Source of the DNA: Myxococcus stipitatus
GTDB taxonomy: Bacteria > Myxococcota > Myxococcia > Myxococcales > Myxococcaceae
Assembly (NCBI RefSeq): GCF_037414475.1
Contig: NZ_CP147913.1
Location: 3,968,001 to 4,032,000, forward strand
Length of the DNA: 64,000 nt
Direction: 5' to 3'
Position 1 is the stretch's first letter. Every line of letters starts with the position of its first letter. The position numbers and the translations under genes are program-made. Below are positions 1 to 64,000 of the stretch, piece after piece. The notes below the pieces were generated by a model. It was not told the origin of the DNA and made no database searches. It saw only the letters and a list, made by a program, of their open reading frames with translations.

Positions 1-1
1 C

Positions 2-640
2 CTCACGGAGCCGGGGCAGCTCGAGGAGGCGCTCACCGCCGAGGGCCTCACCATGCCCAAGTACCGGGACATCCTGCGCAAGCGCATCCTCCGGGACCAG
101 CTGCTGCGCGCCAAGGTGGGCCCCAAGGTGAAGGTCACCGAGGAGGACCTGAAGGCCGCCTACAACCAGTACGCCCGCGCGGAGGGCGAGGACTCGGAGG
201 TCCACGCGCGCCACATCCTGGTGTCGGTGGACCCGAAGGCCACCGAGGAGCAGGTGGCGGCGGCCCGCAAGAAGGCGGAGGGCATCGCGCAGGAAGCACG
301 CCGTGAGGGCATGGACTTCTCCGCCCTGGCGCGCGCCCGCAGCGAGGGCCCCAGCGCCGCGGACGGCGGAGACCTGGGCTGGTTCAAGCGCGGCGTCATG
401 GTGGCCGCGTTCGAGAAGGTGGCCTTCAACCTCAAGGAGGGCGAGGTCAGCGAGCCGGTGCGCACCAACTTCGGCTGGCACGTGCTGAAGGTGGAGGAGC
501 GCCGCTCCGTGGCCGCCGCGCCCTACGAGGAGATGCGCCCCAAGCTCGAGTCGAAGCTCATCGAGCAGAAGACCGAGAAGTTCCTCGAGCAGTACGTGCA
601 GGAGCTGCGGCAGAAGGCCAGCGTCGACGTGAAGATGTAG
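2..640 (+). CDS. SurA/PpiC-type peptidyl-prolyl isomerase, 3' part
   Basis: This is the C-terminal part of a periplasmic folding factor; the reading frame is open from the first bases of the window, so the gene starts upstream. The first ~55 visible residues (LEEAL, then a charged helix) resemble the end of a SurA chaperone domain. A parvulin (PpiC) domain follows, with the typical HARHILV start, the GGDLGWF motif and FGWHVLKVEERR near its end. Such proteins isomerise Xaa-Pro bonds and chaperone outer-membrane proteins. The next gene, pdxA, starts 33 bases downstream on the same strand; surA-pdxA adjacency is a classic arrangement, which supports the SurA reading. Signal peptide and N-terminus are not visible. 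Confidence 0.9.
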   Translation, partial: LTEPGQLEEALTAEGLTMPKYRDILRKRILRDQLLRAKVGPKVKVTEEDLKAAYNQYARAEGEDSEVHARHILVSVDPKATEEQVAAARKKAEGIAQEARREGMDFSALARARSEGPSAADGGDLGWFKRGVMVAAFEKVAFNLKEGEVSEPVRTNFGWHVLKVEERRSVAAAPYEEMRPKLESKLIEQKTEKFLEQYVQELRQKASVDVKM

Positions 641-672
641 CCTGTGGCCCGCGCAAGGGGGATGCTCGGGGC

Positions 673-1704
673 GTGAGCCTCATGAGCCTCCCCCTTGTCG
701 GTATCTCCCTGGGCGACGTGTCGGGCATCGGGCCGGAGGTGACGGCCGCGGCCCTGGCGCGGCCCACCGTGCGCCGCGCGCTCATCCCCGTCGTCTTCGG
801 AGATGGGCCCACGCTGGAGCACTTCCCCCACTTCCGCCGCTACGCCCGCGTGGAGTCCAGCGCGCTGGGCCGCGTGGAGGGGCCCACCGTGGTGGAGGTG
901 ACGCGGCTGTCCGCCAAGGAGCGCGTCCCGGGCCGCCCCTCGCTCGAGGGAGGCCGCGCGCAGTACGCCTACGTCGCTCGCGCCATCGACGCCATGCGCG
1001 CCGGGCACGTGGACGCGCTGTGCACCGCGCCCGTGTCCAAGGAGCAGATTTCGCGCGCGGGCATCCCCTTCATGGGCCACACGGAGGTGCTGGCGGAGGC
1101 CTTCGGCGTGGAGGTGATGATGATGATGGACGGGCCGCGCGTGCGCATCGCCCTGGCCACCAACCACGTCCCCCTCTCCGCGCTGTCCTCGCTCATCACC
1201 GTGGACGGGCTCACCGCGCAGCTCAAGCTGCTCTCACGCGCGCTCACGCCCGTCGTGGGACGCAAGCCTCGCATCGCCGTGCTCGGACTCAATCCCCATG
1301 CGGGTGAAGGGGGCCTGCTGGGCCGCGAGGAGGTGGAGGTCATCGGCCCCGCCATCCGCAAGGCGCGCGCGGCGAAGGTGGATGCCCATGGCCCGCTCCC
1401 CGCGGACGGCCTCTTCGCGAAGCCCGAGGAGGTGGGCGCGAGATTCGACGCGGTGCTGGCCATGTATCACGACCAGGGACTCATCCCGGCCAAGGCGCTG
1501 GACTTCGAGCGCACCGTCAACGTGACGCTGGGGCTGCCGGTGCCGCGCACCTCGCCGGACCACGGCACGGCCTACGCCATCGCGGGGAAGGGGCAGGCGA
1601 ACTGCGTGCCCATGGTGGAGGCGCTGCTCAAGGCCGCTCAGCTCGCGCGGCCCTCCGCTCGAGGTGCTCGGCCAGGTCCTCGCCGTCCTTCTCCGGGTCG
1701 ATGA
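673..1704 (+). CDS. pdxA: 4-hydroxythreonine-4-phosphate dehydrogenase PdxA
   Basis: NAD-dependent oxidation of 4-hydroxythreonine phosphate in the DXP-dependent pathway to pyridoxal phosphate. The N-terminus (GISLGDVSGIGPEV) is the family's opening motif. The metal-binding histidines sit in GHTEVLAEAFG and in the MYHDQGLIPAK motif around residues 264-274, and the end of the core (HGTAYAIAGKGQAN) is intact. I use the GTG start at 673; an in-frame ATG lies three codons later. The last ~25 residues are Arg/Pro-rich and run into a convergent gene on the other strand, overlapping it by 77 bases, so the native C-terminus is longer than the conserved core requires. Confidence 0.95.
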   Translation: MSLMSLPLVGISLGDVSGIGPEVTAAALARPTVRRALIPVVFGDGPTLEHFPHFRRYARVESSALGRVEGPTVVEVTRLSAKERVPGRPSLEGGRAQYAYVARAIDAMRAGHVDALCTAPVSKEQISRAGIPFMGHTEVLAEAFGVEVMMMMDGPRVRIALATNHVPLSALSSLITVDGLTAQLKLLSRALTPVVGRKPRIAVLGLNPHAGEGGLLGREEVEVIGPAIRKARAAKVDAHGPLPADGLFAKPEEVGARFDAVLAMYHDQGLIPAKALDFERTVNVTLGLPVPRTSPDHGTAYAIAGKGQANCVPMVEALLKAAQLARPSARGARPGPRRPSPGR

Positions 1705-1960
1705 GCCGGGCGTGACAGCCCACGCCGCTCGGGGGAATCACCAGCACGGTGACCTTGCCGCGCGGACACTCCCCCAGACACCCGGAAGACACCACGCGAG
1801 ACGTCGGCGCGAGCCCCCGCGCGGCCAGGGCCTCGCGGATGCGGCGTGGCAGGTCCACGCCGCCCAGGCTCGAGTCCAGCTTCACGAGGCAGTTATGGCA
1901 GACGTGCAGCTCCGTCGGCTGGGAGCCTGGAGCGGCCTCGGGTGGGAGCGGGGTGTGCAT
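1628..1960 (-). CDS. (2Fe-2S) ferredoxin domain protein
   Basis: Small protein of about 110 residues resembling thioredoxin-like 2Fe-2S ferredoxins, small electron carriers. It has a CHNC motif near residue 23, then a CLGECPRGK segment and further Cys in GVGCHARL, giving the CxxC...CxxxC cysteine set of that family. The chosen ATG (MHTPLPPE) is 62 codons inside the longest open frame; the upstream part looks non-coding. The 3' end overlaps the 3' end of pdxA by 77 bases tail to tail. Its redox partner cannot be told from context. Confidence 0.75.
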   Translation of the reverse strand: MHTPLPPEAAPGSQPTELHVCHNCLVKLDSSLGGVDLPRRIREALAARGLAPTSRVVSSGCLGECPRGKVTVLVIPPSGVGCHARLIDPEKDGEDLAEHLERRAARAERP

Positions 1961-2241
1961 CGTCCACGAGCATAAAGCCGACGCCCGCTCTTGTTGACGG
2001 TTCAGCCCAGACGCCTGGCCGCTCCCTCCCCGGGTGTCGACAAAGTCCTTGCGGCCACGGGTTGTCTCCATAAGCTGCTCATGGGTTCCGAGGGGCACCC
2101 ACACCCGGAAAGACGACGTCACCCTCACCCGGAACCGCGCTTCCATTCAGGCTCCTGGCGAATTCCTTCCATGGCCCAGACACGGGTGGGGCCAAACACC
2201 GAGGAATTTTCAATGGCTTCCCTGAACGAGGGCCGCGGCTC

Positions 2242-3666
2242 ATGAGTGCACCGCTCGGCCGAGACCTGACCACCGGCAGCATTCCGCGCCACATGGTGGC
2301 CTTCTCCATCCCCATGTTGTTGGGGAGCTTCCTGCAGACGGCGTACAGCTTCATCAACGCCATCTGGGTGGGGAAGTTCCTGGGCACCGAGGCCCTGGCG
2401 GCGGTGACGGTGAGCTTCCCCGTCGTCTTCGTCCTGTTCTCCATCGGCATGGGCCTGACGATGGCGACCAGCATCCTGGTGTCTCAGAACTACGGCGCCA
2501 AGCGGATGGACGAGCTGCGCAAGGTCGTCGACAGCTCGACGGTGCTCATCTACTCGCTGGGCCTGGTGCTCACCGCGCTGGGCGAGTGGCTGGCGCCGGA
2601 CATCCTCCGGTTGATGGACACGCCGCCGGAGATTTTCGCGGAGTCCGTCAGCTACCTGCGCGTCTTCCTGCTGTCGATGCCCCTGGGCTTCGGTCTGTTC
2701 CTGACGCGCAGCCTGTTGCAGGGCGTGGGTGACTCGAAGACGCCGCTCTACTTCCAGACGGGCTCGGTCCTGTTCACCATCGTTCTGGACCCAGTGCTGA
2801 TGTTCGGCTGGCTGGGGCTGCCCAAGCTGGGGCTGAACGGAACGGCCTGGGCCACGGTGGTCGCGCAGCTGCTGGCGCTCATCACGCTGCTGACGTACCT
2901 GCGCATGAAGCAGGCGCCCGTCGCGCCTCGGATGCCTCGGCTGGACCACCTGGGGCCCACCACGGTGAAGACGCTGCGCATCGGCGTGCCGGCCGCGGTG
3001 CAGCAGTCGCTCGTGTCCATCGGCATGGTGTTCGTGACGGGCATCGTCAACGGCTTCGGCGAGGTGGCCACCGCGGCGTTCGGCGCGGCCTCGCGCATCG
3101 ACCAGATTGCGTTCATGCCGGCCATGACGTTCGGCATGGCGGTGTCCACGCTCGCGGGACAGAACCTGGGCGCGGGCCGGTATGACCGCGTGCAGGAGGT
3201 CTTCAAGTGGGGGTGCGTGTTCAGCGGCGGCATCACCCTGCTCATCTCCGCGATGGCGGTGACGTTCCCCGAGGCGCTGTTGAGCATGTTCGTCTCGGAC
3301 CCGGCCGTCCTCGCGCCGGGCGTCGAGTACCTGCACATCGTGGGCGCCACCTACGTCCTCTTCGCGCTCATCTTCGTCAGCAACGGCATCATCAACGGCG
3401 CGGGCCGCACGATGATGACGACGGTGTTCTCGCTGGTGAGCCTCTGGGTGGTGCGAGTCCCGGTGGCGTACTGGCTGTCACGCCGCATGGGCAACGTGAA
3501 GGGCGTGTGGATTGCCATGGCCCTGAGCTTCGCGGTGTCGCTCGTGGTGAGCATGGCCTATTACTTCTCGGGCCGGTGGCAGAGGCCGCTGCTCAAGAAC
3601 GCCCCCAACGGCCCCGCCGCGCCCAACCCCGGCGAGATGTTCGGCCACGAGACGGGCGAGGCCTGA
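2242..3666 (+). CDS. MATE family efflux transporter
   Basis: Integral membrane exporter of the multidrug and toxic compound extrusion family, which uses Na+ or H+ gradients to expel cationic drugs or metabolites. The 474 residues carry about 12 hydrophobic segments in two similar halves, each with the family's NAIWVGKFLGTEALAAVTVSFP- and AAFGAASRIDQIAFMPA-type first helices. Length is normal. It starts with ATG at 2242. The nearest gene downstream is convergent and begins directly after its stop codon, so it is probably transcribed alone. Confidence 0.93.
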   Translation: MSAPLGRDLTTGSIPRHMVAFSIPMLLGSFLQTAYSFINAIWVGKFLGTEALAAVTVSFPVVFVLFSIGMGLTMATSILVSQNYGAKRMDELRKVVDSSTVLIYSLGLVLTALGEWLAPDILRLMDTPPEIFAESVSYLRVFLLSMPLGFGLFLTRSLLQGVGDSKTPLYFQTGSVLFTIVLDPVLMFGWLGLPKLGLNGTAWATVVAQLLALITLLTYLRMKQAPVAPRMPRLDHLGPTTVKTLRIGVPAAVQQSLVSIGMVFVTGIVNGFGEVATAAFGAASRIDQIAFMPAMTFGMAVSTLAGQNLGAGRYDRVQEVFKWGCVFSGGITLLISAMAVTFPEALLSMFVSDPAVLAPGVEYLHIVGATYVLFALIFVSNGIINGAGRTMMTTVFSLVSLWVVRVPVAYWLSRRMGNVKGVWIAMALSFAVSLVVSMAYYFSGRWQRPLLKNAPNGPAAPNPGEMFGHETGEA

Positions 3667-5421
3667 TTAGAAGACGAAGGGGAAGTGGATGGGCGCGGGC
3701 ATGCGGACCGCGTGCATCGGGAACTTCCAGCCGCGCACCACGCCCTCGATGCAACGAGCGACGGGCGTGGAGCGCAGCGCTGGCGTGTCCATGGCCACGT
3801 CCGTCGTCTCGCCACCGGGTTGCACGGACCAGCTCACCACGAAGTGGCCCCCCTTCTCCAAGAGGGAGTCCGCGGCGTGCTCCCGCAGGCACTCGGTGAT
3901 GGCGGGCTGGTTGGCCACCACCACCTGCTGGATGTCGTCCGCCGTGAGGTGCTCCTTCTCGCCAAGCTCGGGAGGGACGTACACGGTGCGCGCGGCGGTG
4001 GGCTCGGTGTCCTCGTTCGCGGCCTCATCGGCGAAGCCCAGCTCGCGCGCGAACTCTTCGTCCAACTCCGACTCGGCGGCGCTCTCTTCGTCCACGGCCT
4101 CGTCCTGAGCAGCTGTGGCGGAGTCCTCGAGGGAGGAGGAGTCCTCGAAGGTCATCTCCTGCACGGCGCCCACGTGCGCCGTGTCCACGGATTCCTCCTG
4201 TGCTGGCTTCGGCACCTCCCGCGCGACGGTGTCCACGGGCGAGTGCCTCACGCGGGAGGCAACAGCAAGAGTGTCCTTCCGAGCGAGAGCCTCCGCGGAG
4301 TCCGCGGCGGAGAGTGACTCGGGTGCCAGTGCCGGAGCCGCTGGCGCTTGAAGCCCCGCGGCGGAGAGTGACTCGGGTGCCAGTGCCGGAGCCGCTGGCG
4401 CATGAAGCCCCGCGGCGATGTCTCTCACGTTCGTGGCGCTGGCGACGTCACTCACGCGCGGAGCGGCGACGAGGCCATTCGTGCTCGTGGCAGGGCCTCT
4501 CACACTCGTGGCCGTGGCGACGTCACTCACGCGCGGCGTGGTGGCGAGGTCACTCGTGCTCCCGGACGGAAGAGACGGAATCGCACCCACGACGGATGCG
4601 GGCCTATCTCTCGCTTCGGGTGCCTCGAGCCCCATCGCGCCTTCGCGGCCTGCACTCGAGCGAGCCACCGAGCCCGCTGCATCCACGGGCGCTCGCGCGC
4701 CGGCGAGCGATGAGCGCTCCCTCCCATCGCGCGACGACACAATCTCCACGGGCCTGAAGGCTCCGGCATCCCAGAGGCGCACGCTCGCGACCACGAGCAT
4801 CCCCGCCGCGAGCGCCCCCACCACCGCGACCCCAAGCAAGACCCCCGACACGATGTCCAGGCCCCGGCGAGACACCAGCGCGGAGCCATCCCATCCATAC
4901 GCGGGAGGAGGAGCCATCATCGGCACACCCCACGGCCGCTCCTGGAGATTGGGCCGGGCCGGCGCCGCCGCGCGCTGGCTCCACATGAAGCCCCGCGATG
5001 CCGCGGGAGGAGGACTCGGAACACGCGCGTGAGCCCAGGCCGGACACACGGGCTGCGCCACCGCGACCGAGGGGTTCTCACGCATCCATGCCGGAATCAT
5101 CACCGGCGCAGCGGCTCGCTCCTCCTCCGGGGACTCGGCCGACGGCGGCTCCGTCAGCCACCGGATCTCCTCCTCCGCCAGGCTCAGCAGCACCCGCAGC
5201 TCATCCGAGTCCTCGTCCTCCTCCCCAGACGAACCCGCGTCCTCCGCGTCCGGAGCGTCGGAGAGCTCCCGGTCCAGATACGCGTCGAGGTCGTCCCCCC
5301 ATGCCTCCTGGACACCCGGCGCGGGGGGCCATGCGCTTGTCGCATCACTCTCAGCTGGAGTGGGACGGTCCGCCCCTCGTGCGCGGACCTGTTCCTCGCT
5401 TCCCGACAGAAGCTCGCCCAT
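3667..5421 (-). CDS. AgmX/PglI C-terminal domain (TonB-like) anchored protein
   Basis: A long, mostly disordered protein with one transmembrane helix (GVLLGVAVVGALAAGMLVV, roughly residues 190-215), an acidic N-terminal cytoplasmic region rich in Glu/Asp/Pro, an Ala/Ser/Pro-rich periplasmic linker and a C-terminal ~100-residue domain (AITECLREHA... GGHFVVSWSVQPGG... VARCIEGVVRGWKFP) typical of the TonB-like AgmX/PglI family. In myxobacteria this domain occurs in gliding-motility and secretion proteins. I start at the second ATG (MGELLSG), preceded by a good GAGGGGAGGG ribosome site; another ATG lies 21 bases upstream. The linker contains an 18-residue tandem duplication encoded by a 54-bp DNA repeat. 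Function is inferred from the domain only. Confidence 0.8.
   Translation of the reverse strand: MGELLSGSEEQVRARGADRPTPAESDATSAWPPAPGVQEAWGDDLDAYLDRELSDAPDAEDAGSSGEEDEDSDELRVLLSLAEEEIRWLTEPPSAESPEEERAAAPVMIPAWMRENPSVAVAQPVCPAWAHARVPSPPPAASRGFMWSQRAAAPARPNLQERPWGVPMMAPPPAYGWDGSALVSRRGLDIVSGVLLGVAVVGALAAGMLVVASVRLWDAGAFRPVEIVSSRDGRERSSLAGARAPVDAAGSVARSSAGREGAMGLEAPEARDRPASVVGAIPSLPSGSTSDLATTPRVSDVATATSVRGPATSTNGLVAAPRVSDVASATNVRDIAAGLHAPAAPALAPESLSAAGLQAPAAPALAPESLSAADSAEALARKDTLAVASRVRHSPVDTVAREVPKPAQEESVDTAHVGAVQEMTFEDSSSLEDSATAAQDEAVDEESAAESELDEEFARELGFADEAANEDTEPTAARTVYVPPELGEKEHLTADDIQQVVVANQPAITECLREHAADSLLEKGGHFVVSWSVQPGGETTDVAMDTPALRSTPVARCIEGVVRGWKFPMHAVRMPAPIHFPFVF
4303..4412 (-). repeat. 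54-bp tandem repeat, two copies, in coding sequence
   Basis: Two nearly identical 54-bp units lie in tandem inside the AgmX-like gene and encode two copies of an 18-residue Ala/Pro-rich unit ending PALAPESLSAA. A few differences between copies (for example HAP versus QAP) are visible. It extends the periplasmic linker in frame. A second, weaker duplication (PRVSDVA...) lies upstream in the same linker. Confidence 0.85.
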
Positions 5422-5637
5422 ACACCCTCCCCTCGACCGCATGGCCGTTCCCGCGCCAGGACAAGCAACCTAGGGATGGGTTCTGTTCGTGCCAGTCCGA
5501 CTGTCCCGCCCGCGACACTCCCCACGTCGCCGCACATGGCCGGATGTCCGCTGCCTCACGATTCACGCGGGGGCTCCCCACACGCCCCTATCGCTGTTCC
5601 TCAGCCAACGCAGGCAATGGCCCGTAGACTGCCGCCC

Positions 5638-6051
5638 ATGCTCGCTCCCCATCACGTCGAGGATGTCCAGGCGCTGCTGTCCTTGGAACAAGCCATCGTC
5701 CGCGCCATCCACCAGCGCGATACAGAGTCGCTGAAGAACCTCATGGCGGAAGACTTTGTCCTTCGCGGCGGCGGCGCCGTGGAGACAGACAGGGCCGCGT
5801 TCCTCACCGCCATCTCCACGCTCGAGGCAGACATCCTCTCGCTGGAGACTCAGAACGTGCGAGCGCACGTTTTTGGTGAGACGGGAATCCTGACGGGCAC
5901 TCAGCTCGCGCGGGTCCGCCTGCCCGGCGGCTCCGAAGTCACCGACATCAGCGAGTTCGCCGATGTCTGCCAGCGTCGCGATGGCCGCTGGTGGGTCGTG
6001 CTTGCCCACAGCATCACCATCCCCGAGCCGGCCCCCTCCCTTCCGGCTTGA
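5638..6051 (+). CDS. NTF2-like (SnoaL/DUF4440-type) protein
   Basis: A 137-residue protein with the pattern of the NTF2-like alpha/beta cone fold: an N-terminal helix pair (LLSLEQAIVRAIHQRD), a LMAEDFVLRGGG strand, and the paired strands GILTGTQLARVRLPGG and GRWWVVLAHS at the end. Members are small-molecule binding domains or enzymes such as ketosteroid isomerase-like proteins; the substrate cannot be predicted. I start at the ATG of MLAPHHVED; an ATG seven codons upstream is possible. No signal peptide is seen. The divergent AgmX-like gene and a convergent response regulator flank it. Confidence 0.8.
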   Translation: MLAPHHVEDVQALLSLEQAIVRAIHQRDTESLKNLMAEDFVLRGGGAVETDRAAFLTAISTLEADILSLETQNVRAHVFGETGILTGTQLARVRLPGGSEVTDISEFADVCQRRDGRWWVVLAHSITIPEPAPSLPA

Positions 6052-6056
6052 AACGC

Positions 6057-6482
6057 TCAGGGCCTGCGAGGGCCCTGCGATGCGGACGACATCCCCAGCG
6101 GCCGCTGGGGCAACAGCTTGAAGAGGAAGGCCAGGAGCGCCTCGAAGTGGTCCCCCTTCCGGAACACGGCATCCACCGGCATGTCGATGGCGCTGTCCGC
6201 TCCGGTGACGAACACGACCTTCGCCCCCGGCATGTGGTGACGCACCAACGGAATCAACCCCGTCCCGAAGCCATCACCCAGGCTCTGGTCCAGCAGCACC
6301 GCGTCAATGGGTCTGGGGTGGTTGAGCCACTTCTCCGCTTCTGAATACGAACCCGCCGTGACAACCGCGAAGCCCGCTTCCTCCAGCAGCGCCGCGAGCG
6401 TCATCCGGTTGGACGGGTCATCTTCCACCAGCAGCAGGCATCGCCCGAAGGTCCAGCTCGTCTCCATCACTTGCTCCCCCAT
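6057..6482 (-). CDS. Single-domain response regulator
   Basis: Receiver domain protein of 141 residues with no output domain. The acidic pair (VEDD), phosphoacceptor Asp in AVLLDQSLGDG, the Thr in VFVTGAD and the conserved Lys in FRKGD are all visible, so it should be phosphorylatable. It is the last gene of a minus-strand signalling cluster, and its start overlaps the end of the upstream histidine kinase by 16 bases, which suggests that kinase as its partner. With no DNA-binding part it probably acts through protein contact or phosphorelay. Confidence 0.92.
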   Translation of the reverse strand: MGEQVMETSWTFGRCLLLVEDDPSNRMTLAALLEEAGFAVVTAGSYSEAEKWLNHPRPIDAVLLDQSLGDGFGTGLIPLVRHHMPGAKVVFVTGADSAIDMPVDAVFRKGDHFEALLAFLFKLLPQRPLGMSSASQGPRRP

Positions 6483-7216
6483 ATCTCTTCCTGCACCGCG
6501 GTCCGCTTCCGCCCCCCCGCCTCCGGGCGGTTGGGGAAGTGGATCTCGACGTGAGTGCCCCCACTGGGGCCCCCGTCCAATGCCACCCTCCCCCCATTGC
6601 GCAGCACCAACCGCTGCACGATGTTCAATCCCAGCCCCGCATGGCCAGGCCGTGTTGAATAGAAGGGCTCGAAGGCGCGCGAATAGGCCTCTGGCGCCAG
6701 CCCCTCTCCCGCATCTTCCACTCGGAGGGACACACCGCCCTCCCCTTCTTCAACGTCCCACGTCCGCACCGTGAGCAGGCCCCCGCGCGGCATCGACTCC
6801 ACCGCGTTGTCCACCAGACAGCGCATCAAGAGCGCCAGGTCCTCCACGTCCAACGGCACCGACCCACGCGCCCGGAAGTCGCGCTCCACCCGCACCTGCT
6901 CCGGCACACGCGCCTCCAGCAGCGCCCGCTCCGCCGCCTCGCCCGCATGGCACAGCGGCCGCTCACTGCTGGCCACCGGCGCACGGCGCGTGAGCACCTC
7001 CTCCGCCGCCGCCAACTCCCGGTCAATCAACTGGAAGAAGGCCTCCACCCGGGCATCGGAACTCCAGGCGTCGGTCTTCTGCATCTTCCGCATCAGGTAG
7101 AACGACGCATTGCGGACACTGGCGAGCTTGTTGCGGAGGTCATGCCGCAGCGTGGAAGCCACGACATCCGCCACCGCGGCCCGCTCCCGCGCTTGGAGAT
7201 CTGCACGCACGCCCAT
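6467..7216 (-). CDS. Soluble sensor histidine kinase
   Basis: A 249-residue histidine kinase made almost only of the catalytic core: a dimerisation/phosphoacceptor helix with the H-box TLRHDLRNKLASVRN near residue 24, an N-box (LMRCLVDNAVESMPRGG), and ATP-lid motifs (VEDAGEGLAPEAYSRAFEPFYSTR, GLGLNIVQRL). There is no transmembrane segment or obvious sensory domain, so it probably receives input from another protein, plausibly the double-receiver protein encoded 3 bases upstream. Its 3' end overlaps the following response regulator gene, indicating translational coupling. Confidence 0.92.
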   Translation of the reverse strand: MGVRADLQARERAAVADVVASTLRHDLRNKLASVRNASFYLMRKMQKTDAWSSDARVEAFFQLIDRELAAAEEVLTRRAPVASSERPLCHAGEAAERALLEARVPEQVRVERDFRARGSVPLDVEDLALLMRCLVDNAVESMPRGGLLTVRTWDVEEGEGGVSLRVEDAGEGLAPEAYSRAFEPFYSTRPGHAGLGLNIVQRLVLRNGGRVALDGGPSGGTHVEIHFPNRPEAGGRKRTAVQEEIWGSK

Positions 7217-7219
7217 CCG

Positions 7220-7999
7220 TCAATTCCTCACACCCGGAGGCCCGGCGGGCCCCTGCACCCGAGGCTGACCGCGCACCCGGGCAATGGCTTGCACCAGCTC
7301 CCGCAGGGGCACCGGTTTCGTCATACACACCACCGCGCCCTGCGCCGCCACCTTCCGCAACAGCTCCGGAACCACGTGGCCGGACATGGCAATAACGGCC
7401 ACCGACAAATCCGCCGCCTTGACCTTGGCCACCAGTTCCGGACCGCTCATTTCTGGCATCACCAGGTCCAGCACACACACGTCGAAGTCGCCGGAACGCA
7501 GCCACGTCAACGCCTCCTCGCCGCTGTACACGGCGCGCGCACGCAGGCCCACCGTGCTCAGCGCGCGCACCATGGCCCGCGCCACCGGCTCCGTGTCGTC
7601 CACCACCAACACCTGCGGCGCACGGGCCGCGCGAAGAATGGTGTCCAGCGCGTGCGCCACGTCGAAGGGCTTGGGCAGGACGGTGAACGCCCCTTCCGCG
7701 AGCGCGTCCTCCACCAGCTCCTCCGCCGTGAAGGCGGTCATCAACACCACGGGCATGTCCGGGCGCGCCTGTTTGATCCGGCGCAGCAGGTCCACCCCGT
7801 GCAACCCCGGCATGCGCATGTCGCTGAGCACCACATCCACCGGGTGCTCCCCCAGGAGGCGCAGCGCTTCCTCGCCGTTGGCGGCCTCCAGGACGGTGTG
7901 GCCCTCCAACTCCAGGTTCGCCGCGAGCGTGATGCGCAGCCCCTCCTCGTCGTCGACCAAAAGGATGCGAGCGGGGCCCAAAGCCACGTCCTCCATCAT
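7220..7999 (-). CDS. Double-receiver response regulator
   Basis: Two receiver domains in tandem and nothing else. Domain 1 (about residues 10-125) has LLVDDEEG, phosphoacceptor VVLSDMRMPG, an LMTAF switch Thr and LPKPFD. Domain 2 (about 130-250) has LVVDDTEP, VCVLDLVMPEMSG, the AMSG switch Ser and MTKPVP. Both domains keep the residues for phosphorylation. The gene sits between two histidine kinase genes: its start overlaps the end of the membrane kinase by 4 bases and its stop is 3 bases from the soluble kinase. It may integrate signals from both or act as a phosphate sink. Confidence 0.92.
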   Translation of the reverse strand: MMEDVALGPARILLVDDEEGLRITLAANLELEGHTVLEAANGEEALRLLGEHPVDVVLSDMRMPGLHGVDLLRRIKQARPDMPVVLMTAFTAEELVEDALAEGAFTVLPKPFDVAHALDTILRAARAPQVLVVDDTEPVARAMVRALSTVGLRARAVYSGEEALTWLRSGDFDVCVLDLVMPEMSGPELVAKVKAADLSVAVIAMSGHVVPELLRKVAAQGAVVCMTKPVPLRELVQAIARVRGQPRVQGPAGPPGVRN

Positions 8000-9417
8000 G
8001 CGGCCTGCGCCGCCGCGGTTGCGGGAAGGTGAATATGGAATTCACTACCCCGGCCGGCTTCGCTTCGCACAGAGATTGTTCCTCCGTGACGTTGCACCAT
8101 GTTGGCCACAATGGCCAGCCCCAAGCCCGTCCCACGCGTCTTGGTTGTGAAAAGCGGTTCGAAAATCTTGGGCAGCACGTCCGGTGGGATGCCCGCCCCG
8201 TCATCTATCACGCGAATGGCCCAGGGCCCCGTGTCTTGTCCTTCCGCCAGCACTGAAACCTGTCCTGTCCTTCCCGTTGGCATCGCCTCTACCGCGTTCT
8301 GCACCAGGTTCACCAGGACCTGACGGAACTGCTCCTTGTCCAGACACGGCACCGGAAGCGACTCGGGGACTTCATTGAGGATGCGCACGCCGTCGCGGGG
8401 AGGCACGACGCCAATGGCCTCGTCCACGAGAGGTCGCAACGGACACGGCTGAAGCGCGGGCGGACGCTCACGCGCGAAGTCCAGCAGGTCCGAGATGATT
8501 TTGGCGCACGCGCCCAACTCCCGCTCCATGACGCCGAGGAACTGGGGGACCCGTGGGTCATCCGCCGCCCCAATCACATCCCGGCTCAGTCGTCGGGAGA
8601 GGTAGGCGTGTGCGTTGCGCACGGCGGCCAGGGGATTGCGCAGCTCATGACCCACGCTGGCGGCGAGTTGACCCACCGCGGCCAGCTTCTCCACGCGGAT
8701 GAGGTGCTCCTGGAAGCCACTCAACTCGCGCAGCGCGCGGTCCAGCGCGGCGGACTTCTCCTCCTCGCGCTCGCGCGCCAGCTCCAGCTCCGCGCGCCGC
8801 ACGGCGACCTCCCGCATCTCCCGCCGCATCCCACGTCCGGCGTGCAGCAGCACCATGTTCAGGATGCCGACCCAGAAGGCATGCTCCAGGAAGCGCCACC
8901 ACTCCGGGTCCACGATGCCGTACACGGACTCCGGCCAGAGGAAGCCTCGGATGATGTGGTCCGCGACGGTGGCGCACGACGCGGACAGCAGCACCCACGG
9001 GTCGCGGTACAGCGAGAGGAAGGCCAGCGACACGAAGACGTGGAAGTGTGTCTCCAGGCGCCCACCCGTCAGGTGGATGAGCAGCGAGGACCACAGCATC
9101 TGCGCCAGCGCCACCCCGTGCCGGGTCGCCGCGTCCCCCGGACGCCAGCGCGCCAGGGCAATGGGAAACACGGTGAGCGCGGCGCCCAGGAAGAGCGCCG
9201 CATACACATGCGCGTGCGGCGCGCCGTCCTTGCCCCTCCAGCCATACGGCGCGACGAAGAGCGCCACGAGGATGCCGAAGGCCCACTGCGCCAGCATCAA
9301 CCCCGCGAAGAGGCGGTCCGTGCGGCGGCGCACGGCGCCCAGGTGCTCCCGGAACAGAAGGACCGCGCGTTCCTTCAATGCCACCGTCGGGCCGCTGACG
9401 TCCTCCGAGAGCCTCAT
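7996..9417 (-). CDS. Membrane sensor histidine kinase with His-rich transmembrane sensor
   Basis: The N-terminal ~215 residues hold about five hydrophobic segments; one loop/helix pair reads HLTGGRLETHFHVFVSLAFL followed by a conserved-looking VADHIIRG, so histidines and acidic residues cluster at the membrane. A coiled coil (AELELAREREEEKSAALDRALREL) leads to the kinase core: H-box VGHELRNPLAAVRN, N-box LVNLVQNAVEAMP, lid RVIDDGAGIPPDVLPKIFEPLFTTK and GLGLAIV. I choose the ATG at 9417, which forms an ATGA overlap with the stop of the upstream thioredoxin-like gene. The pairing suggests a redox or metal/heme-linked input, which is inference. Confidence 0.92.
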   Translation of the reverse strand: MRLSEDVSGPTVALKERAVLLFREHLGAVRRRTDRLFAGLMLAQWAFGILVALFVAPYGWRGKDGAPHAHVYAALFLGAALTVFPIALARWRPGDAATRHGVALAQMLWSSLLIHLTGGRLETHFHVFVSLAFLSLYRDPWVLLSASCATVADHIIRGFLWPESVYGIVDPEWWRFLEHAFWVGILNMVLLHAGRGMRREMREVAVRRAELELAREREEEKSAALDRALRELSGFQEHLIRVEKLAAVGQLAASVGHELRNPLAAVRNAHAYLSRRLSRDVIGAADDPRVPQFLGVMERELGACAKIISDLLDFARERPPALQPCPLRPLVDEAIGVVPPRDGVRILNEVPESLPVPCLDKEQFRQVLVNLVQNAVEAMPTGRTGQVSVLAEGQDTGPWAIRVIDDGAGIPPDVLPKIFEPLFTTKTRGTGLGLAIVANMVQRHGGTISVRSEAGRGSEFHIHLPATAAAQAA

Positions 9418-10043
9418 GGGGTGTTCGTGGCCCGGACCTCGGGCGGTTCCTCCAATGCGCAACCGTAGACCGCGTGTTGTGACGTCCCGCCCGACCCACC
9501 CGCCTCCCGGAGCAGCGCCTCCACGGCGTCCCGCCCTGGATTGTCGCCTCGGTGCCCTCGCGCCACGGTGAGCCCACCGCTGAAGCGAAGCCGACCTTGC
9601 GCATCATAGAGCAAGGAGTGTCCAGAAGTGACGGCTCCGAACAATCGGGCTTGTGTCCCCCCTTCATCCGCGAGCACGCGGACGCCTGGAATCCCCGCGG
9701 CGGCGCGCCACAGGGGGCCTTGCGTCCAGTCCCCGGACGTCCCCTCGGGTCGGAGGAACAGCACCCGCGCATCCAGCTGGCCTCGAGCGTGCTCCATCAC
9801 CACCGCCAGCTCCCCCAGGCTCGCGCGAGTGCAGGGACAGCGCGGGTGCGCCAGCATCACCAACGTGGGCCGCCCCTCGGCACGAGGGGGGTGCGCCGCC
9901 TGGGGCCACTGCGCCGGGGCCTCATGCGTGGCGCCGGGGGTGAGGGAATGTCGGGTCAGCAGCGCGAAGCCCACGCCGACGGCGGCCAGCCACAGCAACC
10001 CCAACCCCACCCACATCCCCCGCGCGATGGCGGGACGCTTCAT
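9414..10043 (-). CDS. Membrane-anchored thioredoxin-like protein (RedB-like)
   Basis: A protein of about 209 residues with an N-terminal transmembrane anchor (GLGLLWLAAVGVGFALL) followed by a periplasmic domain. The motif HPRCPCTRASLGELA resembles the active-site region of thioredoxin-like folds with CPC in place of CxxC, and the later LLYDAQGRLRFSGGLT resembles the beta-hairpin of TlpA/RedB-type proteins. I start at the ATG overlapping the stop of the preceding response regulator gene (ATGA), not the ATG four codons further upstream. Its own stop overlaps the start of the membrane histidine kinase, so the three genes are translationally coupled and likely function together. An extra Cys lies near the C-terminus. 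Confidence 0.75.
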   Translation of the reverse strand: MKRPAIARGMWVGLGLLWLAAVGVGFALLTRHSLTPGATHEAPAQWPQAAHPPRAEGRPTLVMLAHPRCPCTRASLGELAVVMEHARGQLDARVLFLRPEGTSGDWTQGPLWRAAAGIPGVRVLADEGGTQARLFGAVTSGHSLLYDAQGRLRFSGGLTVARGHRGDNPGRDAVEALLREAGGSGGTSQHAVYGCALEEPPEVRATNTP

Positions 10044-10477
10044 CGAGAACCCCATTTGTGCTCGGCCAGCCCCGACGAGAGCCGGCTCATCTCGCGCTTG
10101 AGTCTGGCAGAGGCCGCGGCGCGGTGGATCATCCCGATGAGGTCCGGGGGCTGGTAGGGCTTGAGCACCAGGTAGAAGAGGCCCTGGGCATCCAGCCTGT
10201 CGCGCCAGTCGAGGTACTCGCGGCAGCCCGTCACCAGCACGCCCGCCAGGTGCGGGTCACGGGTGACAGCTTCGCGCAACAGCAGGATGCCGCTGGGCCC
10301 GGGCATGTGGAGGTCCGTGCACAGCACGTCGAAGCGTCCACGCGCCAGCAGCACACGCGCGGCATGAGCGTCACGCGCGGTCTGGACGTCGAAGTCCTCG
10401 GAGAGCACGGCCGCGGTGGTGGCGAGGACGGGTGCCTCGTCATCCACCAGCAGCACCTGGAGCCGCGGGGCATTCAT
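10040..10477 (-). CDS. Single-domain response regulator
   Basis: First gene of the minus-strand signalling cluster. Receiver motifs are intact: LLVDDEAP, phosphoacceptor in VLCTDLHMPGPSG, VLVTG switch and VLKPYQPP. A short Arg-rich tail of ~20 residues follows, too small for an output domain. I start at MNAPRLQ, directly before the receiver fold; the longest frame would add 25 unconvincing residues. The stop codon overlaps the ATG of the thioredoxin-like gene. It may be a target of the cluster's kinases that signals by protein interaction. Confidence 0.9.
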   Translation of the reverse strand: MNAPRLQVLLVDDEAPVLATTAAVLSEDFDVQTARDAHAARVLLARGRFDVLCTDLHMPGPSGILLLREAVTRDPHLAGVLVTGCREYLDWRDRLDAQGLFYLVLKPYQPPDLIGMIHRAAASARLKREMSRLSSGLAEHKWGSR

Positions 10478-10655
10478 GGCGGGGACGGGCCCGGAAGATA
10501 ACGCCGACCCCGTCCGGGCGTGAGGGGATGTGGCGGACTGTTCTCCAATCACTGGCGCTCCAGCACCTCCGCGCTAGAGGGTGGGCACCTACACACGCCT
10601 GGGCGCGCTCAGGGGGCCGCTCGCCTGGTGGCCCTCGAGATGGCTCCACACGGGC

Positions 10656-12107
10656 TCACGGGAACTTCGTGAAGCGGCCCTTCGCCATGAACACGTGCGG
10701 GTCGTCGATGATGATTTGGGTGGCCGCGTCCTGGCGCCAGAGGTTGATGAGCCCGTCCATGAACTCGTGGGTGAGCGGGAAGTAGATTTCGCCGCGGGGA
10801 GGCTTCTCCATCAGCACCCACTCGTACACCTGGCGCTCGGGCGGTTGCGGGCTGCCCACCGCGTAGAGTTCGTCGCGCCGGTCCGCCAGCAGGGCCACGA
10901 AGTTGCCGCCCACGAGCGCGGGGCCCGACTGCGCCTTCGTAAGCAGGTCCACGCCCCGGGCGATGCTCTCCATCCGTCCGGGGACCTCCGGGCAACGGAC
11001 CGGGTACACCTGGGGCGTCATCAGCGTCCGCCAGCAGGAGCGCAGGTTGTTCTCGTTGGTGGTGATGAGCAGCGCCAACGTGCTCACCAACACCCAGGCC
11101 GGGGGCCTGCGGGCGCGCAGCACGGGGAGCAAGCCCATCAGCGCCGCGGCCATCAGCGGCGCGCTGTAGTGGAAGCGCCAGGCCATGCCCAGGAAGCGGA
11201 TGCCCATCAACGGGAGCAGCACCAGCAACCAGCCCCAGTCCGGCCTCAAGCGCTCGCGCCACGTCCAGATGAGCAGCGGCGCCAGGGCCACCAACAGGGA
11301 GCCGACGCGGGAGAGCTGCGCGGGCTCCACGCGGAGCCAGAGGTACGGGCGCCACCCCTCCTCCAGTCCCCGGGTGAGCCGCTCCGAGTGGTCGAACGTG
11401 GGCCCCATGAGCCAGGGCCGCAGCCCATAGACACCCACGAGCCACACCGCGGACACCCCGGCGACGCCCACCGCGAAGCGCCGGTCACCGCGCAGCCACA
11501 GCGCCGCGGCGAGCATGAAGCCCACGAAGACGAACTCCTCCTTGCAGGCGAACAGCAGCACCAACGCCACCAGCAGCAGCCCGTTGCGGCGAAGGTGGAA
11601 GGCCACTCCCGCGAGCACCCACGGCAGCACGGACCACGTCGTGGGGTGGATGGGGTACTTCAGCGCATCCACGGCGCCCACCGACAGCAACAGGAGGCTC
11701 GCCGTCAACACCGTGGACGCACGGCTCAGCAGGCCCCGCGCGTGAAGCCAGAGCAGGGGCGCCAACGCCAGCAGCACGAAGAGGGACTCGGTCACCAGGC
11801 CCGCCCACATCGCGGGCAACACCTCGGCCAGGGGCTGCGCCAGCCACAGGATGGGGTCGAAGTGGTCGTTGAAGATGGCGGCCTGACGCCCGGTCAGCCA
11901 GGGATTGGGGTTCGCAAGCGACATGCGCCCGATGGCCTGGGAGTAGATGCCCGTGTCGTAGTTCGCGAAGCAGGCCCGCGCGGCCTGCAACCACGTGGGC
12001 GCGACCACCAGCAGGCCCCAGGCACACACGACGAGGGGTATCCCAAGACGTCCGAGCCAGCGGAGGGGCCACGAACGCGCGGAGGCTTCAGGAAGAGGGG
12101 GCGTCAC
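10656..12107 (-). CDS. DUF2079 polytopic membrane protein
   Basis: A 483-residue protein with about ten hydrophobic helices. The first periplasmic loop carries the DUF2079 hallmark FANYDTGIYSQAI and the FNDHFDPILWLAQPL segment. The family resembles membrane glycosyltransferases of the GT-C fold in topology, but its reaction is not established. A soluble C-terminal region (from about residue 370) contains CPEVPGRMESIARGV and the end GRFTKFP. Starts with GTG at 12107. It appears monocistronic. Confidence 0.85.
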   Translation of the reverse strand: MTPPLPEASARSWPLRWLGRLGIPLVVCAWGLLVVAPTWLQAARACFANYDTGIYSQAIGRMSLANPNPWLTGRQAAIFNDHFDPILWLAQPLAEVLPAMWAGLVTESLFVLLALAPLLWLHARGLLSRASTVLTASLLLLSVGAVDALKYPIHPTTWSVLPWVLAGVAFHLRRNGLLLVALVLLFACKEEFVFVGFMLAAALWLRGDRRFAVGVAGVSAVWLVGVYGLRPWLMGPTFDHSERLTRGLEEGWRPYLWLRVEPAQLSRVGSLLVALAPLLIWTWRERLRPDWGWLLVLLPLMGIRFLGMAWRFHYSAPLMAAALMGLLPVLRARRPPAWVLVSTLALLITTNENNLRSCWRTLMTPQVYPVRCPEVPGRMESIARGVDLLTKAQSGPALVGGNFVALLADRRDELYAVGSPQPPERQVYEWVLMEKPPRGEIYFPLTHEFMDGLINLWRQDAATQIIIDDPHVFMAKGRFTKFP

Positions 12108-12218
12108 GGGAGAGTGCGTCGGACAGGAGCAGCCACGGCTCCGGGGTCCCCCGTCTAACGCACTCCCTCACGCCATGTCATTCAATCCAGGTGGGCGCGA
12201 AAGCCACGCTGCCCCGGC

Positions 12219-12557
12219 TCAGTGGCGATACTGCTCGTGCTGGGCCTGCGTGTAGTGCTGGAGCTGCCGGCGCGCGGCCTCGAACGCATCCGTCACGGCC
12301 TGGTAGGGGTCCTCATGCGCGGCGTGCTCGGCCGCGGTCCGGCCCGCGCTGATGTCCTTGCCCGGCACGTGCAGGTCCACCCGCACGCGGAACTGATGCC
12401 CGTGATGCTGATGCCGGTGCGGCTCGTCCACGACGACATGGCATCCCACGATGCCATCGAAGAACTGCTCGAGCTTGGCCGCATGGTCGCGAATGTGTTC
12501 GTTGAGGGCCTCGCTCGTCGCCATGCCCCGGTAGGTAATCTGCAACGCTCGCTTCAT
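12219..12557 (-). CDS. HPF/RaiA-family ribosome-associated protein
   Basis: A 112-residue protein beginning MKRALQITYRGMATSEALNEHIRDHAAKLEQFFDGIVGCHVVVDEP, matching the short ribosome hibernation/RaiA fold (beta-alpha-beta3-alpha). Conserved features are the N-terminal strand, the helix ending KLEQFFD and the C-terminal helix DAFEAARRQLQHY. The C-terminal half is unusually His-rich (HRHQHHGHQF). Family members bind the 30S decoding region and silence or dimerise ribosomes in stationary phase. It starts inside a longer open frame; the N-terminal strand begins exactly at this ATG. Confidence 0.85.
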   Translation of the reverse strand: MKRALQITYRGMATSEALNEHIRDHAAKLEQFFDGIVGCHVVVDEPHRHQHHGHQFRVRVDLHVPGKDISAGRTAAEHAAHEDPYQAVTDAFEAARRQLQHYTQAQHEQYRH

Positions 12558-12742
12558 CGTTGGCCTCGGGTCTGGCCCCATCCGCGTGGGGCTGGATTGC
12601 AATCCTCCCCATTGCATCTGGCCGGCCAGCGCCAACCCCTCGGAATGTCAGCATCAGGGCCCCAGGGCTTCCGCAGCCTTTGCGGCGAAATGGGACGGCA
12701 CGCAGTCCCTGCGGGGCGGTCCGCCCCAACCTCGTGGCGAGG

Positions 12743-13744
12743 CTACCGGCTCGCATCCAGCACGGCCGCGCCACGCACGTGCCCCTCGCGCAGCGCGGTG
12801 AGCGCCTCGTTCGCGGCGGAGAGCGGGAACACCTCCACCTCCGTGCGCACGGGCACCTGGGGCGCGAGCATCAGGAAGTCCAGCGCATCCGCGCGCGTGA
12901 GGTTCGCCACCGAGCGCACCACGCGCTCCTCCCAGAGCAGCTCATACGGGAACGACGGCACATCACTCATGTGGATGCCGCCGCACACCACCACGCCGCC
13001 CTTGTCCACGGCGCGCAGCGCGGCGGGCACCAGCGCCCCCACGGGAGCAAAGAGGATGGCCGCGTCCAAGGGCTCCGGGGGCACCTCATCCGAGCCCCCC
13101 GCCCACACCGCGCCCAGCTCCCTGGCGAAGTGCTGCCCCGCGTCGTCTCCGGGCCGGGTGAAGGCAAACACGCGCCGTCCCTGATGACGCGCCACCTGGA
13201 TGAGCACATGCGCGGCGGCGCCAAAGCCATACATCCCCAGCCGCACGCTGTCTCCCGCCATGCGCAGGCTGCGAAAGCCGATGAGCCCCGCGCACATCAA
13301 CGGCGCGACGTGGACGTCCTCGTCGTTCGCGGGCAGCGGGAAGCAGAAGCGGTGGTGCGCCACGGTGTACTCCGCGTAACCCCCATCCACCTGGTAACCG
13401 GTGAAGCGCGCGTAGTCGCAGAGGTTCTCGCGGCCGGAGACGCAGAAGCGGCACTGGCCGCACGTCCATCCAAGCCAGGGCACGCCCACGCGGGTGCCCA
13501 CCTCCAGCCCCATCACCTCGGCGCCCGCCTCGACGACAGTGGCCACCACTTCATGGCCCGGCACCACGGGCAGCTTGGGCCGGGGCAGCTCCCCGTCCAC
13601 CAGGTGCAGGTCCGTGCGGCACACCGCGCACGCATGCACCCGCAGCAGCACCTCCCGCGGCCCCGGACGCGGCACGGGCCACCGCTCCTCTCGAAGCGGC
13701 TGCCCGGGTGCGTGGAGAACCATCACACGCATGGTGCCTTCCAT
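12743..13744 (-). CDS. Zinc-dependent alcohol dehydrogenase (MDR family)
   Basis: Medium-chain dehydrogenase of 333 residues. The GroES-like half carries the catalytic zinc site (CAVCRTDLHLVDG, PGHEVVATV) and the four-Cys structural zinc site (CGQCRFCVSGRENLC). The Rossmann half has GMYGFGAAAHVLIQVARHQG for NAD(P) binding. Sequence style is close to the AdhA-like primary alcohol dehydrogenases, but the substrate is not predictable. An alternative start is the ATG four codons later (MRVMVLHAPG). Genes on either side are unrelated. Confidence 0.92.
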   Translation of the reverse strand: MEGTMRVMVLHAPGQPLREERWPVPRPGPREVLLRVHACAVCRTDLHLVDGELPRPKLPVVPGHEVVATVVEAGAEVMGLEVGTRVGVPWLGWTCGQCRFCVSGRENLCDYARFTGYQVDGGYAEYTVAHHRFCFPLPANDEDVHVAPLMCAGLIGFRSLRMAGDSVRLGMYGFGAAAHVLIQVARHQGRRVFAFTRPGDDAGQHFARELGAVWAGGSDEVPPEPLDAAILFAPVGALVPAALRAVDKGGVVVCGGIHMSDVPSFPYELLWEERVVRSVANLTRADALDFLMLAPQVPVRTEVEVFPLSAANEALTALREGHVRGAAVLDASR

Positions 13745-13843
13745 GGGGTCGCTCCCTCCGCCGCCTCACTCGACAAAGAGGCGGTCAGAGGGAACTTGGG
13801 GGGCGCCTCGCTCGTCGGGAAGCGCCCCTGGACGCTCCGCCCA

Positions 13844-15340
13844 TCAAATCTGGATGCCCGCGAGGATGCCCGGCCAGGTACGCACGGTGGTGCGCCCGCT
13901 CTCGGAGGTCTCCTTCCACTCCGGCCCGATGCCCAGCTCCTTCCACGGGTCGCTGCCGTTCCACGTCACGAGCGTGTTGGCGCTCACCCCGCCGAACACC
14001 GCGAAGCGGCGCGCCACCTGCCAGCCCGCAATCAAGCGCAGCTGTCCCAGCACGTGGTTGGTGTCGTCCTCGAAGTCGAAGAGGCGGTTCGCATGCACGC
14101 TGGAGCCCATGAGGTCCATGTCGACGAAGAAGCGCCCCAGCGGAATGTGGCCACCGATGCCCAGCCCCATCGTGTAGCGGCGCCGGTCTCCGCCCATGGG
14201 CGGCGTCAGGCCCACGTTGAGCAACGTGTAGATGTGCTGCCCGCCCAGCTTCAGGCTCAGGTTCGTCAGCGCCACGTCGCTCGCCCACACCTGCACGTTC
14301 GCCTGACCGTTGCCCACGAAGCTCAAGAGGCCCACCGACTCGCCTTGCGTCTCGCCCGCCACGTTCACCAGGCCCACCTGCGCGCCGTCGATGCGGCTGG
14401 CCACGTTCACCAGGCCCACCTGCGCGCCATCCACCGAGCCGCCCACGTTGATGATGGACACCTGCGCGCCGGACAGCTTGCCCGCGTAGCTCACGCCCGA
14501 CGACATCTGCAGGCCCGACAGGTCCGAGGCCACGTTGACGCCCGCCGCCATCTGCACGCCGCGCGAGACGCCGCTCGCCACGTTGCCGCCCACCGCCATC
14601 TGCAAGCCATTGAGCGACTCGCCCGCCAGGTTGCCACCCACGCCCAGCTGCGCGCCCAGCACCTTGCCCGTCACCACGTTGGCGCCCACCGTCATCTGCG
14701 AGCCATCCAGCGAGCCCGTCACCACGTTGGCGCCCACCGAGGCCAGGACCCCCGTCGCGCCACCGCGCACGATGTTGGTGCCCACCGAGGCCAGCAGCCC
14801 CTCCGAGTCCTTCGTCAGGATGTTGCCGCCCACCGCGAAGAGCGAGCCGTTCACCGGGCCCTGCACGATGTTGACGCCCGTGGTGGCCAGCACGCCGCTG
14901 GAGCCACCCTCGCCCACGAAGTTGCCGCCCAGCGACAACCCCAGCGCCCGGATGCGCTTGGCCTGCGTGGCGATGAGCCCGATGGACACGTCATGCACCT
15001 GGTTGCGCTGGGAGAAGCCGGAGGTGCTCAGGCCCGGCACCACCGCGAAGCTGAAGGGCACGTGGACTTCGTCGGCGCCCGCCTTCGCCTGGGCCTGCAC
15101 CGCCGTGGGCGCATCCGGGGCCGCCGCCGCGCCCGTGGTGCCCACCGCCGCCGCCTCCACCAGGGGAGGCGCCGCCATCGCCCGCTCCACCCCGGGACCC
15201 TCCACCGCCGGCGCCGCGCTCCCCGTGGCGTCCGCCGCGGGCACGGGCGCCTGCTCGGCTCCCTTCGACTCCTCGGCGCCAGCGGACATCGCCACCATCG
15301 CCGCCATGACGCCCGCACACACCGAGACCTTGCGCTTCAT
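13844..15340 (-). CDS. Secreted repeat protein, LA_2272-type surface repeats
   Basis: A 498-residue exported protein. The signal peptide (MKRKVSVCAGVMAAMVAMSAGAEE) starts at an ATG preceded by AGGAAGG. An Ala/Pro/Glu-rich linker follows, then from about residue 95 to 320 a run of short hydrophobic/Gly repeats such as VGANVVTGSLDGSQM and AQVGLVNVASRIDG, the pattern of LA_2272 surface repeats and likely a beta-helix or barrel-like solenoid. The last ~150 residues (LGIGGHIPLGRFFVDMDLMGSS ... FAVFGGVSANTLV) look like amphipathic strands of an outer-membrane beta-barrel. No function is known; envelope localisation is likely. Confidence 0.78.
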   Translation of the reverse strand: MKRKVSVCAGVMAAMVAMSAGAEESKGAEQAPVPAADATGSAAPAVEGPGVERAMAAPPLVEAAAVGTTGAAAAPDAPTAVQAQAKAGADEVHVPFSFAVVPGLSTSGFSQRNQVHDVSIGLIATQAKRIRALGLSLGGNFVGEGGSSGVLATTGVNIVQGPVNGSLFAVGGNILTKDSEGLLASVGTNIVRGGATGVLASVGANVVTGSLDGSQMTVGANVVTGKVLGAQLGVGGNLAGESLNGLQMAVGGNVASGVSRGVQMAAGVNVASDLSGLQMSSGVSYAGKLSGAQVSIINVGGSVDGAQVGLVNVASRIDGAQVGLVNVAGETQGESVGLLSFVGNGQANVQVWASDVALTNLSLKLGGQHIYTLLNVGLTPPMGGDRRRYTMGLGIGGHIPLGRFFVDMDLMGSSVHANRLFDFEDDTNHVLGQLRLIAGWQVARRFAVFGGVSANTLVTWNGSDPWKELGIGPEWKETSESGRTTVRTWPGILAGIQI

Positions 15341-15525
15341 CGCAGAACCTTCCTGAGTTGTTGTCGAGAGGAGCTCCCACCCGCGCGGGGCGCGGGCACC
15401 GGGAGCCCGGTTGCTTCGCGGGGGCAACCACCGCCCCCTTCGCGCAAGGGAACACCGGCCCCGCGAATTCGTGTCACCTGGCCGTCTCGACTCCGGGAAG
15501 GCCGCGCTCCCGCGGCCCGGAACGG

Positions 15526-16020
15526 CTACAGCTCGGGATCCGGCGTGTACTGCACCTCCGCGGTCGCGGAGAGCACCACGCCCGTGCCGGGCTCGCCCGC
15601 GTCATCGTCGCGGCCGACCTCCAGGACCTCGTCCTTCTCGTCCCACTGGCCCAGGTAGTACGAGCCGCCGACGGCCATGCACGCGCGGCCCTCGGCCACC
15701 AGCGTCTCCACCACCTCGCGCTGGTCGCTGACGGCCCGCAACAGCGTCCACGTCTTCCCGTCCGCGCGGAAGTCACCCACCATCTCCAGGAGCTCCGCGT
15801 CGCTGGGCGTGCCGCCCGGCTGCGTCTGGCGCTCCCACCGCCGCCCATCCTTCACCGGCTGGCGGGCCTTCCACGCGCGCCCCAGCTCCAGGAGCTTCTC
15901 CTCCGCCGCGTCCTGCTGCCCATGCATCTCCTCGGGCAGCTCGATTTCCTCCAGCACCAGCAGGGCCGTCTCAATCTGGAGCGCCTTCAGGCACCACTCG
16001 TTCCACGCGGTCTTCAGCAT
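15526..16020 (-). CDS. Hypothetical protein, Trp/Glu-rich
   Basis: A soluble-looking 164-residue protein starting MLKTAWNEWCLKALQIETALLVLEEIELPEEM, with predicted helices in the N-terminal half and a more beta-like C-terminal half (CMAVGGSYYLGQWDEKDEVLEVGRD, VVLSATAEVQYTP). I do not recognise a family. The chosen ATG begins the amphipathic helix; the longer frame upstream is Arg-rich and looks non-coding. No signal peptide and no operon partner: the surface-repeat gene downstream is on the same strand but separated by about 185 bases. Confidence 0.65.
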   Translation of the reverse strand: MLKTAWNEWCLKALQIETALLVLEEIELPEEMHGQQDAAEEKLLELGRAWKARQPVKDGRRWERQTQPGGTPSDAELLEMVGDFRADGKTWTLLRAVSDQREVVETLVAEGRACMAVGGSYYLGQWDEKDEVLEVGRDDDAGEPGTGVVLSATAEVQYTPDPEL

Positions 16021-16199
16021 CGTCGCACTCGCTTTCCTTCTCCGGAGCCCAACCTCGCGGAGCCATCGCGCCTCCCTCCCCCCAGGCGAGAGAGCCCCCG
16101 CCACCTACCACACCCCTCGCCCGCCCTGGCGCCCTCCCACGCCTCCCGTCTGCCCGCGCGCCCCCGCGCTGCCTACGTTTCACGGGCCAGGAGACAGGC

Positions 16200-16670
16200 A
16201 TGAGCACCCAGACACCCAAGCAAGCCACCCGCGACGCCATCGAGCACCTGAGCACCCTCATCCACGGCATCAAGGTCGCGATGATGACCACCGTGGACGC
16301 CGACGGAACCCTGCACAGCCGGCCCATGTGGACCCAGGACCATGACTTCGACGGGGACCTCTGGTTCATCACCCGCGAGCACTCCCACAAGGTGGATGAG
16401 CTGGACGAGGACCACCACGTCAACATCTCCTTCGCCGACCCCTCCCGCGAGCGCTACGTCTCCGTCAGCGGCCGCTGCCAGCTCGTGCGCGACCCGCGCC
16501 GGATGCGGGAGATGTGGAGCCCCGCGCTCGAGGCCTGGTTCCCCCAGGGCCTGGATGATCCAGAGCTCGCCCTGCTGCGCGTGAGCGTTCAGCGCGCGGA
16601 GTCCTGGGACACACCCACTCCGGGCGCTTCCCACCGCCCCCCAGACGTCTCAAATCTCACCTTCTCGTGA
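16200..16670 (+). CDS. Pyridoxamine 5'-phosphate oxidase-like flavoprotein (general stress protein 26 type)
   Basis: A 156-residue split-barrel flavin-binding protein. The core reads KVAMMTTVDADGTLHSRPMWTQDHDFDGDLWFITREHSHKVDELDEDHHVNISFADP, which matches the small COG3871-like subgroup rather than true PdxH. A C-terminal segment (MWSPALEAWFPQGLDDPELALLRVSVQRAESWDTP) is also family-typical. These proteins bind FMN or F420 and reduce unknown substrates; several are stress-induced. ATG at 16200 follows a promoter-like spacer. Confidence 0.87.
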   Translation: MSTQTPKQATRDAIEHLSTLIHGIKVAMMTTVDADGTLHSRPMWTQDHDFDGDLWFITREHSHKVDELDEDHHVNISFADPSRERYVSVSGRCQLVRDPRRMREMWSPALEAWFPQGLDDPELALLRVSVQRAESWDTPTPGASHRPPDVSNLTFS

Positions 16671-17106
16671 CTTAGGGTTGCGCCGGGGTCCGGCAGGCAC
16701 CAATAGAGGCCCGCAGCAGGCAGCATCCCGCTTTCGGACATCCCACCGACCTGGGGGCATTCCTCCCGCTGTCGCCACTTCCCCCCACTCTGAGTCAATC
16801 AGAACCCTCCCACCCTTCGTGCCCATGAATGGTCAGGTGGGTCTCAGTTCTCTCGCGGCGTGATGCTTCCCGGACAGGTGCGCGCGCTCCGCCTTGTACG
16901 CGGGGCTGGGGCGAGCCATCAGTCCCGCCAATGGGAGGCACATGGGCCAGCCCCACATCACATTGAAGTCACCAACGGTTTAGAGTATCAACCATCCGCA
17001 TCCGGGATTTTCCGCATACCCCACGGCAAGCGAGTCGGTGCGCGGCGGAAGTCCCGAAGAAGCCTCAACCCAGGGCGGGTCCCCCGTCCTTCGTAAGGAA
17101 GCCACG
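16671..17106. other. Intergenic region upstream of the inositol-lipid operon
   Basis: About 430 bases without a convincing gene. Its second half is AT-richer than its surroundings and holds the candidate promoter at 16963-16991. The last bases before the ino1 ATG include an AAGGAAG-like ribosome site. I see no repeat or riboswitch fold in the remainder. Confidence 0.6.
16963..16991 (+). promoter_or_regulatory. Candidate sigma-70-type promoter for the inositol-lipid operon
   Basis: TTGAAG (16963-16968) and TATCAA (16986-16991) are separated by 17 bases, close to the -35/-10 consensus, in a locally AT-rich stretch about 115 bases upstream of the first gene. Assigned by eye only; no transcription start data. 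Confidence 0.35.
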
Positions 17107-18441
17107 ATGGAGAACAAGAAGTCGGTCTCGAAGCCCGAGGGCAGGCTGGCGGTGCTGGTGCCCGGGCTGGGCGCGGTGTCCACGACGCTGATGGCGGGAG
17201 TGGAGCTCGCGCGGCAGGGCAAGGGCGCCCCCATCGGTTCCCTGACGCAGATGGGCACGGCGCGGCTGGGCAAGCGGACCGAGGGCCGGACGGTGAAGCT
17301 CGGCGAGCTGGTCCCGCTGGCGAACCTGACGGATGTCGTCTTCGGCGCCTGGGACATCATCAGCGAGGACGCGTACCAGGTCGCGGTGCGCTCCGGCGTG
17401 CTGCACGACAAGCACCTGGAGGCGGTGAAGCCGTTCCTCCAGGGCATCAAGCCCAAGAAGGGCGTGCACGACGCGGAGTTCGTCCGCCGCATCGAGGCCA
17501 ACCACACCAAGGCCACCAAGACGCACCGCGAGAGCATCGAGGCGCTGCGCCAGGACATCCGCGACTTCAAGAAGGAGCTCAACGCCAAGCGCGCGGTGAT
17601 GGTCGTGTGCAGCAGCGTGGAGACCTTCCGTCCCATGCCGGACGCGTTCAAGACCCTGGCCGCCTTCGAGAAGGCCCTGGACGAGAACAGCACGGACATC
17701 AACCCCACCGCGCTCTACACCTACGCGGCCCTGAAGGAGGGCGTGCCCTTCGCCAACGCCACGCCCAACGCCAGCGTGGACACGCCGGCCCTGCAGGAGC
17801 TGGCGAAGCAGGAGGGCGTGCCCGTCGCCGGCCGCGACCTCAAGAGCGGCCAGACGATGATGAAGACGGTCATCGCCCCCGCCCTCAAGGCCCGCATGCT
17901 GGGGCTCGACGGCTGGTTCTCCACGAACATCCTGGGCAACCGCGACGGTGAAGTGCTGGACGACCCCGCGGCCTTCAAGGCCAAGGAAGTCACCAAGTCG
18001 AGCGTGCTGGACACCATCCTGCAGCCGGAGGTCTACCCCGAGCTGTACAGCAAGTACTCCCACAAGGTGTCCATCCACTACTACCCGCCCCGCGGCGACG
18101 CGAAGGAGGGTTGGGACAACATCGACATCACCGGGTGGCTGGGCTACCCGATGCAGATCAAGGTCAACTTCCTCTGCCGCGACTCCATCCTGGCCGCGCC
18201 GCTGGTGTTGGACATCGCGCTGTTCCTGGACCTGGCCAAGCGGCTGGAGTGGCGGGGCATCCAGGAGTGGATGTCCTTCTACTTCAAGAGCCCCATGGCG
18301 ATGCCGGGCCTCCCCGTGGAGCATGACTTGTTCATCCAGCTCACCAAGCTGAAGAACACGTTGCGCGTCGTGGCGGGCGAGGAGCCCATCACCCACCTCG
18401 GACTCGACTACTACGGGGATGACCTCCCGCTCGCGCGATAA
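17107..18441 (+). CDS. ino1: myo-Inositol-3-phosphate synthase (Bacteroides/myxobacterial type)
   Basis: Converts glucose 6-phosphate to inositol 3-phosphate with NAD, the committed step of inositol synthesis. The 444 residues carry a Rossmann start (LAVLVPGLGAVSTTLMAGVE), the PIGSLTQMG and LANLTDVVFGAWDI segments, and the conserved catalytic-domain blocks GQTMMKT, LGLDGWFSTNILGNRDGEVLDDP and GYPMQIKVNFLCRDSILAAP. This variant is the one I recall from Bacteroidetes inositol-lipid clusters, not the shorter actinobacterial type. Starts at the ATG following AAGGAAGCCACG. It is the first gene of five whose starts overlap the preceding stops, so inositol is probably made here for lipid synthesis. 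Confidence 0.95.
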   Translation: MENKKSVSKPEGRLAVLVPGLGAVSTTLMAGVELARQGKGAPIGSLTQMGTARLGKRTEGRTVKLGELVPLANLTDVVFGAWDIISEDAYQVAVRSGVLHDKHLEAVKPFLQGIKPKKGVHDAEFVRRIEANHTKATKTHRESIEALRQDIRDFKKELNAKRAVMVVCSSVETFRPMPDAFKTLAAFEKALDENSTDINPTALYTYAALKEGVPFANATPNASVDTPALQELAKQEGVPVAGRDLKSGQTMMKTVIAPALKARMLGLDGWFSTNILGNRDGEVLDDPAAFKAKEVTKSSVLDTILQPEVYPELYSKYSHKVSIHYYPPRGDAKEGWDNIDITGWLGYPMQIKVNFLCRDSILAAPLVLDIALFLDLAKRLEWRGIQEWMSFYFKSPMAMPGLPVEHDLFIQLTKLKNTLRVVAGEEPITHLGLDYYGDDLPLAR

Positions 18442-19351
18442 CACGCCAGCCTTCACGTGGCTCGTCACCTTGATGGGGGCGGGCCACTTGATGCTGGTGC
18501 TGGCCACCGGGCGGCTGCGGTGGGAGCACGTCGCGGCGGACGCGCTGCTCGTGGGGGTGGCCTGGGCGGGCCCCCGCACGCGGCGCTTCCTGCTCGGCGG
18601 CTTCCCGCTGTGGCTGACCGGTATGCTGCTGGACAGCCAAGGGCTCTGGCTGTCGCTCCGGGGAGTCATCCATACGGGTGACTTGTGGGCGCGCGAGCGC
18701 CACTGGTTCCCCGCCCCCGGCGGTGTCAACTGGCCGGAATGGTGGAGCACGCGCTCGCATCCCGTGCTGGACCTGCTGTGTGGCTTTGCCTACGCCGCCT
18801 ACCTTTACGAAGTCTTCCTCGTGGCCATCTTCTTCTTCGTGAAGAAGGACGACCGCTTCCAACGCCTGTGCTGGGCCTTCCTGGCGGTCAACGCCCTGGG
18901 CGTGGTCGTCTACATGCTCTATCCGGCCGCGCCGCCCTGGTACATCCTCCAGTACGGCACGGGCCCGGCCAACCTGGCCGCGCTGCCCAGTCCCGCGGGC
19001 ACCGCGCGCTTCGATGCCCTGTTGGGTATCAGCTACTTCGCGGGCTTCTACGCCCGCAATCCGAACGTCTTCGGGGCCATGCCGTCGCTGCACGCGGCCT
19101 ACCCCTTCCTGGTGATGCTCTTCGTGTGGCGCAACGGCCCGGTGTGGCGCGTTGCCACCGGGGTGTTCGCGCTGCTCGTGGCTTTTTCCGCCGTCTACCT
19201 GACGCACCACTACATCCTGGACGTGCTCGCGGGCCTGATGGCCGCGCTTGCCGCATACCTGGCGGTGGAGCTTGCCTTCGCGCGGGTTCGCAAGAGCGCG
19301 CCGCTGCCTGTGTCCATACCGCTGACTCCTGGAGGGGACACCCGTGCTTGA
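18419..19351 (+). CDS. Aur1/Ipt1-type PAP2 inositolphosphotransferase candidate
   Basis: A polytopic membrane protein of 310 residues in the PAP2 superfamily. The catalytic motifs match the Aur1 (inositol phosphorylceramide synthase) branch: MPSLHAAYPF with His225, and THHYILDVLAG with His264 and Asp268. A loop MLYPAAPPWYI precedes them, also typical of the branch. In eukaryotes Aur1 moves phosphoinositol from phosphatidylinositol to ceramide. The start overlaps the end of ino1 by 23 bases and the end overlaps the next gene by 8, so all are one transcription unit. A general lipid phosphatase role is the main alternative. Confidence 0.85.
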   Translation: MTSRSRDNTPAFTWLVTLMGAGHLMLVLATGRLRWEHVAADALLVGVAWAGPRTRRFLLGGFPLWLTGMLLDSQGLWLSLRGVIHTGDLWARERHWFPAPGGVNWPEWWSTRSHPVLDLLCGFAYAAYLYEVFLVAIFFFVKKDDRFQRLCWAFLAVNALGVVVYMLYPAAPPWYILQYGTGPANLAALPSPAGTARFDALLGISYFAGFYARNPNVFGAMPSLHAAYPFLVMLFVWRNGPVWRVATGVFALLVAFSAVYLTHHYILDVLAGLMAALAAYLAVELAFARVRKSAPLPVSIPLTPGGDTRA

Positions 19352-20588
19352 GAACCTGGTCGCCTGGTTGACCGGAAACCTGTCTCCGTCGGCCCGCATC
19401 TGGACCGCGCTGGCTCCGGCCATCCTCGCCTGTGCCTACTTCCTGGGCGGGTTGCTCATCTTCTGTATCCGCTGCGCCTTCAAGGGCGTGCCGCGCGACG
19501 AGGAGACCCTCAAGCGCGGCAGCACCGTGCTGGTGGGCTTCTTCCTGCGGCACTACTTCTTCTGGGTCATCCAGCCGCTGTGGGCGCTCATTCTGCGCTC
19601 GGGGCTGCCGGCCAACGCGCTGTCCATGCTGTCGGGCCTCTTGGGCATCTCCTCCGGCGTCGCGGTGGCCGCGGGGCGCTTCGCGCTGGGCGGCTGGTTG
19701 TTCCTCGCGGCCGGCATCCTGGACGTCATGGACGGCCGCATCGCCCGCACGCGCAAGGAGGCCAACCCCGCAGGCGCCGCGCTGGACTCGGTGCTGGACC
19801 GGTACGTGGACTCGGCCATGTTGATGGGCCTGGCCTGGTACTACCGGGACACGTGGGTGCTCTTGCCCGCGCTGGGAGCGCTGCTCGGCTCGTCGCTGGT
19901 GCCGTATGTCCGCGCCAAGGGCGAGGGCCTGGGTGTCAGCGTGCGCGACGGCGCCATGCAGCGGCTGGAGCGGGTGCTCTTCCTGGGCGTGGGCACGGCG
20001 CTCTCGCCCATCCTCGAGGCGGTCTTCTGGCCCGAGCAGAAGCACCCCATGCACTGGATGGCGGTGGTGGGCCTGGTCTTCGTGGCCATCATGAGCAACC
20101 TCACCGCCATCTCGCGCTTCCGCAACCTGGTGAAGGCGCTGGCCCCCAAGCGGCAGGAGGCGCGCTCGGAGAAGGCGATTGTCGGCCTCAACGCGGCGGC
20201 CGGCGCCATCGCCACGGCGGTGGACTTCGCGCTGGTGCTGGCGCTGGTGGAGTGGATGAACCTGTTGCCCGCGTGGGCCACGGTGCTGGGCGCGCTGTTG
20301 GGCGCGGTGGTGAACTACTCCATCAACCGGGTGCTCACCTTCCGCAGCACCGCGGCGGTCGGCCGGCAGATGGTGCGCTACGCGGTGGTGAGCGGCACCA
20401 GCGCCCTGTTGAACGCGGGCGGCGTGGCGCTGCTCACGTTGCATCCGCAACTGGCCTACACCTTCGGTTGGTGGGCGGTGCGCGGGGTGGTGTACTTCGC
20501 GTGGAACCTGCCGCTCCAGCGCGACTACGTGTTCAACGACACCGCCACGGCGGACGCGCTCATGGAGCAGCGCCCCCATGCGGCGTGA
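19344..20588 (+). CDS. CDP-alcohol phosphatidyltransferase fused to a GtrA domain
   Basis: A 414-residue membrane fusion. The N-terminal half has the complete CDP-alcohol phosphotransferase signature D-x2-DG-x2-AR-x8-G-x3-D-x3-D, with Asp127, Asp130, Gly144, Asp148 and Asp152, inside several helices. The C-terminal ~130 residues (GLNAAAGAIATAVDFALVL... NYSINRVLTFR... RYAVVSGTSALLNAGG) are a GtrA domain, a four-helix family linked to polyprenyl-phosphate or lipid-linked sugar translocation. In this operon the likely reaction is CDP-diacylglycerol plus inositol 3-phosphate to phosphatidylinositol phosphate. GTG start follows GGAGGGGACACCC; it overlaps the gene before by 8 and the gene after by 11 bases. 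Confidence 0.9.
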   Translation: MLENLVAWLTGNLSPSARIWTALAPAILACAYFLGGLLIFCIRCAFKGVPRDEETLKRGSTVLVGFFLRHYFFWVIQPLWALILRSGLPANALSMLSGLLGISSGVAVAAGRFALGGWLFLAAGILDVMDGRIARTRKEANPAGAALDSVLDRYVDSAMLMGLAWYYRDTWVLLPALGALLGSSLVPYVRAKGEGLGVSVRDGAMQRLERVLFLGVGTALSPILEAVFWPEQKHPMHWMAVVGLVFVAIMSNLTAISRFRNLVKALAPKRQEARSEKAIVGLNAAAGAIATAVDFALVLALVEWMNLLPAWATVLGALLGAVVNYSINRVLTFRSTAAVGRQMVRYAVVSGTSALLNAGGVALLTLHPQLAYTFGWWAVRGVVYFAWNLPLQRDYVFNDTATADALMEQRPHAA

Positions 20589-21564
20589 CACGCGCCTCCA
20601 GGCCCTGGGCCTCCTCTTGTCGCTCGCGCTGCCCACCGTGGCGGCGGGGGCGGCGCTGGAGCCCACGCCTTCCCAGAGCGACCACTACGGGGAGAGCTTC
20701 ACCTTCATCGGTGACCTGGAGGACGGCACCTTCGTCCTGGTGCAGCTGTCGGTGACGAACATCGGTCCGGGCACGCGCAACGGCATCTGCCGCGCGACGG
20801 TGGTGCGGCCCGGACAGCGGCCCTGGACACCCCAGAAGAAGGTGGGCTCGAAGGAGTGGGCCTACGAGGCGGACACCGGCACGTTGCGCGTGGGCACCTG
20901 CACGGCGCGCTCGGCGCAAGGGGTGACGCGGGTGGAGGCCGTGCTGGAGGGTGGCCGGGTGGAGTTGGTGTACGCCGCGCAGGTGGTGCCCCAGTCGCCG
21001 GAGGGCTCGGAGGTGGAGGTGGGCAGCGCGCGCTACCGTCACGAGGTGACGCTGGCGTTCAGCCCGCTGAAGGCCACGGTGCAGGCGCCCAAGAGCGACG
21101 CGGTGTCGCAGGCCGGAGGCGGCTACGCGGACCACACGCGCTCCACCATCGCCCCGGCGAAGCTTGCCCGCAGGTGGGTGCGCTTCCGCGCGCTGCGCGG
21201 CGAGGACCGCGTGGTGCTGCTGGCGCGCGAGGGACAGGATGGTGAGTTCGGCCCCGTGTACTCGTGGGCCGAGGGCGGCTCGCCCCACCGGATGGAGTCC
21301 TTCACGCTCAGCCGCGAGGGCGCCAAGGAGAAGAGCGCCTGGACGGTGGATGTCTTTGGCGGAGATGGCGCGAAGGCCATGGTGCTGCGCTCCACCGCGC
21401 TCCTCCAGCGCAGCGCGCCCGTCGAGGGCCTGGGTGTGTTGGGCGGCCTGGTGAAGCCCGTGGTGGGCTCGCCGGTGACGTACCTGCACCGGGCCATCCT
21501 GGAGCGCGAGGGCAAGACGCCCGTGGCGGGGCTGATGGAAGTGACGCTCGAGGGTGAGCCGTGA
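20578..21564 (+). CDS. Secreted lipocalin-like (CrtC/Svf1-type) protein in inositol-lipid operon
   Basis: A 328-residue protein with a signal peptide (LQALGLLLSLALPTVAAGA) and an all-beta body. Segments SFTFIGDLEDGTFVLVQLSVTNIG, KEWAYEADTGTLRVGTCTAR and a central GGGYADHTRSTIAPAKLARRWVRFRAL resemble the two-lobed lipocalin-like fold of hydroxyneurosporene synthase (CrtC) and Svf1 proteins. Svf1 in yeast is linked to ceramide transport. The similarity is from recognisable pattern, not alignment. Its ATG lies inside the preceding gene (11-base overlap) and its stop overlaps the next start, so it belongs firmly to this pathway, probably acting in the periplasm. Confidence 0.7.
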   Translation: MRRDTRLQALGLLLSLALPTVAAGAALEPTPSQSDHYGESFTFIGDLEDGTFVLVQLSVTNIGPGTRNGICRATVVRPGQRPWTPQKKVGSKEWAYEADTGTLRVGTCTARSAQGVTRVEAVLEGGRVELVYAAQVVPQSPEGSEVEVGSARYRHEVTLAFSPLKATVQAPKSDAVSQAGGGYADHTRSTIAPAKLARRWVRFRALRGEDRVVLLAREGQDGEFGPVYSWAEGGSPHRMESFTLSREGAKEKSAWTVDVFGGDGAKAMVLRSTALLQRSAPVEGLGVLGGLVKPVVGSPVTYLHRAILEREGKTPVAGLMEVTLEGEP

Positions 21565-22142
21565 ACGTCTCGCTGTTGCGGGACGTGCACCATGTCCCCG
21601 GAGTGCGAGGCTGGGTGCGCAAGCAGGTGCTGCGCTCGGTGGCGCGCTGCGTGGAGTGGACCACGAAGCTGCCGGGGCGGGGCCTCAACGTGTCCCAGGT
21701 GAATGACTGGCTGCACGTGGGAGGCTCGGTGCCGCCGTCGCGCTACGCGGAGCTGAAGGCCCGCGGCGTCACGCACGTGATTGACCTGCGCGCCGAGCGC
21801 GTGGACGACGCGAAGGCGCTGGCCGCGCTGGGCATCGAGCTGTTGAACATTCCGGTGAAGGACCGCTACCCGCCCACCGTCGAGCAGCTCGTGCGAGGTG
21901 TCGAGTGGGCGCTCCCCCGGCTGGCCCAGGGCGGGCACCTCTACACGCATTGTGAGCACGGCGTGGGCCGGGGCCCATTGATGGGCCTGGCGGTGATGGT
22001 GGCGCGCGGCTGGGAGGCCACCGGGGCGTACCGCGAGGTGCGCCAGGCCCGGTGGCAGTGCACGCTGAACGACCGGCAGCTCGGCGGCCTCGCGGACTTC
22101 GTCACCGCGTGGGCGGCGCGAAGCCCGGGGCAGGCGGCGTAA
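21561..22142 (+). CDS. Dual-specificity (PTPMT1-like) phosphatase
   Basis: A 193-residue cysteine phosphatase. The P-loop HCEHGVGRGP has nucleophile Cys131 and Arg137, matching HCx5R, and the upstream strand (LNVSQVNDWLHVGGSVPPSRYAELKARGVTHVIDLRAE) is the usual start of the DSP fold. PTPMT1-like members act on phosphoglycerol or phosphoinositide lipids. Here the obvious substrate is phosphatidylinositol phosphate made by the preceding enzymes, giving phosphatidylinositol. No transmembrane helix is clear. GTG start overlaps the previous stop (GTGA). It is the last gene before a convergent gene four bases away. Confidence 0.88.
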   Translation: MNVSLLRDVHHVPGVRGWVRKQVLRSVARCVEWTTKLPGRGLNVSQVNDWLHVGGSVPPSRYAELKARGVTHVIDLRAERVDDAKALAALGIELLNIPVKDRYPPTVEQLVRGVEWALPRLAQGGHLYTHCEHGVGRGPLMGLAVMVARGWEATGAYREVRQARWQCTLNDRQLGGLADFVTAWAARSPGQAA

Positions 22143-22145
22143 TCG

Positions 22146-22421
22146 CTACCAGCGCCGCTGCGGCTCCATGGCCTCGGGGCGGCGCTTGTCCGTGGGCGTC
22201 AGCGCATCCGCGGGAGAACACCGGCAGACCTCACAGCCGCGGTCCCGGTCCATGGAACACTCCGTGCCCGTGACGCATGTGAGGTTGCGAGACTCCGCGC
22301 ACCGCGTGTCGCCCTTCTTGTCCTCGCGCTTGTCACCGTGACTGCAGCCCGCCAGGGCCGCCGCCACCGTCACCGCGGCGAGAAGACCTCGCGTGCGCCC
22401 CAGCATCCATCCTCGCTTCAT
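22146..22421 (-). CDS. Small Cys-rich lipoprotein
   Basis: A 91-residue lipoprotein: basic start, hydrophobic helix and lipobox LAGC. The mature part is charged and contains six further cysteines in two clusters (CAESRNLTC, C at TGTEC, CEVCRC), suggesting disulfides or metal binding. It ends with a Pro/Arg-rich tail. I do not recognise a family. Its 3' end meets that of the inositol operon, only 3 bases between the two stop codons; the next upstream gene encodes an MMPL transporter on the same strand's far side. Confidence 0.75.
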   Translation of the reverse strand: MKRGWMLGRTRGLLAAVTVAAALAGCSHGDKREDKKGDTRCAESRNLTCVTGTECSMDRDRGCEVCRCSPADALTPTDKRRPEAMEPQRRW

Positions 22422-22530
22422 GGCCCCACCCTCCAGGCTCCGGTCCCGAGGGCGCCACCATGGCCCCCTCCGCCGAGCGGGAAGTGTGTCACCCCAGCAT
22501 CCCGGGTGACACCGATTCCGCGAAGAGACG

Positions 22531-24999
22531 TCACGCCTCTTGTGCGGGCTCGTCCGTCCGGGCCCCGTGCTTGCGGCGCCAGCGCTCCACCAGCAAGAGC
22601 AGCGCGGGGAAGCCCAGCAGCACGATGATGAGGTTCAGCCCGAAGCCCAGGTTCGCCAGGTCGCCAATCGAGTTCAGCCCCGGGTGCTTGGCCAGCACCA
22701 GCGCCACGAAGCCGATGGCGCTCGTCAACAGGCCGCCCGTAATCGCCCGGCCCGTCTCCGCATAGACGGAGATGAAGTCCGCGCCCGGCTCCCCCAGCCG
22801 CTGCACCAGGTGCACACCCGCGTCCACCGTGGTGCCCACGAGCACTGGCAACACCATGATGTTCAAGTAATTGAATTGCAGGTCCAACAGCGCCATCAAT
22901 CCCACGAGCCCCGCCACCGACAGCAGTGTGGGCACCATGCAGATGAGCGCCGTGCGCAGCCGCCCCAGCGTCAGCCACATGGCCGCGAGCACGCTCAACA
23001 CCGCCGCCGCCAGGATGCGAGGGCCCTCGCGGGACACCATGTCCAGGATGTCCGCCAGGATGAGCGCCTCGCCCGCCGCCGACACCTGGCTGCCGTCCGG
23101 CATGTGCAGCCCGCGCACCTCCTTGGAGAAGCGCCGCGTGCCCTCGCCGTCCGACAGGCTCACGCCGCCGCCCGCGTACACCAGCACCACGCCGCCCGTG
23201 CTCCCATCCAAGCTCTCGAACTGGTGGCGCACGCTGGTGGGCAGGTCCTCCTGCGTGAAGGGCTGGGCCTTGGACATGTTCAGCGCCCGCGTCAGCACGG
23301 CCCGCGTGTCCTCCGGCAGCCGCTCCGGGTCCAGCTTGCCCAGCTTGGCGTGAATCGCCTCCAGCACCGCCTTCTTCTCCGACTGCTGCCGAGGCACCAG
23401 GTCCTCCAGCGCGCCCACGAAGTCGATGGTGGAGTCCTTGCCCCGCGCCGCCTTGCGCGCCTCCAACTGGCGGACCACCTCGCGCTCCATGTCGCGCGAG
23501 TCCGTCAACACCACCACGGGCGTCTGCGAGTAGCCCAGGATGTCGTTGACCTTCTGGTCCAGCACGGCCGACGCCTGCTTGTAGTCCTCCAGCGTGCGCG
23601 AGTCGTAGTTGAACGAGATGCGGTACGACTGCGAGATGAGCGCCGCCACCGCCACGCCCACGCCCACCGCCACGCCCCGGTAGGAGCGCGGCAGCCACCG
23701 CCCCAGCATCGCCATGGGGCCGGAGGTGGCCGCGTGCACCCGCGGCGACCAGCCGAAGCGCGCCGCCAGCCCCAGGAGCGCCGGCAGGATGAGCACGTAC
23801 GAGAAGATGCTCACCAGCATGCCCACCGCCGCGATGATGCCGAACTCGCGGAACGCCCTGAACTCCGACAGGGCCAGGCTCAAGAAGGTGAGCGCCGCCA
23901 CCAGCGCCGCGATGAGCGCGGAGAAGCCCGTGTGGCGGAAGGACTCATGCACCGCGGCCTCGGAGTCCATTCCCTCCGAACGCAGCGTCCCGTACCGCCC
24001 CAGCAGGTGGATGCCGTGCTCCACGCCCAGGCCGCCCAGCACCGCCGCGAGGAAGCCCGTGAGCAGGTTCACCTGCCCGTATGCCAGCCCCACGAAGCCA
24101 TACGTCCACCCCAGGCCCGCGACCACCGGCACCATGGTGAAGGCCACCGACAGCGCGCTGCGGAAGTGGAAGACCAGGTAGACGAGCAGCATCACCATGG
24201 CCAGCGTGGACGCCCTGGCCAGGTCGCCGACGATGACCCGCTGCTGGTCAATCTTCTTCTTGAAGGTCCCCGTCACCGCCGTGGAGAAGCCGGGCCCGTA
24301 CTTGGACAGGTCCTGCTGGGCGAGGAAGTCCTCCACCTGCGTCACGACTGTCTTGGAGTAGCCCAGGTCCGCGGCGCTGCCCCGCGGCTTCGCCATCAGC
24401 ACCACCATGCGCTCGGTGGGGTTCAGGTAGTACAGGTCTCCCTGCCCTGACAGGCGCTGGTTGGCGCGGCCGGTGTACTTCTGCTCGATGTCGGAGAAGT
24501 CCACCGACGGGGCGGGCGTCTCCTCCAGCCGCACGAAGAGCGGGTTGGCCTGCTGCTTCTCCCAGGTGATGCGCGCGTCGATGCGGCCCTGGATGGTCTT
24601 CAGGTCCTCCAGGTCCACGTAGTAGAGCGAGTGCTCGTCGAAGAAGGCGCGCGGGCGCTGGTAGTTGACGTAGCGAATCTCCGACAGCAGCGCGAGCTTC
24701 GGCGCCATGTCGTCCGCGAAGCGCTTGAGCGCCTCGGGCTCCGCGCCCATGCCCACCACCACCACGTTGCCCTGGCCGCCGAAGCGCTTGCGCAGCTTCT
24801 CGATGTCCTGGACGCTGGGGAACGCCTTGGGCAACAGGCCCACGAAGTCCGCGCTGAGCGTCAGGTTCCTCGCGAAGTAAGCCCCGAGCAGCGTCAGCAC
24901 CACCGCCACCACCAGCGCCCACACCGGACGCCGATGGCTCCGCGCGGCGAGTTGGCCCATCGCCCCCTCGAACCGCTCCGACCAACGCTTCTCACCCAT
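22531..24999 (-). CDS. MMPL/RND-family transporter A
   Basis: An 822-residue inner-membrane exporter of the RND superfamily. It has two repeats, each with one helix, a large periplasmic domain and a five-helix bundle. TM4 carries LGGLGVEHGIHLLGRY and the second half has VGTTVDAGVHLVQRL, the family's polar motifs. Such single-component MMPL proteins move lipids (mycolates, hopanoids, cardiolipin-like lipids). It is clearly paralogous to the divergent transporter at 25403-27931. The start at 24999 fits the N-terminal cytoplasmic stretch. A link with the neighbouring inositol-lipid operon is possible but not shown. Confidence 0.92.
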   Translation of the reverse strand: MGEKRWSERFEGAMGQLAARSHRRPVWALVVAVVLTLLGAYFARNLTLSADFVGLLPKAFPSVQDIEKLRKRFGGQGNVVVVGMGAEPEALKRFADDMAPKLALLSEIRYVNYQRPRAFFDEHSLYYVDLEDLKTIQGRIDARITWEKQQANPLFVRLEETPAPSVDFSDIEQKYTGRANQRLSGQGDLYYLNPTERMVVLMAKPRGSAADLGYSKTVVTQVEDFLAQQDLSKYGPGFSTAVTGTFKKKIDQQRVIVGDLARASTLAMVMLLVYLVFHFRSALSVAFTMVPVVAGLGWTYGFVGLAYGQVNLLTGFLAAVLGGLGVEHGIHLLGRYGTLRSEGMDSEAAVHESFRHTGFSALIAALVAALTFLSLALSEFRAFREFGIIAAVGMLVSIFSYVLILPALLGLAARFGWSPRVHAATSGPMAMLGRWLPRSYRGVAVGVGVAVAALISQSYRISFNYDSRTLEDYKQASAVLDQKVNDILGYSQTPVVVLTDSRDMEREVVRQLEARKAARGKDSTIDFVGALEDLVPRQQSEKKAVLEAIHAKLGKLDPERLPEDTRAVLTRALNMSKAQPFTQEDLPTSVRHQFESLDGSTGGVVLVYAGGGVSLSDGEGTRRFSKEVRGLHMPDGSQVSAAGEALILADILDMVSREGPRILAAAVLSVLAAMWLTLGRLRTALICMVPTLLSVAGLVGLMALLDLQFNYLNIMVLPVLVGTTVDAGVHLVQRLGEPGADFISVYAETGRAITGGLLTSAIGFVALVLAKHPGLNSIGDLANLGFGLNLIIVLLGFPALLLLVERWRRKHGARTDEPAQEA

Positions 25000-25402
25000 G
25001 TAGCGACACCTGCTGTGTTGTTAGCGGGCCAACCAGCGGCCCACCTTGCGCCCGCGCCTATCGGCGAGTCAACGCGTTTTATGCCGTGAAACAGATAGTC
25101 AGGACCCGAATGACCTGGGCTTCTCTAACAGGCTCCCAGCAGGCCCGCCCATCTGTCCGCTCGACTGCTTTCGAGGCGGTGGGCGCGCCTGTCACCCGGC
25201 GTCCGCGGGGATGGAAACGGAGGGTCCAATGCCCTCCCGGAGGACAACCAACCGGGCGGCCTTCGACTGCACCCACCCCGCCGCGTCCCCACGTTCCTGC
25301 CCACATGGGGCCGCTCGTGCGGCACCCCGACGGAGGGGAAGCCGTGCCGTCCTCACGCCACCGGAAGGGCCGGGGGCCAGGGACGGCCCGCCACCGCGAC
25401 GG
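25000..25402. other. Divergent intergenic region between two MMPL genes
   Basis: About 400 bases between two divergent paralogous transporter genes. It must hold both promoters. An open frame reaches back through it from the plus-strand gene, but that part has no transporter-like sequence. The stretch near 25040-25140 is less G+C-rich. I cannot identify defined operators or hairpins. Confidence 0.6.
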
Positions 25403-27931
25403 ATGGAACCGGAGCCCACCACATCGACGCAGTCGGAGCGCCGCTGGATGCGGCGTGTGGAGCAAGGCCTTGGCGCCCTGGCCGTGTGTGGCCATCGCCG
25501 GCCCTGGCTCGCGCTGAGCCTGTCGTTGGCGCTGGCGGTGGTGGGGGGAGTCCTGTCGCTCAATCTCCGCCTCAACGCCAACCTGGTGGACCTGCTTCCG
25601 CGCTCCTTCGCGAGCGTGCAGGCCCTGGGTGAGTTGGAGACCCGATTCGGCGCGCTCGGCTGGGTGGCGGTGGTGGGCGAGGGAGCGGACGCCGCCTCGC
25701 TCCGCCGCTTCGCGGATGACATGGCGCCCAAGCTGGAGAAGCTGCCCGGAGTCCGCTTCGTGGAGAAGGAGCGCACGGGCGCGTTCTTCCGCGACAAGGC
25801 GCTCTACTTCTTGTCGGAGGAGGACCTGAGGGAGGTCTACCGCCGGCTCGACGCGCGGCTCACCTGGGAGAAGCAGCAGGCCAACCCGCTCTACGTGCGG
25901 CTGGTGGACGAACCTCCTCCTCCGCTCGACTTCTCCGACCTGGAGGCCAGGTACATCGGCGCGGGGGGCCACAAGCTGTCGGCCTCGGCGGACGACTACT
26001 ACCTGGATGAGCAGGCGGGCCGCGTCGTCGTGCTCGTCAAACCGGAGATGACGTCGGCGGACCTGTCGTACTCGCGCAAAATCGTGGACGAGGTGGACGG
26101 GCTGCTCGACGCGCAGGACCTGTCCAAGTACGGCCCGGACTTCCGGGTGCACATCACCGGCACCTTCCAGAAGAAGCTGGACCAGCAGAAGCAGATTGTC
26201 CGCGACATCGCCGTCTCGTCGGCGGTGGCCACGGCGCTGATGCTGCTCTACCTCATCTTCCACTTCCGAGGCGCGCTGGCCGTGGGGCTGGTGCTGGCGC
26301 CCGTGGGCGTGGGCCTCTCGTGGACGTACGGGCTGGTCGCCGTGCTCTACGGACAGGTGAACCTGCTCACGGGCTTCCTGGGCGCCATCCTCGGCGGCCT
26401 GGGCGTGGAGCACGGCATCCACCTGGTGGGCCGCTATCTGCATCTGCGCTCGGATGGAGAGTCCTCCGAGCAGGCCACGCGCGAGTCCTTCACGCACACC
26501 GGTGGCGCGGCGCTGGTGTCCGCGCTGGTGGCGGCGCTCACCTTCTTCGTGCTGGGCACCTCGCGCCTGCGAGCCTTCCGCGAGTTCGGCGTCATCGCGG
26601 GCATCGGCATGTTGGTGCTCATCGCCGCGTACGTGATGGTGCTGCCCGCGTTGCTGGGCCTGACGGCGCGCTGGAGATGGAAGGTCCGGCGGGCGGCGGT
26701 GACCTCGCGCGAGTCCCCCGCGGGGCGCATGCTGGTGCGTCACTGCACCGTCATCACCGCCGTCTCCGTGGTGCTGGTGGTGGGGCTGCTCACGCAGGTG
26801 CGGCGGGTGCACTTCGATTACAACTTCGGCACGCTCGAGGACCAGGACCTGCCCTCGTTCGTGCTGGACCAGCAGGTCAATCAAATCATCGGCTATTCAC
26901 AGACGCCGGTGGTGGTGCTCACGCGCGACACGCAGGAAGAACATGCGATGGCGTCCGCGCTGGCCCGCGGGCAGCACGAGCGCGGCAAGAGCTCCACCAT
27001 CGACTTCGTGGCGTCGCTGTCGTCGCTCGTGCCCCAGGACCAGGCGCGCAAGCAGGCCGTGCTCCAGGATATCTCCCGGCTCCTCGAACACGTGCCCATG
27101 GCGAAGCTGAGCCCGAAGCAGCGCGAGCAACTCACGCAACTGCGCGAGCAGACGCGGGCCCGGCCCTTCACGATGAAGGACCTGCCCACCAGCGTGAGGC
27201 AGCAGTTCATGGGGCGGCAGGGGACTCCGGGCAGCTTCGTGCTGGTGTACCCGGCGGTGAATCAATCGGATGGCCAGGCCGTGCGCGCGCTGGCGCGCGA
27301 GGTGCGCGGTGCCACGCCGCCAGGGGGAGGACAGGTGTCCGCCGCGGGCGAGGCCATGGTGATGGCGGACATCCTGGACCTGGTGACCCACGAGGCGCCG
27401 CTCATCCTCGGCGGCACGACGCTGGTGGTGCTCCTGGCCATGTGGATGACGCTGGGGGGCCTGCGGATGGCGGTGCTGTGCCTGGCGCCAACGGTGGTGT
27501 CGCTCCTGTCGCTCATCGGGCTGATGCCGTTGATTGGGATGGAGTTCAACTACCTCAACATCCTCATCATCCCCGTGCTCATCGGGACGACGGTGGACGC
27601 GGGCGTGCATCTCTTGACGCGGCTGGTGTCGCCGGGGAGCGACTTCGTCGCGGTGTATTCGGAGACGGGGCGCGCGATTGCCGGCGGCCTGCTGACGAGC
27701 GCGATGGGCTTTGGCGCCCTCTTCCTGGCGCGGCACCCCGGCCTCAACTCCGTGGGGGTGCTCGCCACGCTGGGCTTCGCCACCAACCTGCTCGTCATGT
27801 TGGTGGCCTTCCCCGCGCTGCTGCTGATGCTGACGGAGCGGCGCAGGAAGCGGCAGCGCGAACGCATGGATTCCGAAGTGAAGGAGCAGGCGGCGGCGGG
27901 CCCCTCGGAGCCCGAGCTGCCCTCTCCGTGA
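25403..27931 (+). CDS. MMPL/RND-family transporter B
   Basis: An 842-residue paralogue of transporter A with the same architecture: ILGGLGVEHGIHLVGRY in the first helix bundle, then a large periplasmic loop (TIDFVASLSSLVPQDQ) and IGTTVDAGVHLLTRL in the second bundle. I start at MEPEPTTSTQ; an ATG at 25448 (MRRVEQGLG) also fits. The C-terminus is short, charged and cytoplasmic. It is likely co-transcribed with the lipoprotein gene that starts 35 bases downstream after a strong GGGAGGAGG ribosome site. Confidence 0.92.
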   Translation: MEPEPTTSTQSERRWMRRVEQGLGALAVCGHRRPWLALSLSLALAVVGGVLSLNLRLNANLVDLLPRSFASVQALGELETRFGALGWVAVVGEGADAASLRRFADDMAPKLEKLPGVRFVEKERTGAFFRDKALYFLSEEDLREVYRRLDARLTWEKQQANPLYVRLVDEPPPPLDFSDLEARYIGAGGHKLSASADDYYLDEQAGRVVVLVKPEMTSADLSYSRKIVDEVDGLLDAQDLSKYGPDFRVHITGTFQKKLDQQKQIVRDIAVSSAVATALMLLYLIFHFRGALAVGLVLAPVGVGLSWTYGLVAVLYGQVNLLTGFLGAILGGLGVEHGIHLVGRYLHLRSDGESSEQATRESFTHTGGAALVSALVAALTFFVLGTSRLRAFREFGVIAGIGMLVLIAAYVMVLPALLGLTARWRWKVRRAAVTSRESPAGRMLVRHCTVITAVSVVLVVGLLTQVRRVHFDYNFGTLEDQDLPSFVLDQQVNQIIGYSQTPVVVLTRDTQEEHAMASALARGQHERGKSSTIDFVASLSSLVPQDQARKQAVLQDISRLLEHVPMAKLSPKQREQLTQLREQTRARPFTMKDLPTSVRQQFMGRQGTPGSFVLVYPAVNQSDGQAVRALAREVRGATPPGGGQVSAAGEAMVMADILDLVTHEAPLILGGTTLVVLLAMWMTLGGLRMAVLCLAPTVVSLLSLIGLMPLIGMEFNYLNILIIPVLIGTTVDAGVHLLTRLVSPGSDFVAVYSETGRAIAGGLLTSAMGFGALFLARHPGLNSVGVLATLGFATNLLVMLVAFPALLLMLTERRRKRQRERMDSEVKEQAAAGPSEPELPSP

Positions 27932-27966
27932 GCCGCAGTAACGCACACCCAAGGGAGGAGGAAGCA

Positions 27967-28431
27967 ATGGCGAAGCACATGAAGCGGTGGTTGTGGGCGG
28001 GTGCCATGGCGGGAACCCTGGCACTGGGCACGGCGTGCAGCTCCACGGAGTCCAAGGTCCTGGTGGCCCAGGCGGACACCTCGACGACTCAACCCGGAAC
28101 CGGTGGCGCGGGGACGACGACGCCCAACAACCCGACGCCGAGCACGACGGACCCGAACGCGGCCCAGAACGCGCCGCAGAACCCGGGCACCGTGCCCGCG
28201 ACGCCCTCACAGAATCCGGGCAGCAATCCGCCCTCGGGGGAGCCCATCATGCCGGGCGACACCTCGGCCACCTCGCCGGGGACCACCACCGGGGACGCGG
28301 GCATCGGCGGCGCGAGCGACGCGGGGACGGGTGGCTCCGGCGTCGCGCCGGTTCCGGTCGTCCCGGATGACACGTCCGGCACGTTCCAGCCGCCCTCGGG
28401 TGGCGCCGTGTTGGACGCGGGCACGTTCTGA
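27967..28431 (+). CDS. Gly/Pro/Thr-rich disordered lipoprotein
   Basis: A 154-residue lipoprotein. The signal peptide ends in LALGTAC, an acceptable lipobox. The mature part is almost entirely low-complexity Thr, Pro, Gly, Asn and Asp (PGTGGAGTTTPNNP, GDAGIGGASDAGTGGSG) with no folding core. It could be a surface spacer. The gene follows the MMPL transporter by 35 bases and is followed by a hairpin. A similar lipoprotein lies at 29468-29890, suggesting a duplicated type. Confidence 0.75.
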   Translation: MAKHMKRWLWAGAMAGTLALGTACSSTESKVLVAQADTSTTQPGTGGAGTTTPNNPTPSTTDPNAAQNAPQNPGTVPATPSQNPGSNPPSGEPIMPGDTSATSPGTTTGDAGIGGASDAGTGGSGVAPVPVVPDDTSGTFQPPSGGAVLDAGTF

Positions 28432-28432
28432 C

Positions 28433-28478
28433 CCGAGGGGCGAGAGCGTGGCGCCATCCGCGCCCTCGCCCACCTCGG
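28433..28478 (+). terminator. Hairpin downstream of lipoprotein gene
   Basis: CCGAGG-GGCGAG pairs with CTCGCC-CCTCGG across a two-base bulge, a 12-bp stem starting two bases after the lipoprotein stop codon. No T-run follows, as is common in this G+C-rich genome. Probable terminator of the MMPL-lipoprotein unit. Confidence 0.55.
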
Positions 28479-28546
28479 TGACGTGATGAACCTGGGGCGC
28501 CGCGCCACTGGACAGGGGCGCGCGCGCCTGCTTTGTCGGGCGAGCG

Positions 28547-29260
28547 ATGCAGACCCAGACGCCCCGCATCCTCTCGCTCCACGTGGGCCAACCGCGTGAG
28601 ATGGGCACGCCCGGCGCCGCCGACCCGCTGGAGCGCCCCTGGACCAGCGGCATCTTCAAGGAGCCCGTGCAGGGCCCCGTGTGGCTGTCGCGAACGGGCC
28701 TGGCGGGCGATGGGCAGGCGGACCTGCGGGTGCATGGCGGACCGGAGAAGGCGGTCTTCGCGTACGCCTCGGCGCACCATGCGTTCTGGAGGGAGCGGCT
28801 GGGCCGCGAGGACCTGGGACCCGGAGCGTTCGGTGAGAACTGGGTGCTCTCCGGCGGCGCGGAGGACAGCGTCTGCATCGGCGACGTGCTGAAGGTGGGG
28901 AGCGCCCGCGTGCAGGTGTCGCAGCCGCGTCAGCCCTGCTGGAAGCCCGCGCGGCGGTGGAGGAGCAAGGAGCTGTCGCTGCTCATCCAACAGACCGGAC
29001 GCACCGGCTGGTACTACCGCGTGCTGGAGGAAGGCGAGGTCCGTGCGGGCGACACGCTGGAGCTCGTGGAGCGCCCCTTCCCCCGGTTCACCATTGCGTT
29101 CGCCAATCACGCCATGCACGGGCAGCACCCCGAGGACGCGGCGGCCCTGGTCGACTGTGCCCTCTTGACGCCCCGCTGGAGGGAGTCACTCCAGCGTCGA
29201 GTCGTGGGCACTCCCGGGGATGACCGGCCCCGGCTGGTCGGTCCCAACCAGGACAGCTGA
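28547..29260 (+). CDS. MOSC domain protein (YiiM type)
   Basis: A 237-residue MOSC protein with the C-terminal 3-alpha domain of YiiM. Features are the N-terminal LSLHVGQP, TGLAGDGQADLRVHGGPEKAVFAYASAHHAFW, FGENWVLSGGAEDSVCIGDVLKVGSARVQVSQPRQPCWKPA with the conserved Cys of the molybdenum-cofactor sulfur carrier fold, and LSLLIQQTGRTGWYYRVLEEGEV. YiiM acts on N-hydroxylated compounds with a molybdenum cofactor. A single-gene unit by context. Confidence 0.92.
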   Translation: MQTQTPRILSLHVGQPREMGTPGAADPLERPWTSGIFKEPVQGPVWLSRTGLAGDGQADLRVHGGPEKAVFAYASAHHAFWRERLGREDLGPGAFGENWVLSGGAEDSVCIGDVLKVGSARVQVSQPRQPCWKPARRWRSKELSLLIQQTGRTGWYYRVLEEGEVRAGDTLELVERPFPRFTIAFANHAMHGQHPEDAAALVDCALLTPRWRESLQRRVVGTPGDDRPRLVGPNQDS

Positions 29261-29467
29261 CGCGGCGGCGCGAGCCAAAACAAGCAAAGACACACTGAAA
29301 GACAGTCACGCGCCCGCAAGGGGCCCCGCGGTGGATGTCTGTCGTTGCCCGAGGAGCGGCCGGCCGGAGGAGCGCCTCCTGCGCATCGCCTCGTGGCTGC
29401 TCACGTTCCCCGCCAGCAGCAGCAACCAGCCGTAGCCATTCCAACCACTCTCGTGGGGAGAACCACC

Positions 29468-29890
29468 ATGAAGCCTTTCTCGAGAACCCAGCTCGTGCTG
29501 AGTACGTTCGCCGCTGGAGCGCTGATGCTCGGCGTCGCCTGCAAGTCAGACTCGGGCGCGAAGCGGGACGACACGCCGCCACCGCCCTCGGGCACCAGCT
29601 CGCCCTCGGACACGGATTCGTCGACGCCCCCCACGAGCGCGCCCCCGGATTCAGACACGGGCGGCAGCGGCATCCCCACGCCCCCGCCGGAGGACCCGCT
29701 CGGCGGCCCTTCCCCGGAGCAGGACCCCAACGAGGCCCCCGGGACGGGCGGCTCGGGCACGCTGGACCCGGCCGAGAAGGCCCCCCCGCACGATGGTGAC
29801 GTCGTGCCGATGCCCGACCCGAGCAATCGCGAAGACCCCTACGCGCCCGACGCCAACGAGCCTCGCGAGCGGCCCGACGGCCACCCCTAG
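29468..29890 (+). CDS. Pro/Asp-rich disordered lipoprotein
   Basis: A 140-residue lipoprotein. Signal peptide STFAAGALMLGVAC ends in a lipobox-like GVAC. The mature part is low complexity, rich in Pro, Ser, Asp, Gly and Glu, ending with a charged segment (NREDPYAPDANEPRERPDGHP). Composition resembles the lipoprotein at 27967-28431. Starts at ATG 29468. A perfect 12-bp hairpin follows its stop codon. No function can be given. Confidence 0.75.
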   Translation: MKPFSRTQLVLSTFAAGALMLGVACKSDSGAKRDDTPPPPSGTSSPSDTDSSTPPTSAPPDSDTGGSGIPTPPPEDPLGGPSPEQDPNEAPGTGGSGTLDPAEKAPPHDGDVVPMPDPSNREDPYAPDANEPRERPDGHP

Positions 29891-29910
29891 CTCAGGGGTC
29901 ACCACGAAAC

Positions 29911-29947
29911 GGGGCGGCCCTCATGACACCTCCACGAGGGCCGCCCC
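29911..29947 (+). terminator. Strong hairpin, likely terminator
   Basis: GGGGCGGCCCTC at 29911-29922 pairs perfectly with GAGGGCCGCCCC at 29936-29947 (12 bp, 13-base loop), just after the lipoprotein stop codon. No clear T-tract. Confidence 0.65.
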
Positions 29948-30046
29948 ACGTGAGACATCGTCCTGTGACAGGCCCCCCGCTTGAATGGTGGGCCGGGCCT
30001 TGGCAGCGTCCCGTGTTTCCGGTTTTCCACACAGGAGCGCCACGCC

Positions 30047-30514
30047 ATGCGCCGTCTACTCACGGTCCTCGCCGTCCTGCAGCTCACTGCCTGCGCCACC
30101 ACGCACACGAATGACCCTCGCAACCCGCCGGGCCCCGCGCCCCGCCCGGTTCCACCGGATGCCGCCGAGTCGCGCCGGCTGGGCGCCGAGGCGGACAGGC
30201 TGCTCGAGGACGGCCGGTACGAGGACGCGCTGTTCCTCTACCGCAAGGCCTGGAACGACGGCTTCCGTCACCCGGATGGCCTCTACTACGCGGGAGTCAT
30301 CGCCGCGCGCAGCGGCAGCATCGACGAGTCCCTCATCTGGCTGGGCCGCGCCGCCGACGCGGGCTTCTCCGCGCTCCAGACGATGAACCTCGAGCCCTCG
30401 CTCGACGCCGTGCGCCAACATGAGGGTTGGGCGCGCATCGCGGAAAAAGTCACAGCCAACGCAAACAAGGACAAGAACGCCACCCAGGACACGGCCACCG
30501 CGCCGGCGTACTGA
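30047..30514 (+). CDS. Lipoprotein with TPR-like helices
   Basis: A 155-residue lipoprotein: short signal peptide with lipobox LTAC, then a Pro-rich linker and a helical domain (RRLGAEADRLLEDGRYEDALFLYRKAW... GLYYAGVIAARSGSIDESLIWLGRAADAGFSALQTM) that reads as two to three tetratricopeptide repeats. Such proteins scaffold complexes at the outer membrane. It ends with a Lys/Asn/Thr-rich tail. ATG 30047 follows AGGAGC. No clear partner. Confidence 0.82.
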   Translation: MRRLLTVLAVLQLTACATTHTNDPRNPPGPAPRPVPPDAAESRRLGAEADRLLEDGRYEDALFLYRKAWNDGFRHPDGLYYAGVIAARSGSIDESLIWLGRAADAGFSALQTMNLEPSLDAVRQHEGWARIAEKVTANANKDKNATQDTATAPAY

Positions 30515-30763
30515 GAGGATTTTCACCTTCCGCGTCCCTCCCAATGCCTCACGGGCTGGGGCGCGGATGCCCCTCCCTCCCTCTCAAGCAACCCTCCAGA
30601 CGAGCACCCGCCCACCCGTCTGAATCCCCGCGCCACATAGAGCACGGGCCCGCAGGCACCCGGGGTCAGTGGCACTTTCAGGGTGAACCGCGCTTTCCTG
30701 ACCATGCGTGGAGACCTCCTCATCCGAGGGCGAAGCGGGGGGTCCTGAACCATGAGAGGCGAG

Positions 30764-32032
30764 ATGAGCTTGAAGGTGTTGCTGGCTGGACGACGTGGTG
30801 AGGACGTCTGTCTTCTGTCGCCGTCCTGGAGCTCGGGCTCCTGGCTGGAGACGGTGGAGCAGTGGTTCCAGCACCATGCGAGGGAATGGCTGGAGAGCAG
30901 CCGGATGGAGACGGGGCCTCACGGCGCGCCCGTGTTGAAGCTGCGATTGCATCCCGCGGCGGGAGAGGTCTCCATCCTCGCGACCAGCAACCTGCGAATG
31001 ATTGTCTCCGCGGAGACGTCCGCGGTGGGCCCGGGCTACCACGTCTTCGTGTGTGATTTGTTCAAGGCCCTGGGACAGGCCCTGGACATCGAGTGGGCCG
31101 ACGCGAACGAAGCCGAGCGGGTGGGAGACCCGACCGGTTACTTCCACACGGGAGACGCCGGGCCGGTGGAGGTCCACATGCTGGCCTGGCTCCAGGAGGC
31201 GGTGGGGCAGGTGCTGCGCATGAGGAGCCGGGGCGCGGGGGGCTGCGCGATGTCGATGCGCTTCGGCCACACCTTCGAACATCCGGGTGCGCTCCTGACG
31301 CCGCTGGGGCCTCGGGATGAGCGGTGGATGCGGCGCGTGTACGAGGACCCTCGGCTGGGCATCGACGTGTTCCCGTGGTGGAAGCAGGGCGTGGGTGCAC
31401 ACGCGCGGCTGGGCCGGGCGCTGAGCCGGTTGTGGACGGAGGTGGTGTGGCGTCCACCGTTGCTCGAGGACGAGCGGCGGTTGCTGCGCGACGTGGCGCG
31501 CACGCTGGAGCAGGCGTGGCGGGAGGACCCGGGGCTCTCCTATCCGTGGCGCGAGTGGCGCGAGGTGCTGGGGTATCTGGGCGTGGGTGGAACGCTGGCG
31601 GAGTTCGTCCACCAGCAGGCGGAGCGTCACGGGGCACGCGGTCCCTCCCTGGGATATCGCCGGGGCGCGGTGCACGTGGCGTTGCCGGAGGGTTGGGCCA
31701 TTCGCATCCCGGGTTCGCTCGCGGAGGCGCACCTGGAGGATGGGACGTGGGTGGCAAGAGACCATCGGCGCACGGTGCGCTTCGTGCCGCTGGAGGATGA
31801 CGCCCTGCCCATGACGGGTGAGCACCCGGCGATGATGGAGCTGGAGCATCACGGCCAACGGGTGAGTGGCCGGGCTTCGCTGCGGATGGAGGCGGGAGAG
31901 TGCCGGCTGACGGCGGTGTGCAGTTCGGGGCCGCACCGGGCGCTGTGCGTGGTGAGCTTCGACGACCCGGAGGAGGAGGACTGGGCGCTGGGCACGTGGC
32001 GCTCGCTGGACCACGCCACCACCGCGGCGTGA
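30764..32032 (+). CDS. Hypothetical protein, ~420 residues, soluble
   Basis: I do not recognise this family. Residues ~1-130 form mixed alpha/beta sequence (VLLAGRRGEDVCLLSP, VSILATSNLRMIVSAETSAVGPGYHVFVCDLFKALGQAL), followed by a helical middle with EDERRLLRDVARTLEQAWREDP and a C-terminal half of strands (IRIPGSLAEAHLEDGTWVARDHRRTVRFVPLE). There is no signal peptide or membrane helix. Start is MSLKVLLAG; an ATG four codons earlier is equally possible. Codon usage is normal for the genome. Nothing in the flanks explains its role. Confidence 0.7.
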   Translation: MSLKVLLAGRRGEDVCLLSPSWSSGSWLETVEQWFQHHAREWLESSRMETGPHGAPVLKLRLHPAAGEVSILATSNLRMIVSAETSAVGPGYHVFVCDLFKALGQALDIEWADANEAERVGDPTGYFHTGDAGPVEVHMLAWLQEAVGQVLRMRSRGAGGCAMSMRFGHTFEHPGALLTPLGPRDERWMRRVYEDPRLGIDVFPWWKQGVGAHARLGRALSRLWTEVVWRPPLLEDERRLLRDVARTLEQAWREDPGLSYPWREWREVLGYLGVGGTLAEFVHQQAERHGARGPSLGYRRGAVHVALPEGWAIRIPGSLAEAHLEDGTWVARDHRRTVRFVPLEDDALPMTGEHPAMMELEHHGQRVSGRASLRMEAGECRLTAVCSSGPHRALCVVSFDDPEEEDWALGTWRSLDHATTAA

Positions 32033-32087
32033 GCGCGCACCGTCCGTGGTAGGTTGTCGTCGTGTTGCCGCAGGAGCCAGCACGACC

Positions 32088-32726
32088 ATGTCGATGATTC
32101 AGTTCACGCGCAATTACACGGACCGCTCGAACGACTACGGATTCCAGTTCGAGTTCTTTTGTGACAAGTGCGGCAACGGGCACATGTCGCCCTTCATCGC
32201 GAGCAAGGTGGGCGTGGCCACCGGGCTGCTGAGGGCGGCGGGCTCATTCTTCGGGGGAACCATCGGGCGCGCGGCGAACGCGGGCACCCACCTGAAGGAC
32301 GCGCTGCGAGGCCAGGGCTGGGACGACGCCTACGCCGAGGCGGTGGAGGCCGGGAAGCAGAACTTCAAGAACTGCACCCGGTGCGGCAAGTGGGTGTGTC
32401 CCCGCTCGTGCTGGAACGAGGCACGCGGGATGTGTGAGAGCTGCGCGCCGGACCTCGCGGAGGAGGCGGCCTCCATCCAGGCGCATGTCGCGGTGGAGCA
32501 GGCGCGTGAGAAGGCGCGCACGGTGGACCACGTCGCAACGCTCGATATGAAACAGACGCGGACCGCGACGTGCCCGCATTGCGCCGCGAAGGTGGATGGC
32601 GGCAGGTTCTGCACGGAATGTGGCAAGCCTCTCGCGGCCCAGAAGCTGAGCTGTGGGAAGTGCGGCACCGACATCCCGGCAAGCGCGAAGTTCTGCCCGG
32701 AATGTGGTTCACCCCGAAGCGGGTGA
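32088..32726 (+). CDS. Zinc ribbon protein
   Basis: A 212-residue protein with four Cys-rich segments: CDKCGNGH near the N-terminus, CTRCGKWVCPRSCWNEARGMCESC in the middle, and two typical zinc ribbons at the end (CPHCAAKVDGGRFCTECGKP and CGKCGTDIPASAKFCPECGSP). The first part (FQFEFFCDKCG, GVATGLLRAAGSFFGG) resembles the family annotated as double zinc ribbon proteins in myxobacteria. It may bind nucleic acid or mediate protein contacts. Start ATG follows AGGAGCC. Confidence 0.85.
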   Translation: MSMIQFTRNYTDRSNDYGFQFEFFCDKCGNGHMSPFIASKVGVATGLLRAAGSFFGGTIGRAANAGTHLKDALRGQGWDDAYAEAVEAGKQNFKNCTRCGKWVCPRSCWNEARGMCESCAPDLAEEAASIQAHVAVEQAREKARTVDHVATLDMKQTRTATCPHCAAKVDGGRFCTECGKPLAAQKLSCGKCGTDIPASAKFCPECGSPRSG

Positions 32727-32768
32727 GGCGCGCGGCTCCACCCTTTCCGTGGGTGAGGGCGACGCGAG

Positions 32769-33419
32769 ATGACTCCTGGGTGGCAGGAAGAAGAAGTCCG
32801 GACGATCTACACGGAGATTGCCCCCGCCTACGAAGCGCTCTTCCCGGTGCTGAGCCGGTATGACCACCGCGTGGAGCGCTTCCTCGCGGAGGCCGTGACG
32901 CCCGGGTGCCGGGTGCTCGACGTGGGCTGTGGACCGGGCCTCCACACTCGAGACCTGGACGCCTCCGTGTCCGTGACGGGGACGGACCTGTCCCCCGAGA
33001 TGCTGGAGCTCGCGCGGCAATCACGGCCCTCGGGGGAGTGGCGTGTCCACAGCTACTACCAACCGCTCCCCGAGGAGTGGGGGTGCTTCGACGTGGCCCT
33101 GGCCGTCGGCTGTCTCGACTTCTGTGACGACCTGCCCCGCGTGCTCGCCCACCTCGCCCAGGCCCTGAAGCCCGGCGGGCGGTTGCTCTTCACCGCGCTG
33201 GAGCGGCGCCTTGGACACGAAGCGCATGAGGCCCCGACGCGAGAGATTCCGACCGGAGGCCCTCCGGTGACGCTGCACCTGTATACGTTCGAGGAGGCCG
33301 CGCGCGCCGTGCGCTCCGCGGGACTTCAACCTCGCGCCTACGTCCACGCGCCCGGCTGGGTGCAGCTCACCGAGCAGCGGACGTTGTGGTTCGGCTGGTG
33401 GAGCGTGGAACGCCCGTGA
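32769..33419 (+). CDS. Class I SAM-dependent methyltransferase
   Basis: A 216-residue Rossmann methyltransferase. Motif I is VLDVGCGPGLHTRDL, motif II VTGTDLSPEMLELA, then WGCFDVALAVGCLDFCDD and LKPGGRLLFTALERR. The C-terminal part (TLHLYTFEEAARAVRSAGLQP) is a UbiE-like cap. The substrate is unknown. The preceding zinc ribbon gene is 43 bases upstream, so co-transcription is possible. Start ATG at 32769. Confidence 0.88.
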   Translation: MTPGWQEEEVRTIYTEIAPAYEALFPVLSRYDHRVERFLAEAVTPGCRVLDVGCGPGLHTRDLDASVSVTGTDLSPEMLELARQSRPSGEWRVHSYYQPLPEEWGCFDVALAVGCLDFCDDLPRVLAHLAQALKPGGRLLFTALERRLGHEAHEAPTREIPTGGPPVTLHLYTFEEAARAVRSAGLQPRAYVHAPGWVQLTEQRTLWFGWWSVERP

Positions 33420-33623
33420 CGAAAGAGATGGGCCGTCAGGCGCCTTTTCGGCCTGGCGTCACTCGCCGCCGAAGCACTTCAGAGGTGTCACGGGTCTGTC
33501 CCCAAGCTCCCTGGCCTGGGCGAGCGCGCGCTGCGTTCTACGTACCGGGCGGGGTGTCCTTGGGTCCATCGTCCGCGGTGACTCCCTCACATCGGAGGCT
33601 TCCGGCCGGCCGCCGTTCAAAAG

Positions 33624-33729
33624 CCAAACCGAGACGCTCCTCTCCGAGGGGCGTGGCTCACAACTAGCTCAATGGTAGAGCGCAAGATTCCCAATCTTGA
33701 GGCTGAAGGTTCGAATCCTTCCAAACCGA
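33624..33729 (+). repeat. 9-base direct repeat flanking the tRNA-Gly-like region
   Basis: CCAAACCGA occurs at 33624-33632 and again at 33721-33729, the last copy being the 3' acceptor strand of the tRNA-like gene. Both copies follow a T-loop-like GTTC. This may be a scar of recombination at a tRNA 3' end, or chance. Confidence 0.4.
33658..33729 (+). tRNA. tRNA-Gly(CCC)-like gene with unpaired acceptor stem
   Basis: The D arm (GCTC/GAGC at 33667-33681), anticodon arm (CAAGA/TCTTG with loop TTCCCAA, anticodon CCC), variable region and T arm (GAAGG/CCTTC with TTCGAAT) are all intact. But the seven bases before T8 (33658-33664) do not pair with the 3' strand CAAACCG: at most one wobble pair forms. 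No CCA is encoded. It is either a pseudogene, a 5'-truncated remnant of a tRNA cut by recombination, or a strongly aberrant gene. Whether a functional copy exists elsewhere is unknown. Confidence 0.55.
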
Positions 33730-34066
33730 CTTGAAACATCGGTTCAACACAGAAGGCTCCACTCCGAGCCGGCGAGTTCGCTGGTTCCACCTCGTCCACC
33801 CTCTCCCATCGCGAAGCCCCGCCGTCCGCCAGGGCGACAGTCCCGTTCCGCGCCGTTCGCGGAAAGCGCTGCCGCCGTCCGCGCCCGGTGCGGCCCGTGA
33901 ATGCGAGATGTGGAGACAAGCGCGGGACATGTTGTCGGCGCGCTCAGCCCGTGACGGGTGGAGTCTTCACTTTTTCGGATGACGGCAGTCCCCGGGATGC
34001 ACGCGTCCTCGCGCCACCTTCGCGTCCCGGTCTCATGTGCCCCCACTGGGGGAAAGGAGGTGCGCG
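33730..34066. other. Intergenic region between tRNA-like gene and slipin gene
   Basis: About 340 bases with no convincing gene. It carries the promoter region of the slipin gene and ends in a strong AAAGGAGGTG ribosome site. The antisense open frame across this region is a tRNA-antisense type artefact. I see no hairpins or repeats of note. Confidence 0.6.
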
Positions 34067-35155
34067 ATGGGCTTCTTCATGCGTGTGGATGTGGTGCAGC
34101 ACGAGCGTGTCTTCGTCCTGGTCGACGAGGTCCCGACGCGTTACCTCTCCCCGGGCCGCTACCGCCTGAACCACCCGTTCCGCAACGTGCGCCTCGTCCG
34201 CGTGCCCACGAACACGCTCGTGGCCAACCTGGACACGGAGCTGCTCGCCCTCGTTCCTCCGTCGGACCTCCAGGTCATCGACCTGGGCCCCGACGAGCGC
34301 GCCGTGCTCTACCACCGCGGCCGCCCCTCGAAGTGGCTGGGCCGTGGCCAGCACCAGGTGTGGCTGGTGGACACCGTGAAGGTGGAGCGCATGGACACGT
34401 CCAGCGTGGCCACCGTCCCGTTGCGTGACGACGTGCGCGCCCTCGTGCCCGCCAACGACTACGTGGAGGCCATGGCCGCCGAGGGCAGCGTGGTGCTGCG
34501 CTATGTGGACGGCGCGCTCGACGCGGTGCTCCCCGCCGGCCGCCATGCCGCGTGGACGGTGGCGCGCAAGGTCCAGCTCGCCGCCATCGACCTGCGCGAG
34601 CGCCTGCTCCATGTGACGGGCCAGGAGGTGATGACGAAGGACCGCGTGACGCTGCGCCTCAACCTGTCCACGGCCTTCCGCGTGGCGGACGCGCGCCGCC
34701 TCGCGGTGGTCGCCCGCACGCCGGATGACATCCTCTACCTGGCCATGCAGTTGGCGGCCCGTGAGGCGGTGGCCTCCCGCACGCTGGATGAGCTGCTCGC
34801 CTCGCGCGAGGTCGTCGCCGAGGGCCTCTTCGCCGAGGTGAAGGGCCGCGCCGAGTCGGTGGGCCTGGAGCTCTTGCGCTTCGGCATCAAGGACATCGTG
34901 CTCCCGGGTGAGATGAAGGAGCTGCTCAACCGCGTCATCCAGGCCCAGAAGGAGGCCGAGGCGAACGTCATCACCCGCCGCGAGGAGACGGCCGCCACGC
35001 GCTCGATGGCGCAGACGGCGAAGGTGCTCGCGGAGAACCCGCTGCTCGTGCGCCTCAAGGAGCTCGAGGCGTACAAGGACCTCGCCGCCAAGGTCGGCCA
35101 GGTCCACCTCGTCCTCGGCGAGGGCGCGGTGCCCTCGCTCCAGCTCAAGGGCTGA
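34067..35155 (+). CDS. Slipin / SPFH (band 7) protein
   Basis: A 362-residue SPFH-domain protein of the slipin branch, which normally forms oligomeric membrane-microdomain scaffolds. It opens MGFFMRVDVVQHERVFVLVDEVPTRYLSPGRYRL, then the band 7 core (LLHVTGQEVMTKDRVTLRLNLSTAFRVAD... AAREAVASRTLDELLASREVV... VGLELLRFGIKDIVLPGEMKE) and a coiled coil (RVIQAQKEAEANVITRREETAATRSMAQT) at the end. Classic N-terminal membrane helix is not obvious. Start at ATG after an exceptionally strong AAAGGAGGTG site, which suggests high translation. It appears monocistronic. Confidence 0.92.
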   Translation: MGFFMRVDVVQHERVFVLVDEVPTRYLSPGRYRLNHPFRNVRLVRVPTNTLVANLDTELLALVPPSDLQVIDLGPDERAVLYHRGRPSKWLGRGQHQVWLVDTVKVERMDTSSVATVPLRDDVRALVPANDYVEAMAAEGSVVLRYVDGALDAVLPAGRHAAWTVARKVQLAAIDLRERLLHVTGQEVMTKDRVTLRLNLSTAFRVADARRLAVVARTPDDILYLAMQLAAREAVASRTLDELLASREVVAEGLFAEVKGRAESVGLELLRFGIKDIVLPGEMKELLNRVIQAQKEAEANVITRREETAATRSMAQTAKVLAENPLLVRLKELEAYKDLAAKVGQVHLVLGEGAVPSLQLKG

Positions 35156-35166
35156 GACCACTGTCC

Positions 35167-35203
35167 GCCAGCCCCCCGCGGCCCTACCCCGCGGGGTGTT
35201 GGC
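35167..35203 (+). terminator. Hairpin after slipin gene
   Basis: CCCCGCGG (35174-35181) pairs with CCGCGGGG (35189-35196) over a 7-base loop, and the outer GCCA pairs with TGGC (35167-35170 and 35200-35203). It lies right after the slipin stop codon, so a terminator is likely. Confidence 0.55.
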
Positions 35204-35269
35204 TCATCGGCTGACTCAAAAATCAATCTCGGCTACCCTCCGGGCTTTCGTTCCCACGAGGAGTCCGAG

Positions 35270-37087
35270 ATGTCGTCGTCGACGAATCACTACATCCCCA
35301 ACCTTCGCGATATCGAATTCAACCTCTTCGAGTTCCTCGATATCGGCCGCACCTCGTTGGGACACGCGCCCTTCGGCGACCTCGATGAAACAGCGGCCCG
35401 GCAGCTCCTCGAGACGTTCGCCCTGCTGTGCAAGAACGAGCTGGCGCCCTCCTTCGACGAGTCCGAGCACACGCCGCCCAAGCTGGAGAACGGCGAGGTG
35501 ACGCTGCCCCCCGGGCTCAAGAAGTCGATGTCGGCCTACTTCGACGCCGGGATGCACCTGATGGAGCAGCCGACGCACCTGGGCGGCATGGGCGCGCCGC
35601 CGACGCTGACCTGGGCCACCTTCGAGCTGATGGTGGGCGCCAACGCCTCGCTGGCCTTCTACACGCTGGGCAACCTGGTCGCGCGGGTCATCGACCGGTT
35701 GGGGACGGAGTCGCAGAAGCGCCGCTTCCTGCCGCACATGGTGGACCGACGCTGGGGCGGCTCCATGGTGCTCACGGAGCCGGACGCCGGCAGCGACGTG
35801 GGCGCCGCGCGCACCAAGGCACGTCCCGTGGGCGGCGACCTGTGGGAGATCGAGGGCGTCAAGCGATTCATCACCAACGGCGACTCGGACATGAACGAGA
35901 ACATCATCCACATGGTGCTCGCGCGTCCGGAAGGCGCGCCTCCGGGCACCAAGGGACTGTCCCTGTTCGTGGTGCCCAAGTACTGGGTGAACGAGGACGG
36001 CAGCCTGGGTGAGCTCAACGGCGTCGTCTGCACCAAGCTGGAGAAGAAGATGGGGCTGAAGGGCTCCGTCACCTGCGAGATGACCTTCGGCGACGGTCAG
36101 CCCTCGCGCGGTATCCTCCTGGGCGAGGTCCACGACGGCATCCGCCAGATGTTCCACATCATCGAGCAGGCGCGCATGGCGGTGGGCGTGAAGTCCATGG
36201 CCGCGCTGTCCGCGGGCTATCAGCGCGCGCTGGCCTTCTCGAAGGACCGGCTCCAGGGCGCCGACCTGATGCAGGCGCGCAACAAGGCGGCGCCGCGCGT
36301 GCCCATCTTCCAGCACCCGGATGTACGCCGCATGCTGATGGCGCAGAAGGCGTACTCGGAAGGGATGCGCGCGTTGTGTCTCTTCACCGCCTCCGTGCAG
36401 GACGGCGTGGAGGTGAAGGGCGGCCACCGCGCCACCGAGGCCGGTGAGCTGGACACGCTCAACGACATGCTGCTGCCCCTGGTGAAGGGCTACTGCTCGG
36501 AGAAGGTGTACGAGCTGCTCGCGCTATCGCTGCAGGTCCATGGCGGCTCGGGCTACCTGACGGACTACCCGGTGGAGCAGTACATCCGGGACCAGAAGAT
36601 CGACACGCTCTACGAGGGCACCACGCACATCCAGGCGTTGGACCTGCTCATGCGCAAGGTGGCGCGCGATGGCGGCGCGACGCTCCAGGGCTTGCTCTCG
36701 CAGATTCGCCAGACGGCCGAGGGCGACCTGGGCGGCGGCGAGCTCCAGACCGAGCGCGCCGCGCTGGGCAAGGCGCTGGGCGAGCTGGAGATGATGCTCG
36801 GCACGCTGATGGGGAAGTTGGGCGAGTCCGTCTACCACGTGGGCCTGCAGGGCAACCGCGTGCTGGCCGCCGTGGCGGAGGTGGTCATCGGCTGGCTGCT
36901 GGTGCGTCACGCGGGCGTGGCGCTGGAGCGGATGAAGAGCAACCCCGCCGACAAGGCCTTCTACGTGGGCAAGCTCGCGAGCGCGCGCTGGTACTGCGCG
37001 GAAGTCCTCCCCGGCCTCGCGCACGCCGCGCGCATGGTGGAGGCCGGCACGCTGGACCTGATGGACGTCCCCGAAGAGTCGTACTGA
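35270..37087 (+). CDS. Acyl-CoA dehydrogenase
   Basis: A 605-residue FAD enzyme for fatty-acid beta-oxidation, in the longer family with N- and C-terminal extensions. Landmarks are the N-terminal YIPNLRDIEFNLFEF, the middle beta-domain (WGGSMVLTEPDAGSDVGAARTKA, ITNGDSDMNENIIHMVLAR), FHIIEQARMAVGVKSMAALSAGYQRAL, and QVHGGSGYLTDYPVEQYIRDQKIDTLYEGTTHIQALDLL, which holds the likely catalytic base Glu in YEGT. The last ~150 residues form a helical extra domain. Starts at MSSSTNHY. Confidence 0.95.
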   Translation: MSSSTNHYIPNLRDIEFNLFEFLDIGRTSLGHAPFGDLDETAARQLLETFALLCKNELAPSFDESEHTPPKLENGEVTLPPGLKKSMSAYFDAGMHLMEQPTHLGGMGAPPTLTWATFELMVGANASLAFYTLGNLVARVIDRLGTESQKRRFLPHMVDRRWGGSMVLTEPDAGSDVGAARTKARPVGGDLWEIEGVKRFITNGDSDMNENIIHMVLARPEGAPPGTKGLSLFVVPKYWVNEDGSLGELNGVVCTKLEKKMGLKGSVTCEMTFGDGQPSRGILLGEVHDGIRQMFHIIEQARMAVGVKSMAALSAGYQRALAFSKDRLQGADLMQARNKAAPRVPIFQHPDVRRMLMAQKAYSEGMRALCLFTASVQDGVEVKGGHRATEAGELDTLNDMLLPLVKGYCSEKVYELLALSLQVHGGSGYLTDYPVEQYIRDQKIDTLYEGTTHIQALDLLMRKVARDGGATLQGLLSQIRQTAEGDLGGGELQTERAALGKALGELEMMLGTLMGKLGESVYHVGLQGNRVLAAVAEVVIGWLLVRHAGVALERMKSNPADKAFYVGKLASARWYCAEVLPGLAHAARMVEAGTLDLMDVPEESY

Positions 37088-37100
37088 GCCGCTGATGCTC

Positions 37101-37132
37101 CTCCCCGGCCGCCATCGACGGTGGCCGGGGAG
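37101..37132. terminator. Bidirectional hairpin terminator
   Basis: CTCCCCGGCCGCC (37101-37113) pairs with GGTGGCCGGGGAG (37120-37132): 13 base pairs with one G-T pair and a 6-base loop. It sits between the convergent acyl-CoA dehydrogenase and TIGR00300 genes and can serve both. Confidence 0.7.
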
Positions 37133-37145
37133 CACGCGGCTCCGC

Positions 37146-38264
37146 TCACGCGGGCTTCGGGGAGGAGCCTCGGGCGGACAGCTCGCGCTCCACGTACAGC
37201 CGCAGGATGTGCATGAAGTCCTGGGCGTTCGTCACCACGCCGAAGGCCTGGTGCGTGCCGCGGTCCTTCAGCTTGCTGACCACGAACTCGGACGAGTCCA
37301 CGCAGATGGTGGACAACTCCCGCAGCGAGCCGTCCTTCTCCGTGACGAAGGCCGGGAGCATGTTGCCGGTGGCGATGGCATGCAGCGCGGTGGCGACCAT
37401 CACCGCCATGGTGGCCTTGACCGCGTGACGGCGCATGGCGTCCTGGCCGCCCACGTTGTCCGTCACCACGTCCGGCAGCGGGCCGTCGTCGCGGATGGAG
37501 CCCGTGAGGACGAACGGGACCTTGTGGACGACACACGCGTGCATGATGCCGTTGGTGATGACGCCCGCCTCCACCGCCTTCGCGATGGAGCCCGCGGCGC
37601 GGACCTTGTTGATGGCGCGCATGTGCAAGCCGTGGCCTCCGGACGTGGCCTCGCCGGTGCCGCTCATGCCCAGGGTGGTGCCGAAGATGGAGGCCTCGAT
37701 GTCATGCACCGCCACGGCGTTGCCCGCGAGCAGCGCGCCCACGAAGCCATTGGCGATGAACCACGTCATGTCGGAGCGCGCCCGCGAGTGCACCAGCGCG
37801 GGCCCCGTCACCCAGATGGGGTAGCCGCCGCGCTCGCGCTCGTCCACCAGCACCCGCGCCATCTGCGCGTAGTCGATGGGCTTCTCGCGAGACACCTCGC
37901 TCGTCATGAACTTGAACTCGCCCTCCTCGCCGCCGCCGAGGTACGCGGTGTTCACATAGACGCCCTCGGTGCCGTCCTCCGCGAGCCCCACCACCACGCG
38001 CTCTCCGGCCCGGACGCGGCGTCCCTCGCGAATCCACAGCACGCCTTGAGCGTCCAGGACGAGCGCCCCGTCCATGCGCGGCTCACGAGGCATGCGCCAC
38101 TCGCCGCCGATGCGCACGTAGGTGGGCAGGTTGGTGGTGGTGAAGAACCCTTCAGGCAGCACACCGTCCGCGGGCGCTGGCTCGAAGCGCGCGTCCGGAC
38201 ACCGGGTGAACCGCTCGGCCGCGAAGTCAGGATGAGGAATGGAAGTGCTCACGCGCGGCACCAT
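37146..38264 (-). CDS. TIGR00300 / archaeal-type ornithine cyclodeaminase-like protein
   Basis: A 372-residue protein of the LOR/SDH conserved-domain family (TIGR00300), which includes archaeal ornithine cyclodeaminases and the C-terminal part of cyanobacterial ArgZ/AgrE. Recognisable blocks are GFVGALLAGNAVAVHDIEASIFGT, GHGLHMRAINKVRAAGSIAKAVEAGV, PFVLTGSIRDDGPLPDVVTD, ATALHAIATGNMLPAFV and SSEFVVSKLKDRGTHQAFGVVT. The expected reaction is ornithine to proline plus ammonia using bound NAD; this is by family only. The N-terminal arginine-dihydrolase domain of ArgZ is absent. I start at MVPRVST after GGGAAGG. Confidence 0.85.
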   Translation of the reverse strand: MVPRVSTSIPHPDFAAERFTRCPDARFEPAPADGVLPEGFFTTTNLPTYVRIGGEWRMPREPRMDGALVLDAQGVLWIREGRRVRAGERVVVGLAEDGTEGVYVNTAYLGGGEEGEFKFMTSEVSREKPIDYAQMARVLVDERERGGYPIWVTGPALVHSRARSDMTWFIANGFVGALLAGNAVAVHDIEASIFGTTLGMSGTGEATSGGHGLHMRAINKVRAAGSIAKAVEAGVITNGIMHACVVHKVPFVLTGSIRDDGPLPDVVTDNVGGQDAMRRHAVKATMAVMVATALHAIATGNMLPAFVTEKDGSLRELSTICVDSSEFVVSKLKDRGTHQAFGVVTNAQDFMHILRLYVERELSARGSSPKPA

Positions 38265-38590
38265 GCGCGGGGCCTTCCCTGGGTTCAAGGAACTTGGCGC
38301 GGCGGAGCCTCTTCCGTCGGATAGCGGGCAGGTGCGCACCCACACTCTGAGACGCTGACGCAAGGAGCCGAACCCCTCTCATCGTCGCGTGCACACCCAC
38401 TCCTGGCGGGTCGGACTTCGACTCGAGGTGAGCGAACGTTCTGCGCATGGACGCGAGAAGTTGCGTGCGCGCATTCAACGCCGCGTGGAAACGAACCATA
38501 CAAAGCAACTCGATGTCTCAGGCTCCGAGAATAGAGGCAAGTCACACGCGACCTGTCTGGTTCGCATCCCCCACTTCGGAGCTTTCCCCC

Positions 38591-39286
38591 ATGAGCTACC
38601 GCATCCAGTCTGGCGACACCCTGTCCGCCCTCGCGCAGCGCTACGGCACCACTGTCAGCGCACTGATGAAGGAGAATCCGCAAATCAAGGACGCGGACCT
38701 CATCTATACGGGGGACACGCTGAAGATTCCGGGCGCGTCGGATGGATTCGATGCCGCGCCGTCGCGCAAGGGACCCAACCTCACGGGTGGAATGGAGAAC
38801 CCGTCCTCCGTGTCGGGTCCGGACTCGTCGGGTGAAGGAACGAAGGGCCCCAAGGGCAGCCCGTTTGAAATCGCCAAGTCGCATCTGGGCAAGAACGCGG
38901 GCTCGCTGAAGCTTGAGGGTTCGGGCGTGGGCGCGGACATGGAGGACTGGGTCCCCAACAACGTCAACTGCGCCAACTTCGTCTCCGCGGTGCTCGAGCA
39001 GTCGGGCCAGATTTCCAACAGCCAGCACGACAACAGCGTGATGGGCCTGATGCGCAAGCTGGACGCGGACCCGGACTTCAAGCGCGTGTCGCTGAAGGAC
39101 GCGAAGCCCGGCGACGTCGTCTCCATGAAGGTGGGCAGCGGCGAGCACGTGGTGATGTTCGCGGGTTGGAAGGACGGCAAGCCGCAGTTCATCGGCTCCA
39201 ACAACGTCAACCCGGACGGCTCGCAGCGCATCAGCTTCAGCAGCATGAACTACCCCATCATGGCGGTTCACCAGTACCGCGGCTGA
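38591..39286 (+). CDS. LysM and NlpC/P60-like peptidase protein
   Basis: A 231-residue protein. Residues 2-46 form one LysM domain (YRIQSGDTLSALAQRYGTTVSALMKENPQIKDADLIYTGDTLKIP), binding peptidoglycan. After a Ser/Gly/Pro linker, residues ~95-231 contain NCANFVSAVLEQSGQ with a candidate catalytic Cys and GEHVVMFAGW with a candidate His, as in NlpC/P60 or CHAP-like amidase folds. No signal peptide is seen at this start, so export may use another route, or the frame may extend upstream to an ATG at 38447. Confidence 0.85.
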   Translation: MSYRIQSGDTLSALAQRYGTTVSALMKENPQIKDADLIYTGDTLKIPGASDGFDAAPSRKGPNLTGGMENPSSVSGPDSSGEGTKGPKGSPFEIAKSHLGKNAGSLKLEGSGVGADMEDWVPNNVNCANFVSAVLEQSGQISNSQHDNSVMGLMRKLDADPDFKRVSLKDAKPGDVVSMKVGSGEHVVMFAGWKDGKPQFIGSNNVNPDGSQRISFSSMNYPIMAVHQYRG

Positions 39287-39368
39287 GCGGACAGACGGAT
39301 TCGATGAAGGACGCACAGGGCTCCGCGCGGAAGACCTTCGCCAGGCGAGTTGCGTTAGCGTCCTGGTG

Positions 39369-40070
39369 ATGTTCCAGGGACTCTGTCTGTTGATTCCAGC
39401 CAAGGCCGACCCAGAGCGCGACGCGGTTGCTCGCGCCTGGGGAGCGGGAAGAGGCACGGTGCTGAGAGTCGACCGCTTCTGGAGTCCTCCCGAGGTGGAG
39501 CCCGCGCGGACCCGCCTCTATGGAAACGACGCGTTCTGCCTCGTCCTGGCCCAGAAGTTGGGCCTCACGCTCGTCTCGCCCCCGGATGATTTGTTGTTGC
39601 ACGTGGACCCGTCCTGGCTGGGGCGACGCGTCGTGGGCTCCACGCTGGAGCAAGTCGTCACGGGCCCTTTCCCACGCTTCATCAAGCCTCAAGTTCCGAA
39701 GCTCTTTCGCGCGAACGTGTGGAATGCCCCCGAGGCGCTCCTCGCGGAGTGCCAGGGTTTGGAGCCCCAGACTCGGGTCCTGTCCTCGGACATCGTCGAC
39801 ATCCGAGCGGAAGCACGCGCGTGGGTGTTGGAGGGTCGTGTCCTGACCTGCGCCCTCTATGAGGGAGAAGGCAACGCCTCGATGGCGCAGGACTTCCTCG
39901 ACACCGTGGCGCGGCGGGCGAGCCTCCCGCGCACCTGTGTCCTGGATGCGGCCTTTGTCGCGGGCTCGGGTTGGGTCCTGCTGGAGGCCAATGCGGCGTG
40001 GGGCGCGGGCCTCAATGGCTGCGATGCGAACGCAGCCGCCCGGTGCATCGCCGAAGCCTCACACGCCTGA
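39369..40070 (+). CDS. ATP-grasp domain protein (DUF4343-like)
   Basis: A 233-residue protein resembling the C-terminal ATP-grasp family: ARTRLYGNDAFCLVLAQKLGLTLVSPPDDLL, then PRFIKPQVPKLFRANVW with a candidate ATP-binding Lys, SSDIVDIRAEARAWVLEGRVLTCALY and VLLEANAAWGAGLNGCD, where the Glu/Asn pair would bind Mg. These enzymes ligate a carboxylate to an amine or thiol via acylphosphate; the substrate is unknown. A GTG one codon upstream could be the start. Neighbours give no pathway. Confidence 0.75.
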   Translation: MFQGLCLLIPAKADPERDAVARAWGAGRGTVLRVDRFWSPPEVEPARTRLYGNDAFCLVLAQKLGLTLVSPPDDLLLHVDPSWLGRRVVGSTLEQVVTGPFPRFIKPQVPKLFRANVWNAPEALLAECQGLEPQTRVLSSDIVDIRAEARAWVLEGRVLTCALYEGEGNASMAQDFLDTVARRASLPRTCVLDAAFVAGSGWVLLEANAAWGAGLNGCDANAAARCIAEASHA

Positions 40071-40076
40071 CCACCC

Positions 40077-40841
40077 TCAAGGCGCGCCGCGTCCTGCTCG
40101 AAGACTCGCGAGGGCCTCCGCGAGCAACTGCATCCCATCCTCCGACCATCCCCGCAGCCGCGCGAGCGTGGACAACTCGCGGCCGGGCTGAATCAAGTCA
40201 CACAGCGCGGCATCCTCGATGAGCTGCGCCTGCTGCTCGGGATTGAGCTCCTCCCAGCGCAGCCCCTTCTTCACCGCATTGCGCCAGTTGTACCCATCAC
40301 CCACGAACTGCGCGGCCAGCGCGGCGCTCATGTACGCGGTGCCACCGTGCTGGTGCTGCCACACATGGGTCAGCTCGTGCACCAGCAGCCCCAGGTCCGT
40401 GGCGTCGCGCCCTGGCGGGATGAAGACCGTGTTGCCGTGGACGAAGGCTCGCCCTGAAAACCCCAGCAGGCCCAGCGGTCCCTCCTTCACCCGCACCGCC
40501 GCGTAGTCCAGGCTCGTCCCGAAGATGGGGCGCACGAGCGCAATCTCGAACCCCGTGAGCCCGCGCCCAGGTGGCTCGAACCCCGACAACACCTGCGTCG
40601 CGCTCACCACGCGGCCCAGCAGCATCAACACCAGGTCCGCGGGGAGCTGCGCCACACGCCACAGTCCACGCCGGAGCTTGAAGCGCCCTTCGCGCCCACG
40701 CCCGCGCGCGCACAGCACCAGCCCTCGAGCCACCTCCGTGGGCACCACCCGGAGGCCATGCCCCACTCCGCGCGATGCGCTGACCACGCCCGTGAGCAGT
40801 CCTCGCCCCGCGTCCACCCAGCGAGCGGGAAACGACCGCAT
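40077..40841 (-). CDS. Zincin-like protein with HELTH motif
   Basis: A 254-residue protein with the zinc-metallopeptidase motif HELTHVWQHQHGG at about two thirds of its length, close to DUF4157-like/eCIS-core-type domains. Before it lies a basic helical region and GLTGFEIALVRPIFGTSLDYAAVRVKEGP ... FVHGNTVFIPPG, which resembles the N-terminal half of those domains. The C-terminal part is helical. The upstream same-strand gene ends 13 bases before this start; an earlier ATG at 40886 would overlap it. No signal peptide. Whether it cleaves a substrate is unknown. Confidence 0.75.
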   Translation of the reverse strand: MRSFPARWVDAGRGLLTGVVSASRGVGHGLRVVPTEVARGLVLCARGRGREGRFKLRRGLWRVAQLPADLVLMLLGRVVSATQVLSGFEPPGRGLTGFEIALVRPIFGTSLDYAAVRVKEGPLGLLGFSGRAFVHGNTVFIPPGRDATDLGLLVHELTHVWQHQHGGTAYMSAALAAQFVGDGYNWRNAVKKGLRWEELNPEQQAQLIEDAALCDLIQPGRELSTLARLRGWSEDGMQLLAEALASLRAGRGAP

Positions 40842-40854
40842 CACGTCGACGACC

Positions 40855-41334
40855 TCAGCGCCCCGGGGCCGCGCGAAGCGGCGCACTCGCGCCCAGCACC
40901 GACTCCATCAGCGCGCGCAACGCCCCAGGCCGCCACGGCCGCGCGAGCGCGAAGTGCGTCCGGCACGAACCCCGAAACGCCTCCGCCAGGTCCGGACTCA
41001 AGCGCGACGACACCAACACCCGAGGCCCCGCGAAGTCCCGCTCCACCAACCGGGCCAGGAACGCGTACGAGCCCGCGCGCTCCACCGAGTCCAGATCCAC
41101 GACCACCGCCGCAGGTGTCGCGCCCAGCTCCATCCGCCGCCCCGCGGACCCGATGCCCTGCGCGTGGATCAACCCGAACGCCGGCGCCAGCTCGCGGCCC
41201 ATCGCCAACCGCATCAGCGGGGACTCGGACACCACCATCACCAGGGGCCCACCCGAATTCCATCCCGACCCAGCGGCCTCCCTCAGGCGGGGCGCGGGAA
41301 CCGGCTCGAGCAGACGCGACGAAGCGATAGTCAC
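40855..41334 (-). CDS. Degenerate receiver-like hypothetical protein
   Basis: A ~159-residue protein whose second half resembles a receiver or related flavodoxin-like fold (LVMVVSESPLMRLAMGREL, AAVVVDLDSVERAGSYAFLARL, GPRVLVSSRLSPDLAEAFRG, HFALARPWRPGALRALMESVL). The acidic pair expected near the first strand is missing (VSES), so it may not be phosphorylated although the Asp in VVVDLDS remains. I use a GTG start; upstream codons are AT-rich and look like promoter DNA. It is probably co-transcribed with the HELTH protein 13 bases downstream. Confidence 0.65.
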   Translation of the reverse strand: MTIASSRLLEPVPAPRLREAAGSGWNSGGPLVMVVSESPLMRLAMGRELAPAFGLIHAQGIGSAGRRMELGATPAAVVVDLDSVERAGSYAFLARLVERDFAGPRVLVSSRLSPDLAEAFRGSCRTHFALARPWRPGALRALMESVLGASAPLRAAPGR

Positions 41335-41489
41335 GGATGGCACACATAGGACAGTAGCCAGCGATAGCGGAAATATCAAACTACACTTAACTTTTCAGAT
41401 TAGTCCGCTCTCCTCCCGCGCATAGAACCCCATCTTCACGGATGTTGGGCACGTGAATTCGCGTTCAGTGAGTCAACATCCACCCGCCA

Positions 41490-42758
41490 TCAATGCGCGG
41501 GCACCAGCGTGAGCTCGGCGATCTCCGGCGAGGGCCCCAGGCGCAGCGGAGGCCCCCAGTAGCCCGTCCCCCGGTGCGTGTACACGCGCACGCCAGCGAC
41601 CGTCGCGAGCCCCCTCACCACGGGCTGCTGCAACTTGATGAAGAACATGAACGGGAACACCTGCCCGCCATGCGTGTGCCCGGAGAGCTGGAGATCCACT
41701 CGCACCCCCGCCTCCGCCACTCGCAACGCCGAGCGAGGCTGATGCGCCAACAGCACCACCGGCACATCCCTCGGCGCCCCCGCGAGCGCCGCGGAGGGAC
41801 GGCTCGCGTGCGCCGGAACGATGTGGCCCGCGTCGTGGTCTGTCACCCCAGCGATGACCAGCCGCGCCCCATCCCGCTCCACCACGTGGTGCGTGTTGCG
41901 CAACACCCTGAGGCCCAGCCGGGCCACCTCGGACTCCCACGCGGGTCCCCCGTGGTAGTACTCGTGATTGCCCGTCACGTAGAACACCCCCAGCGACGCG
42001 CGAAGCTCCGCGAGCGGGCGCACCTCCTCGCGCAGCGACTCCACGCTCCCGTCGACCAGGTCCCCCGTCACGGCGATGATGTCTGGCTTCAGCGCGTTCA
42101 CCTGCTCCACCACGCGCCGCAGCCACCGCCCATCCAGCGTGGGGCCCACGTGGACATCTGAAATCTGCACGACCTTCAGGCCCGCCATCCCCGGCGCCAA
42201 TCCAGACATCGGCACCGACACACGCTCCACCGTCGCGCGGCCTCGCGCCGTGACGAACGCGAAGAGCACCGCGGGCACCGTCACCGCGCCCACACCCACG
42301 GCCTTCCACCGCGCCAGCACCAGCGGGTCCGCCACCAGCCCCGTCCACCCCAACACCGCCCCCACCACGTCCGCCGCCACCATGGCGCTGAGCAGGATGC
42401 CGAAGCTCCCCAGCCACACGAAGGACACCCACTGCAACACGCGCTTCGCCGCCGAGGGCATGCCCCATCCCCCCAACAGCCCGGCCGGTATCGACACGAA
42501 CAGCAGCACCACCAGCGCCACGCCCAGACCCGCCCAGAGGGAGGACCACTCAGGGCTCACGAACAAGCGCATCGCCAGGTAGGCATGCAGCGAGCCCATC
42601 AGCGTGAGGATGCCGCCCAGGGACATCAACCAGCGCAACACACGAGGCGGCCCCGTGCGCACACGCCGCTGCTCTTGCTCGACACCTTCGGACGACCGCG
42701 CCAAGGACCCCACCTCCGACGAACCCGCGGACTCACACCCCGTGGGGAGGCGGAGCAT
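41490..42758 (-). CDS. Membrane metallophosphoesterase (YkuE type)
   Basis: A ~422-residue protein: five hydrophobic segments in the first half, then a calcineurin-like phosphoesterase domain with all motif blocks: QISDVHVGPTLDG, VTGDLVDGSVES, VTGNHEYYHGG, VLLAHQP and LSGHTHGGQVFP. These bind two metals. YkuE-type members act at the outer face of the membrane, but the substrate is unknown. An ATG five codons upstream at 42773 is also possible. The divergent Coa1-like gene starts about 70 bases away, so they share a promoter region. Confidence 0.92.
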   Translation of the reverse strand: MLRLPTGCESAGSSEVGSLARSSEGVEQEQRRVRTGPPRVLRWLMSLGGILTLMGSLHAYLAMRLFVSPEWSSLWAGLGVALVVLLFVSIPAGLLGGWGMPSAAKRVLQWVSFVWLGSFGILLSAMVAADVVGAVLGWTGLVADPLVLARWKAVGVGAVTVPAVLFAFVTARGRATVERVSVPMSGLAPGMAGLKVVQISDVHVGPTLDGRWLRRVVEQVNALKPDIIAVTGDLVDGSVESLREEVRPLAELRASLGVFYVTGNHEYYHGGPAWESEVARLGLRVLRNTHHVVERDGARLVIAGVTDHDAGHIVPAHASRPSAALAGAPRDVPVVLLAHQPRSALRVAEAGVRVDLQLSGHTHGGQVFPFMFFIKLQQPVVRGLATVAGVRVYTHRGTGYWGPPLRLGPSPEIAELTLVPAH

Positions 42759-42828
42759 AATGGCCGCCCCCACCGCCTGCCCGGCAACCCGCGCCCCTGC
42801 TCGTTAGTGAGGGGCCCAGGAGACCCGC

Positions 42829-43272
42829 ATGCGCCCGCGCCCCCTCGACAGTCCCTGGCAGAGTTGGTCGGTGGCCGCGGCGCTCGTCCTCGGAGGGCTC
42901 GGCTGTTTCGCCAGCGGCGTGGTCTGGGTGACGCGCTCGCTCTTCCAGGACATCGAGCAGGAGCTGCGCCGCAACGACGTGCACCGGCTCGTGCTGCGCA
43001 CCGCGGAGGCCACGCCGCGAGTCACCGAGCAATTGGGCACCCCGCTGACCAGCAGCTTCCTCACCCTGCGCGCCCACGGCGCAACGGCGCGCAGTGGCGT
43101 CGTGGACTTCGACCTCACCGTGCAGGGACCACGCGGGCGCGGGGTCCTCGAAGCCCAGGTCGCCTATACGCCGGAAGCATGGACGCTCCGCAAGCTGGTG
43201 CTCCACCCCGAAGCCGGTGATTCCGTCGACCTGCCAGCGGGAGGCAGCACGCCCGCCCTGCCTCCGGACTGA
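42829..43272 (+). CDS. Coa1/Tim21-like membrane protein
   Basis: A 147-residue protein with one N-terminal transmembrane helix (SVAAALVLGGLGCFASGVVWV) and an extracytoplasmic alpha/beta domain (LFQDIEQELRRNDVHRLVLRTAEATPRVTEQLGTPL, SFLTLRAHGATARSGVVDFDLTVQGPRGRGVLEAQVAYTPEAWTLRKLVLHPE). This is the pattern of the Coa1 family (cytochrome c oxidase assembly factor) and its bacterial homologues. No role can be fixed from context. Confidence 0.8.
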   Translation: MRPRPLDSPWQSWSVAAALVLGGLGCFASGVVWVTRSLFQDIEQELRRNDVHRLVLRTAEATPRVTEQLGTPLTSSFLTLRAHGATARSGVVDFDLTVQGPRGRGVLEAQVAYTPEAWTLRKLVLHPEAGDSVDLPAGGSTPALPPD

Positions 43273-43308
43273 ACTCACGGGCACCGGGTGCTGCCTACGT
43301 TGAGGGGC

Positions 43309-43842
43309 ATGAAGACCTCGCTCCTCGTCACCCTCGGCCTGCTTGCTTGCGGCTCCGCGCTCGCCGCGACTCCCTCCGCGAAGAACGAGAACCTCGACCT
43401 GCGCACCCGGGACCGCTCGCTCGCCGTACGCGTCAGCGATGACCTGCTCTCCAGCCCCGAGCTCAAACTCTCCTTCAAGCACGACACCGTGCAAGGCCAG
43501 GCCTTCGGCCGCCCTGTCAACCTCACGGAGAAGGACGACGTCCTCCAAGGCACCTATGGACAGAAGCCGGTGAACCTCAAGGTGACGGACCACGAGGACA
43601 TCCTCCTCGCCGTGGGCACGTTTGGCGGTCAGGTCACCGACCTCCGAGTCAGCCCCGAGGAGGTCTCCGGCACGGCAGGCCCTTGCTCCTACGAGCTGCT
43701 CATCACCCGCCATGACCGCTACGAGGGCTGGCGTACGTGCGGAGACCGCAAGGACAACAAGGTCTCGCTCTACATCCCCTCCTCGCTCGCGAAGGAGGAC
43801 ACGCAGCTCGCCACGGCGCTCTCCATCCTGCTGGCGCAATAG
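43309..43842 (+). CDS. Secreted hypothetical protein
   Basis: A 177-residue exported protein. Signal peptide MKTSLLVTLGLLACGSALAA, then a beta-rich body with repeating short units (FGRPVNLTEKDDVLQGTYGQKPVNLKVTDHEDILLAVGTFGGQVTDLRVS). Two cysteines (GPCSYELL, RTCGDRK) could form a disulfide. I do not recognise the family. It follows the Coa1-like gene by 36 bases and may be co-transcribed. A hairpin lies after its stop codon. Confidence 0.75.
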   Translation: MKTSLLVTLGLLACGSALAATPSAKNENLDLRTRDRSLAVRVSDDLLSSPELKLSFKHDTVQGQAFGRPVNLTEKDDVLQGTYGQKPVNLKVTDHEDILLAVGTFGGQVTDLRVSPEEVSGTAGPCSYELLITRHDRYEGWRTCGDRKDNKVSLYIPSSLAKEDTQLATALSILLAQ

Positions 43843-43858
43843 CCACGGCATCCCGAAG

Positions 43859-43895
43859 CCCGCGCGCCTTGGGACATGCCCCAGGTCCTCGCGGG
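43859..43895. terminator. Imperfect hairpin between convergent genes
   Basis: CCCGCG (43859-43864) pairs with CGCGGG (43890-43895), with the inner CCT...GGG paired to CCC...AGG across single mismatches. Located between the secreted protein gene and the convergent AgmC-like gene. A probable terminator. Confidence 0.45.
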
Positions 43896-43953
43896 TTGAG
43901 GCATGCATGGGGGCGGGGATGGTGCGCCGTCCCTTGACGACGGAGCCACACCT

Positions 43954-46332
43954 CTAACGCCGGCGCTGACGCAGGAAGGCCGCGCCACCGATGAGCAGGA
44001 CCCACGCGGCCGCCGCGCTCGTGGGAGATGCGCCACAACCGCCGCAGCCCACATCGAGCGCGGTGGGCCCACGGACCTGGAAGCCGGTGTCGGGTGACCG
44101 GGTGCCCGCCACGCCGGACTCGCTGTTGAGCATGGACGCGGACACGCCATGCGCGCCCGGGGTCAGCGCCTGCTCCGCCGCCAACGTGTGACGGAACGCG
44201 CCCGTCGTGTCCGCGACGACCGTGGCCACGCGAGTCCCATCGACCTCCAGCGAGACGGACACTCCCGGCTGCGCCACACCCGCGAACAGCGGCGTCGGGT
44301 CCACCACCTCTCCCTCGAAGGGAACCACGAGCACGGGCACATCGCGAGTCACCACCGAGCCACCATCTCCCGAGCCCGCATCGGGTCCAGAGCTCCCTGC
44401 ATCCGAGTTCCCCGCGTCGGGAGTCGGCGAGCCCGCGTCGGGGTCAGGCAGGACGACCTCGAAGCGGGTGTCGGGCGAGCTCGGGCTGGAGTTGTCATCC
44501 ACGTCATGGCCGTGGGCGTTGACCTTGTGGGGGCCAGCCTCGAGCGGCTCGTTGGCGGGGATGTCGTAACGGAAGCGGCCCATGGAGTCGGCGGGGACGA
44601 TGACCTCCGGGCGGTTGTCGATATACAGGCCGACGGTCCGCGCGTTGCCCGCGACACCCGCGATGTACGGCGTGGGCCCCATGACCTCGCCGTCGGTGGG
44701 GACGACGATGATGGGTATCTGGAGGCCCGGGCCCGCGTCTGGAGCAGGAGCCATGGCGTTGAAGGGCACCTGGGACGAGGGGCGGCTGTACGCCCCCATG
44801 CTCTCCGAGACGGCCGACACCGAATGGGCACCAGCACTCAGCTCGGGAAAGGGAGGGTCGAGCACCGTGACGAAGCTCCCATCCGAACCCGCGCCGACCT
44901 CGGCGACCTTGACGCCATCGACGCTGATGATGACGCGCATGCCTGGGTCCGCCACGCCGCGGATGGTGGGACGCAGCGACACGTCGGTGTTGGCGACGGG
45001 CTCGGTGATGACTGGCGTGGTGGGTGTCATGTAGGGGAACAGGAACAGCTTCATCTCTCCGATGGCGCCCGCCGTGGCGCCGTGATTGCCAGCCGAGGCC
45101 GCCGCCCCCGCCGCGCCTCCCGCATGTGAACCGGGGCACACGACGGATGATGCATGGAGCAGCAAGGCCCCGCCCGCGCCACCTCCACCAGGGCCTGTCT
45201 GCGCCGATGAACTCGGCGAGCTCCCGCCCGCGCCTCCCATGACGTGCGCCTGGGTGCAGCCCAGCGCTCCCGTGGCGCGCACGATGACCGCGCCACCCGC
45301 GCCTCCGCCACCCGCGCCATCCGTACCACCCGAGTCGACCGCCGCCGCGCCATTCGCTGAGAAGGTTCCGTTCCCGGAGATGGACATCGCGCGCACCAAC
45401 ACCGCGCCACCGCCCGCGCCTCCACTCGAGCCATCGCCGGAGTCCCCCTCGCCCGCGCCACCGCCACCGCCGAAGAGGAACGAGTAGACAACGGTGTACC
45501 CCATCTCCACTCCGCCCTTGCCGCCCATGTCGCGAGCACCATCCGTGGCGGACGTCCTTCCGCCGATGCCCCCCACGCCACGATGCCCGCCTCCGCCGCC
45601 ACCGGAGTCCTTGCAGATGCCGCTGCCCCCCGCGTTGACCAGGTTGCCGCGCCCGGACGCGGAGCCATAGCGCGTCACCACCAACCCCTCGCCCTTGAAG
45701 GCGCCGCCCTGGGCCGTGGGGAGGTCATCTCCGGTGCAGTTTGAGCGGCTCGTGTTCTTCGTGAAGACTCCTCCGCGAAAGCCAGCGCCATCGGCGTTGA
45801 TGGAGCCGTTGTGGGTCACCGCGCCATTGGCGAGGAACGCGACGATGCCACCGCTGCTCCCATCCCACGGTGGCGCCACGAGCGAGCCAGACGACGTCAC
45901 GGAGACCGTGGTGTATTCGGGCACCGTGACGGCCTGTGAGCCGGGGGCGTCGTAGTTGTTGACGAGTGGCGCGGTGAGCTGAATCACCATCGGGTTGCCC
46001 GCGGTGACGGACTTCACCCGAGCCATCTCCCAGCTCCCCACGCCGCCAGGGCTCGTCGGCCCCGTGGTCCCAGACGGAGTGCTGGAAGAAAACCCCTGCG
46101 TCTGATGGATGAGCAGCAGGCTTCCATCCGCGGGCGCGGTGGCCGCCTCCACCTCGATGAATTTCTCACCCCGCAGCGCGCCCAAGGGCATGCGCATCGC
46201 GGTGTTGATGGTGCGTCGAGAGGTGACGGAGAGCGCGCCGTCGCGACCCGTTCCCACGCCAAACGAATCCAGCTCGGCCTGAGCGACGGAAGACAGCAGC
46301 AGGAGGATGAGGACCCGGGGGAGCAGACGCAT
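43954..46332 (-). CDS. AgmC-like secreted protein with Ig-like repeats and MYXO-CTERM tail
   Basis: A 792-residue exported protein. A signal peptide (MRLLPRVLILLLLSSVAQA) precedes a Gly/Ser-rich beta-solenoid-like region (about 30-440), then three Ig-like domains of the type SVSLEVDGTRVATVVADTTGAFRHTL / NRPEVIVPADSMGRFRYDI, and an Asp/Gly/Ser linker (PDAGNSDAGSSGPDAGSGDGGS). The C-terminus reads CGGCGASPTSAAAAWVLLIGGAAFLRQRRR: Cys, short helix and Arg cluster, as in MYXO-CTERM sorting signals. The first domain resembles AgmC, named for adventurous gliding, from memory; a motility role is not proven. It stands alone. Confidence 0.82.
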   Translation of the reverse strand: MRLLPRVLILLLLSSVAQAELDSFGVGTGRDGALSVTSRRTINTAMRMPLGALRGEKFIEVEAATAPADGSLLLIHQTQGFSSSTPSGTTGPTSPGGVGSWEMARVKSVTAGNPMVIQLTAPLVNNYDAPGSQAVTVPEYTTVSVTSSGSLVAPPWDGSSGGIVAFLANGAVTHNGSINADGAGFRGGVFTKNTSRSNCTGDDLPTAQGGAFKGEGLVVTRYGSASGRGNLVNAGGSGICKDSGGGGGGHRGVGGIGGRTSATDGARDMGGKGGVEMGYTVVYSFLFGGGGGAGEGDSGDGSSGGAGGGAVLVRAMSISGNGTFSANGAAAVDSGGTDGAGGGGAGGAVIVRATGALGCTQAHVMGGAGGSSPSSSAQTGPGGGGAGGALLLHASSVVCPGSHAGGAAGAAASAGNHGATAGAIGEMKLFLFPYMTPTTPVITEPVANTDVSLRPTIRGVADPGMRVIISVDGVKVAEVGAGSDGSFVTVLDPPFPELSAGAHSVSAVSESMGAYSRPSSQVPFNAMAPAPDAGPGLQIPIIVVPTDGEVMGPTPYIAGVAGNARTVGLYIDNRPEVIVPADSMGRFRYDIPANEPLEAGPHKVNAHGHDVDDNSSPSSPDTRFEVVLPDPDAGSPTPDAGNSDAGSSGPDAGSGDGGSVVTRDVPVLVVPFEGEVVDPTPLFAGVAQPGVSVSLEVDGTRVATVVADTTGAFRHTLAAEQALTPGAHGVSASMLNSESGVAGTRSPDTGFQVRGPTALDVGCGGCGASPTSAAAAWVLLIGGAAFLRQRRR

Positions 46333-46394
46333 TCACCCCATGGTGCCTCAGAACCCCGACTTCCCGCGAGAGCACGAAAGGGCGATTCCGTCCG

Positions 46395-46889
46395 TCAACT
46401 GGCCGGGCGCGTCAGGGCGCGGGCATTCCAGGGCGAGAAGAATGGCTGTCGCAGGAGTCGCGGGAGGATGCGCTTGTCGATGCACCAGAGTTGAAGCGCG
46501 TCTTCCCATTCACCGAGCTCGGCCACGGCGCGGACGTCGGGTGCATCGCGATAGAGGTCGTTGAGGTTGTGGACGAGGGCTGAGAGGTTTTCGACCTCCC
46601 AGCGTTCGGTGACGGTGCCGGCCTGGACGTGCAGCTCGAGGACGGGGCGTTCTCGGACGTCGACGACCTTGAGGTTGCGAGCGGGGCCAGCCATGGCGAG
46701 GGTGAGCGGCCCCATGAGCTCATCGGGGCGGACGCCGAGCGCGACGGAGAGCCCGCCCTGGAGCAGGCCCGCATCACACAGGCGCAGCAGGGAGACGTGA
46801 GGGGGCTCGCCGCGAGGGAGCAGCTCCGCAGCGGCGGCGTGGTCCTTGAGGAGGTGCTCCCGGGTGAGGACGTCGAGCAGTGGGGGCAT
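46395..46889 (-). CDS. Hypothetical protein
   Basis: A 164-residue soluble protein I do not recognise. It begins with a helical segment (PPLLDVLTREHLLKDHAAAAELLPRG), and the middle has a beta stretch (GPLTLAMAGPARNLKVVDVRERPVLELHVQAGTVTERWEVENL) and helices (LSALVHNLNDLYRDAPDVRAVAELGEWEDALQLWC). It is followed by the AgmC-like gene on the same strand, 62 bases on. The cupin gene starts about 500 bases upstream and ends 12 bases before this one, so those two are probably one operon. Confidence 0.7.
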   Translation of the reverse strand: MPPLLDVLTREHLLKDHAAAAELLPRGEPPHVSLLRLCDAGLLQGGLSVALGVRPDELMGPLTLAMAGPARNLKVVDVRERPVLELHVQAGTVTERWEVENLSALVHNLNDLYRDAPDVRAVAELGEWEDALQLWCIDKRILPRLLRQPFFSPWNARALTRPAS

Positions 46890-46901
46890 GAGGGCGAGAG
46901 C

Positions 46902-47405
46902 CTATCGCTCCTCGCCGCTCCAGTAGTCCACCTCGGCGGCGAGGGGGAGGACGGTGTACAGGGTTCGAGCGGCCTTGTCGCCCCCAGGCGCGGAGCCCGC
47001 GGTGACACACAGCTTCTTCGAGTCCGGATACACCATGACGTCGGGCTCCACCATCGTGGAGAACGCGAGGTAGCGCAGCGTCTCGGTGCCGTCGTTGACG
47101 AGTTGGTGTGCGCACGAGGCCCCCGCGGGCAGGGCGACGTAGTCACCGGCGCTCACGGGCAGAGAGGCGTCACCGAGGCGCAGCAGGCCCGAGCCGGAGA
47201 GGACGTAGTACGCCTCTTCATTGGCCAGGTGGTAGTGGAGCGGGAAGGCGTGTTTGCCGGGGGGCAGCTCCATCAGGCTGCATCCGAGCTTCTGGCCTTT
47301 CGCCGCCGCGCCCAATTGCTTGCGTCGATAGGAGACACGAGGGCCCTGGGTGACTTCGGTCCAAGGCAGCGAGGGTTCGTGGACGACGTGGGGATGCGTG
47401 GACAT
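46902..47405 (-). CDS. Cupin domain protein
   Basis: A 167-residue single-domain cupin. Motif 1 is HYHLANEEAYYVLSGSGLLRLGD (metal-binding His, His, Glu) and motif 2 is GDYVALPAGASCAHQLVNDG with the final His. These fit a small metal-dependent oxygenase, isomerase or binding protein; no substrate. Starts at MSTHPHVV preceded by GGAAAGGAGCTC. It sits in tandem with the hypothetical gene downstream; upstream is a methyltransferase gene on the same strand with 25 bases between. Confidence 0.88.
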   Translation of the reverse strand: MSTHPHVVHEPSLPWTEVTQGPRVSYRRKQLGAAAKGQKLGCSLMELPPGKHAFPLHYHLANEEAYYVLSGSGLLRLGDASLPVSAGDYVALPAGASCAHQLVNDGTETLRYLAFSTMVEPDVMVYPDSKKLCVTAGSAPGGDKAARTLYTVLPLAAEVDYWSGEER

Positions 47406-47430
47406 GGGCGAGCTCCTTTCCGGGTGCGGG

Positions 47431-48207
47431 TCAGGGGCGGGTGGCGAGGAGCGCGAAGACGCGGTGGGGGATGTGGAGGACGGGCTGCGGGAAACGCTCC
47501 GCGAGGATGCGGGCGAGGGTCTGGTCGAAGCGCTCGACTTCGGCGGGAGGGAGGGTGGCGCCCACGAAGGCGCTGGCGCGGCAGCGGCCTCGCCAGGCTT
47601 CATGGGTGTAGGGAATCCGCACGTCGAAGGAGAAGGTCTCCAGGGGCGTGAAGCCCGCGTCTGTGACATCGCCCAGCCACTGCGGATAGATGCCGACGCC
47701 GCAGCCGAAGCGGGCGTGGTCCGGGGGATTGGGGTTGCTGGCATTCATGAGGGTGTCGGTGGCCTCGACGACATTGCCGGGCATGGGGAGCCAGTCGAGG
47801 TGGGCGATGATGAGTCGTCCTCCGGGGACGAGCAGCCGTGCGGCCTCTCGAGCGGCGGCGGGCCGGTCGAACCAATGCCAGCACTGGCCCGCGGTGACGA
47901 GGTCGAAGGACGCCGAGGGAAGCTCGGTGGACTCGGCGGAGGCTTCGCGAAAGTCGATGGACAGGTGGGCTTCGGAGGCGAGTTGCCGTGCGCCTTCCAG
48001 CATGGAGGCGGAGATGTCGAGGCCGATGACGGAGCAGCCGTTGCGGGCGAGTCCTCGAGCGACGACGCCGGTGCCGGTGCCGACGTCGACGGTGCGGAGA
48101 CCTGGGCGGAGGACGTTGTCGCGGACGAGCCGGTCGAAGAAGGAGTCGGGGAAGCCGGCGCGGTGCCGGGTGTAGTCCGTTGAGGTACGGCCGAAGTCCA
48201 CGGGCAT
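47431..48207 (-). CDS. Class I SAM-dependent methyltransferase
   Basis: A 258-residue methyltransferase: VDVGTGTGVVARGLARNG (motif I), VIGLDISASMLEGA (motif II), FDLVTAGQCWHWFDRPAAAREAARLLVPGGRLIIAHLDWL. It resembles the UbiE/Methyltransf_11 group acting on small molecules. I start at MPVDFGRT after GAGAGGAGC; the longer open frame upstream is not protein-like. It is divergent from the HTH-citrate synthase gene with a 105-base gap, and is the first gene before the cupin. Confidence 0.88.
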   Translation of the reverse strand: MPVDFGRTSTDYTRHRAGFPDSFFDRLVRDNVLRPGLRTVDVGTGTGVVARGLARNGCSVIGLDISASMLEGARQLASEAHLSIDFREASAESTELPSASFDLVTAGQCWHWFDRPAAAREAARLLVPGGRLIIAHLDWLPMPGNVVEATDTLMNASNPNPPDHARFGCGVGIYPQWLGDVTDAGFTPLETFSFDVRIPYTHEAWRGRCRASAFVGATLPPAEVERFDQTLARILAERFPQPVLHIPHRVFALLATRP

Positions 48208-48312
48208 GGTGATGCTCCTCTCGTGAGTCCGAGCCTCCGAGCGTGCGGGAAGGCACACATCGACGAGGGAATCGAGTCGAGTCGACAATGGCTGTCGGGA
48301 GGCTGTTGAGAC

Positions 48313-49608
48313 ATGAGTAGACGCAAGGGAGGACGCTCTCAATCTCGATTCGTCCATCGACCCGAGGAGGAGTTGGTGACGGCGGTGGAGGCGGCGGCGT
48401 TGTTGGGGGTGAAGCGGGCGACGCTCTACACCTATGTCAGCCGAGGCCTCGTGCGGTGTGTGCCGGAGCCGGGGACGAAGGAGAACCGGTATGTGCGCTC
48501 GGACCTGGAGCGGCTGAAAACGCGGCATGACGCGAGGGCGGGACATGCGGCGGTGGCGTCGGGGGCGTTGCGGTGGGGAGAGCCGGTCATCGACTCATCG
48601 GTGTCGCAGGTGGGAGCGGAGGGGTTGGCATATCGAGGGCATTCGGCGGTGGGGTTGGCATTGGAGGGGCGGAGCGTCGAGGCGGTGGCGGAGCTGTTGT
48701 GGTCGGGGGTGTTGCCGGAGGAGGAGCCTCGATGGGAGGCCGGGGAGGCGGTGATTCCGCCCTCGGAGTTGGCGAGGCTGTTGCCGCGAGGAACGCCGCC
48801 GGTGACGGCGTTGAGTGCGCTGGTGCCGTTGTTGGCGGCGAAGGATGCGGTGCGCTTCGCGGCGCCGCCGGAGCAGGAGAAGGTGCGAGCGCGGAGACTG
48901 CTGCGTCATCTGGCGGCGTGGGTGGGAGTGGCGCACGCGCCGGGGCGGGTGGCGAGGGCGCTGCGAGCGGAGACGATGGCGGAGTCCTTGGTGTGTGCAT
49001 GGGATTCCAAGGTGAAGAGTGCGCCGGAGTTGTTGAATCGCGCGTTGGTGTTGTGCTCGGACCATGAGCTGAATGTGTCGACGTTTACCGCAAGGGTGAC
49101 GGCGTCCTCGGGGGCGGACCTGTACGCGTGCGTGAGCGCGGCGTTGGCGGCGTCCTCGGGGCCTCGGCATGGAGGGGCGTGTGACAGGGTGGAGGCGTTG
49201 CTGACGGAGGTCGGGAAGCCAGAGCGAGCGGCGGCGGTGGTGTACGAGAGATTGCGCCGAGGCGATTCAGTGCCGGGCTTCGGGCACCGGCTGTATCCGA
49301 ATGGAGACCCGAGGACCCCTCCCCTCTTGGACGCGGCGAGAGAGGTCAGGCCCGAGGTGCCGAGGGTGCGAGTGGCAAGAGCGGTCCAGGAGGCGATGCG
49401 GGATGCGGGGCATCCAGAGCCGTCGGTGGACCTGGGGTTGGTGATGTTGGCGGACGCGTTGGGATTGCCACCGGGAGCGGCGGGGACGCTGTTCGCGGTG
49501 GGGCGCGCGGCGGGCTGGGTGGCGCACATCCTTGAGCAGAGGGAGCAAGGCCACCTGCTCCGCCCGAGGGCCCGCTATGTCGAGCCTCGTGCCACCCCAC
49601 GGAAATGA
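48313..49608 (+). CDS. Citrate synthase-like enzyme with N-terminal HTH domain
   Basis: A 431-residue fusion. Residues ~20-75 form a MerR/excisionase-type helix-turn-helix (VTAVEAAALLGVKRATLYTYVSRGLVRCVPEPGTKENRYVRSDLERL). The rest is a citrate synthase fold with the catalytic-type residues preserved: SDHELNVSTF, GPRHGGACDRV and FGHRLYPNGDPR, then PSVDLGLVML carrying the Asp and a C-terminal GRAAGWVAHILEQ. It may be a citrate or 2-methylcitrate synthase-related enzyme under DNA binding, or a regulator that senses acyl-CoA. Such fused proteins are known as citrate synthase family proteins; the DNA target is unknown. Confidence 0.88.
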   Translation: MSRRKGGRSQSRFVHRPEEELVTAVEAAALLGVKRATLYTYVSRGLVRCVPEPGTKENRYVRSDLERLKTRHDARAGHAAVASGALRWGEPVIDSSVSQVGAEGLAYRGHSAVGLALEGRSVEAVAELLWSGVLPEEEPRWEAGEAVIPPSELARLLPRGTPPVTALSALVPLLAAKDAVRFAAPPEQEKVRARRLLRHLAAWVGVAHAPGRVARALRAETMAESLVCAWDSKVKSAPELLNRALVLCSDHELNVSTFTARVTASSGADLYACVSAALAASSGPRHGGACDRVEALLTEVGKPERAAAVVYERLRRGDSVPGFGHRLYPNGDPRTPPLLDAAREVRPEVPRVRVARAVQEAMRDAGHPEPSVDLGLVMLADALGLPPGAAGTLFAVGRAAGWVAHILEQREQGHLLRPRARYVEPRATPRK

Positions 49609-49817
49609 CAAAGTCAGGGACAGCCCCCAAGCCCCCACCGCGCCGCATCAGCGACAGATAGTCCCAGAAGCAATCTCTCTCAGTGCTTTTTGTCCAAGAT
49701 TGGGACCCCCGTCCGTCTTGCGGGATGGATTTTGCCCGCCAAAATTCGGCAAAACCTGGCACAACATTTGCCAAGAAGTCCTCGTCTTCCCATCACCTCC
49801 AGGAATTCAGTTCCAGC

Positions 49818-50216
49818 ATGATCTTTGGACGGCATTGCATCAAGACGCTGTTGATTCTCCCCTCCCTCCTCTTCGCCAGCAGTTGCAAGGAAGCGGAGGA
49901 CAAATCCGCAACTCAAAGCCAAAACTCCAGCGCCACTGTCAGCGTGCTCAGCGAGCATCGATTTCAACCCACGAGCAAGCCAACCACCCTCAAGACTCTC
50001 GGCCAAGACTGCTCATTGTCCGGACCAAGCGAATGCGCCTCTGGGGTCTGCGTGCATACGGGAACCACGCGCAACACGGGCTACATCTGTAGTCAGCGTT
50101 GCGGCCAGCAAACCCCTTGCTCCCAGGGCTGGCGCTGCGCCCGAACCCATCCCTCCGACCCGGACTCAGCCCTTTGTCTTCCGAATGAAGACGCCCCCAG
50201 CCACCCCGCTCAGTGA
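49818..50216 (+). CDS. Cys-rich lipoprotein A of Rhs locus
   Basis: A 132-residue lipoprotein. Signal peptide LLILPSLLFASSC with lipobox, then a Ser/Thr/Lys-rich linker and a Cys-rich domain (DCSLSGPSECASGVCVHTGTTRNTGYICSQRCGQQTPCSQGWRCA) of disulfide-type. The pattern CxxxxxC...GxxCxxxC closely resembles lipoprotein B after the Rhs gene. I start at MIFGRHC; the longer frame has no signal peptide. Local G+C is lower than in the core genes, and the Rhs gene begins 24 bases after its stop, so an operon with foreign origin is likely. A role as immunity or delivery factor is inference. Confidence 0.8.
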   Translation: MIFGRHCIKTLLILPSLLFASSCKEAEDKSATQSQNSSATVSVLSEHRFQPTSKPTTLKTLGQDCSLSGPSECASGVCVHTGTTRNTGYICSQRCGQQTPCSQGWRCARTHPSDPDSALCLPNEDAPSHPAQ

Positions 50217-50240
50217 GCGAACACCTCGAGAAGCAAAACC

Positions 50241-53200
50241 ATGAACCTACTCTCGGCTTTCCTCTCCGCGACACTCTCGCGGACATGTCCATTGTCAGCA
50301 CAGATACGTTTCATCCTCCTGTCCCTGCTCCTGCTACCAGCGCTGAGCGGAGCAGCGGGCCGGCTTCAAGTCTGTAGTCCAGGCACCGACGGCAAGAACT
50401 ACATATGGGCTTGCGCGTGTGGCACGGACTCCGCTGGTCAAGACGCCTCGCTGTATTGCGACGCATTGAACCAATCATCATGCAGCGGAGGCAACTGCCT
50501 CTATCCTCCTTCCGGAAAACTCGAGGACATCGGATATTATCCATGTTGCATGACGGGGTTGTATTGCCCCGCGGGGACACCCCCAAACAGCATCATCAGT
50601 GGCACCGAGACATGCGACGAGCCATGGGCGAATTGCAAGATCGACGAAGACTGTCGTGCGTCAACATCCTACTGCAGCACGGGAAAATGCAAAGGCAGTG
50701 TTGGCGAAATCAGTAGGCCCAGTGGCGAGTACAGCTCACCCGAGACACATTGCGAAGTCACCATCACCAACGCCTGCGACGACGATGACGAAGGTGAGGA
50801 CAATGAGTGCAAGACACTGGGCGAAGCACCCCACCAGGGCGAGCCAGTCCTGCTTGGAAGTGGCGCAACCAGGCATGACGTCACAGACGTCCAACTGCCC
50901 GGCGTTCTCGGAACATTGACGTTCAAGCGGAGCTATTATTCGAATTCCGAGAAGTGGGCACTGGGGGATAGCCTGCTCAGCGCTACGGGCTCAGTGCTCC
51001 CTGCCCCTTTCGGCACCTCGCCGGCACATCCCGCTTCGCTGCTCTGGTGGCACAACTTCTACAGCTTCGTCCAGCCTCGAGCCGCAACCCCCAACAGCGA
51101 GGTATGGCACGTGAGGGAAGGCAGCGGAAAGCTCCTCGACTTCACCGGTTGCCAACGTTCTCCCTCAACCTGCTTGGCTCGCCCTGCGCCACTCTCCGGA
51201 GAGACCACTGGACGTCTCGTCTGGGAGAGCACCGGCCCGAACAGCGGCTTCTTCGTCCTACATATGCCAGGGGAGGGCAGATTCATCTACGCAGACGTCT
51301 GGACTCCGCAGGGCGGCTCCGCAAACGAGGCGCGCTACTTCCTCACTCGCATCGAGGACGCGCGTCAACTCAATCCATCAGGACAAGCCCGCGTCCTTGC
51401 CACACTGACTTATGCACCTCCACTGAATCTTAATTGTCCAGGTCTGGGCGCTGGACCGAACGCAGGGGTACCTTATCTCGCAACGGTCGAGAACATAGAA
51501 GGGAAGAGACTCCGGTTCGAGTACAAGCGTGTCGCAAGCTATCAAGCAGGGCAGCCGGAACAGTGTGTCTTGTCACGCGTGTTGGCGGAGTCATCATCGA
51601 CCTCGGCCCCATCGACCCCTCTCATCGAGTACACTTACCTGAAGAACGGAGCTGCCGCCGAGTCGGCCGGCCTCATCGAAAGTGTACTGAACCTCCAGCA
51701 AAGCGGAGCCGTAGAGAGCTACACCTATCCGAACCCGCTGACTGGCACGGGACAGTGGCAACTCCTGCAGAACAACATGGCCATTGCCACCCACTCCTCG
51801 ACCAAGGGGCGCGTCACGAGTGACTTCTCTTCCAAGCGGGGGAAGCGGGGCAGCGGCAGTCTGCTTCTTCTTCCAGATGCCCTCCCAACCCCCTGCACCA
51901 ATGACTCATCCCCCGCATGCAGGAAGACCAAGACGAACCACGCGCAGCTCTATGCTTTCGATGGCAAAGGATGGGGCAACGCGTCCAATTATCTTTCACA
52001 GTACCTCCATACCTACGACATGGAGCAGACATCATTTGCACGTCCTTGGAGAATCCGCCGCGTCACTCGCCCCTGCCCCGAGGCTGCATCCTGTAGCCAG
52101 ACAAAAGAGTTCGTCTGGCATCAGTTCAGCGATGGTCCCGCTGTCACCGTCGCCGAGAAAGACTTCAAGGACGGATGGACGGTTCGAGAGTGGGCTGGTC
52201 CTCCGGATGGTGGGGTTGGCGGCTATGCGGACCTGAAGCGGGTCCATGTGGGAGCGGAGAACCGTGATGGTGGAAGTGCGTTGGAAACCGTTGCCTTTGA
52301 ATACACAAACGCGACAGCCGGTACGGGACTCCTGGTAGGGGAGCGACTTCGAACAGAGGAAAGACAAGACTCGGTCCTCGTCCCCAGCGGCGAAGCAGTG
52401 ACGCGCTATGTCCACGACACCGCCACCAATCGGCTGAAAGCCGCGATTCGGAGTGGCTATACACAAGGCCTGACCGGAACCACCTGGGATACAGTTCCTG
52501 TCCTGAAACATGTCGGCACCTTCTACTTCACGCGACACGCCTGTTCGGGCGCATCAACGGAAGATGCGTTGGGGCGCGTTCTGGAGGTGCATGGCCCATG
52601 CTGGGTCGACAGTCCCACCGCGACTGATTGCTCCTCGTCTCTCAACGCACAAGTTCCCATCACTCAGTATCACTATTGGCCCGCGGGAACTTCGGGGTAC
52701 GACGCTCATCGACTTCAGAAGGTGGTTCGCTTCCCGAATACAGGAGGAGGGACTTCCTGCGTTGGCCAACATGGCCTCGAAACGGTCTACGCGGACTATG
52801 ACTTGTGGGGCCAACCTCGCGTTGTCACGGACGCCAATGGCGTGAGCACCACCTACACGTACGAGATGAATCGAGTCACCTCGATCTCCACGCAGGGGGC
52901 CACTTGGAACTATACCTACGACAAGGGGGCGCTCTCCTACGTGCAGTCACCTCGTGGAGACTACGAGATGCTCTGTCGACGCGACAATGGCGGCTCTGCC
53001 TCGCACTGCTCCGGCAATTGGTACGATGACATTCGCGTCCGGAGCAAGATTCCCTATCCAGGGGGCCCTGCCTACGAGTTCATTCGATACGAACGGGGCG
53101 CTGATGGCCTTCTTGGCTCAGAGACCTATCTAGGTGCGTATACAAACGGTCATATGGAGTTCCGGGCGAATTACCATCAAGCAAACCTGGATGGCATGCC

Positions 53201-56200
53201 CAGCGCTGAGCGCACAGGGGGAGGCCTTGACTTCTATCGGGGGTATTTCTTCAAGCCACGACTCTTTGATGGTGCTGAGCGGTTGGTGGGTATTGGGGCT
53301 CCCTACCTGATACCACCCTCCCTCTGCAACGGCTTGGCCCAGGATGGACGCCCTGTGTCCCCGCTTTGCTCCGCGCTCAGCTATGACCGCGCGAATCGTC
53401 TGACGGGGCTTGAGCAGTATCCGGAAATTGGAACTCGTACCGGCGGCGCGCGATCCTGCTTCTCATATGATGTCCAAGGCAACGTTCACACAGTGCGGAG
53501 TGGATGCCCGACTGCCAGCGGTGCGGTGGGGGACTGCTCCGCTTGCACTCAACCCCTTTCGGCGTATCGGCATGATGACTTCGGGAATCTCATTGACGTC
53601 ACCTTGCCTTGGTTGAGCGGAAGCGGAAGGACTCGGTTCAGCTACGACGCCACGGGGCAAGTCCGCGCGAAGCAGACTCCCCAGATGGAGCTTGGCGCGG
53701 AACACCTCGCCTATGCCTATGACGCACTGGGCAGACTCCTCTCAACAGCACGCATCGTGGGTGGCGTCACTCCAGCCACCGAACTGCTCTTCACGCTGGG
53801 ATACGACCAGTCCGCTACGCCTCATGCCAGCTGTCCCCAGCCGGCGAATACACAAGGTCGACTGCTGTTCCGAAACGATTCCTTTGGACAGACCTGGTAC
53901 TCGTACGACGGGCACGGGAGAGTCATTCGGGAGATCAGGGCACGACGCGGCACGACAGGCTCCTTCTCCTGTCCAGTGGACTCCCCGAGCAACACCCTGC
54001 ATACGACGTACAACTACTCTGCCGCGGGTGACCTGACCTCGATTGAGTACCCCTATGGGCACAAAGTCACGTACCAGTATCGGATGTATGCTGGAACGTC
54101 GATTCCCTCTGATCGAGTGGGAGCCGTCCAGGTTGCACGCTGGAACGGCACGGGCTGGACGAGCCTCGCCTCTATCTCCAACATTGAATGGCAGCCCTAC
54201 GGAGGGCTGCGTGCATACCAAATCAATCCGCCAAGCTCGACACAGCCTGTCACGGTGGATTATTTCCCCCATCTTTACACCCAGTCGCCACCCAGCTCCT
54301 GTGCAGCCGATGCCGGGGGATATCAAGGCTCGGTCGACCTGTCAGGACGCACGCGCGGCATCCTCGTCTCGTCTGGGAGTTTTGGCCTCTCAAGCGGTAC
54401 AGGGAACATCTACAAGCGCTTCTACACGTGGAAAGGGGACCAGGTCATCCGCACAGATACCTGCCTCCTGGGTGCAACAACCCCTGTCATCGAGGAGTTC
54501 ACCTATGATGGCCTCCTCCGACTCTCCAGTGCGACTCGCCCTGCTGGGAACCTCGCGGCCACAGGTGGCGCATACGAATCTCGTCGCTACACCTATGATG
54601 GACGAGGAAATCGTTTGACCGAGGAGGTCGATGGCCAGGTGCACACACTGGCCCACGGCACGGGTGGGTTCGTGGACAGGCTGGAAAGCCGGACTGGGAC
54701 TGGGGTCAATTCAGCCTTGAACCTCCAGTTCACCTATGATGCCGACGGTCGCGCCAAGGAGAAACTCGGGGCCTTTGTGAGCGGAATCGCCAGGCACAAA
54801 CTGGAGTTCAACATGGGGCCTTCGGCCAATGGCGGCAACGAGACTGTCTTCCGGTCCGTCAAAGTCAATGGCAGTACATATGAGTACTTCTATGACGCGT
54901 TCAACCGGCGGCGGCTCAAGAGATACCCGAGTACGGCTGAGGATGAGTTTTTTTACGACACGTCGAGCCACTTGCTTGTAGACCGCGGCAACCCAAGCGC
55001 TACACCACCGCAGGGCGGGTATCCCGACTTTGTCGACGACACCTATGTGTGGCTTGGGAATCGTCCGATCATGGTGGTGAGGGGACGACTGACGGCACAG
55101 ATGGAGAGAGACAGCAATCCGACAAACAGTTGTGGGCGCAATGGAGCGCCTGCGACCTGTGGAGTCTACTTCCCTGTCACGGACCTTCTAGGCAAGCCTG
55201 TCTTGATGCTGGATCAGGCCGGCAAGGTCTCTGGGACTGCAGACTACGAGCCATTTGGCCATGTCAATCGAGTCACATTGCCAGCAGAAACGCCCCATCC
55301 TTACCCGGGCAGCATGAACACCATTCTTGCAACCCTCGCGCAGGCAACAACCAGCTCTCTCGTGACAACCCGCTTCCGCGCTCAATTCGACCACGTTGAC
55401 ATCAAGGATGCCGCCGACTTCGCTTCGCTCGTTGACGTAGCCACAGGAGTGTCCCAAGGTCCAACAATCTCACAGGCGGGTGGTGGACAACTCTGGAGCC
55501 ATTGGGTCCAACCAACGACCCCTCAGCTTCGTATTGAATTCACCTCGGACGCGACGCCTGCGAGCTGCGGTGGCTGCGACCCCAACCAAGCTTCCTGTGC
55601 AATCAAGTGCGGCCCTGCGGATGGCGTCATTCTTGCGGGCTACGAATACCAGCGTCTCCAAGTCGGAGCAGAGCCATTCTGGACGCCGCTTCGCTTCCCT
55701 GGGCTGTATCATGACGAAGAAACGGATCTCTTCGAGAACTGGAACCGATATTACGACGCAAGCAATGGCAGGTATCTGCAGCCAGAGCCGATGGTACAGA
55801 ATCCGCGCTACCTGCGGGCGGTGGCCAAGGATGGGCACTCCGTGCCTGCCTACGCTTACGCGCTGAACAACCCATTGCATTTCGCCGACCCCGATGGCCT
55901 GCGCTTTATGAATCTCACTGAGCGTGAGCGCTGGGCGATAAACCGACTCCGACTGAACCCAATCATTGGACCAATGATTAGAGAGCTCGATGATTCGCGA
56001 GACATTCAGATCGGAATGCGGAGTGGACCGAGCCCGAGCGGCGCAGAAATGGAGTTCTTGCCCGGAGAGTCAGGACGTGGATGCTCAGGGAGCAGACCGG
56101 CCTTCGGCGTGGTCAAGTACGACGTGACAACGGCCAACAGGTTGGCTCAACAGTTCTGGGGCGGGAGCCTCTGGCTCGACCCGGTACTCGCTCATGAACT

Positions 56201-56324
56201 GGGACATATATATCACTTATGGAGGGGTGGTTCGGGTCTCGGTGGAAATACAGCGATTGACTGGGAGAATGCGGCAAACCCAGGTGCAACGCCTCGTCCT
56301 CCAGGATTCATGGACACCCCATGA
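50241..56324 (+). CDS. Rhs/YD-repeat protein with C-terminal HELGH metallopeptidase toxin domain
   Basis: A 2027-residue secreted Rhs protein. N-terminus: long n-region and a signal peptide (FILLSLLLLPALSGAAG), then a Cys-rich segment (CACGTDSAGQDASLYCDAL, CCMTGLYCPAG, CKIDEDC). From ~210 it has a DUF6531-like start (VQLPGVLGTLTFKRSYYSN) and many YD repeats (YDANGRLT-like). A beta-sandwich insert near 1700-1810 precedes the core PEPMVQNPRYL...YAYALNNPLHFADPDGL (ends near 1888). The last ~139 residues carry HELGHIYHLWRG (His1985-Glu-Leu-Gly-His1989) and DWENAANPG, a zincin-like toxin tip. It lies in a lower-G+C island between two lipoproteins. Confidence 0.92.
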   Translation: MNLLSAFLSATLSRTCPLSAQIRFILLSLLLLPALSGAAGRLQVCSPGTDGKNYIWACACGTDSAGQDASLYCDALNQSSCSGGNCLYPPSGKLEDIGYYPCCMTGLYCPAGTPPNSIISGTETCDEPWANCKIDEDCRASTSYCSTGKCKGSVGEISRPSGEYSSPETHCEVTITNACDDDDEGEDNECKTLGEAPHQGEPVLLGSGATRHDVTDVQLPGVLGTLTFKRSYYSNSEKWALGDSLLSATGSVLPAPFGTSPAHPASLLWWHNFYSFVQPRAATPNSEVWHVREGSGKLLDFTGCQRSPSTCLARPAPLSGETTGRLVWESTGPNSGFFVLHMPGEGRFIYADVWTPQGGSANEARYFLTRIEDARQLNPSGQARVLATLTYAPPLNLNCPGLGAGPNAGVPYLATVENIEGKRLRFEYKRVASYQAGQPEQCVLSRVLAESSSTSAPSTPLIEYTYLKNGAAAESAGLIESVLNLQQSGAVESYTYPNPLTGTGQWQLLQNNMAIATHSSTKGRVTSDFSSKRGKRGSGSLLLLPDALPTPCTNDSSPACRKTKTNHAQLYAFDGKGWGNASNYLSQYLHTYDMEQTSFARPWRIRRVTRPCPEAASCSQTKEFVWHQFSDGPAVTVAEKDFKDGWTVREWAGPPDGGVGGYADLKRVHVGAENRDGGSALETVAFEYTNATAGTGLLVGERLRTEERQDSVLVPSGEAVTRYVHDTATNRLKAAIRSGYTQGLTGTTWDTVPVLKHVGTFYFTRHACSGASTEDALGRVLEVHGPCWVDSPTATDCSSSLNAQVPITQYHYWPAGTSGYDAHRLQKVVRFPNTGGGTSCVGQHGLETVYADYDLWGQPRVVTDANGVSTTYTYEMNRVTSISTQGATWNYTYDKGALSYVQSPRGDYEMLCRRDNGGSASHCSGNWYDDIRVRSKIPYPGGPAYEFIRYERGADGLLGSETYLGAYTNGHMEFRANYHQANLDGMPSAERTGGGLDFYRGYFFKPRLFDGAERLVGIGAPYLIPPSLCNGLAQDGRPVSPLCSALSYDRANRLTGLEQYPEIGTRTGGARSCFSYDVQGNVHTVRSGCPTASGAVGDCSACTQPLSAYRHDDFGNLIDVTLPWLSGSGRTRFSYDATGQVRAKQTPQMELGAEHLAYAYDALGRLLSTARIVGGVTPATELLFTLGYDQSATPHASCPQPANTQGRLLFRNDSFGQTWYSYDGHGRVIREIRARRGTTGSFSCPVDSPSNTLHTTYNYSAAGDLTSIEYPYGHKVTYQYRMYAGTSIPSDRVGAVQVARWNGTGWTSLASISNIEWQPYGGLRAYQINPPSSTQPVTVDYFPHLYTQSPPSSCAADAGGYQGSVDLSGRTRGILVSSGSFGLSSGTGNIYKRFYTWKGDQVIRTDTCLLGATTPVIEEFTYDGLLRLSSATRPAGNLAATGGAYESRRYTYDGRGNRLTEEVDGQVHTLAHGTGGFVDRLESRTGTGVNSALNLQFTYDADGRAKEKLGAFVSGIARHKLEFNMGPSANGGNETVFRSVKVNGSTYEYFYDAFNRRRLKRYPSTAEDEFFYDTSSHLLVDRGNPSATPPQGGYPDFVDDTYVWLGNRPIMVVRGRLTAQMERDSNPTNSCGRNGAPATCGVYFPVTDLLGKPVLMLDQAGKVSGTADYEPFGHVNRVTLPAETPHPYPGSMNTILATLAQATTSSLVTTRFRAQFDHVDIKDAADFASLVDVATGVSQGPTISQAGGGQLWSHWVQPTTPQLRIEFTSDATPASCGGCDPNQASCAIKCGPADGVILAGYEYQRLQVGAEPFWTPLRFPGLYHDEETDLFENWNRYYDASNGRYLQPEPMVQNPRYLRAVAKDGHSVPAYAYALNNPLHFADPDGLRFMNLTERERWAINRLRLNPIIGPMIRELDDSRDIQIGMRSGPSPSGAEMEFLPGESGRGCSGSRPAFGVVKYDVTTANRLAQQFWGGSLWLDPVLAHELGHIYHLWRGGSGLGGNTAIDWENAANPGATPRPPGFMDTP

Positions 56325-56641
56325 CAACTCACCCAAGTGCTGTTCTGGTGGTCTTGGCGTCCGTCTTCCTGAGCACAGTCAGTTGCCAGCGCGACGCTGA
56401 CTCATTGGAGGTTTCTACTCAGTCACTCGAGCGAAGCGGAACGCCGTGCACCTCCCCTTCGGATTGCGAGAAGGGGCTCACGTGTGCCGCAGGCACCAAC
56501 TTCGCGCACGTGGATGCCGGGTTCACCTGTCAAATGGAGTGCGAACCCTCGATGAAGAGTGCATGTGCCAAAGGATGGGAGTGTGTGCTGGTGATTGACG
56601 GGCCCGGAAGTACCCTTCCCGGGCTGTGCCGCCGAAAATAG
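56321..56641 (+). CDS. Cys-rich lipoprotein B, immunity candidate
   Basis: A 106-residue lipoprotein. The signal peptide ends LASVFLSTVSC, then a Ser/Glu linker and a Cys-rich domain (PCTSPSDCEKGLTCAAGTNFAHVDAGFTCQMECEPSMKSACAKGWECV) like that of lipoprotein A before the Rhs gene. Its ATG overlaps the Rhs stop codon (ATGA), so the two are translationally coupled. A small gene directly after an Rhs toxin gene is usually the immunity gene; here the periplasmic, lipid-anchored location fits a toxin that acts outside the cytoplasm. Function is inferred from position only. Confidence 0.82.
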   Translation: MTTHPSAVLVVLASVFLSTVSCQRDADSLEVSTQSLERSGTPCTSPSDCEKGLTCAAGTNFAHVDAGFTCQMECEPSMKSACAKGWECVLVIDGPGSTLPGLCRRK

Positions 56642-56650
56642 AAGGTCGTG

Positions 56651-56680
56651 CTGTGTCGGGGAGCAAGCGAGCCGACACAG
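56651..56680 (+). terminator. Perfect 9-bp hairpin after Rhs operon (first of three)
   Basis: CTGTGTCGG (56651-56659) pairs perfectly with CCGACACAG (56672-56680), starting 9 bases after the lipoprotein B stop codon. Probable first terminator of the Rhs operon. Confidence 0.55.
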
Positions 56681-56692
56681 AACCATCACCGT

Positions 56693-56721
56693 CCGAGCCC
56701 ACTCTCTTCCTCTGGGCTCGG
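56693..56721 (+). terminator. Perfect 9-bp hairpin (second of three)
   Basis: CCGAGCCCA (56693-56701) pairs with TGGGCTCGG (56713-56721), 11-base loop. A back-up terminator in the same region. Confidence 0.5.
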
Positions 56722-56830
56722 GCGGCCTGAACAAGGGCAGGGTCGACTCCAGCGCCCAGGCGCGAAGCGAGGGAATGCGCAGGGCCCGGGCGATGTCCCT
56801 CCAGAGCGGGCCCTGCGTTGAATGCACCAC

Positions 56831-56862
56831 GCCCGTGCCGGGAGCCAACTCCCGGCACGGGC
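56831..56862. terminator. Perfect 14-bp hairpin (third of three)
   Basis: GCCCGTGCCGGGAG (56831-56844) pairs perfectly with CTCCCGGCACGGGC (56849-56862) over a CCAA tetraloop. It is close to the remnant IS and may be a terminator or part of the element's end. About 110 bases later the transposase remnant begins; the rest of 56642-56976 holds no gene. Confidence 0.5.
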
Positions 56863-56976
56863 ACCATCCCTAAGGCACCCACCTTGCAACCAGGTCCCAA
56901 CGGGAGACCTGATACCTCTCATCCAAACAGGAGGGCATGCGCATGTGTGGTTGGAGAAAAAGACAACGGCTGGAGG

Positions 56977-57650
56977 ATGCCGGACGAGTTGTGGACGAGG
57001 ATGGAGCCGTTTCTGCCCGGTCGGCCCACGCATCCGCTGGGGTGCCACAACCCGCGAGTGCCCGACAAGCTGGCCGTGGACGCAATTCTGCTGGTTCTGT
57101 GTATAGGAATGAAGTGGGGCGCCCTGGAGGCCACTGACATACGTCTCCCCTCTTCAGTCTACGGCGCTTCAGTGTATGGCTGTCCGCTGGTGTCTTCCGC
57201 GAGCTCTGGCAGCAAGGGCTGATTGCCTACGACTGCCTGGCGCGAATCAACTCGAGTTGGTTGGCAATGGATGGACCCATGGGCAAGGCCCCATTGGGTG
57301 GAGAGAAACCGGCCCGCGCCCTCCGACGGAGCGAGAATGGCCACCAAGAACGGACGGTTGACGGACTTTTCGAAGCCCCCCTCGGTCTCGTGATCGGTGC
57401 TGCAAACACGAACAACTTCAAGCTGGTGCGCACGGTACTCGAATCCACTCCAGCCTTCAGGCCCGCGCCCATTGGATCCACACGTCAGCACCGCTGGATA
57501 GACAGCGGCGATGACTACGTAGAGGTGCATAACCTGGCGGAGAAGTTCCATTTCACGTTGCACCTGCCTCAACGTGGCAACGGCGTGCTTACCGGGACGC
57601 GCACCTCTCAGAATCAAGCACACAGAGGATGGGGGAGAGTGGAAAACCAT
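56977..57650 (+). pseudogene. Decayed IS5-family transposase
   Basis: A transposase of the IS5 family broken by frameshifts. The first part (MPDELWTRMEPFLPGRPTHPLGCHNPRVPDKLAVDAILLVL) is in one frame; near 57140-57165 the frame changes, then FSVWLSAGVFRELWQQGL and MDGPMGKAPLGGEKPARAL ... PLGLVIGAANTNNFKLVRTVLES ... DSGDDYVEVHNLAE follow, and another shift occurs around 57640. In the DDE region the first Asp is kept but the Asp expected before GAN is lost (VIGAAN). So it is inactive. It lies next to the Rhs locus and suggests past mobility of this island. Confidence 0.85.
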
Positions 57651-57982
57651 ATTGGCTCAGCCATCGGCGTCGCATTTGCCCTTCTCGTCATCTGGGCACC
57701 ACTCGCGATCCATCGCTTTTTGAACTGGAGACGCAACTGGTAGCGCCGGCCCTTCGCAACGAACCACGGCGTTCGTCTCGAACTCGTGGAGACGAAATAG
57801 CTGGGCTCCCCGGAAACTATTGTCCCCGCATTGCGATAATTTTCAGGACCCGAGCTGTACGCCATGACGGACTGCGGCATCGGGCTGTGTCTCTCTGATC
57901 GGTGATGCGGCCGCTCGCGCGGGCCGGGCATGTGTCACGTGGGACCTCGACCGTCCTTGTCCGTCATGTCGTGAGGTCTGCA
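57651..57982. other. Intergenic region after IS remnant
   Basis: About 330 bases, the first ~100 probably being frameshifted transposase 3' end (WLSHRRR-like). After that I see no gene. An AT-rich GATAAT sits at 57835-57840 but lacks a convincing -35 partner. Confidence 0.5.
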
Positions 57983-59329
57983 ATGGGTGTCGGTTCCGCA
58001 GGCGGTTCGAGTCGTTCCTCCAGCAGCTCCAGCCGCTCCTCCAGCAGCCGGAGTTCGAGCAGCAGGTCCTCGAGCAGCAAGTCGTCCAGCAGCAAGGCCT
58101 CGAGCAACAAGGGCACGACCAACAAGGCGTCGAGCACCAAGGCCTCCAGCACGAAGGCGACCAACACCAAGGCCACGACCACCAAGGCCGCGACCACCAA
58201 GTCGGTGAGCCTCCCGAGCAACGTCCCCACCCCGACGCCGCGCCCCAACAAGGACACCTTCTCGGCGCGAGCCCTGAGCCCCACGTCCATGGCGTCCTCG
58301 TCCTTCGCCGCCGGACACTCGCTCGGCAAGCCGACAACTTCCTCGCGCACCTTGAGCAACACCCCCATGGGGGTGACACAGTCGTTCGCGACCCGCGTCG
58401 GGCCCCGCGACACCTTTACCTCCGTGAAGTCGAAGACCGTCGGCGTCCAGGACGTCAAGGGCGGCTACACCGCGAAGACCCGGCAGACGACTCCCACGGT
58501 CAACGCGCGCATGATGAGCAGCTCCTTCATGGACAGCGCGGACTTCTCCAAGACGCCCGCGGCCTCGCTGTCCGCCCCTCGCGTCACCACGCGCACCATC
58601 GGCGGCAAGCCCGTGGGCCCCGCCCAGTCCTTCACGCAGAATACGAACGCCCTCGGCACGCCCCGCGCCTTCCAGCGCGACTACGAGACGCTCGGCGGCC
58701 TCAGCCGCAAGGAAGAAGCCAAGGGCCCCGGCACCGTCTCCACCGGCAAGGGTGACCACGGCGGCGTCTCCTACGGCTCCTATCAATTCGCGTCCAACAA
58801 CGGCTCCGCGAAGGCCTTCGTCAACTCGCTCAAGACCACCCACCCGAGCTACCACGCAGCCCTGGACGGCCTGACGCCCGGCACGAAGGCGTTCTCCAAG
58901 GCCTGGAAGGACCTGGCCGCGCAGGACCCCAAGGGCTTCGACAAGGCCCAGCACGACTACATCCAGCGCACGCACTACAACATCAGCGCCTCCGAGGTCC
59001 GCAACAACACCGGCCTCGACCTGAACACGCGCTCGCAGGCCCTGCGCGACGTCGCCTGGTCCGCCTCCGTGCAGCACGGCAAGAAGGCCGTCGACTCCAT
59101 CATCAGCGCCGCGCTCAAGGGCCGCCACCCCTCCACCGTGAGCGACGCGGACCTCATCAGCGGCATCTACGCGGAGCGCGGCCGCCTCAACAAGAACGGC
59201 GAGCTTGCACACTTCTCCAGCAGCTCCAAGAGCGTCCAGGCAGGCATCAAGGCCCGCTACGCCCGCGAGAGCCAGGCCGCCCTGGACCGCCTCGCGCGCG
59301 AGTTCTCCGGCGCCACGCGCAACGACTGA
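57983..59329 (+). CDS. Lysozyme-like protein with Ser/Lys/Thr-rich N-terminus
   Basis: A 448-residue protein. Residues 1-75 are a low-complexity run of Ser with Arg, then Ser/Lys/Thr/Asn (SSSSKASSNKGTTNKASSTKA), encoded by repeated AGC/TCG codons. A Thr/Ser/Pro linker follows. The C-terminal ~210 residues contain GPGTVSTGKGDHGGVSYGSYQFASNNG, FDKAQHDYIQRTHYNISASEV and DVAWSASVQHGKKAV, the pattern of lysozyme-like domains known from phage-tail and VgrG-related proteins, suggesting peptidoglycan cleavage. There is no signal peptide, so release would need a non-Sec route. Start ATG follows GTGAGGTCTGCA. It neighbours the island but has normal G+C. Confidence 0.82.
   Translation: MGVGSAGGSSRSSSSSSRSSSSRSSSSRSSSSKSSSSKASSNKGTTNKASSTKASSTKATNTKATTTKAATTKSVSLPSNVPTPTPRPNKDTFSARALSPTSMASSSFAAGHSLGKPTTSSRTLSNTPMGVTQSFATRVGPRDTFTSVKSKTVGVQDVKGGYTAKTRQTTPTVNARMMSSSFMDSADFSKTPAASLSAPRVTTRTIGGKPVGPAQSFTQNTNALGTPRAFQRDYETLGGLSRKEEAKGPGTVSTGKGDHGGVSYGSYQFASNNGSAKAFVNSLKTTHPSYHAALDGLTPGTKAFSKAWKDLAAQDPKGFDKAQHDYIQRTHYNISASEVRNNTGLDLNTRSQALRDVAWSASVQHGKKAVDSIISAALKGRHPSTVSDADLISGIYAERGRLNKNGELAHFSSSSKSVQAGIKARYARESQAALDRLAREFSGATRND
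58013..58210 (+). repeat. Low-complexity Ser/Lys/Thr codon repeat
   Basis: An imperfect short tandem repeat within the lysozyme-like gene, built from TCGAGCAGC- and ACCAAGGCG-type units. It encodes the disordered basic N-terminus and probably varies in length between strains. Confidence 0.75.
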
Positions 59330-59439
59330 GCCCCTCGGGGGACTGAATCCCCAGGGCTCCCCGAAGAAGCTGTCGCCTTCCCGCCAACCCATCCACTCTC
59401 CGGTTGGCGGAGGCCCCCTCGGCGTGGACACTGCGCGCC

Positions 59440-59736
59440 GTGGATCCTCGACGCGCCTATCCCCGTATCGCCATCGCCGCCTTCGCCGGCAACCTCGCCT
59501 TCATCGGCGCCTGGGTCGTCCTCATCACCCGGACCAACGGTTGGCTGGTCATCGGCCCCATCCTGCTCGCCGTCTTCGCCCTCCTGCGCGTCGGAGGCAT
59601 GTGGCTCTACGCCGCCCGGCAGACGGAGAACCTCGAGCGCGCCCGCCGCGCCGCCATCTTCACCACCTTCCTCACGCTCGCTGGCATCGGCCTCTGGGTC
59701 TTCGCCGCCCTGCGCGGCCCGCGCATCAGCCTCTGA
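59440..59736 (+). CDS. Small membrane protein
   Basis: A ~98-residue protein with three hydrophobic segments (IAAFAGNLAFIGAWVVLI, WLVIGPILLAVFALLRVGGM, AAIFTTFLTLAGIGLWVFAAL). Start is a GTG (VDPRRAYPRI); a TTG 12 codons upstream could be used instead. I do not recognise a family. It lies between the lysozyme-like gene and the convergent ychF gene. Confidence 0.7.
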   Translation: MDPRRAYPRIAIAAFAGNLAFIGAWVVLITRTNGWLVIGPILLAVFALLRVGGMWLYAARQTENLERARRAAIFTTFLTLAGIGLWVFAALRGPRISL

Positions 59737-59841
59737 CCCGCAAACGCCTCGCGGGCGCTCCCAGAAGGCCTTGAGGCCCTCCAGAACGCGCCCGCGCGGT
59801 ACCACTCCGGCTCGCGGCCCTTGAAGGCCGCTCAGAAGCCC

Positions 59842-60951
59842 TTAGACGTTGAAGCGGAAGTGCATGCAGTCGCCGTCCTGCACGACGTACTCCTTGCCTT
59901 CCATCCGCAGCAGGCCCTTCTCCTTCACCGCGGACTCACTGCCCAACTTCACCAGGTCCTCCCAGCGCATCACCTCGGCCTTGATGAAGCCGCGCTCGAA
60001 GTCCGAGTGGATGACGCCCGCCGCCTGCGGCGCCTTGTAGCCCTTGTGGATGGTCCACGCGCGGCACTCCTGCTCGCCCACCGTGAAGTACGTCCACAGG
60101 CCCAAGAGCGTGTAGCCCGCCCGCACCACCTTGTGCAGACCCGGCTCCTTCAGGCCCGCGCTCTCCAGGAAGCCCGGACGCTCGGACTCGGGGAGCTGCT
60201 GGATTTCCGACTCCAGCGCCGCCGCCAACACCACCACCTCGAAGCCCTCCTTCGCGGCCATCTCCTTCACCGCCGCGACGTGCTTGTTGGCGTCTTCCTT
60301 CCCAATCTCGCCCTCGCCGATGTTCGCCACGTACAACACCGGCTTGTCCGTCAGGAGGAACAGGTCGTGGATGAGCGCCTTCTCGTCCTCGGTCAGCTTC
60401 TGCGCCCGCACGGTGATGGCGGCGTCCAGCCCGGCCTTCACGCGGTCCAGCAGCGCCACCTCGGCCTTGGCCTCGTCACCGGCCTTGCCGCCCATCTTCG
60501 TGTTCTTCAAGGAGCGCTCGCGGCGCTTCTCCACCGTCTCCAGGTCCTTGAGGCACAGCTCCGTGTCGACCACGTCCCGGTCCCTCACCGGATTCACCCC
60601 GCCCTCGACGTGGGTGACGTTGTCGTCCTCGAAGCAGCGCAGCACGTGCAGCACCGCGTCCACCTGGCGGATGTTGCCCAGGAACTGGTTGCCCAGGCCC
60701 TCGCCCTTGGAGGCGCCGCGCACCAGGCCCGCGATGTCCACGAACTCCAGCGACGTGGGGACCTTCTTCAGCGGCTTGATGAGCTCGGACAGCTTGTCCA
60801 GCCGCTCATCCGGCACGGGCACCACGCCCACGTTGGGCTCGATGGTGCAGAAGGGGTAGTTGGCCGCCTGCGCGCCCGCGGCCGACAGCGCGTTGAACAG
60901 GGTGGACTTGCCCACGTTGGGCAGCCCGACGATTCCGATGGATAGACCCAT
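59842..60951 (-). CDS. ychF: Redox-responsive ATPase YchF (Obg-like)
   Basis: A 369-residue P-loop ATPase of the Obg family. The N-terminus is GLSIGIVGLPNVGKSTLFNALS with the Walker A motif; FVDIAGLVRGASKGEGLGNQFL is switch II with the family's hydrophobic substitution, and the nucleotide-specificity loop (NIGE rather than NKxD) supports ATP. A TGS-type domain ends VVQDGDCMHFRFNV. YchF binds ribosomes and affects oxidative-stress responses. It starts at MGLSIGIVG. It lies downstream of atpF on the same strand, 49 bases away, so may be co-transcribed. Confidence 0.96.
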   Translation of the reverse strand: MGLSIGIVGLPNVGKSTLFNALSAAGAQAANYPFCTIEPNVGVVPVPDERLDKLSELIKPLKKVPTSLEFVDIAGLVRGASKGEGLGNQFLGNIRQVDAVLHVLRCFEDDNVTHVEGGVNPVRDRDVVDTELCLKDLETVEKRRERSLKNTKMGGKAGDEAKAEVALLDRVKAGLDAAITVRAQKLTEDEKALIHDLFLLTDKPVLYVANIGEGEIGKEDANKHVAAVKEMAAKEGFEVVVLAAALESEIQQLPESERPGFLESAGLKEPGLHKVVRAGYTLLGLWTYFTVGEQECRAWTIHKGYKAPQAAGVIHSDFERGFIKAEVMRWEDLVKLGSESAVKEKGLLRMEGKEYVVQDGDCMHFRFNV

Positions 60952-61000
60952 GGTGATTCCCTGGAACAAACGCGCCGGGGGGCGCGCTTCCCTGTAATGG

Positions 61001-61549
61001 CTAGGCCGACCGGCGCGCGCCAGCGTTGGCGCCGCTCAGCGGAAGGCTCTGCACGAACTGCTCCGCCAGCGCGCGGTGCTTGCCGTCGTCCATGCGCTCG
61101 TTGATGAGCTTGCCCGCCACGTCCATGGCCAGGTCCACGGCCATGGCGCGCACCTCGGCGATGGCCTTGGCCTTCTGCTCGTCGATTTCACGACGCGCGC
61201 TCAGCTTCAGCTCCTCCGCCTCCTTGCGGCTCTTGGCCATCAGCTCCTCGCGGAACTTCTCCATCTCCTGCTGGTTGCGGCGCGTCTCGTCGGCGGCCTG
61301 ACGGCGGGCCTCCGCGATGGCCGTCTTCTGGTCGGCCAGCAGCTTCTCCGCCTCGGCGCGCTCACGCTTGGCGCTCTCGATGGCGGCCGAAATCTGCTTC
61401 TCACGCTCCTCCACGAGCTGGAGGATGGGTCCCCACGCCTTCGACTTCAGGACGAAGAAGACGATGATGAAGGTGACGAGGGTCCAGAAGATGAGGCCCG
61501 GCTGGACGCTCACGAGGTTGCTGGCGGCGAGGACGGAGGGCAGGAACAT
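61001..61549 (-). CDS. atpF: ATP synthase F0 subunit b
   Basis: A 182-residue peripheral stalk subunit. One N-terminal transmembrane helix (FWTLVTFIIVFFVLKSKAW) followed by a long charged coiled coil (EEREKQISAAIESAKRERAEAEKLLADQKTAIAEARRQAADE) that dimerises and reaches F1. The last ~25 residues are less regular and end in RRSA. It lies last in the F0 operon with 119 bases from atpE. Confidence 0.95.
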   Translation of the reverse strand: MFLPSVLAASNLVSVQPGLIFWTLVTFIIVFFVLKSKAWGPILQLVEEREKQISAAIESAKRERAEAEKLLADQKTAIAEARRQAADETRRNQQEMEKFREELMAKSRKEAEELKLSARREIDEQKAKAIAEVRAMAVDLAMDVAGKLINERMDDGKHRALAEQFVQSLPLSGANAGARRSA

Positions 61550-61668
61550 GGCGGCGTGTCCGGCGTGAGGGAGTCAGACGGCGGAAAGTCTTGGGCTCTA
61601 CTACCAGGAGGCGCTGGGACCCGCTCGCGGCGAGCACCAGCGCACTCCAGGCTTCCTACGGAAAGGCT

Positions 61669-61899
61669 TTACGCCTTGACGGCCAGAAGCACGCAAACGA
61701 CCAGCGCGAACAGCGTGGCGCCTTCGATGAGGGCCGCGGCGATGATCATCGTGGTGCGGATGTCGCCACCGGCGGCGGGCTGACGGCCCGTCGCGTCCAT
61801 GGCGGCGGCGGCGAGCTTACCGATGCCGAGGGCGGCGCCGATGATGGAGAGACCGGCACCGAGGCCGGCGGCGAGGAAGGCAAGAGCGAGGTTGGTCAT
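61669..61899 (-). CDS. atpE: ATP synthase F0 subunit c
   Basis: The 76-residue proteolipid of the c-ring. Two helices with a polar loop RQPAAGGDIRTT; the ion-binding acidic residue is Glu59 in the second helix (ALIEGATLF). The first helix has the GxGxGxxxG packing series. I see no Gln/Ser pair as in Na+ rings, so a proton ring is likely. Spacing to atpB is about 137 bases. Confidence 0.96.
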   Translation of the reverse strand: MTNLALAFLAAGLGAGLSIIGAALGIGKLAAAAMDATGRQPAAGGDIRTTMIIAAALIEGATLFALVVCVLLAVKA

Positions 61900-62036
61900 G
61901 GCGGTGCTTCTCTTTTCGTAGCGAAGGACCCGCTTGTGGGGGGGTCGTGATGCCCTTCAGGACTACCTCTGGCGACCTTTCGAATCGCCAGGTACTCAAC
62001 CGGGGCGCCGGTGCGGCTCGCGCCCCGTCAACTTGG

Positions 62037-63059
62037 TCAGGCGTGCGCCTTGCCGTGGTCGTGGCTGTGACCGCCCTCGGCGTGGCCGTGGTCATCGTGG
62101 TGGTGACCGGTGGCCACCGCCATGCCGATGAACAGCGCGGACAGCAGCGTGAAGACGTAGGCCTGCACGAAGGCCACGAACAGCTCCAGCAGGTAGATGG
62201 CGAACGCGAAGGGCACGCTGATCACCGCGACCGCGGGGTGGCCGAGGATGAAGATGAGGCCGATGAGGAAGAAGAGGACGATGTGGCCCGCCAGCATGTT
62301 GGCGAACAGACGCATCGTGAGGGCGAAGGGCTTGGTGAACAGGCCCAGGATTTCCACCGGAATCATGATGGGCCAGAGCGACCAGTGCACGCCGCCCGTC
62401 AAGTGCTTCAGGTAGCCGCCCAGGCCCGCCGCGCGGATGCCCGCCGCCTGCGTGACGAAGAACGTGCAGATGGCGAGGCCCGCGGTCACCGCCAGGTTGC
62501 CCGTCGCCGTGGCCATCCAGGGCACCAGGCCCAGCAGGTTCATGGCGAGGATGAAGAAGAACGCGGTGAGCAGGTACGGCACGTAGCGGGGGCCGTCATC
62601 CTTGCCGATGTTCTTGATGGCCATCTCGTCCCGGACGAAGAGGACCAGCATCTCGATGAGGTTTGCGCCCGCGCCGCGCGGCACCATCTTCGTCTTGTCG
62701 CGGTTGCTCCAGATGAGCAGCGTGCCCAGCAGCAGCACCGCCGCCAGCCACATCATCACCGTGTGCTTGGTGATGGAGAGGTCCAGGCAGCCCTGGAACA
62801 GGCCGGACCAGCCGGACGGGGCCACCAGCCCATGGTCCGTCATCACCGGCGCGCAATTGCCGATGCGAATGGGAGGAATCGCGCCCAGGTGGATGGGCTG
62901 ACGCAGGGGGACCTCGAGCTCGAAGTCGTTCGTGTCCGAGACGTGGTGGAGGATGTAATCCGGCACACTCGGCTCGTGCCCCTCGCCGTGACCTCCGGAC
63001 TCGGAGGCCCACGCGGTGGCCACGAACAGACTGGCGAACAGCACCATTGCCTTGCGCAT
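62037..63059 (-). CDS. atpB: ATP synthase F0 subunit a with His-rich tail
   Basis: A 340-residue F0 subunit a, longer than usual because of an N-terminal extracytoplasmic extension with a signal-like start (MVLFASLFVATAWASESG). The key half-channel arginine is in LTMRLFANMLAGH; other conserved helices end in LLELFVAFVQAYVFTLLSALFIGMAV. The C-terminus is His-rich (HHHDDHGHAEGGHSHDHGKAHA), like metal-binding tails. ATG at 63059 overlaps the upstream stop (TGATG); the GTG one codon earlier is also possible. Confidence 0.96.
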   Translation of the reverse strand: MRKAMVLFASLFVATAWASESGGHGEGHEPSVPDYILHHVSDTNDFELEVPLRQPIHLGAIPPIRIGNCAPVMTDHGLVAPSGWSGLFQGCLDLSITKHTVMMWLAAVLLLGTLLIWSNRDKTKMVPRGAGANLIEMLVLFVRDEMAIKNIGKDDGPRYVPYLLTAFFFILAMNLLGLVPWMATATGNLAVTAGLAICTFFVTQAAGIRAAGLGGYLKHLTGGVHWSLWPIMIPVEILGLFTKPFALTMRLFANMLAGHIVLFFLIGLIFILGHPAVAVISVPFAFAIYLLELFVAFVQAYVFTLLSALFIGMAVATGHHHDDHGHAEGGHSHDHGKAHA

Positions 63060-63466
63060 CACTCGTCTCCGCCCGCCGCGCCCTTGGACGCGGCCATCAC
63101 GTAGCTCACTTCAATCCATTGCAGCGCGAAGTAGACGCCGAAGAAGCCGGCGATGAACGGCACCGGCTGCATTCCTCGCGACACCAGCCCCACCAACCCC
63201 ACCAGCACCGCCACCATCCTCAGGCCGAACACCACCCCCACCACCTTCAACGCCGCCTTGAGGTCCTGCCTCATCGCCCGCCGCTTGAGCAACAGCGCCA
63301 CCACGCCTGTCACCGCCGCCAGCCCTACGCCCCACAGCGCCGCCACCCGGGCCTCCCCCACCGTCGGGAGCAGCCCCGCCACCGCCACGCCCACCACCAT
63401 CACTCCGGCCGCCAGCCCCGCGTGGGACCTGAACGGGTCCTTCTCCTCGCCACTCCGTCCCGTCAC
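63059..63466 (-). CDS. AtpI-like membrane protein
   Basis: A 135-residue protein with four hydrophobic segments (AGLAAGVMVVGVAVAGLL, LWGVGLAAVTGVVALLL, VVGVVFGLRMVAVLVGLVGLV, PFIAGFFGVYFALQWIEV), between atpZ and atpB, fitting the ATP synthase subunit I that assists c-ring assembly. The GTG start overlaps the atpZ stop (GTGA) and its stop overlaps the atpB start. The sequence is divergent, so the assignment rests partly on position. Confidence 0.78.
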   Translation of the reverse strand: MTGRSGEEKDPFRSHAGLAAGVMVVGVAVAGLLPTVGEARVAALWGVGLAAVTGVVALLLKRRAMRQDLKAALKVVGVVFGLRMVAVLVGLVGLVSRGMQPVPFIAGFFGVYFALQWIEVSYVMAASKGAAGGDE

Positions 63467-63729
63467 TTGCGCCGTCCCAGTCGGGCCATCTCCCGGAGGA
63501 ATCCGTAGAAGCCCACGCAGATACCCAGGAAGCTCAAGCCCACCAGCAACCACGGCCCCGTCCCCAGCTTCCGGTCCAGCAGGTGGCCGCCCAGCACGCC
63601 CACCACCGCCCCACCCACCAGCTTCCACACCGCCGCGATGTAGGGCTGGGCCGCCCTCATCTGCCGAGCCGTCTGCCCCAGCTCGCTCCCGTCCGAGCGC
63701 GTCTTTTCCCGGGGCTCCTTCTCCGCCAT
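63463..63729 (-). CDS. atpZ: AtpZ/AtpI-family protein
   Basis: An 88-residue protein with two hydrophobic helices (IAAVWKLVGGAVVGVLGGHLLD and GPWLLVGLSFLGICVGFYGFLREM), separated by DRKLGTG, the AtpZ pattern. AtpZ/AtpI proteins are linked to Mg/Ca transport and F0 assembly. It is the first gene of the F0 operon; the stop overlaps the next start. The N-terminal part is charged (MAEKEPREKTRSDG). Confidence 0.88.
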   Translation of the reverse strand: MAEKEPREKTRSDGSELGQTARQMRAAQPYIAAVWKLVGGAVVGVLGGHLLDRKLGTGPWLLVGLSFLGICVGFYGFLREMARLGRRK

Positions 63730-64000
63730 TCGGACGCCTCCACCTGCCCTGGGAAACCCTTGGATTTCCTACGTCGCCCGATCCAACCCCTGCACGCGCG
63801 GGCGCCGCTTAACACCGAATGAGCGGCAGGCGCAACCGCTACAGTGTCACCAGAGGGAGTGCCCCCAGCGGGGGTTGAGGCACCGTCAAGCGCAGCTATC
63901 ACTTCCAGAGCGAGAACGGCCGTTTCCGAAGGCGCCATCGAGCGCCCGCCCGGCCTGTTCCCCAGGTGCCCGGCGCACCAGCGGCCGGGGGAGTGCTCAT
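63730..64000. other. Upstream region of the F0 operon
   Basis: About 270 bases at the window end, which must hold the promoter for atpZ (minus strand). A small hairpin (CCCCC/GGGGG near 63862-63874) and another short one (GCCGCT/AGCGGC near 63804-63827) are visible. I see no gene that I trust here. Confidence 0.5.

Follow-up and report, generated by a model that had tools for sequence, protein, structure and literature searches.

The locus described here probably encodes a three-gene antibacterial polymorphic-toxin module, consisting of an exported Rhs protein that carries a peptidase tip, a lipoprotein (A) that serves as partner of the Rhs core, and a second lipoprotein (B) that would block the tip, with tip and B swapped together as a cassette. 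It lies in a stretch of 64,000 nucleotides of Myxococcus stipitatus DNA (hereafter the window) from a host genome that consists of one 10.3-Mb contig. Lipoprotein A, the Rhs gene (50241-56324, 2027 aa, with a Sec/SPI-type signal peptide) and lipoprotein B form one low-GC operon. The features, in window positions, are as follows.

49818..50216, + strand: lipoprotein A, 132 aa; ATG at 49818, TGA at 50214-50216; SPII lipobox FASS/C; 'SEHR' motif and eight-Cys domain.
50241..55904, + strand: Rhs N-terminus and RHS/YD-repeat shell, residues 1-1888; SPI signal peptide, Cys-rich segment, DUF6531-like; up to '...NPLHFADPDGL'.
55905..56324, + strand: variable C-terminal tip, residues 1889-2027; predicted zincin (gluzincin-like, M91/HopH1-like) peptidase with HELGH and the downstream W-E-N glutamate.
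56321..56641, + strand: lipoprotein B, 106 aa; ATG at 56321; lipobox TVS/C; eight conserved Cys; candidate immunity protein of the tip.
56818..57219, + strand: decayed IS4/5-family transposase (PF13340, E=4e-9); no continuous frame beyond.
55793..59366, no strand assigned: strain-specific segment with the last part of the core, the tip, B, the IS remnant and a VgrG3-like ORF.

An earlier note on this DNA had described the lipoprotein-Rhs-lipoprotein order, and checking the coordinates on the DNA bears it out: 24 bases separate A from the Rhs gene, and the start of B overlaps the Rhs stop codon as ATGA. The lower G+C that the note had seen relative to the flanks (58-61% across 50-58 kb vs. 65-74% elsewhere in the window) and the IS remnant after the locus are likewise there. 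The kinship proposed between the two lipoproteins holds as a distant one (profile-profile E=3.8e-5, probability 71%), with an eight-cysteine framework in both proteins. Downstream of B, inside the strain-specific segment, a 475-aa ORF (57902-59329, + strand) has a T6SS VgrG3-like C-terminal domain (PF21277, E=1.4e-52) and is possibly a second effector.

The Rhs protein combines a conserved core with an exchangeable end. Pfam and NCBIfam models recognize RHS repeats (PF05593, E=4.5e-18) and the RHS-associated core (TIGR03696, E=1.1e-12), and return nothing convincing for A, B and the tip. Family members from a search of 61 genomes are 28-84% identical, and nearly all alignments stop at about residue 1887, where unrelated tips start in about 40 homologues whose loci were read with their surroundings. 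Most homologues end the core in '..NPxxxxDPxG' or a close variant. The tips that follow, assigned to types by eye from motifs, comprise other HExxH peptidases, JAB-like tips with CHTHP, and HNH-like, nucleotidyltransferase-like and glycine-rich pore-like tips. Among these homologues the downstream gene varies along with the tip, in agreement with the earlier reading of the locus as a polymorphic Rhs toxin with an immunity gene at its 3' end. Five relatives of about 1400 aa (L059, L060, L062, L063, L065) keep lipoprotein A and end in short tails of 33-59 aa with a common 'PGAS/T' motif; no clear immunity gene follows them, leaving A and core without a toxin.

Rhs proteins of the family carry SPI-type signal peptides, and that of the window protein has no lipobox. 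Having a Sec signal and no PAAR or VgrG N-terminal domain, the window Rhs does not fall among T6SS-delivered Rhs proteins. At the border of the tip, the second motif (DPDG) of the two-Asp (DPxG...DPxG) autoproteolysis site is present in the window. At the first Asp position of the Rhs aspartyl-protease site, the window protein (about residue 1850) and 30 of 45 family members have Glu ('PEP'), with Asp in 7 and the position unread in 8. Glu at the place of the first catalytic Asp of the self-cleavage site is unusual.

The exchange can be followed at a single chromosomal position, which is shared by three other species (L039, L040, L041). Their citrate-synthase side aligns with the window at 79-85% DNA identity. 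From there, DNA homology covers A and the core, ends at 55.79 kb of the window and returns at 59.37 kb with 89-90% identity in L040 and L041; the flanks of 55793-59366 are 65-90% identical to these two on both sides. Among the four species, conservation covers A (46-85% identity) and the core (65-84%), whereas the tip and the downstream protein are replaced, their 18-26% identity being at the level of shuffled sequences. This comparison, which the earlier note had proposed as a check, reveals that tip and downstream gene vary together. In L039 the full Rhs gene is immediately followed by a truncated Rhs 3' cassette of 784 aa (12454-14806; core from residue 1259, JAB-like CHTHP tip) together with a downstream lipoprotein, a classic orphan toxin-immunity cassette.

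The tip of the window protein looks like a zinc protease, as the earlier note had proposed. HELGH and the downstream W-E-N are near-invariant in the four closest tips, with H97, E98, H101, W120 and E121 invariant. In an AlphaFold2 model of the tip, built from three sequences and of medium quality (pLDDT 72, pTM 0.73), helices and strands follow one another as in a small zincin. The best structural matches of this model consist almost entirely of zincins and further HExxH-type hydrolases (YbeY, selecase, neurolysin, an SPRTN-type DPC protease), at middling Z-scores of 5-6.7 and a best Foldseek E of 0.07. VgrG2b, NleD and HopH1, which may nonetheless be kin, are absent among the fold matches listed. 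Against Peptidase_M91 (PF14891) the tip stays under the gathering cut-off (13.5 bits vs. 25, E=0.09) and is therefore ruled out as a canonical member; canonical PF14891 proteins of the phylum are almost all found in reading frames of 300-700 aa. The tip is rare, since searches with the tip only, across 195 genomes of the phylum, yield five further family members in four further genera. A match in Pirellula (L109) is a peptidase motif within a longer protein and not a tip of this family. In L046/L047, the gene downstream of a HEGGH tip encodes another candidate immunity protein, of 129 aa, with an N-terminal TM segment and a C-terminal half that reads like a GspG pseudopilin.

Judging from its linkage to the tip, lipoprotein B very probably serves as the immunity protein, anchored in the envelope, against this predicted zincin toxin. 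A cysteine-rich exported gene, mostly a lipoprotein, lies directly downstream in all five other members of the tip family. In L103, L104 and L105 it is a homologue of B, the latter two loci having four-base overlaps; in L117 and L118 the cysteine-rich lipoprotein gives no significant score to the B profile. L103 carries the same tip family and a B homologue on an Rhs core of another type. A hand-made tally of loci gives an association of tip and downstream gene in 4/4 vs. 1/39 (Fisher p=4e-5), and an automated count of exported downstream genes, which has visible mis-picks (L104, L058, L070), is borderline at 12/16 peptidase tips vs. 11/27 other tips (p=0.056). B homologues with 45-66% identity also occur alone, without a toxin, in six genomes (L096-L101), and in L096 about 28 nt ahead of the start of the lone gene resemble the 3' end of the tip gene; these are marks of orphan immunity genes. 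The predicted structure of B is a poor model. In L097 (11074-12283) and in L100 (8325-9306), a pair of distinct cysteine-rich lipoproteins is found with no toxin, the two lying near each other in a small polyimmunity-like cluster.

Lipoprotein A follows the core. Homologues found with an iterated profile precede 38 other family Rhs genes, with any tip. In 37 genomes, all 30 matches at E<1e-12 lie directly upstream of a family Rhs gene, and the weaker matches are mostly cysteine repeats within longer proteins. Full-length Rhs members without A are L044 and L064 (contig ends, where the upstream sequence is missing), L078 (a different gene at that place) and one L056 copy, in which A has decayed. 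Because A is linked to the core whatever the tip, an immunity role is ruled out for it and, on this linkage, A is a dedicated partner of Rhs proteins that have a signal peptide, and may tether or chaperone them. The earlier note had taken both lipoproteins as immunity and/or delivery factors; with B linked to the tip and A to the core, the immunity part stands for B and falls for A. Position +2 of A is Lys in the window, as in just 4 of 33 A proteins. Lys at +2 marks inner-membrane lipoproteins in M. xanthus (PMC3222651), and A with this residue may therefore stop short of the outer membrane. A weak NCBIfam match had suggested a relative of the gliding lipoprotein CglC, which is ruled out (hhalign probability 2.5%), and the match of A to a metallocarboxypeptidase inhibitor in the PDB (E=0.96) is taken as chance.

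The domain common to A and B also allows both to be partners of the Rhs protein in delivery or structure. Protection would then come from caging of the tip, which RHS proteins generally hold within the shell, and B would be a second copy of A that lies downstream by chance. The different behavior of the two genes makes this improbable: B is replaced along with the tip whereas A remains next to the core, B lacks the 'SEHR' segment conserved in A, and B-type genes follow the tip family on the different core type of L103 and stand alone in the six genomes mentioned. Moreover, a bacterial teneurin shell gave E. coli no protection (PMC13018210).

The peptidase could instead serve in processing or predation rather than as an anti-kin toxin, with B as an inhibitor that guards the envelope of the producer during secretion. 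Myxobacteria are predators that secrete proteases, and a family of surface or secreted Rhs proteins is consistent with such a role. However, we consider this unlikely, since extremely diverse tips on one core (nuclease-, JAB-, pore-like and peptidase), with downstream genes to match, are the hallmark of polymorphic toxins and not of one digestive enzyme. A degenerate locus, in which tip and B arrived with the IS and are out of use, would suit the IS remnant downstream of B and the G+C below that of the flanks but is very hard to reconcile with three intact frames in operon spacing and overlap, an intact catalytic motif in the tip and relatives with a homologous chassis at the same site.

The toxin-immunity module that we favor has counterparts among described systems. 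Both polymorphic Rhs toxins that have an immunity gene at the 3' end and kin-discrimination Rhs proteins with signal peptides are well known. The C-terminal gluzincin of VgrG2b of P. aeruginosa kills from the periplasm. There it is blocked by PA0261, which is targeted to the envelope, depends on disulfides and in some species is a lipoprotein (PMC6899460). Like this pair (the Tpe-Tpi family), the window locus joins a predicted C-terminal zinc peptidase (HExxH, glutamate ligand) to a small downstream candidate immunity protein directed to the envelope. In contrast, the VgrG2b peptidase is delivered by the T6SS on VgrG whereas the window tip sits on a signal-peptide Rhs protein, and the VgrG2b system has no upstream partner lipoprotein. 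The two pairs have no detectable sequence kinship (no PDB sequence matches the tip profile at E<=1), although a shared fold is possible. A small zincin with HExxH and a [DE]N motif, as predicted here, also forms the end of the RHS proteins that carry Tox-HopH1/Tox-MPTase tips (Zhang et al., 2012, PMC3482391). That survey of polymorphic toxins gives no immunity protein for them, and its sole lipoprotein immunity protein, Imm65, is tied to Tox-JAB-1. The JAB-like tips of L043 and of the second cassette of L039, paired with downstream lipoproteins, may be the Tox-JAB-1/Imm65 of the same survey.

Within the myxobacteria, the closest parallels differ in how the toxin is anchored or delivered. The Rhs4/Rhs5 kin-discrimination proteins of Myxococcus are, like the window Rhs, large signal-peptide Rhs proteins with a polymorphic C-terminus, and they kill non-kin independently of the T6SS, presumably from the cell surface (reviewed in PMC10433427). 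Unlike the window Rhs, they are about 4000 aa long and are carried on Mx-alpha elements, and the passage on them in that review mentions no partner lipoprotein. SitBAI has the same myxobacterial three-gene order of accessory gene, toxin and immunity gene with the signals reversed: its toxin is a lipoprotein and its accessory SitB has a type I signal, whereas in the window it is the toxin that carries the type I signal and the accessory protein that is the lipoprotein. SitA lipoprotein toxins travel by outer-membrane exchange (PMC5562445); the window Rhs, unlike them, has no type II (lipoprotein) signal. Judged by sequence, it may act from the surface as assumed for Rhs4/Rhs5 or pass between cells in the manner of SitA, the earlier note having suggested outer-membrane exchange for the lipoproteins. 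The two PA14 proteins found in the genome are not clearly TraA. Bacterial teneurin-like proteins, frequent in Myxococcota, share the YD/RHS shell, the polymorphic toxic C-terminus and the downstream immunity gene. FN-plug and NHL domains belong to their architecture, and those of myxobacteria are predicted SPII lipoproteins (PMC13018210), whereas the lipid anchor of the window system would come from a separate protein. General Pfam models find only RHS and DUF6531 in the window Rhs, and no NHL repeat.

Taken together, these comparisons are compatible with the following sequence of events. The Rhs protein, with the signal peptide predicted from its sequence, would be exported by Sec, its tip lying in or on the RHS shell as the family suggests. 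A, which accompanies the core at almost all family loci, most likely serves to anchor the Rhs protein in the cell envelope or to fold it there. Once delivered to a neighbor by a contact-dependent route, the tip would act outside the cytoplasm as a zinc metallopeptidase, consistent with its predicted fold and motif. B, linked to the tip at the gene level and fixed by its lipid anchor in the envelope of producer cells and their kin, would bind and block the tip via its own disulfide-rich domain. By analogy with VgrG2b/PA0261, we propose that the tip acts in the envelope of the neighbor and is blocked there by B. Tip and B would then be exchanged as a cassette into a conserved chassis of A and core.

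In the open literature we found no description of partner lipoprotein A, no immunity family for HopH1-like tips and no account of the domain common to A and B. More tentatively, the locus may represent a distinct lipoprotein-partnered class of signal-peptide Rhs weapons, with a lipid-free shell protein, A as its separate anchor or chaperone for delivery, and immunity lipoproteins of the peptidase tips (B) derived from the same cysteine-rich domain as A. If so, delivery factor and antidote would have a common ancestor. The pair of tip and B offers a candidate immunity protein for HopH1-like peptidase tips, for which none is listed in PMC3482391. Since its matches at E<1e-12 sit beside such Rhs genes alone, and in nearly every locus of the family, A is an obvious genetic handle on how signal-peptide Rhs proteins are held at the surface and delivered without a T6SS in Gram-negative bacteria.
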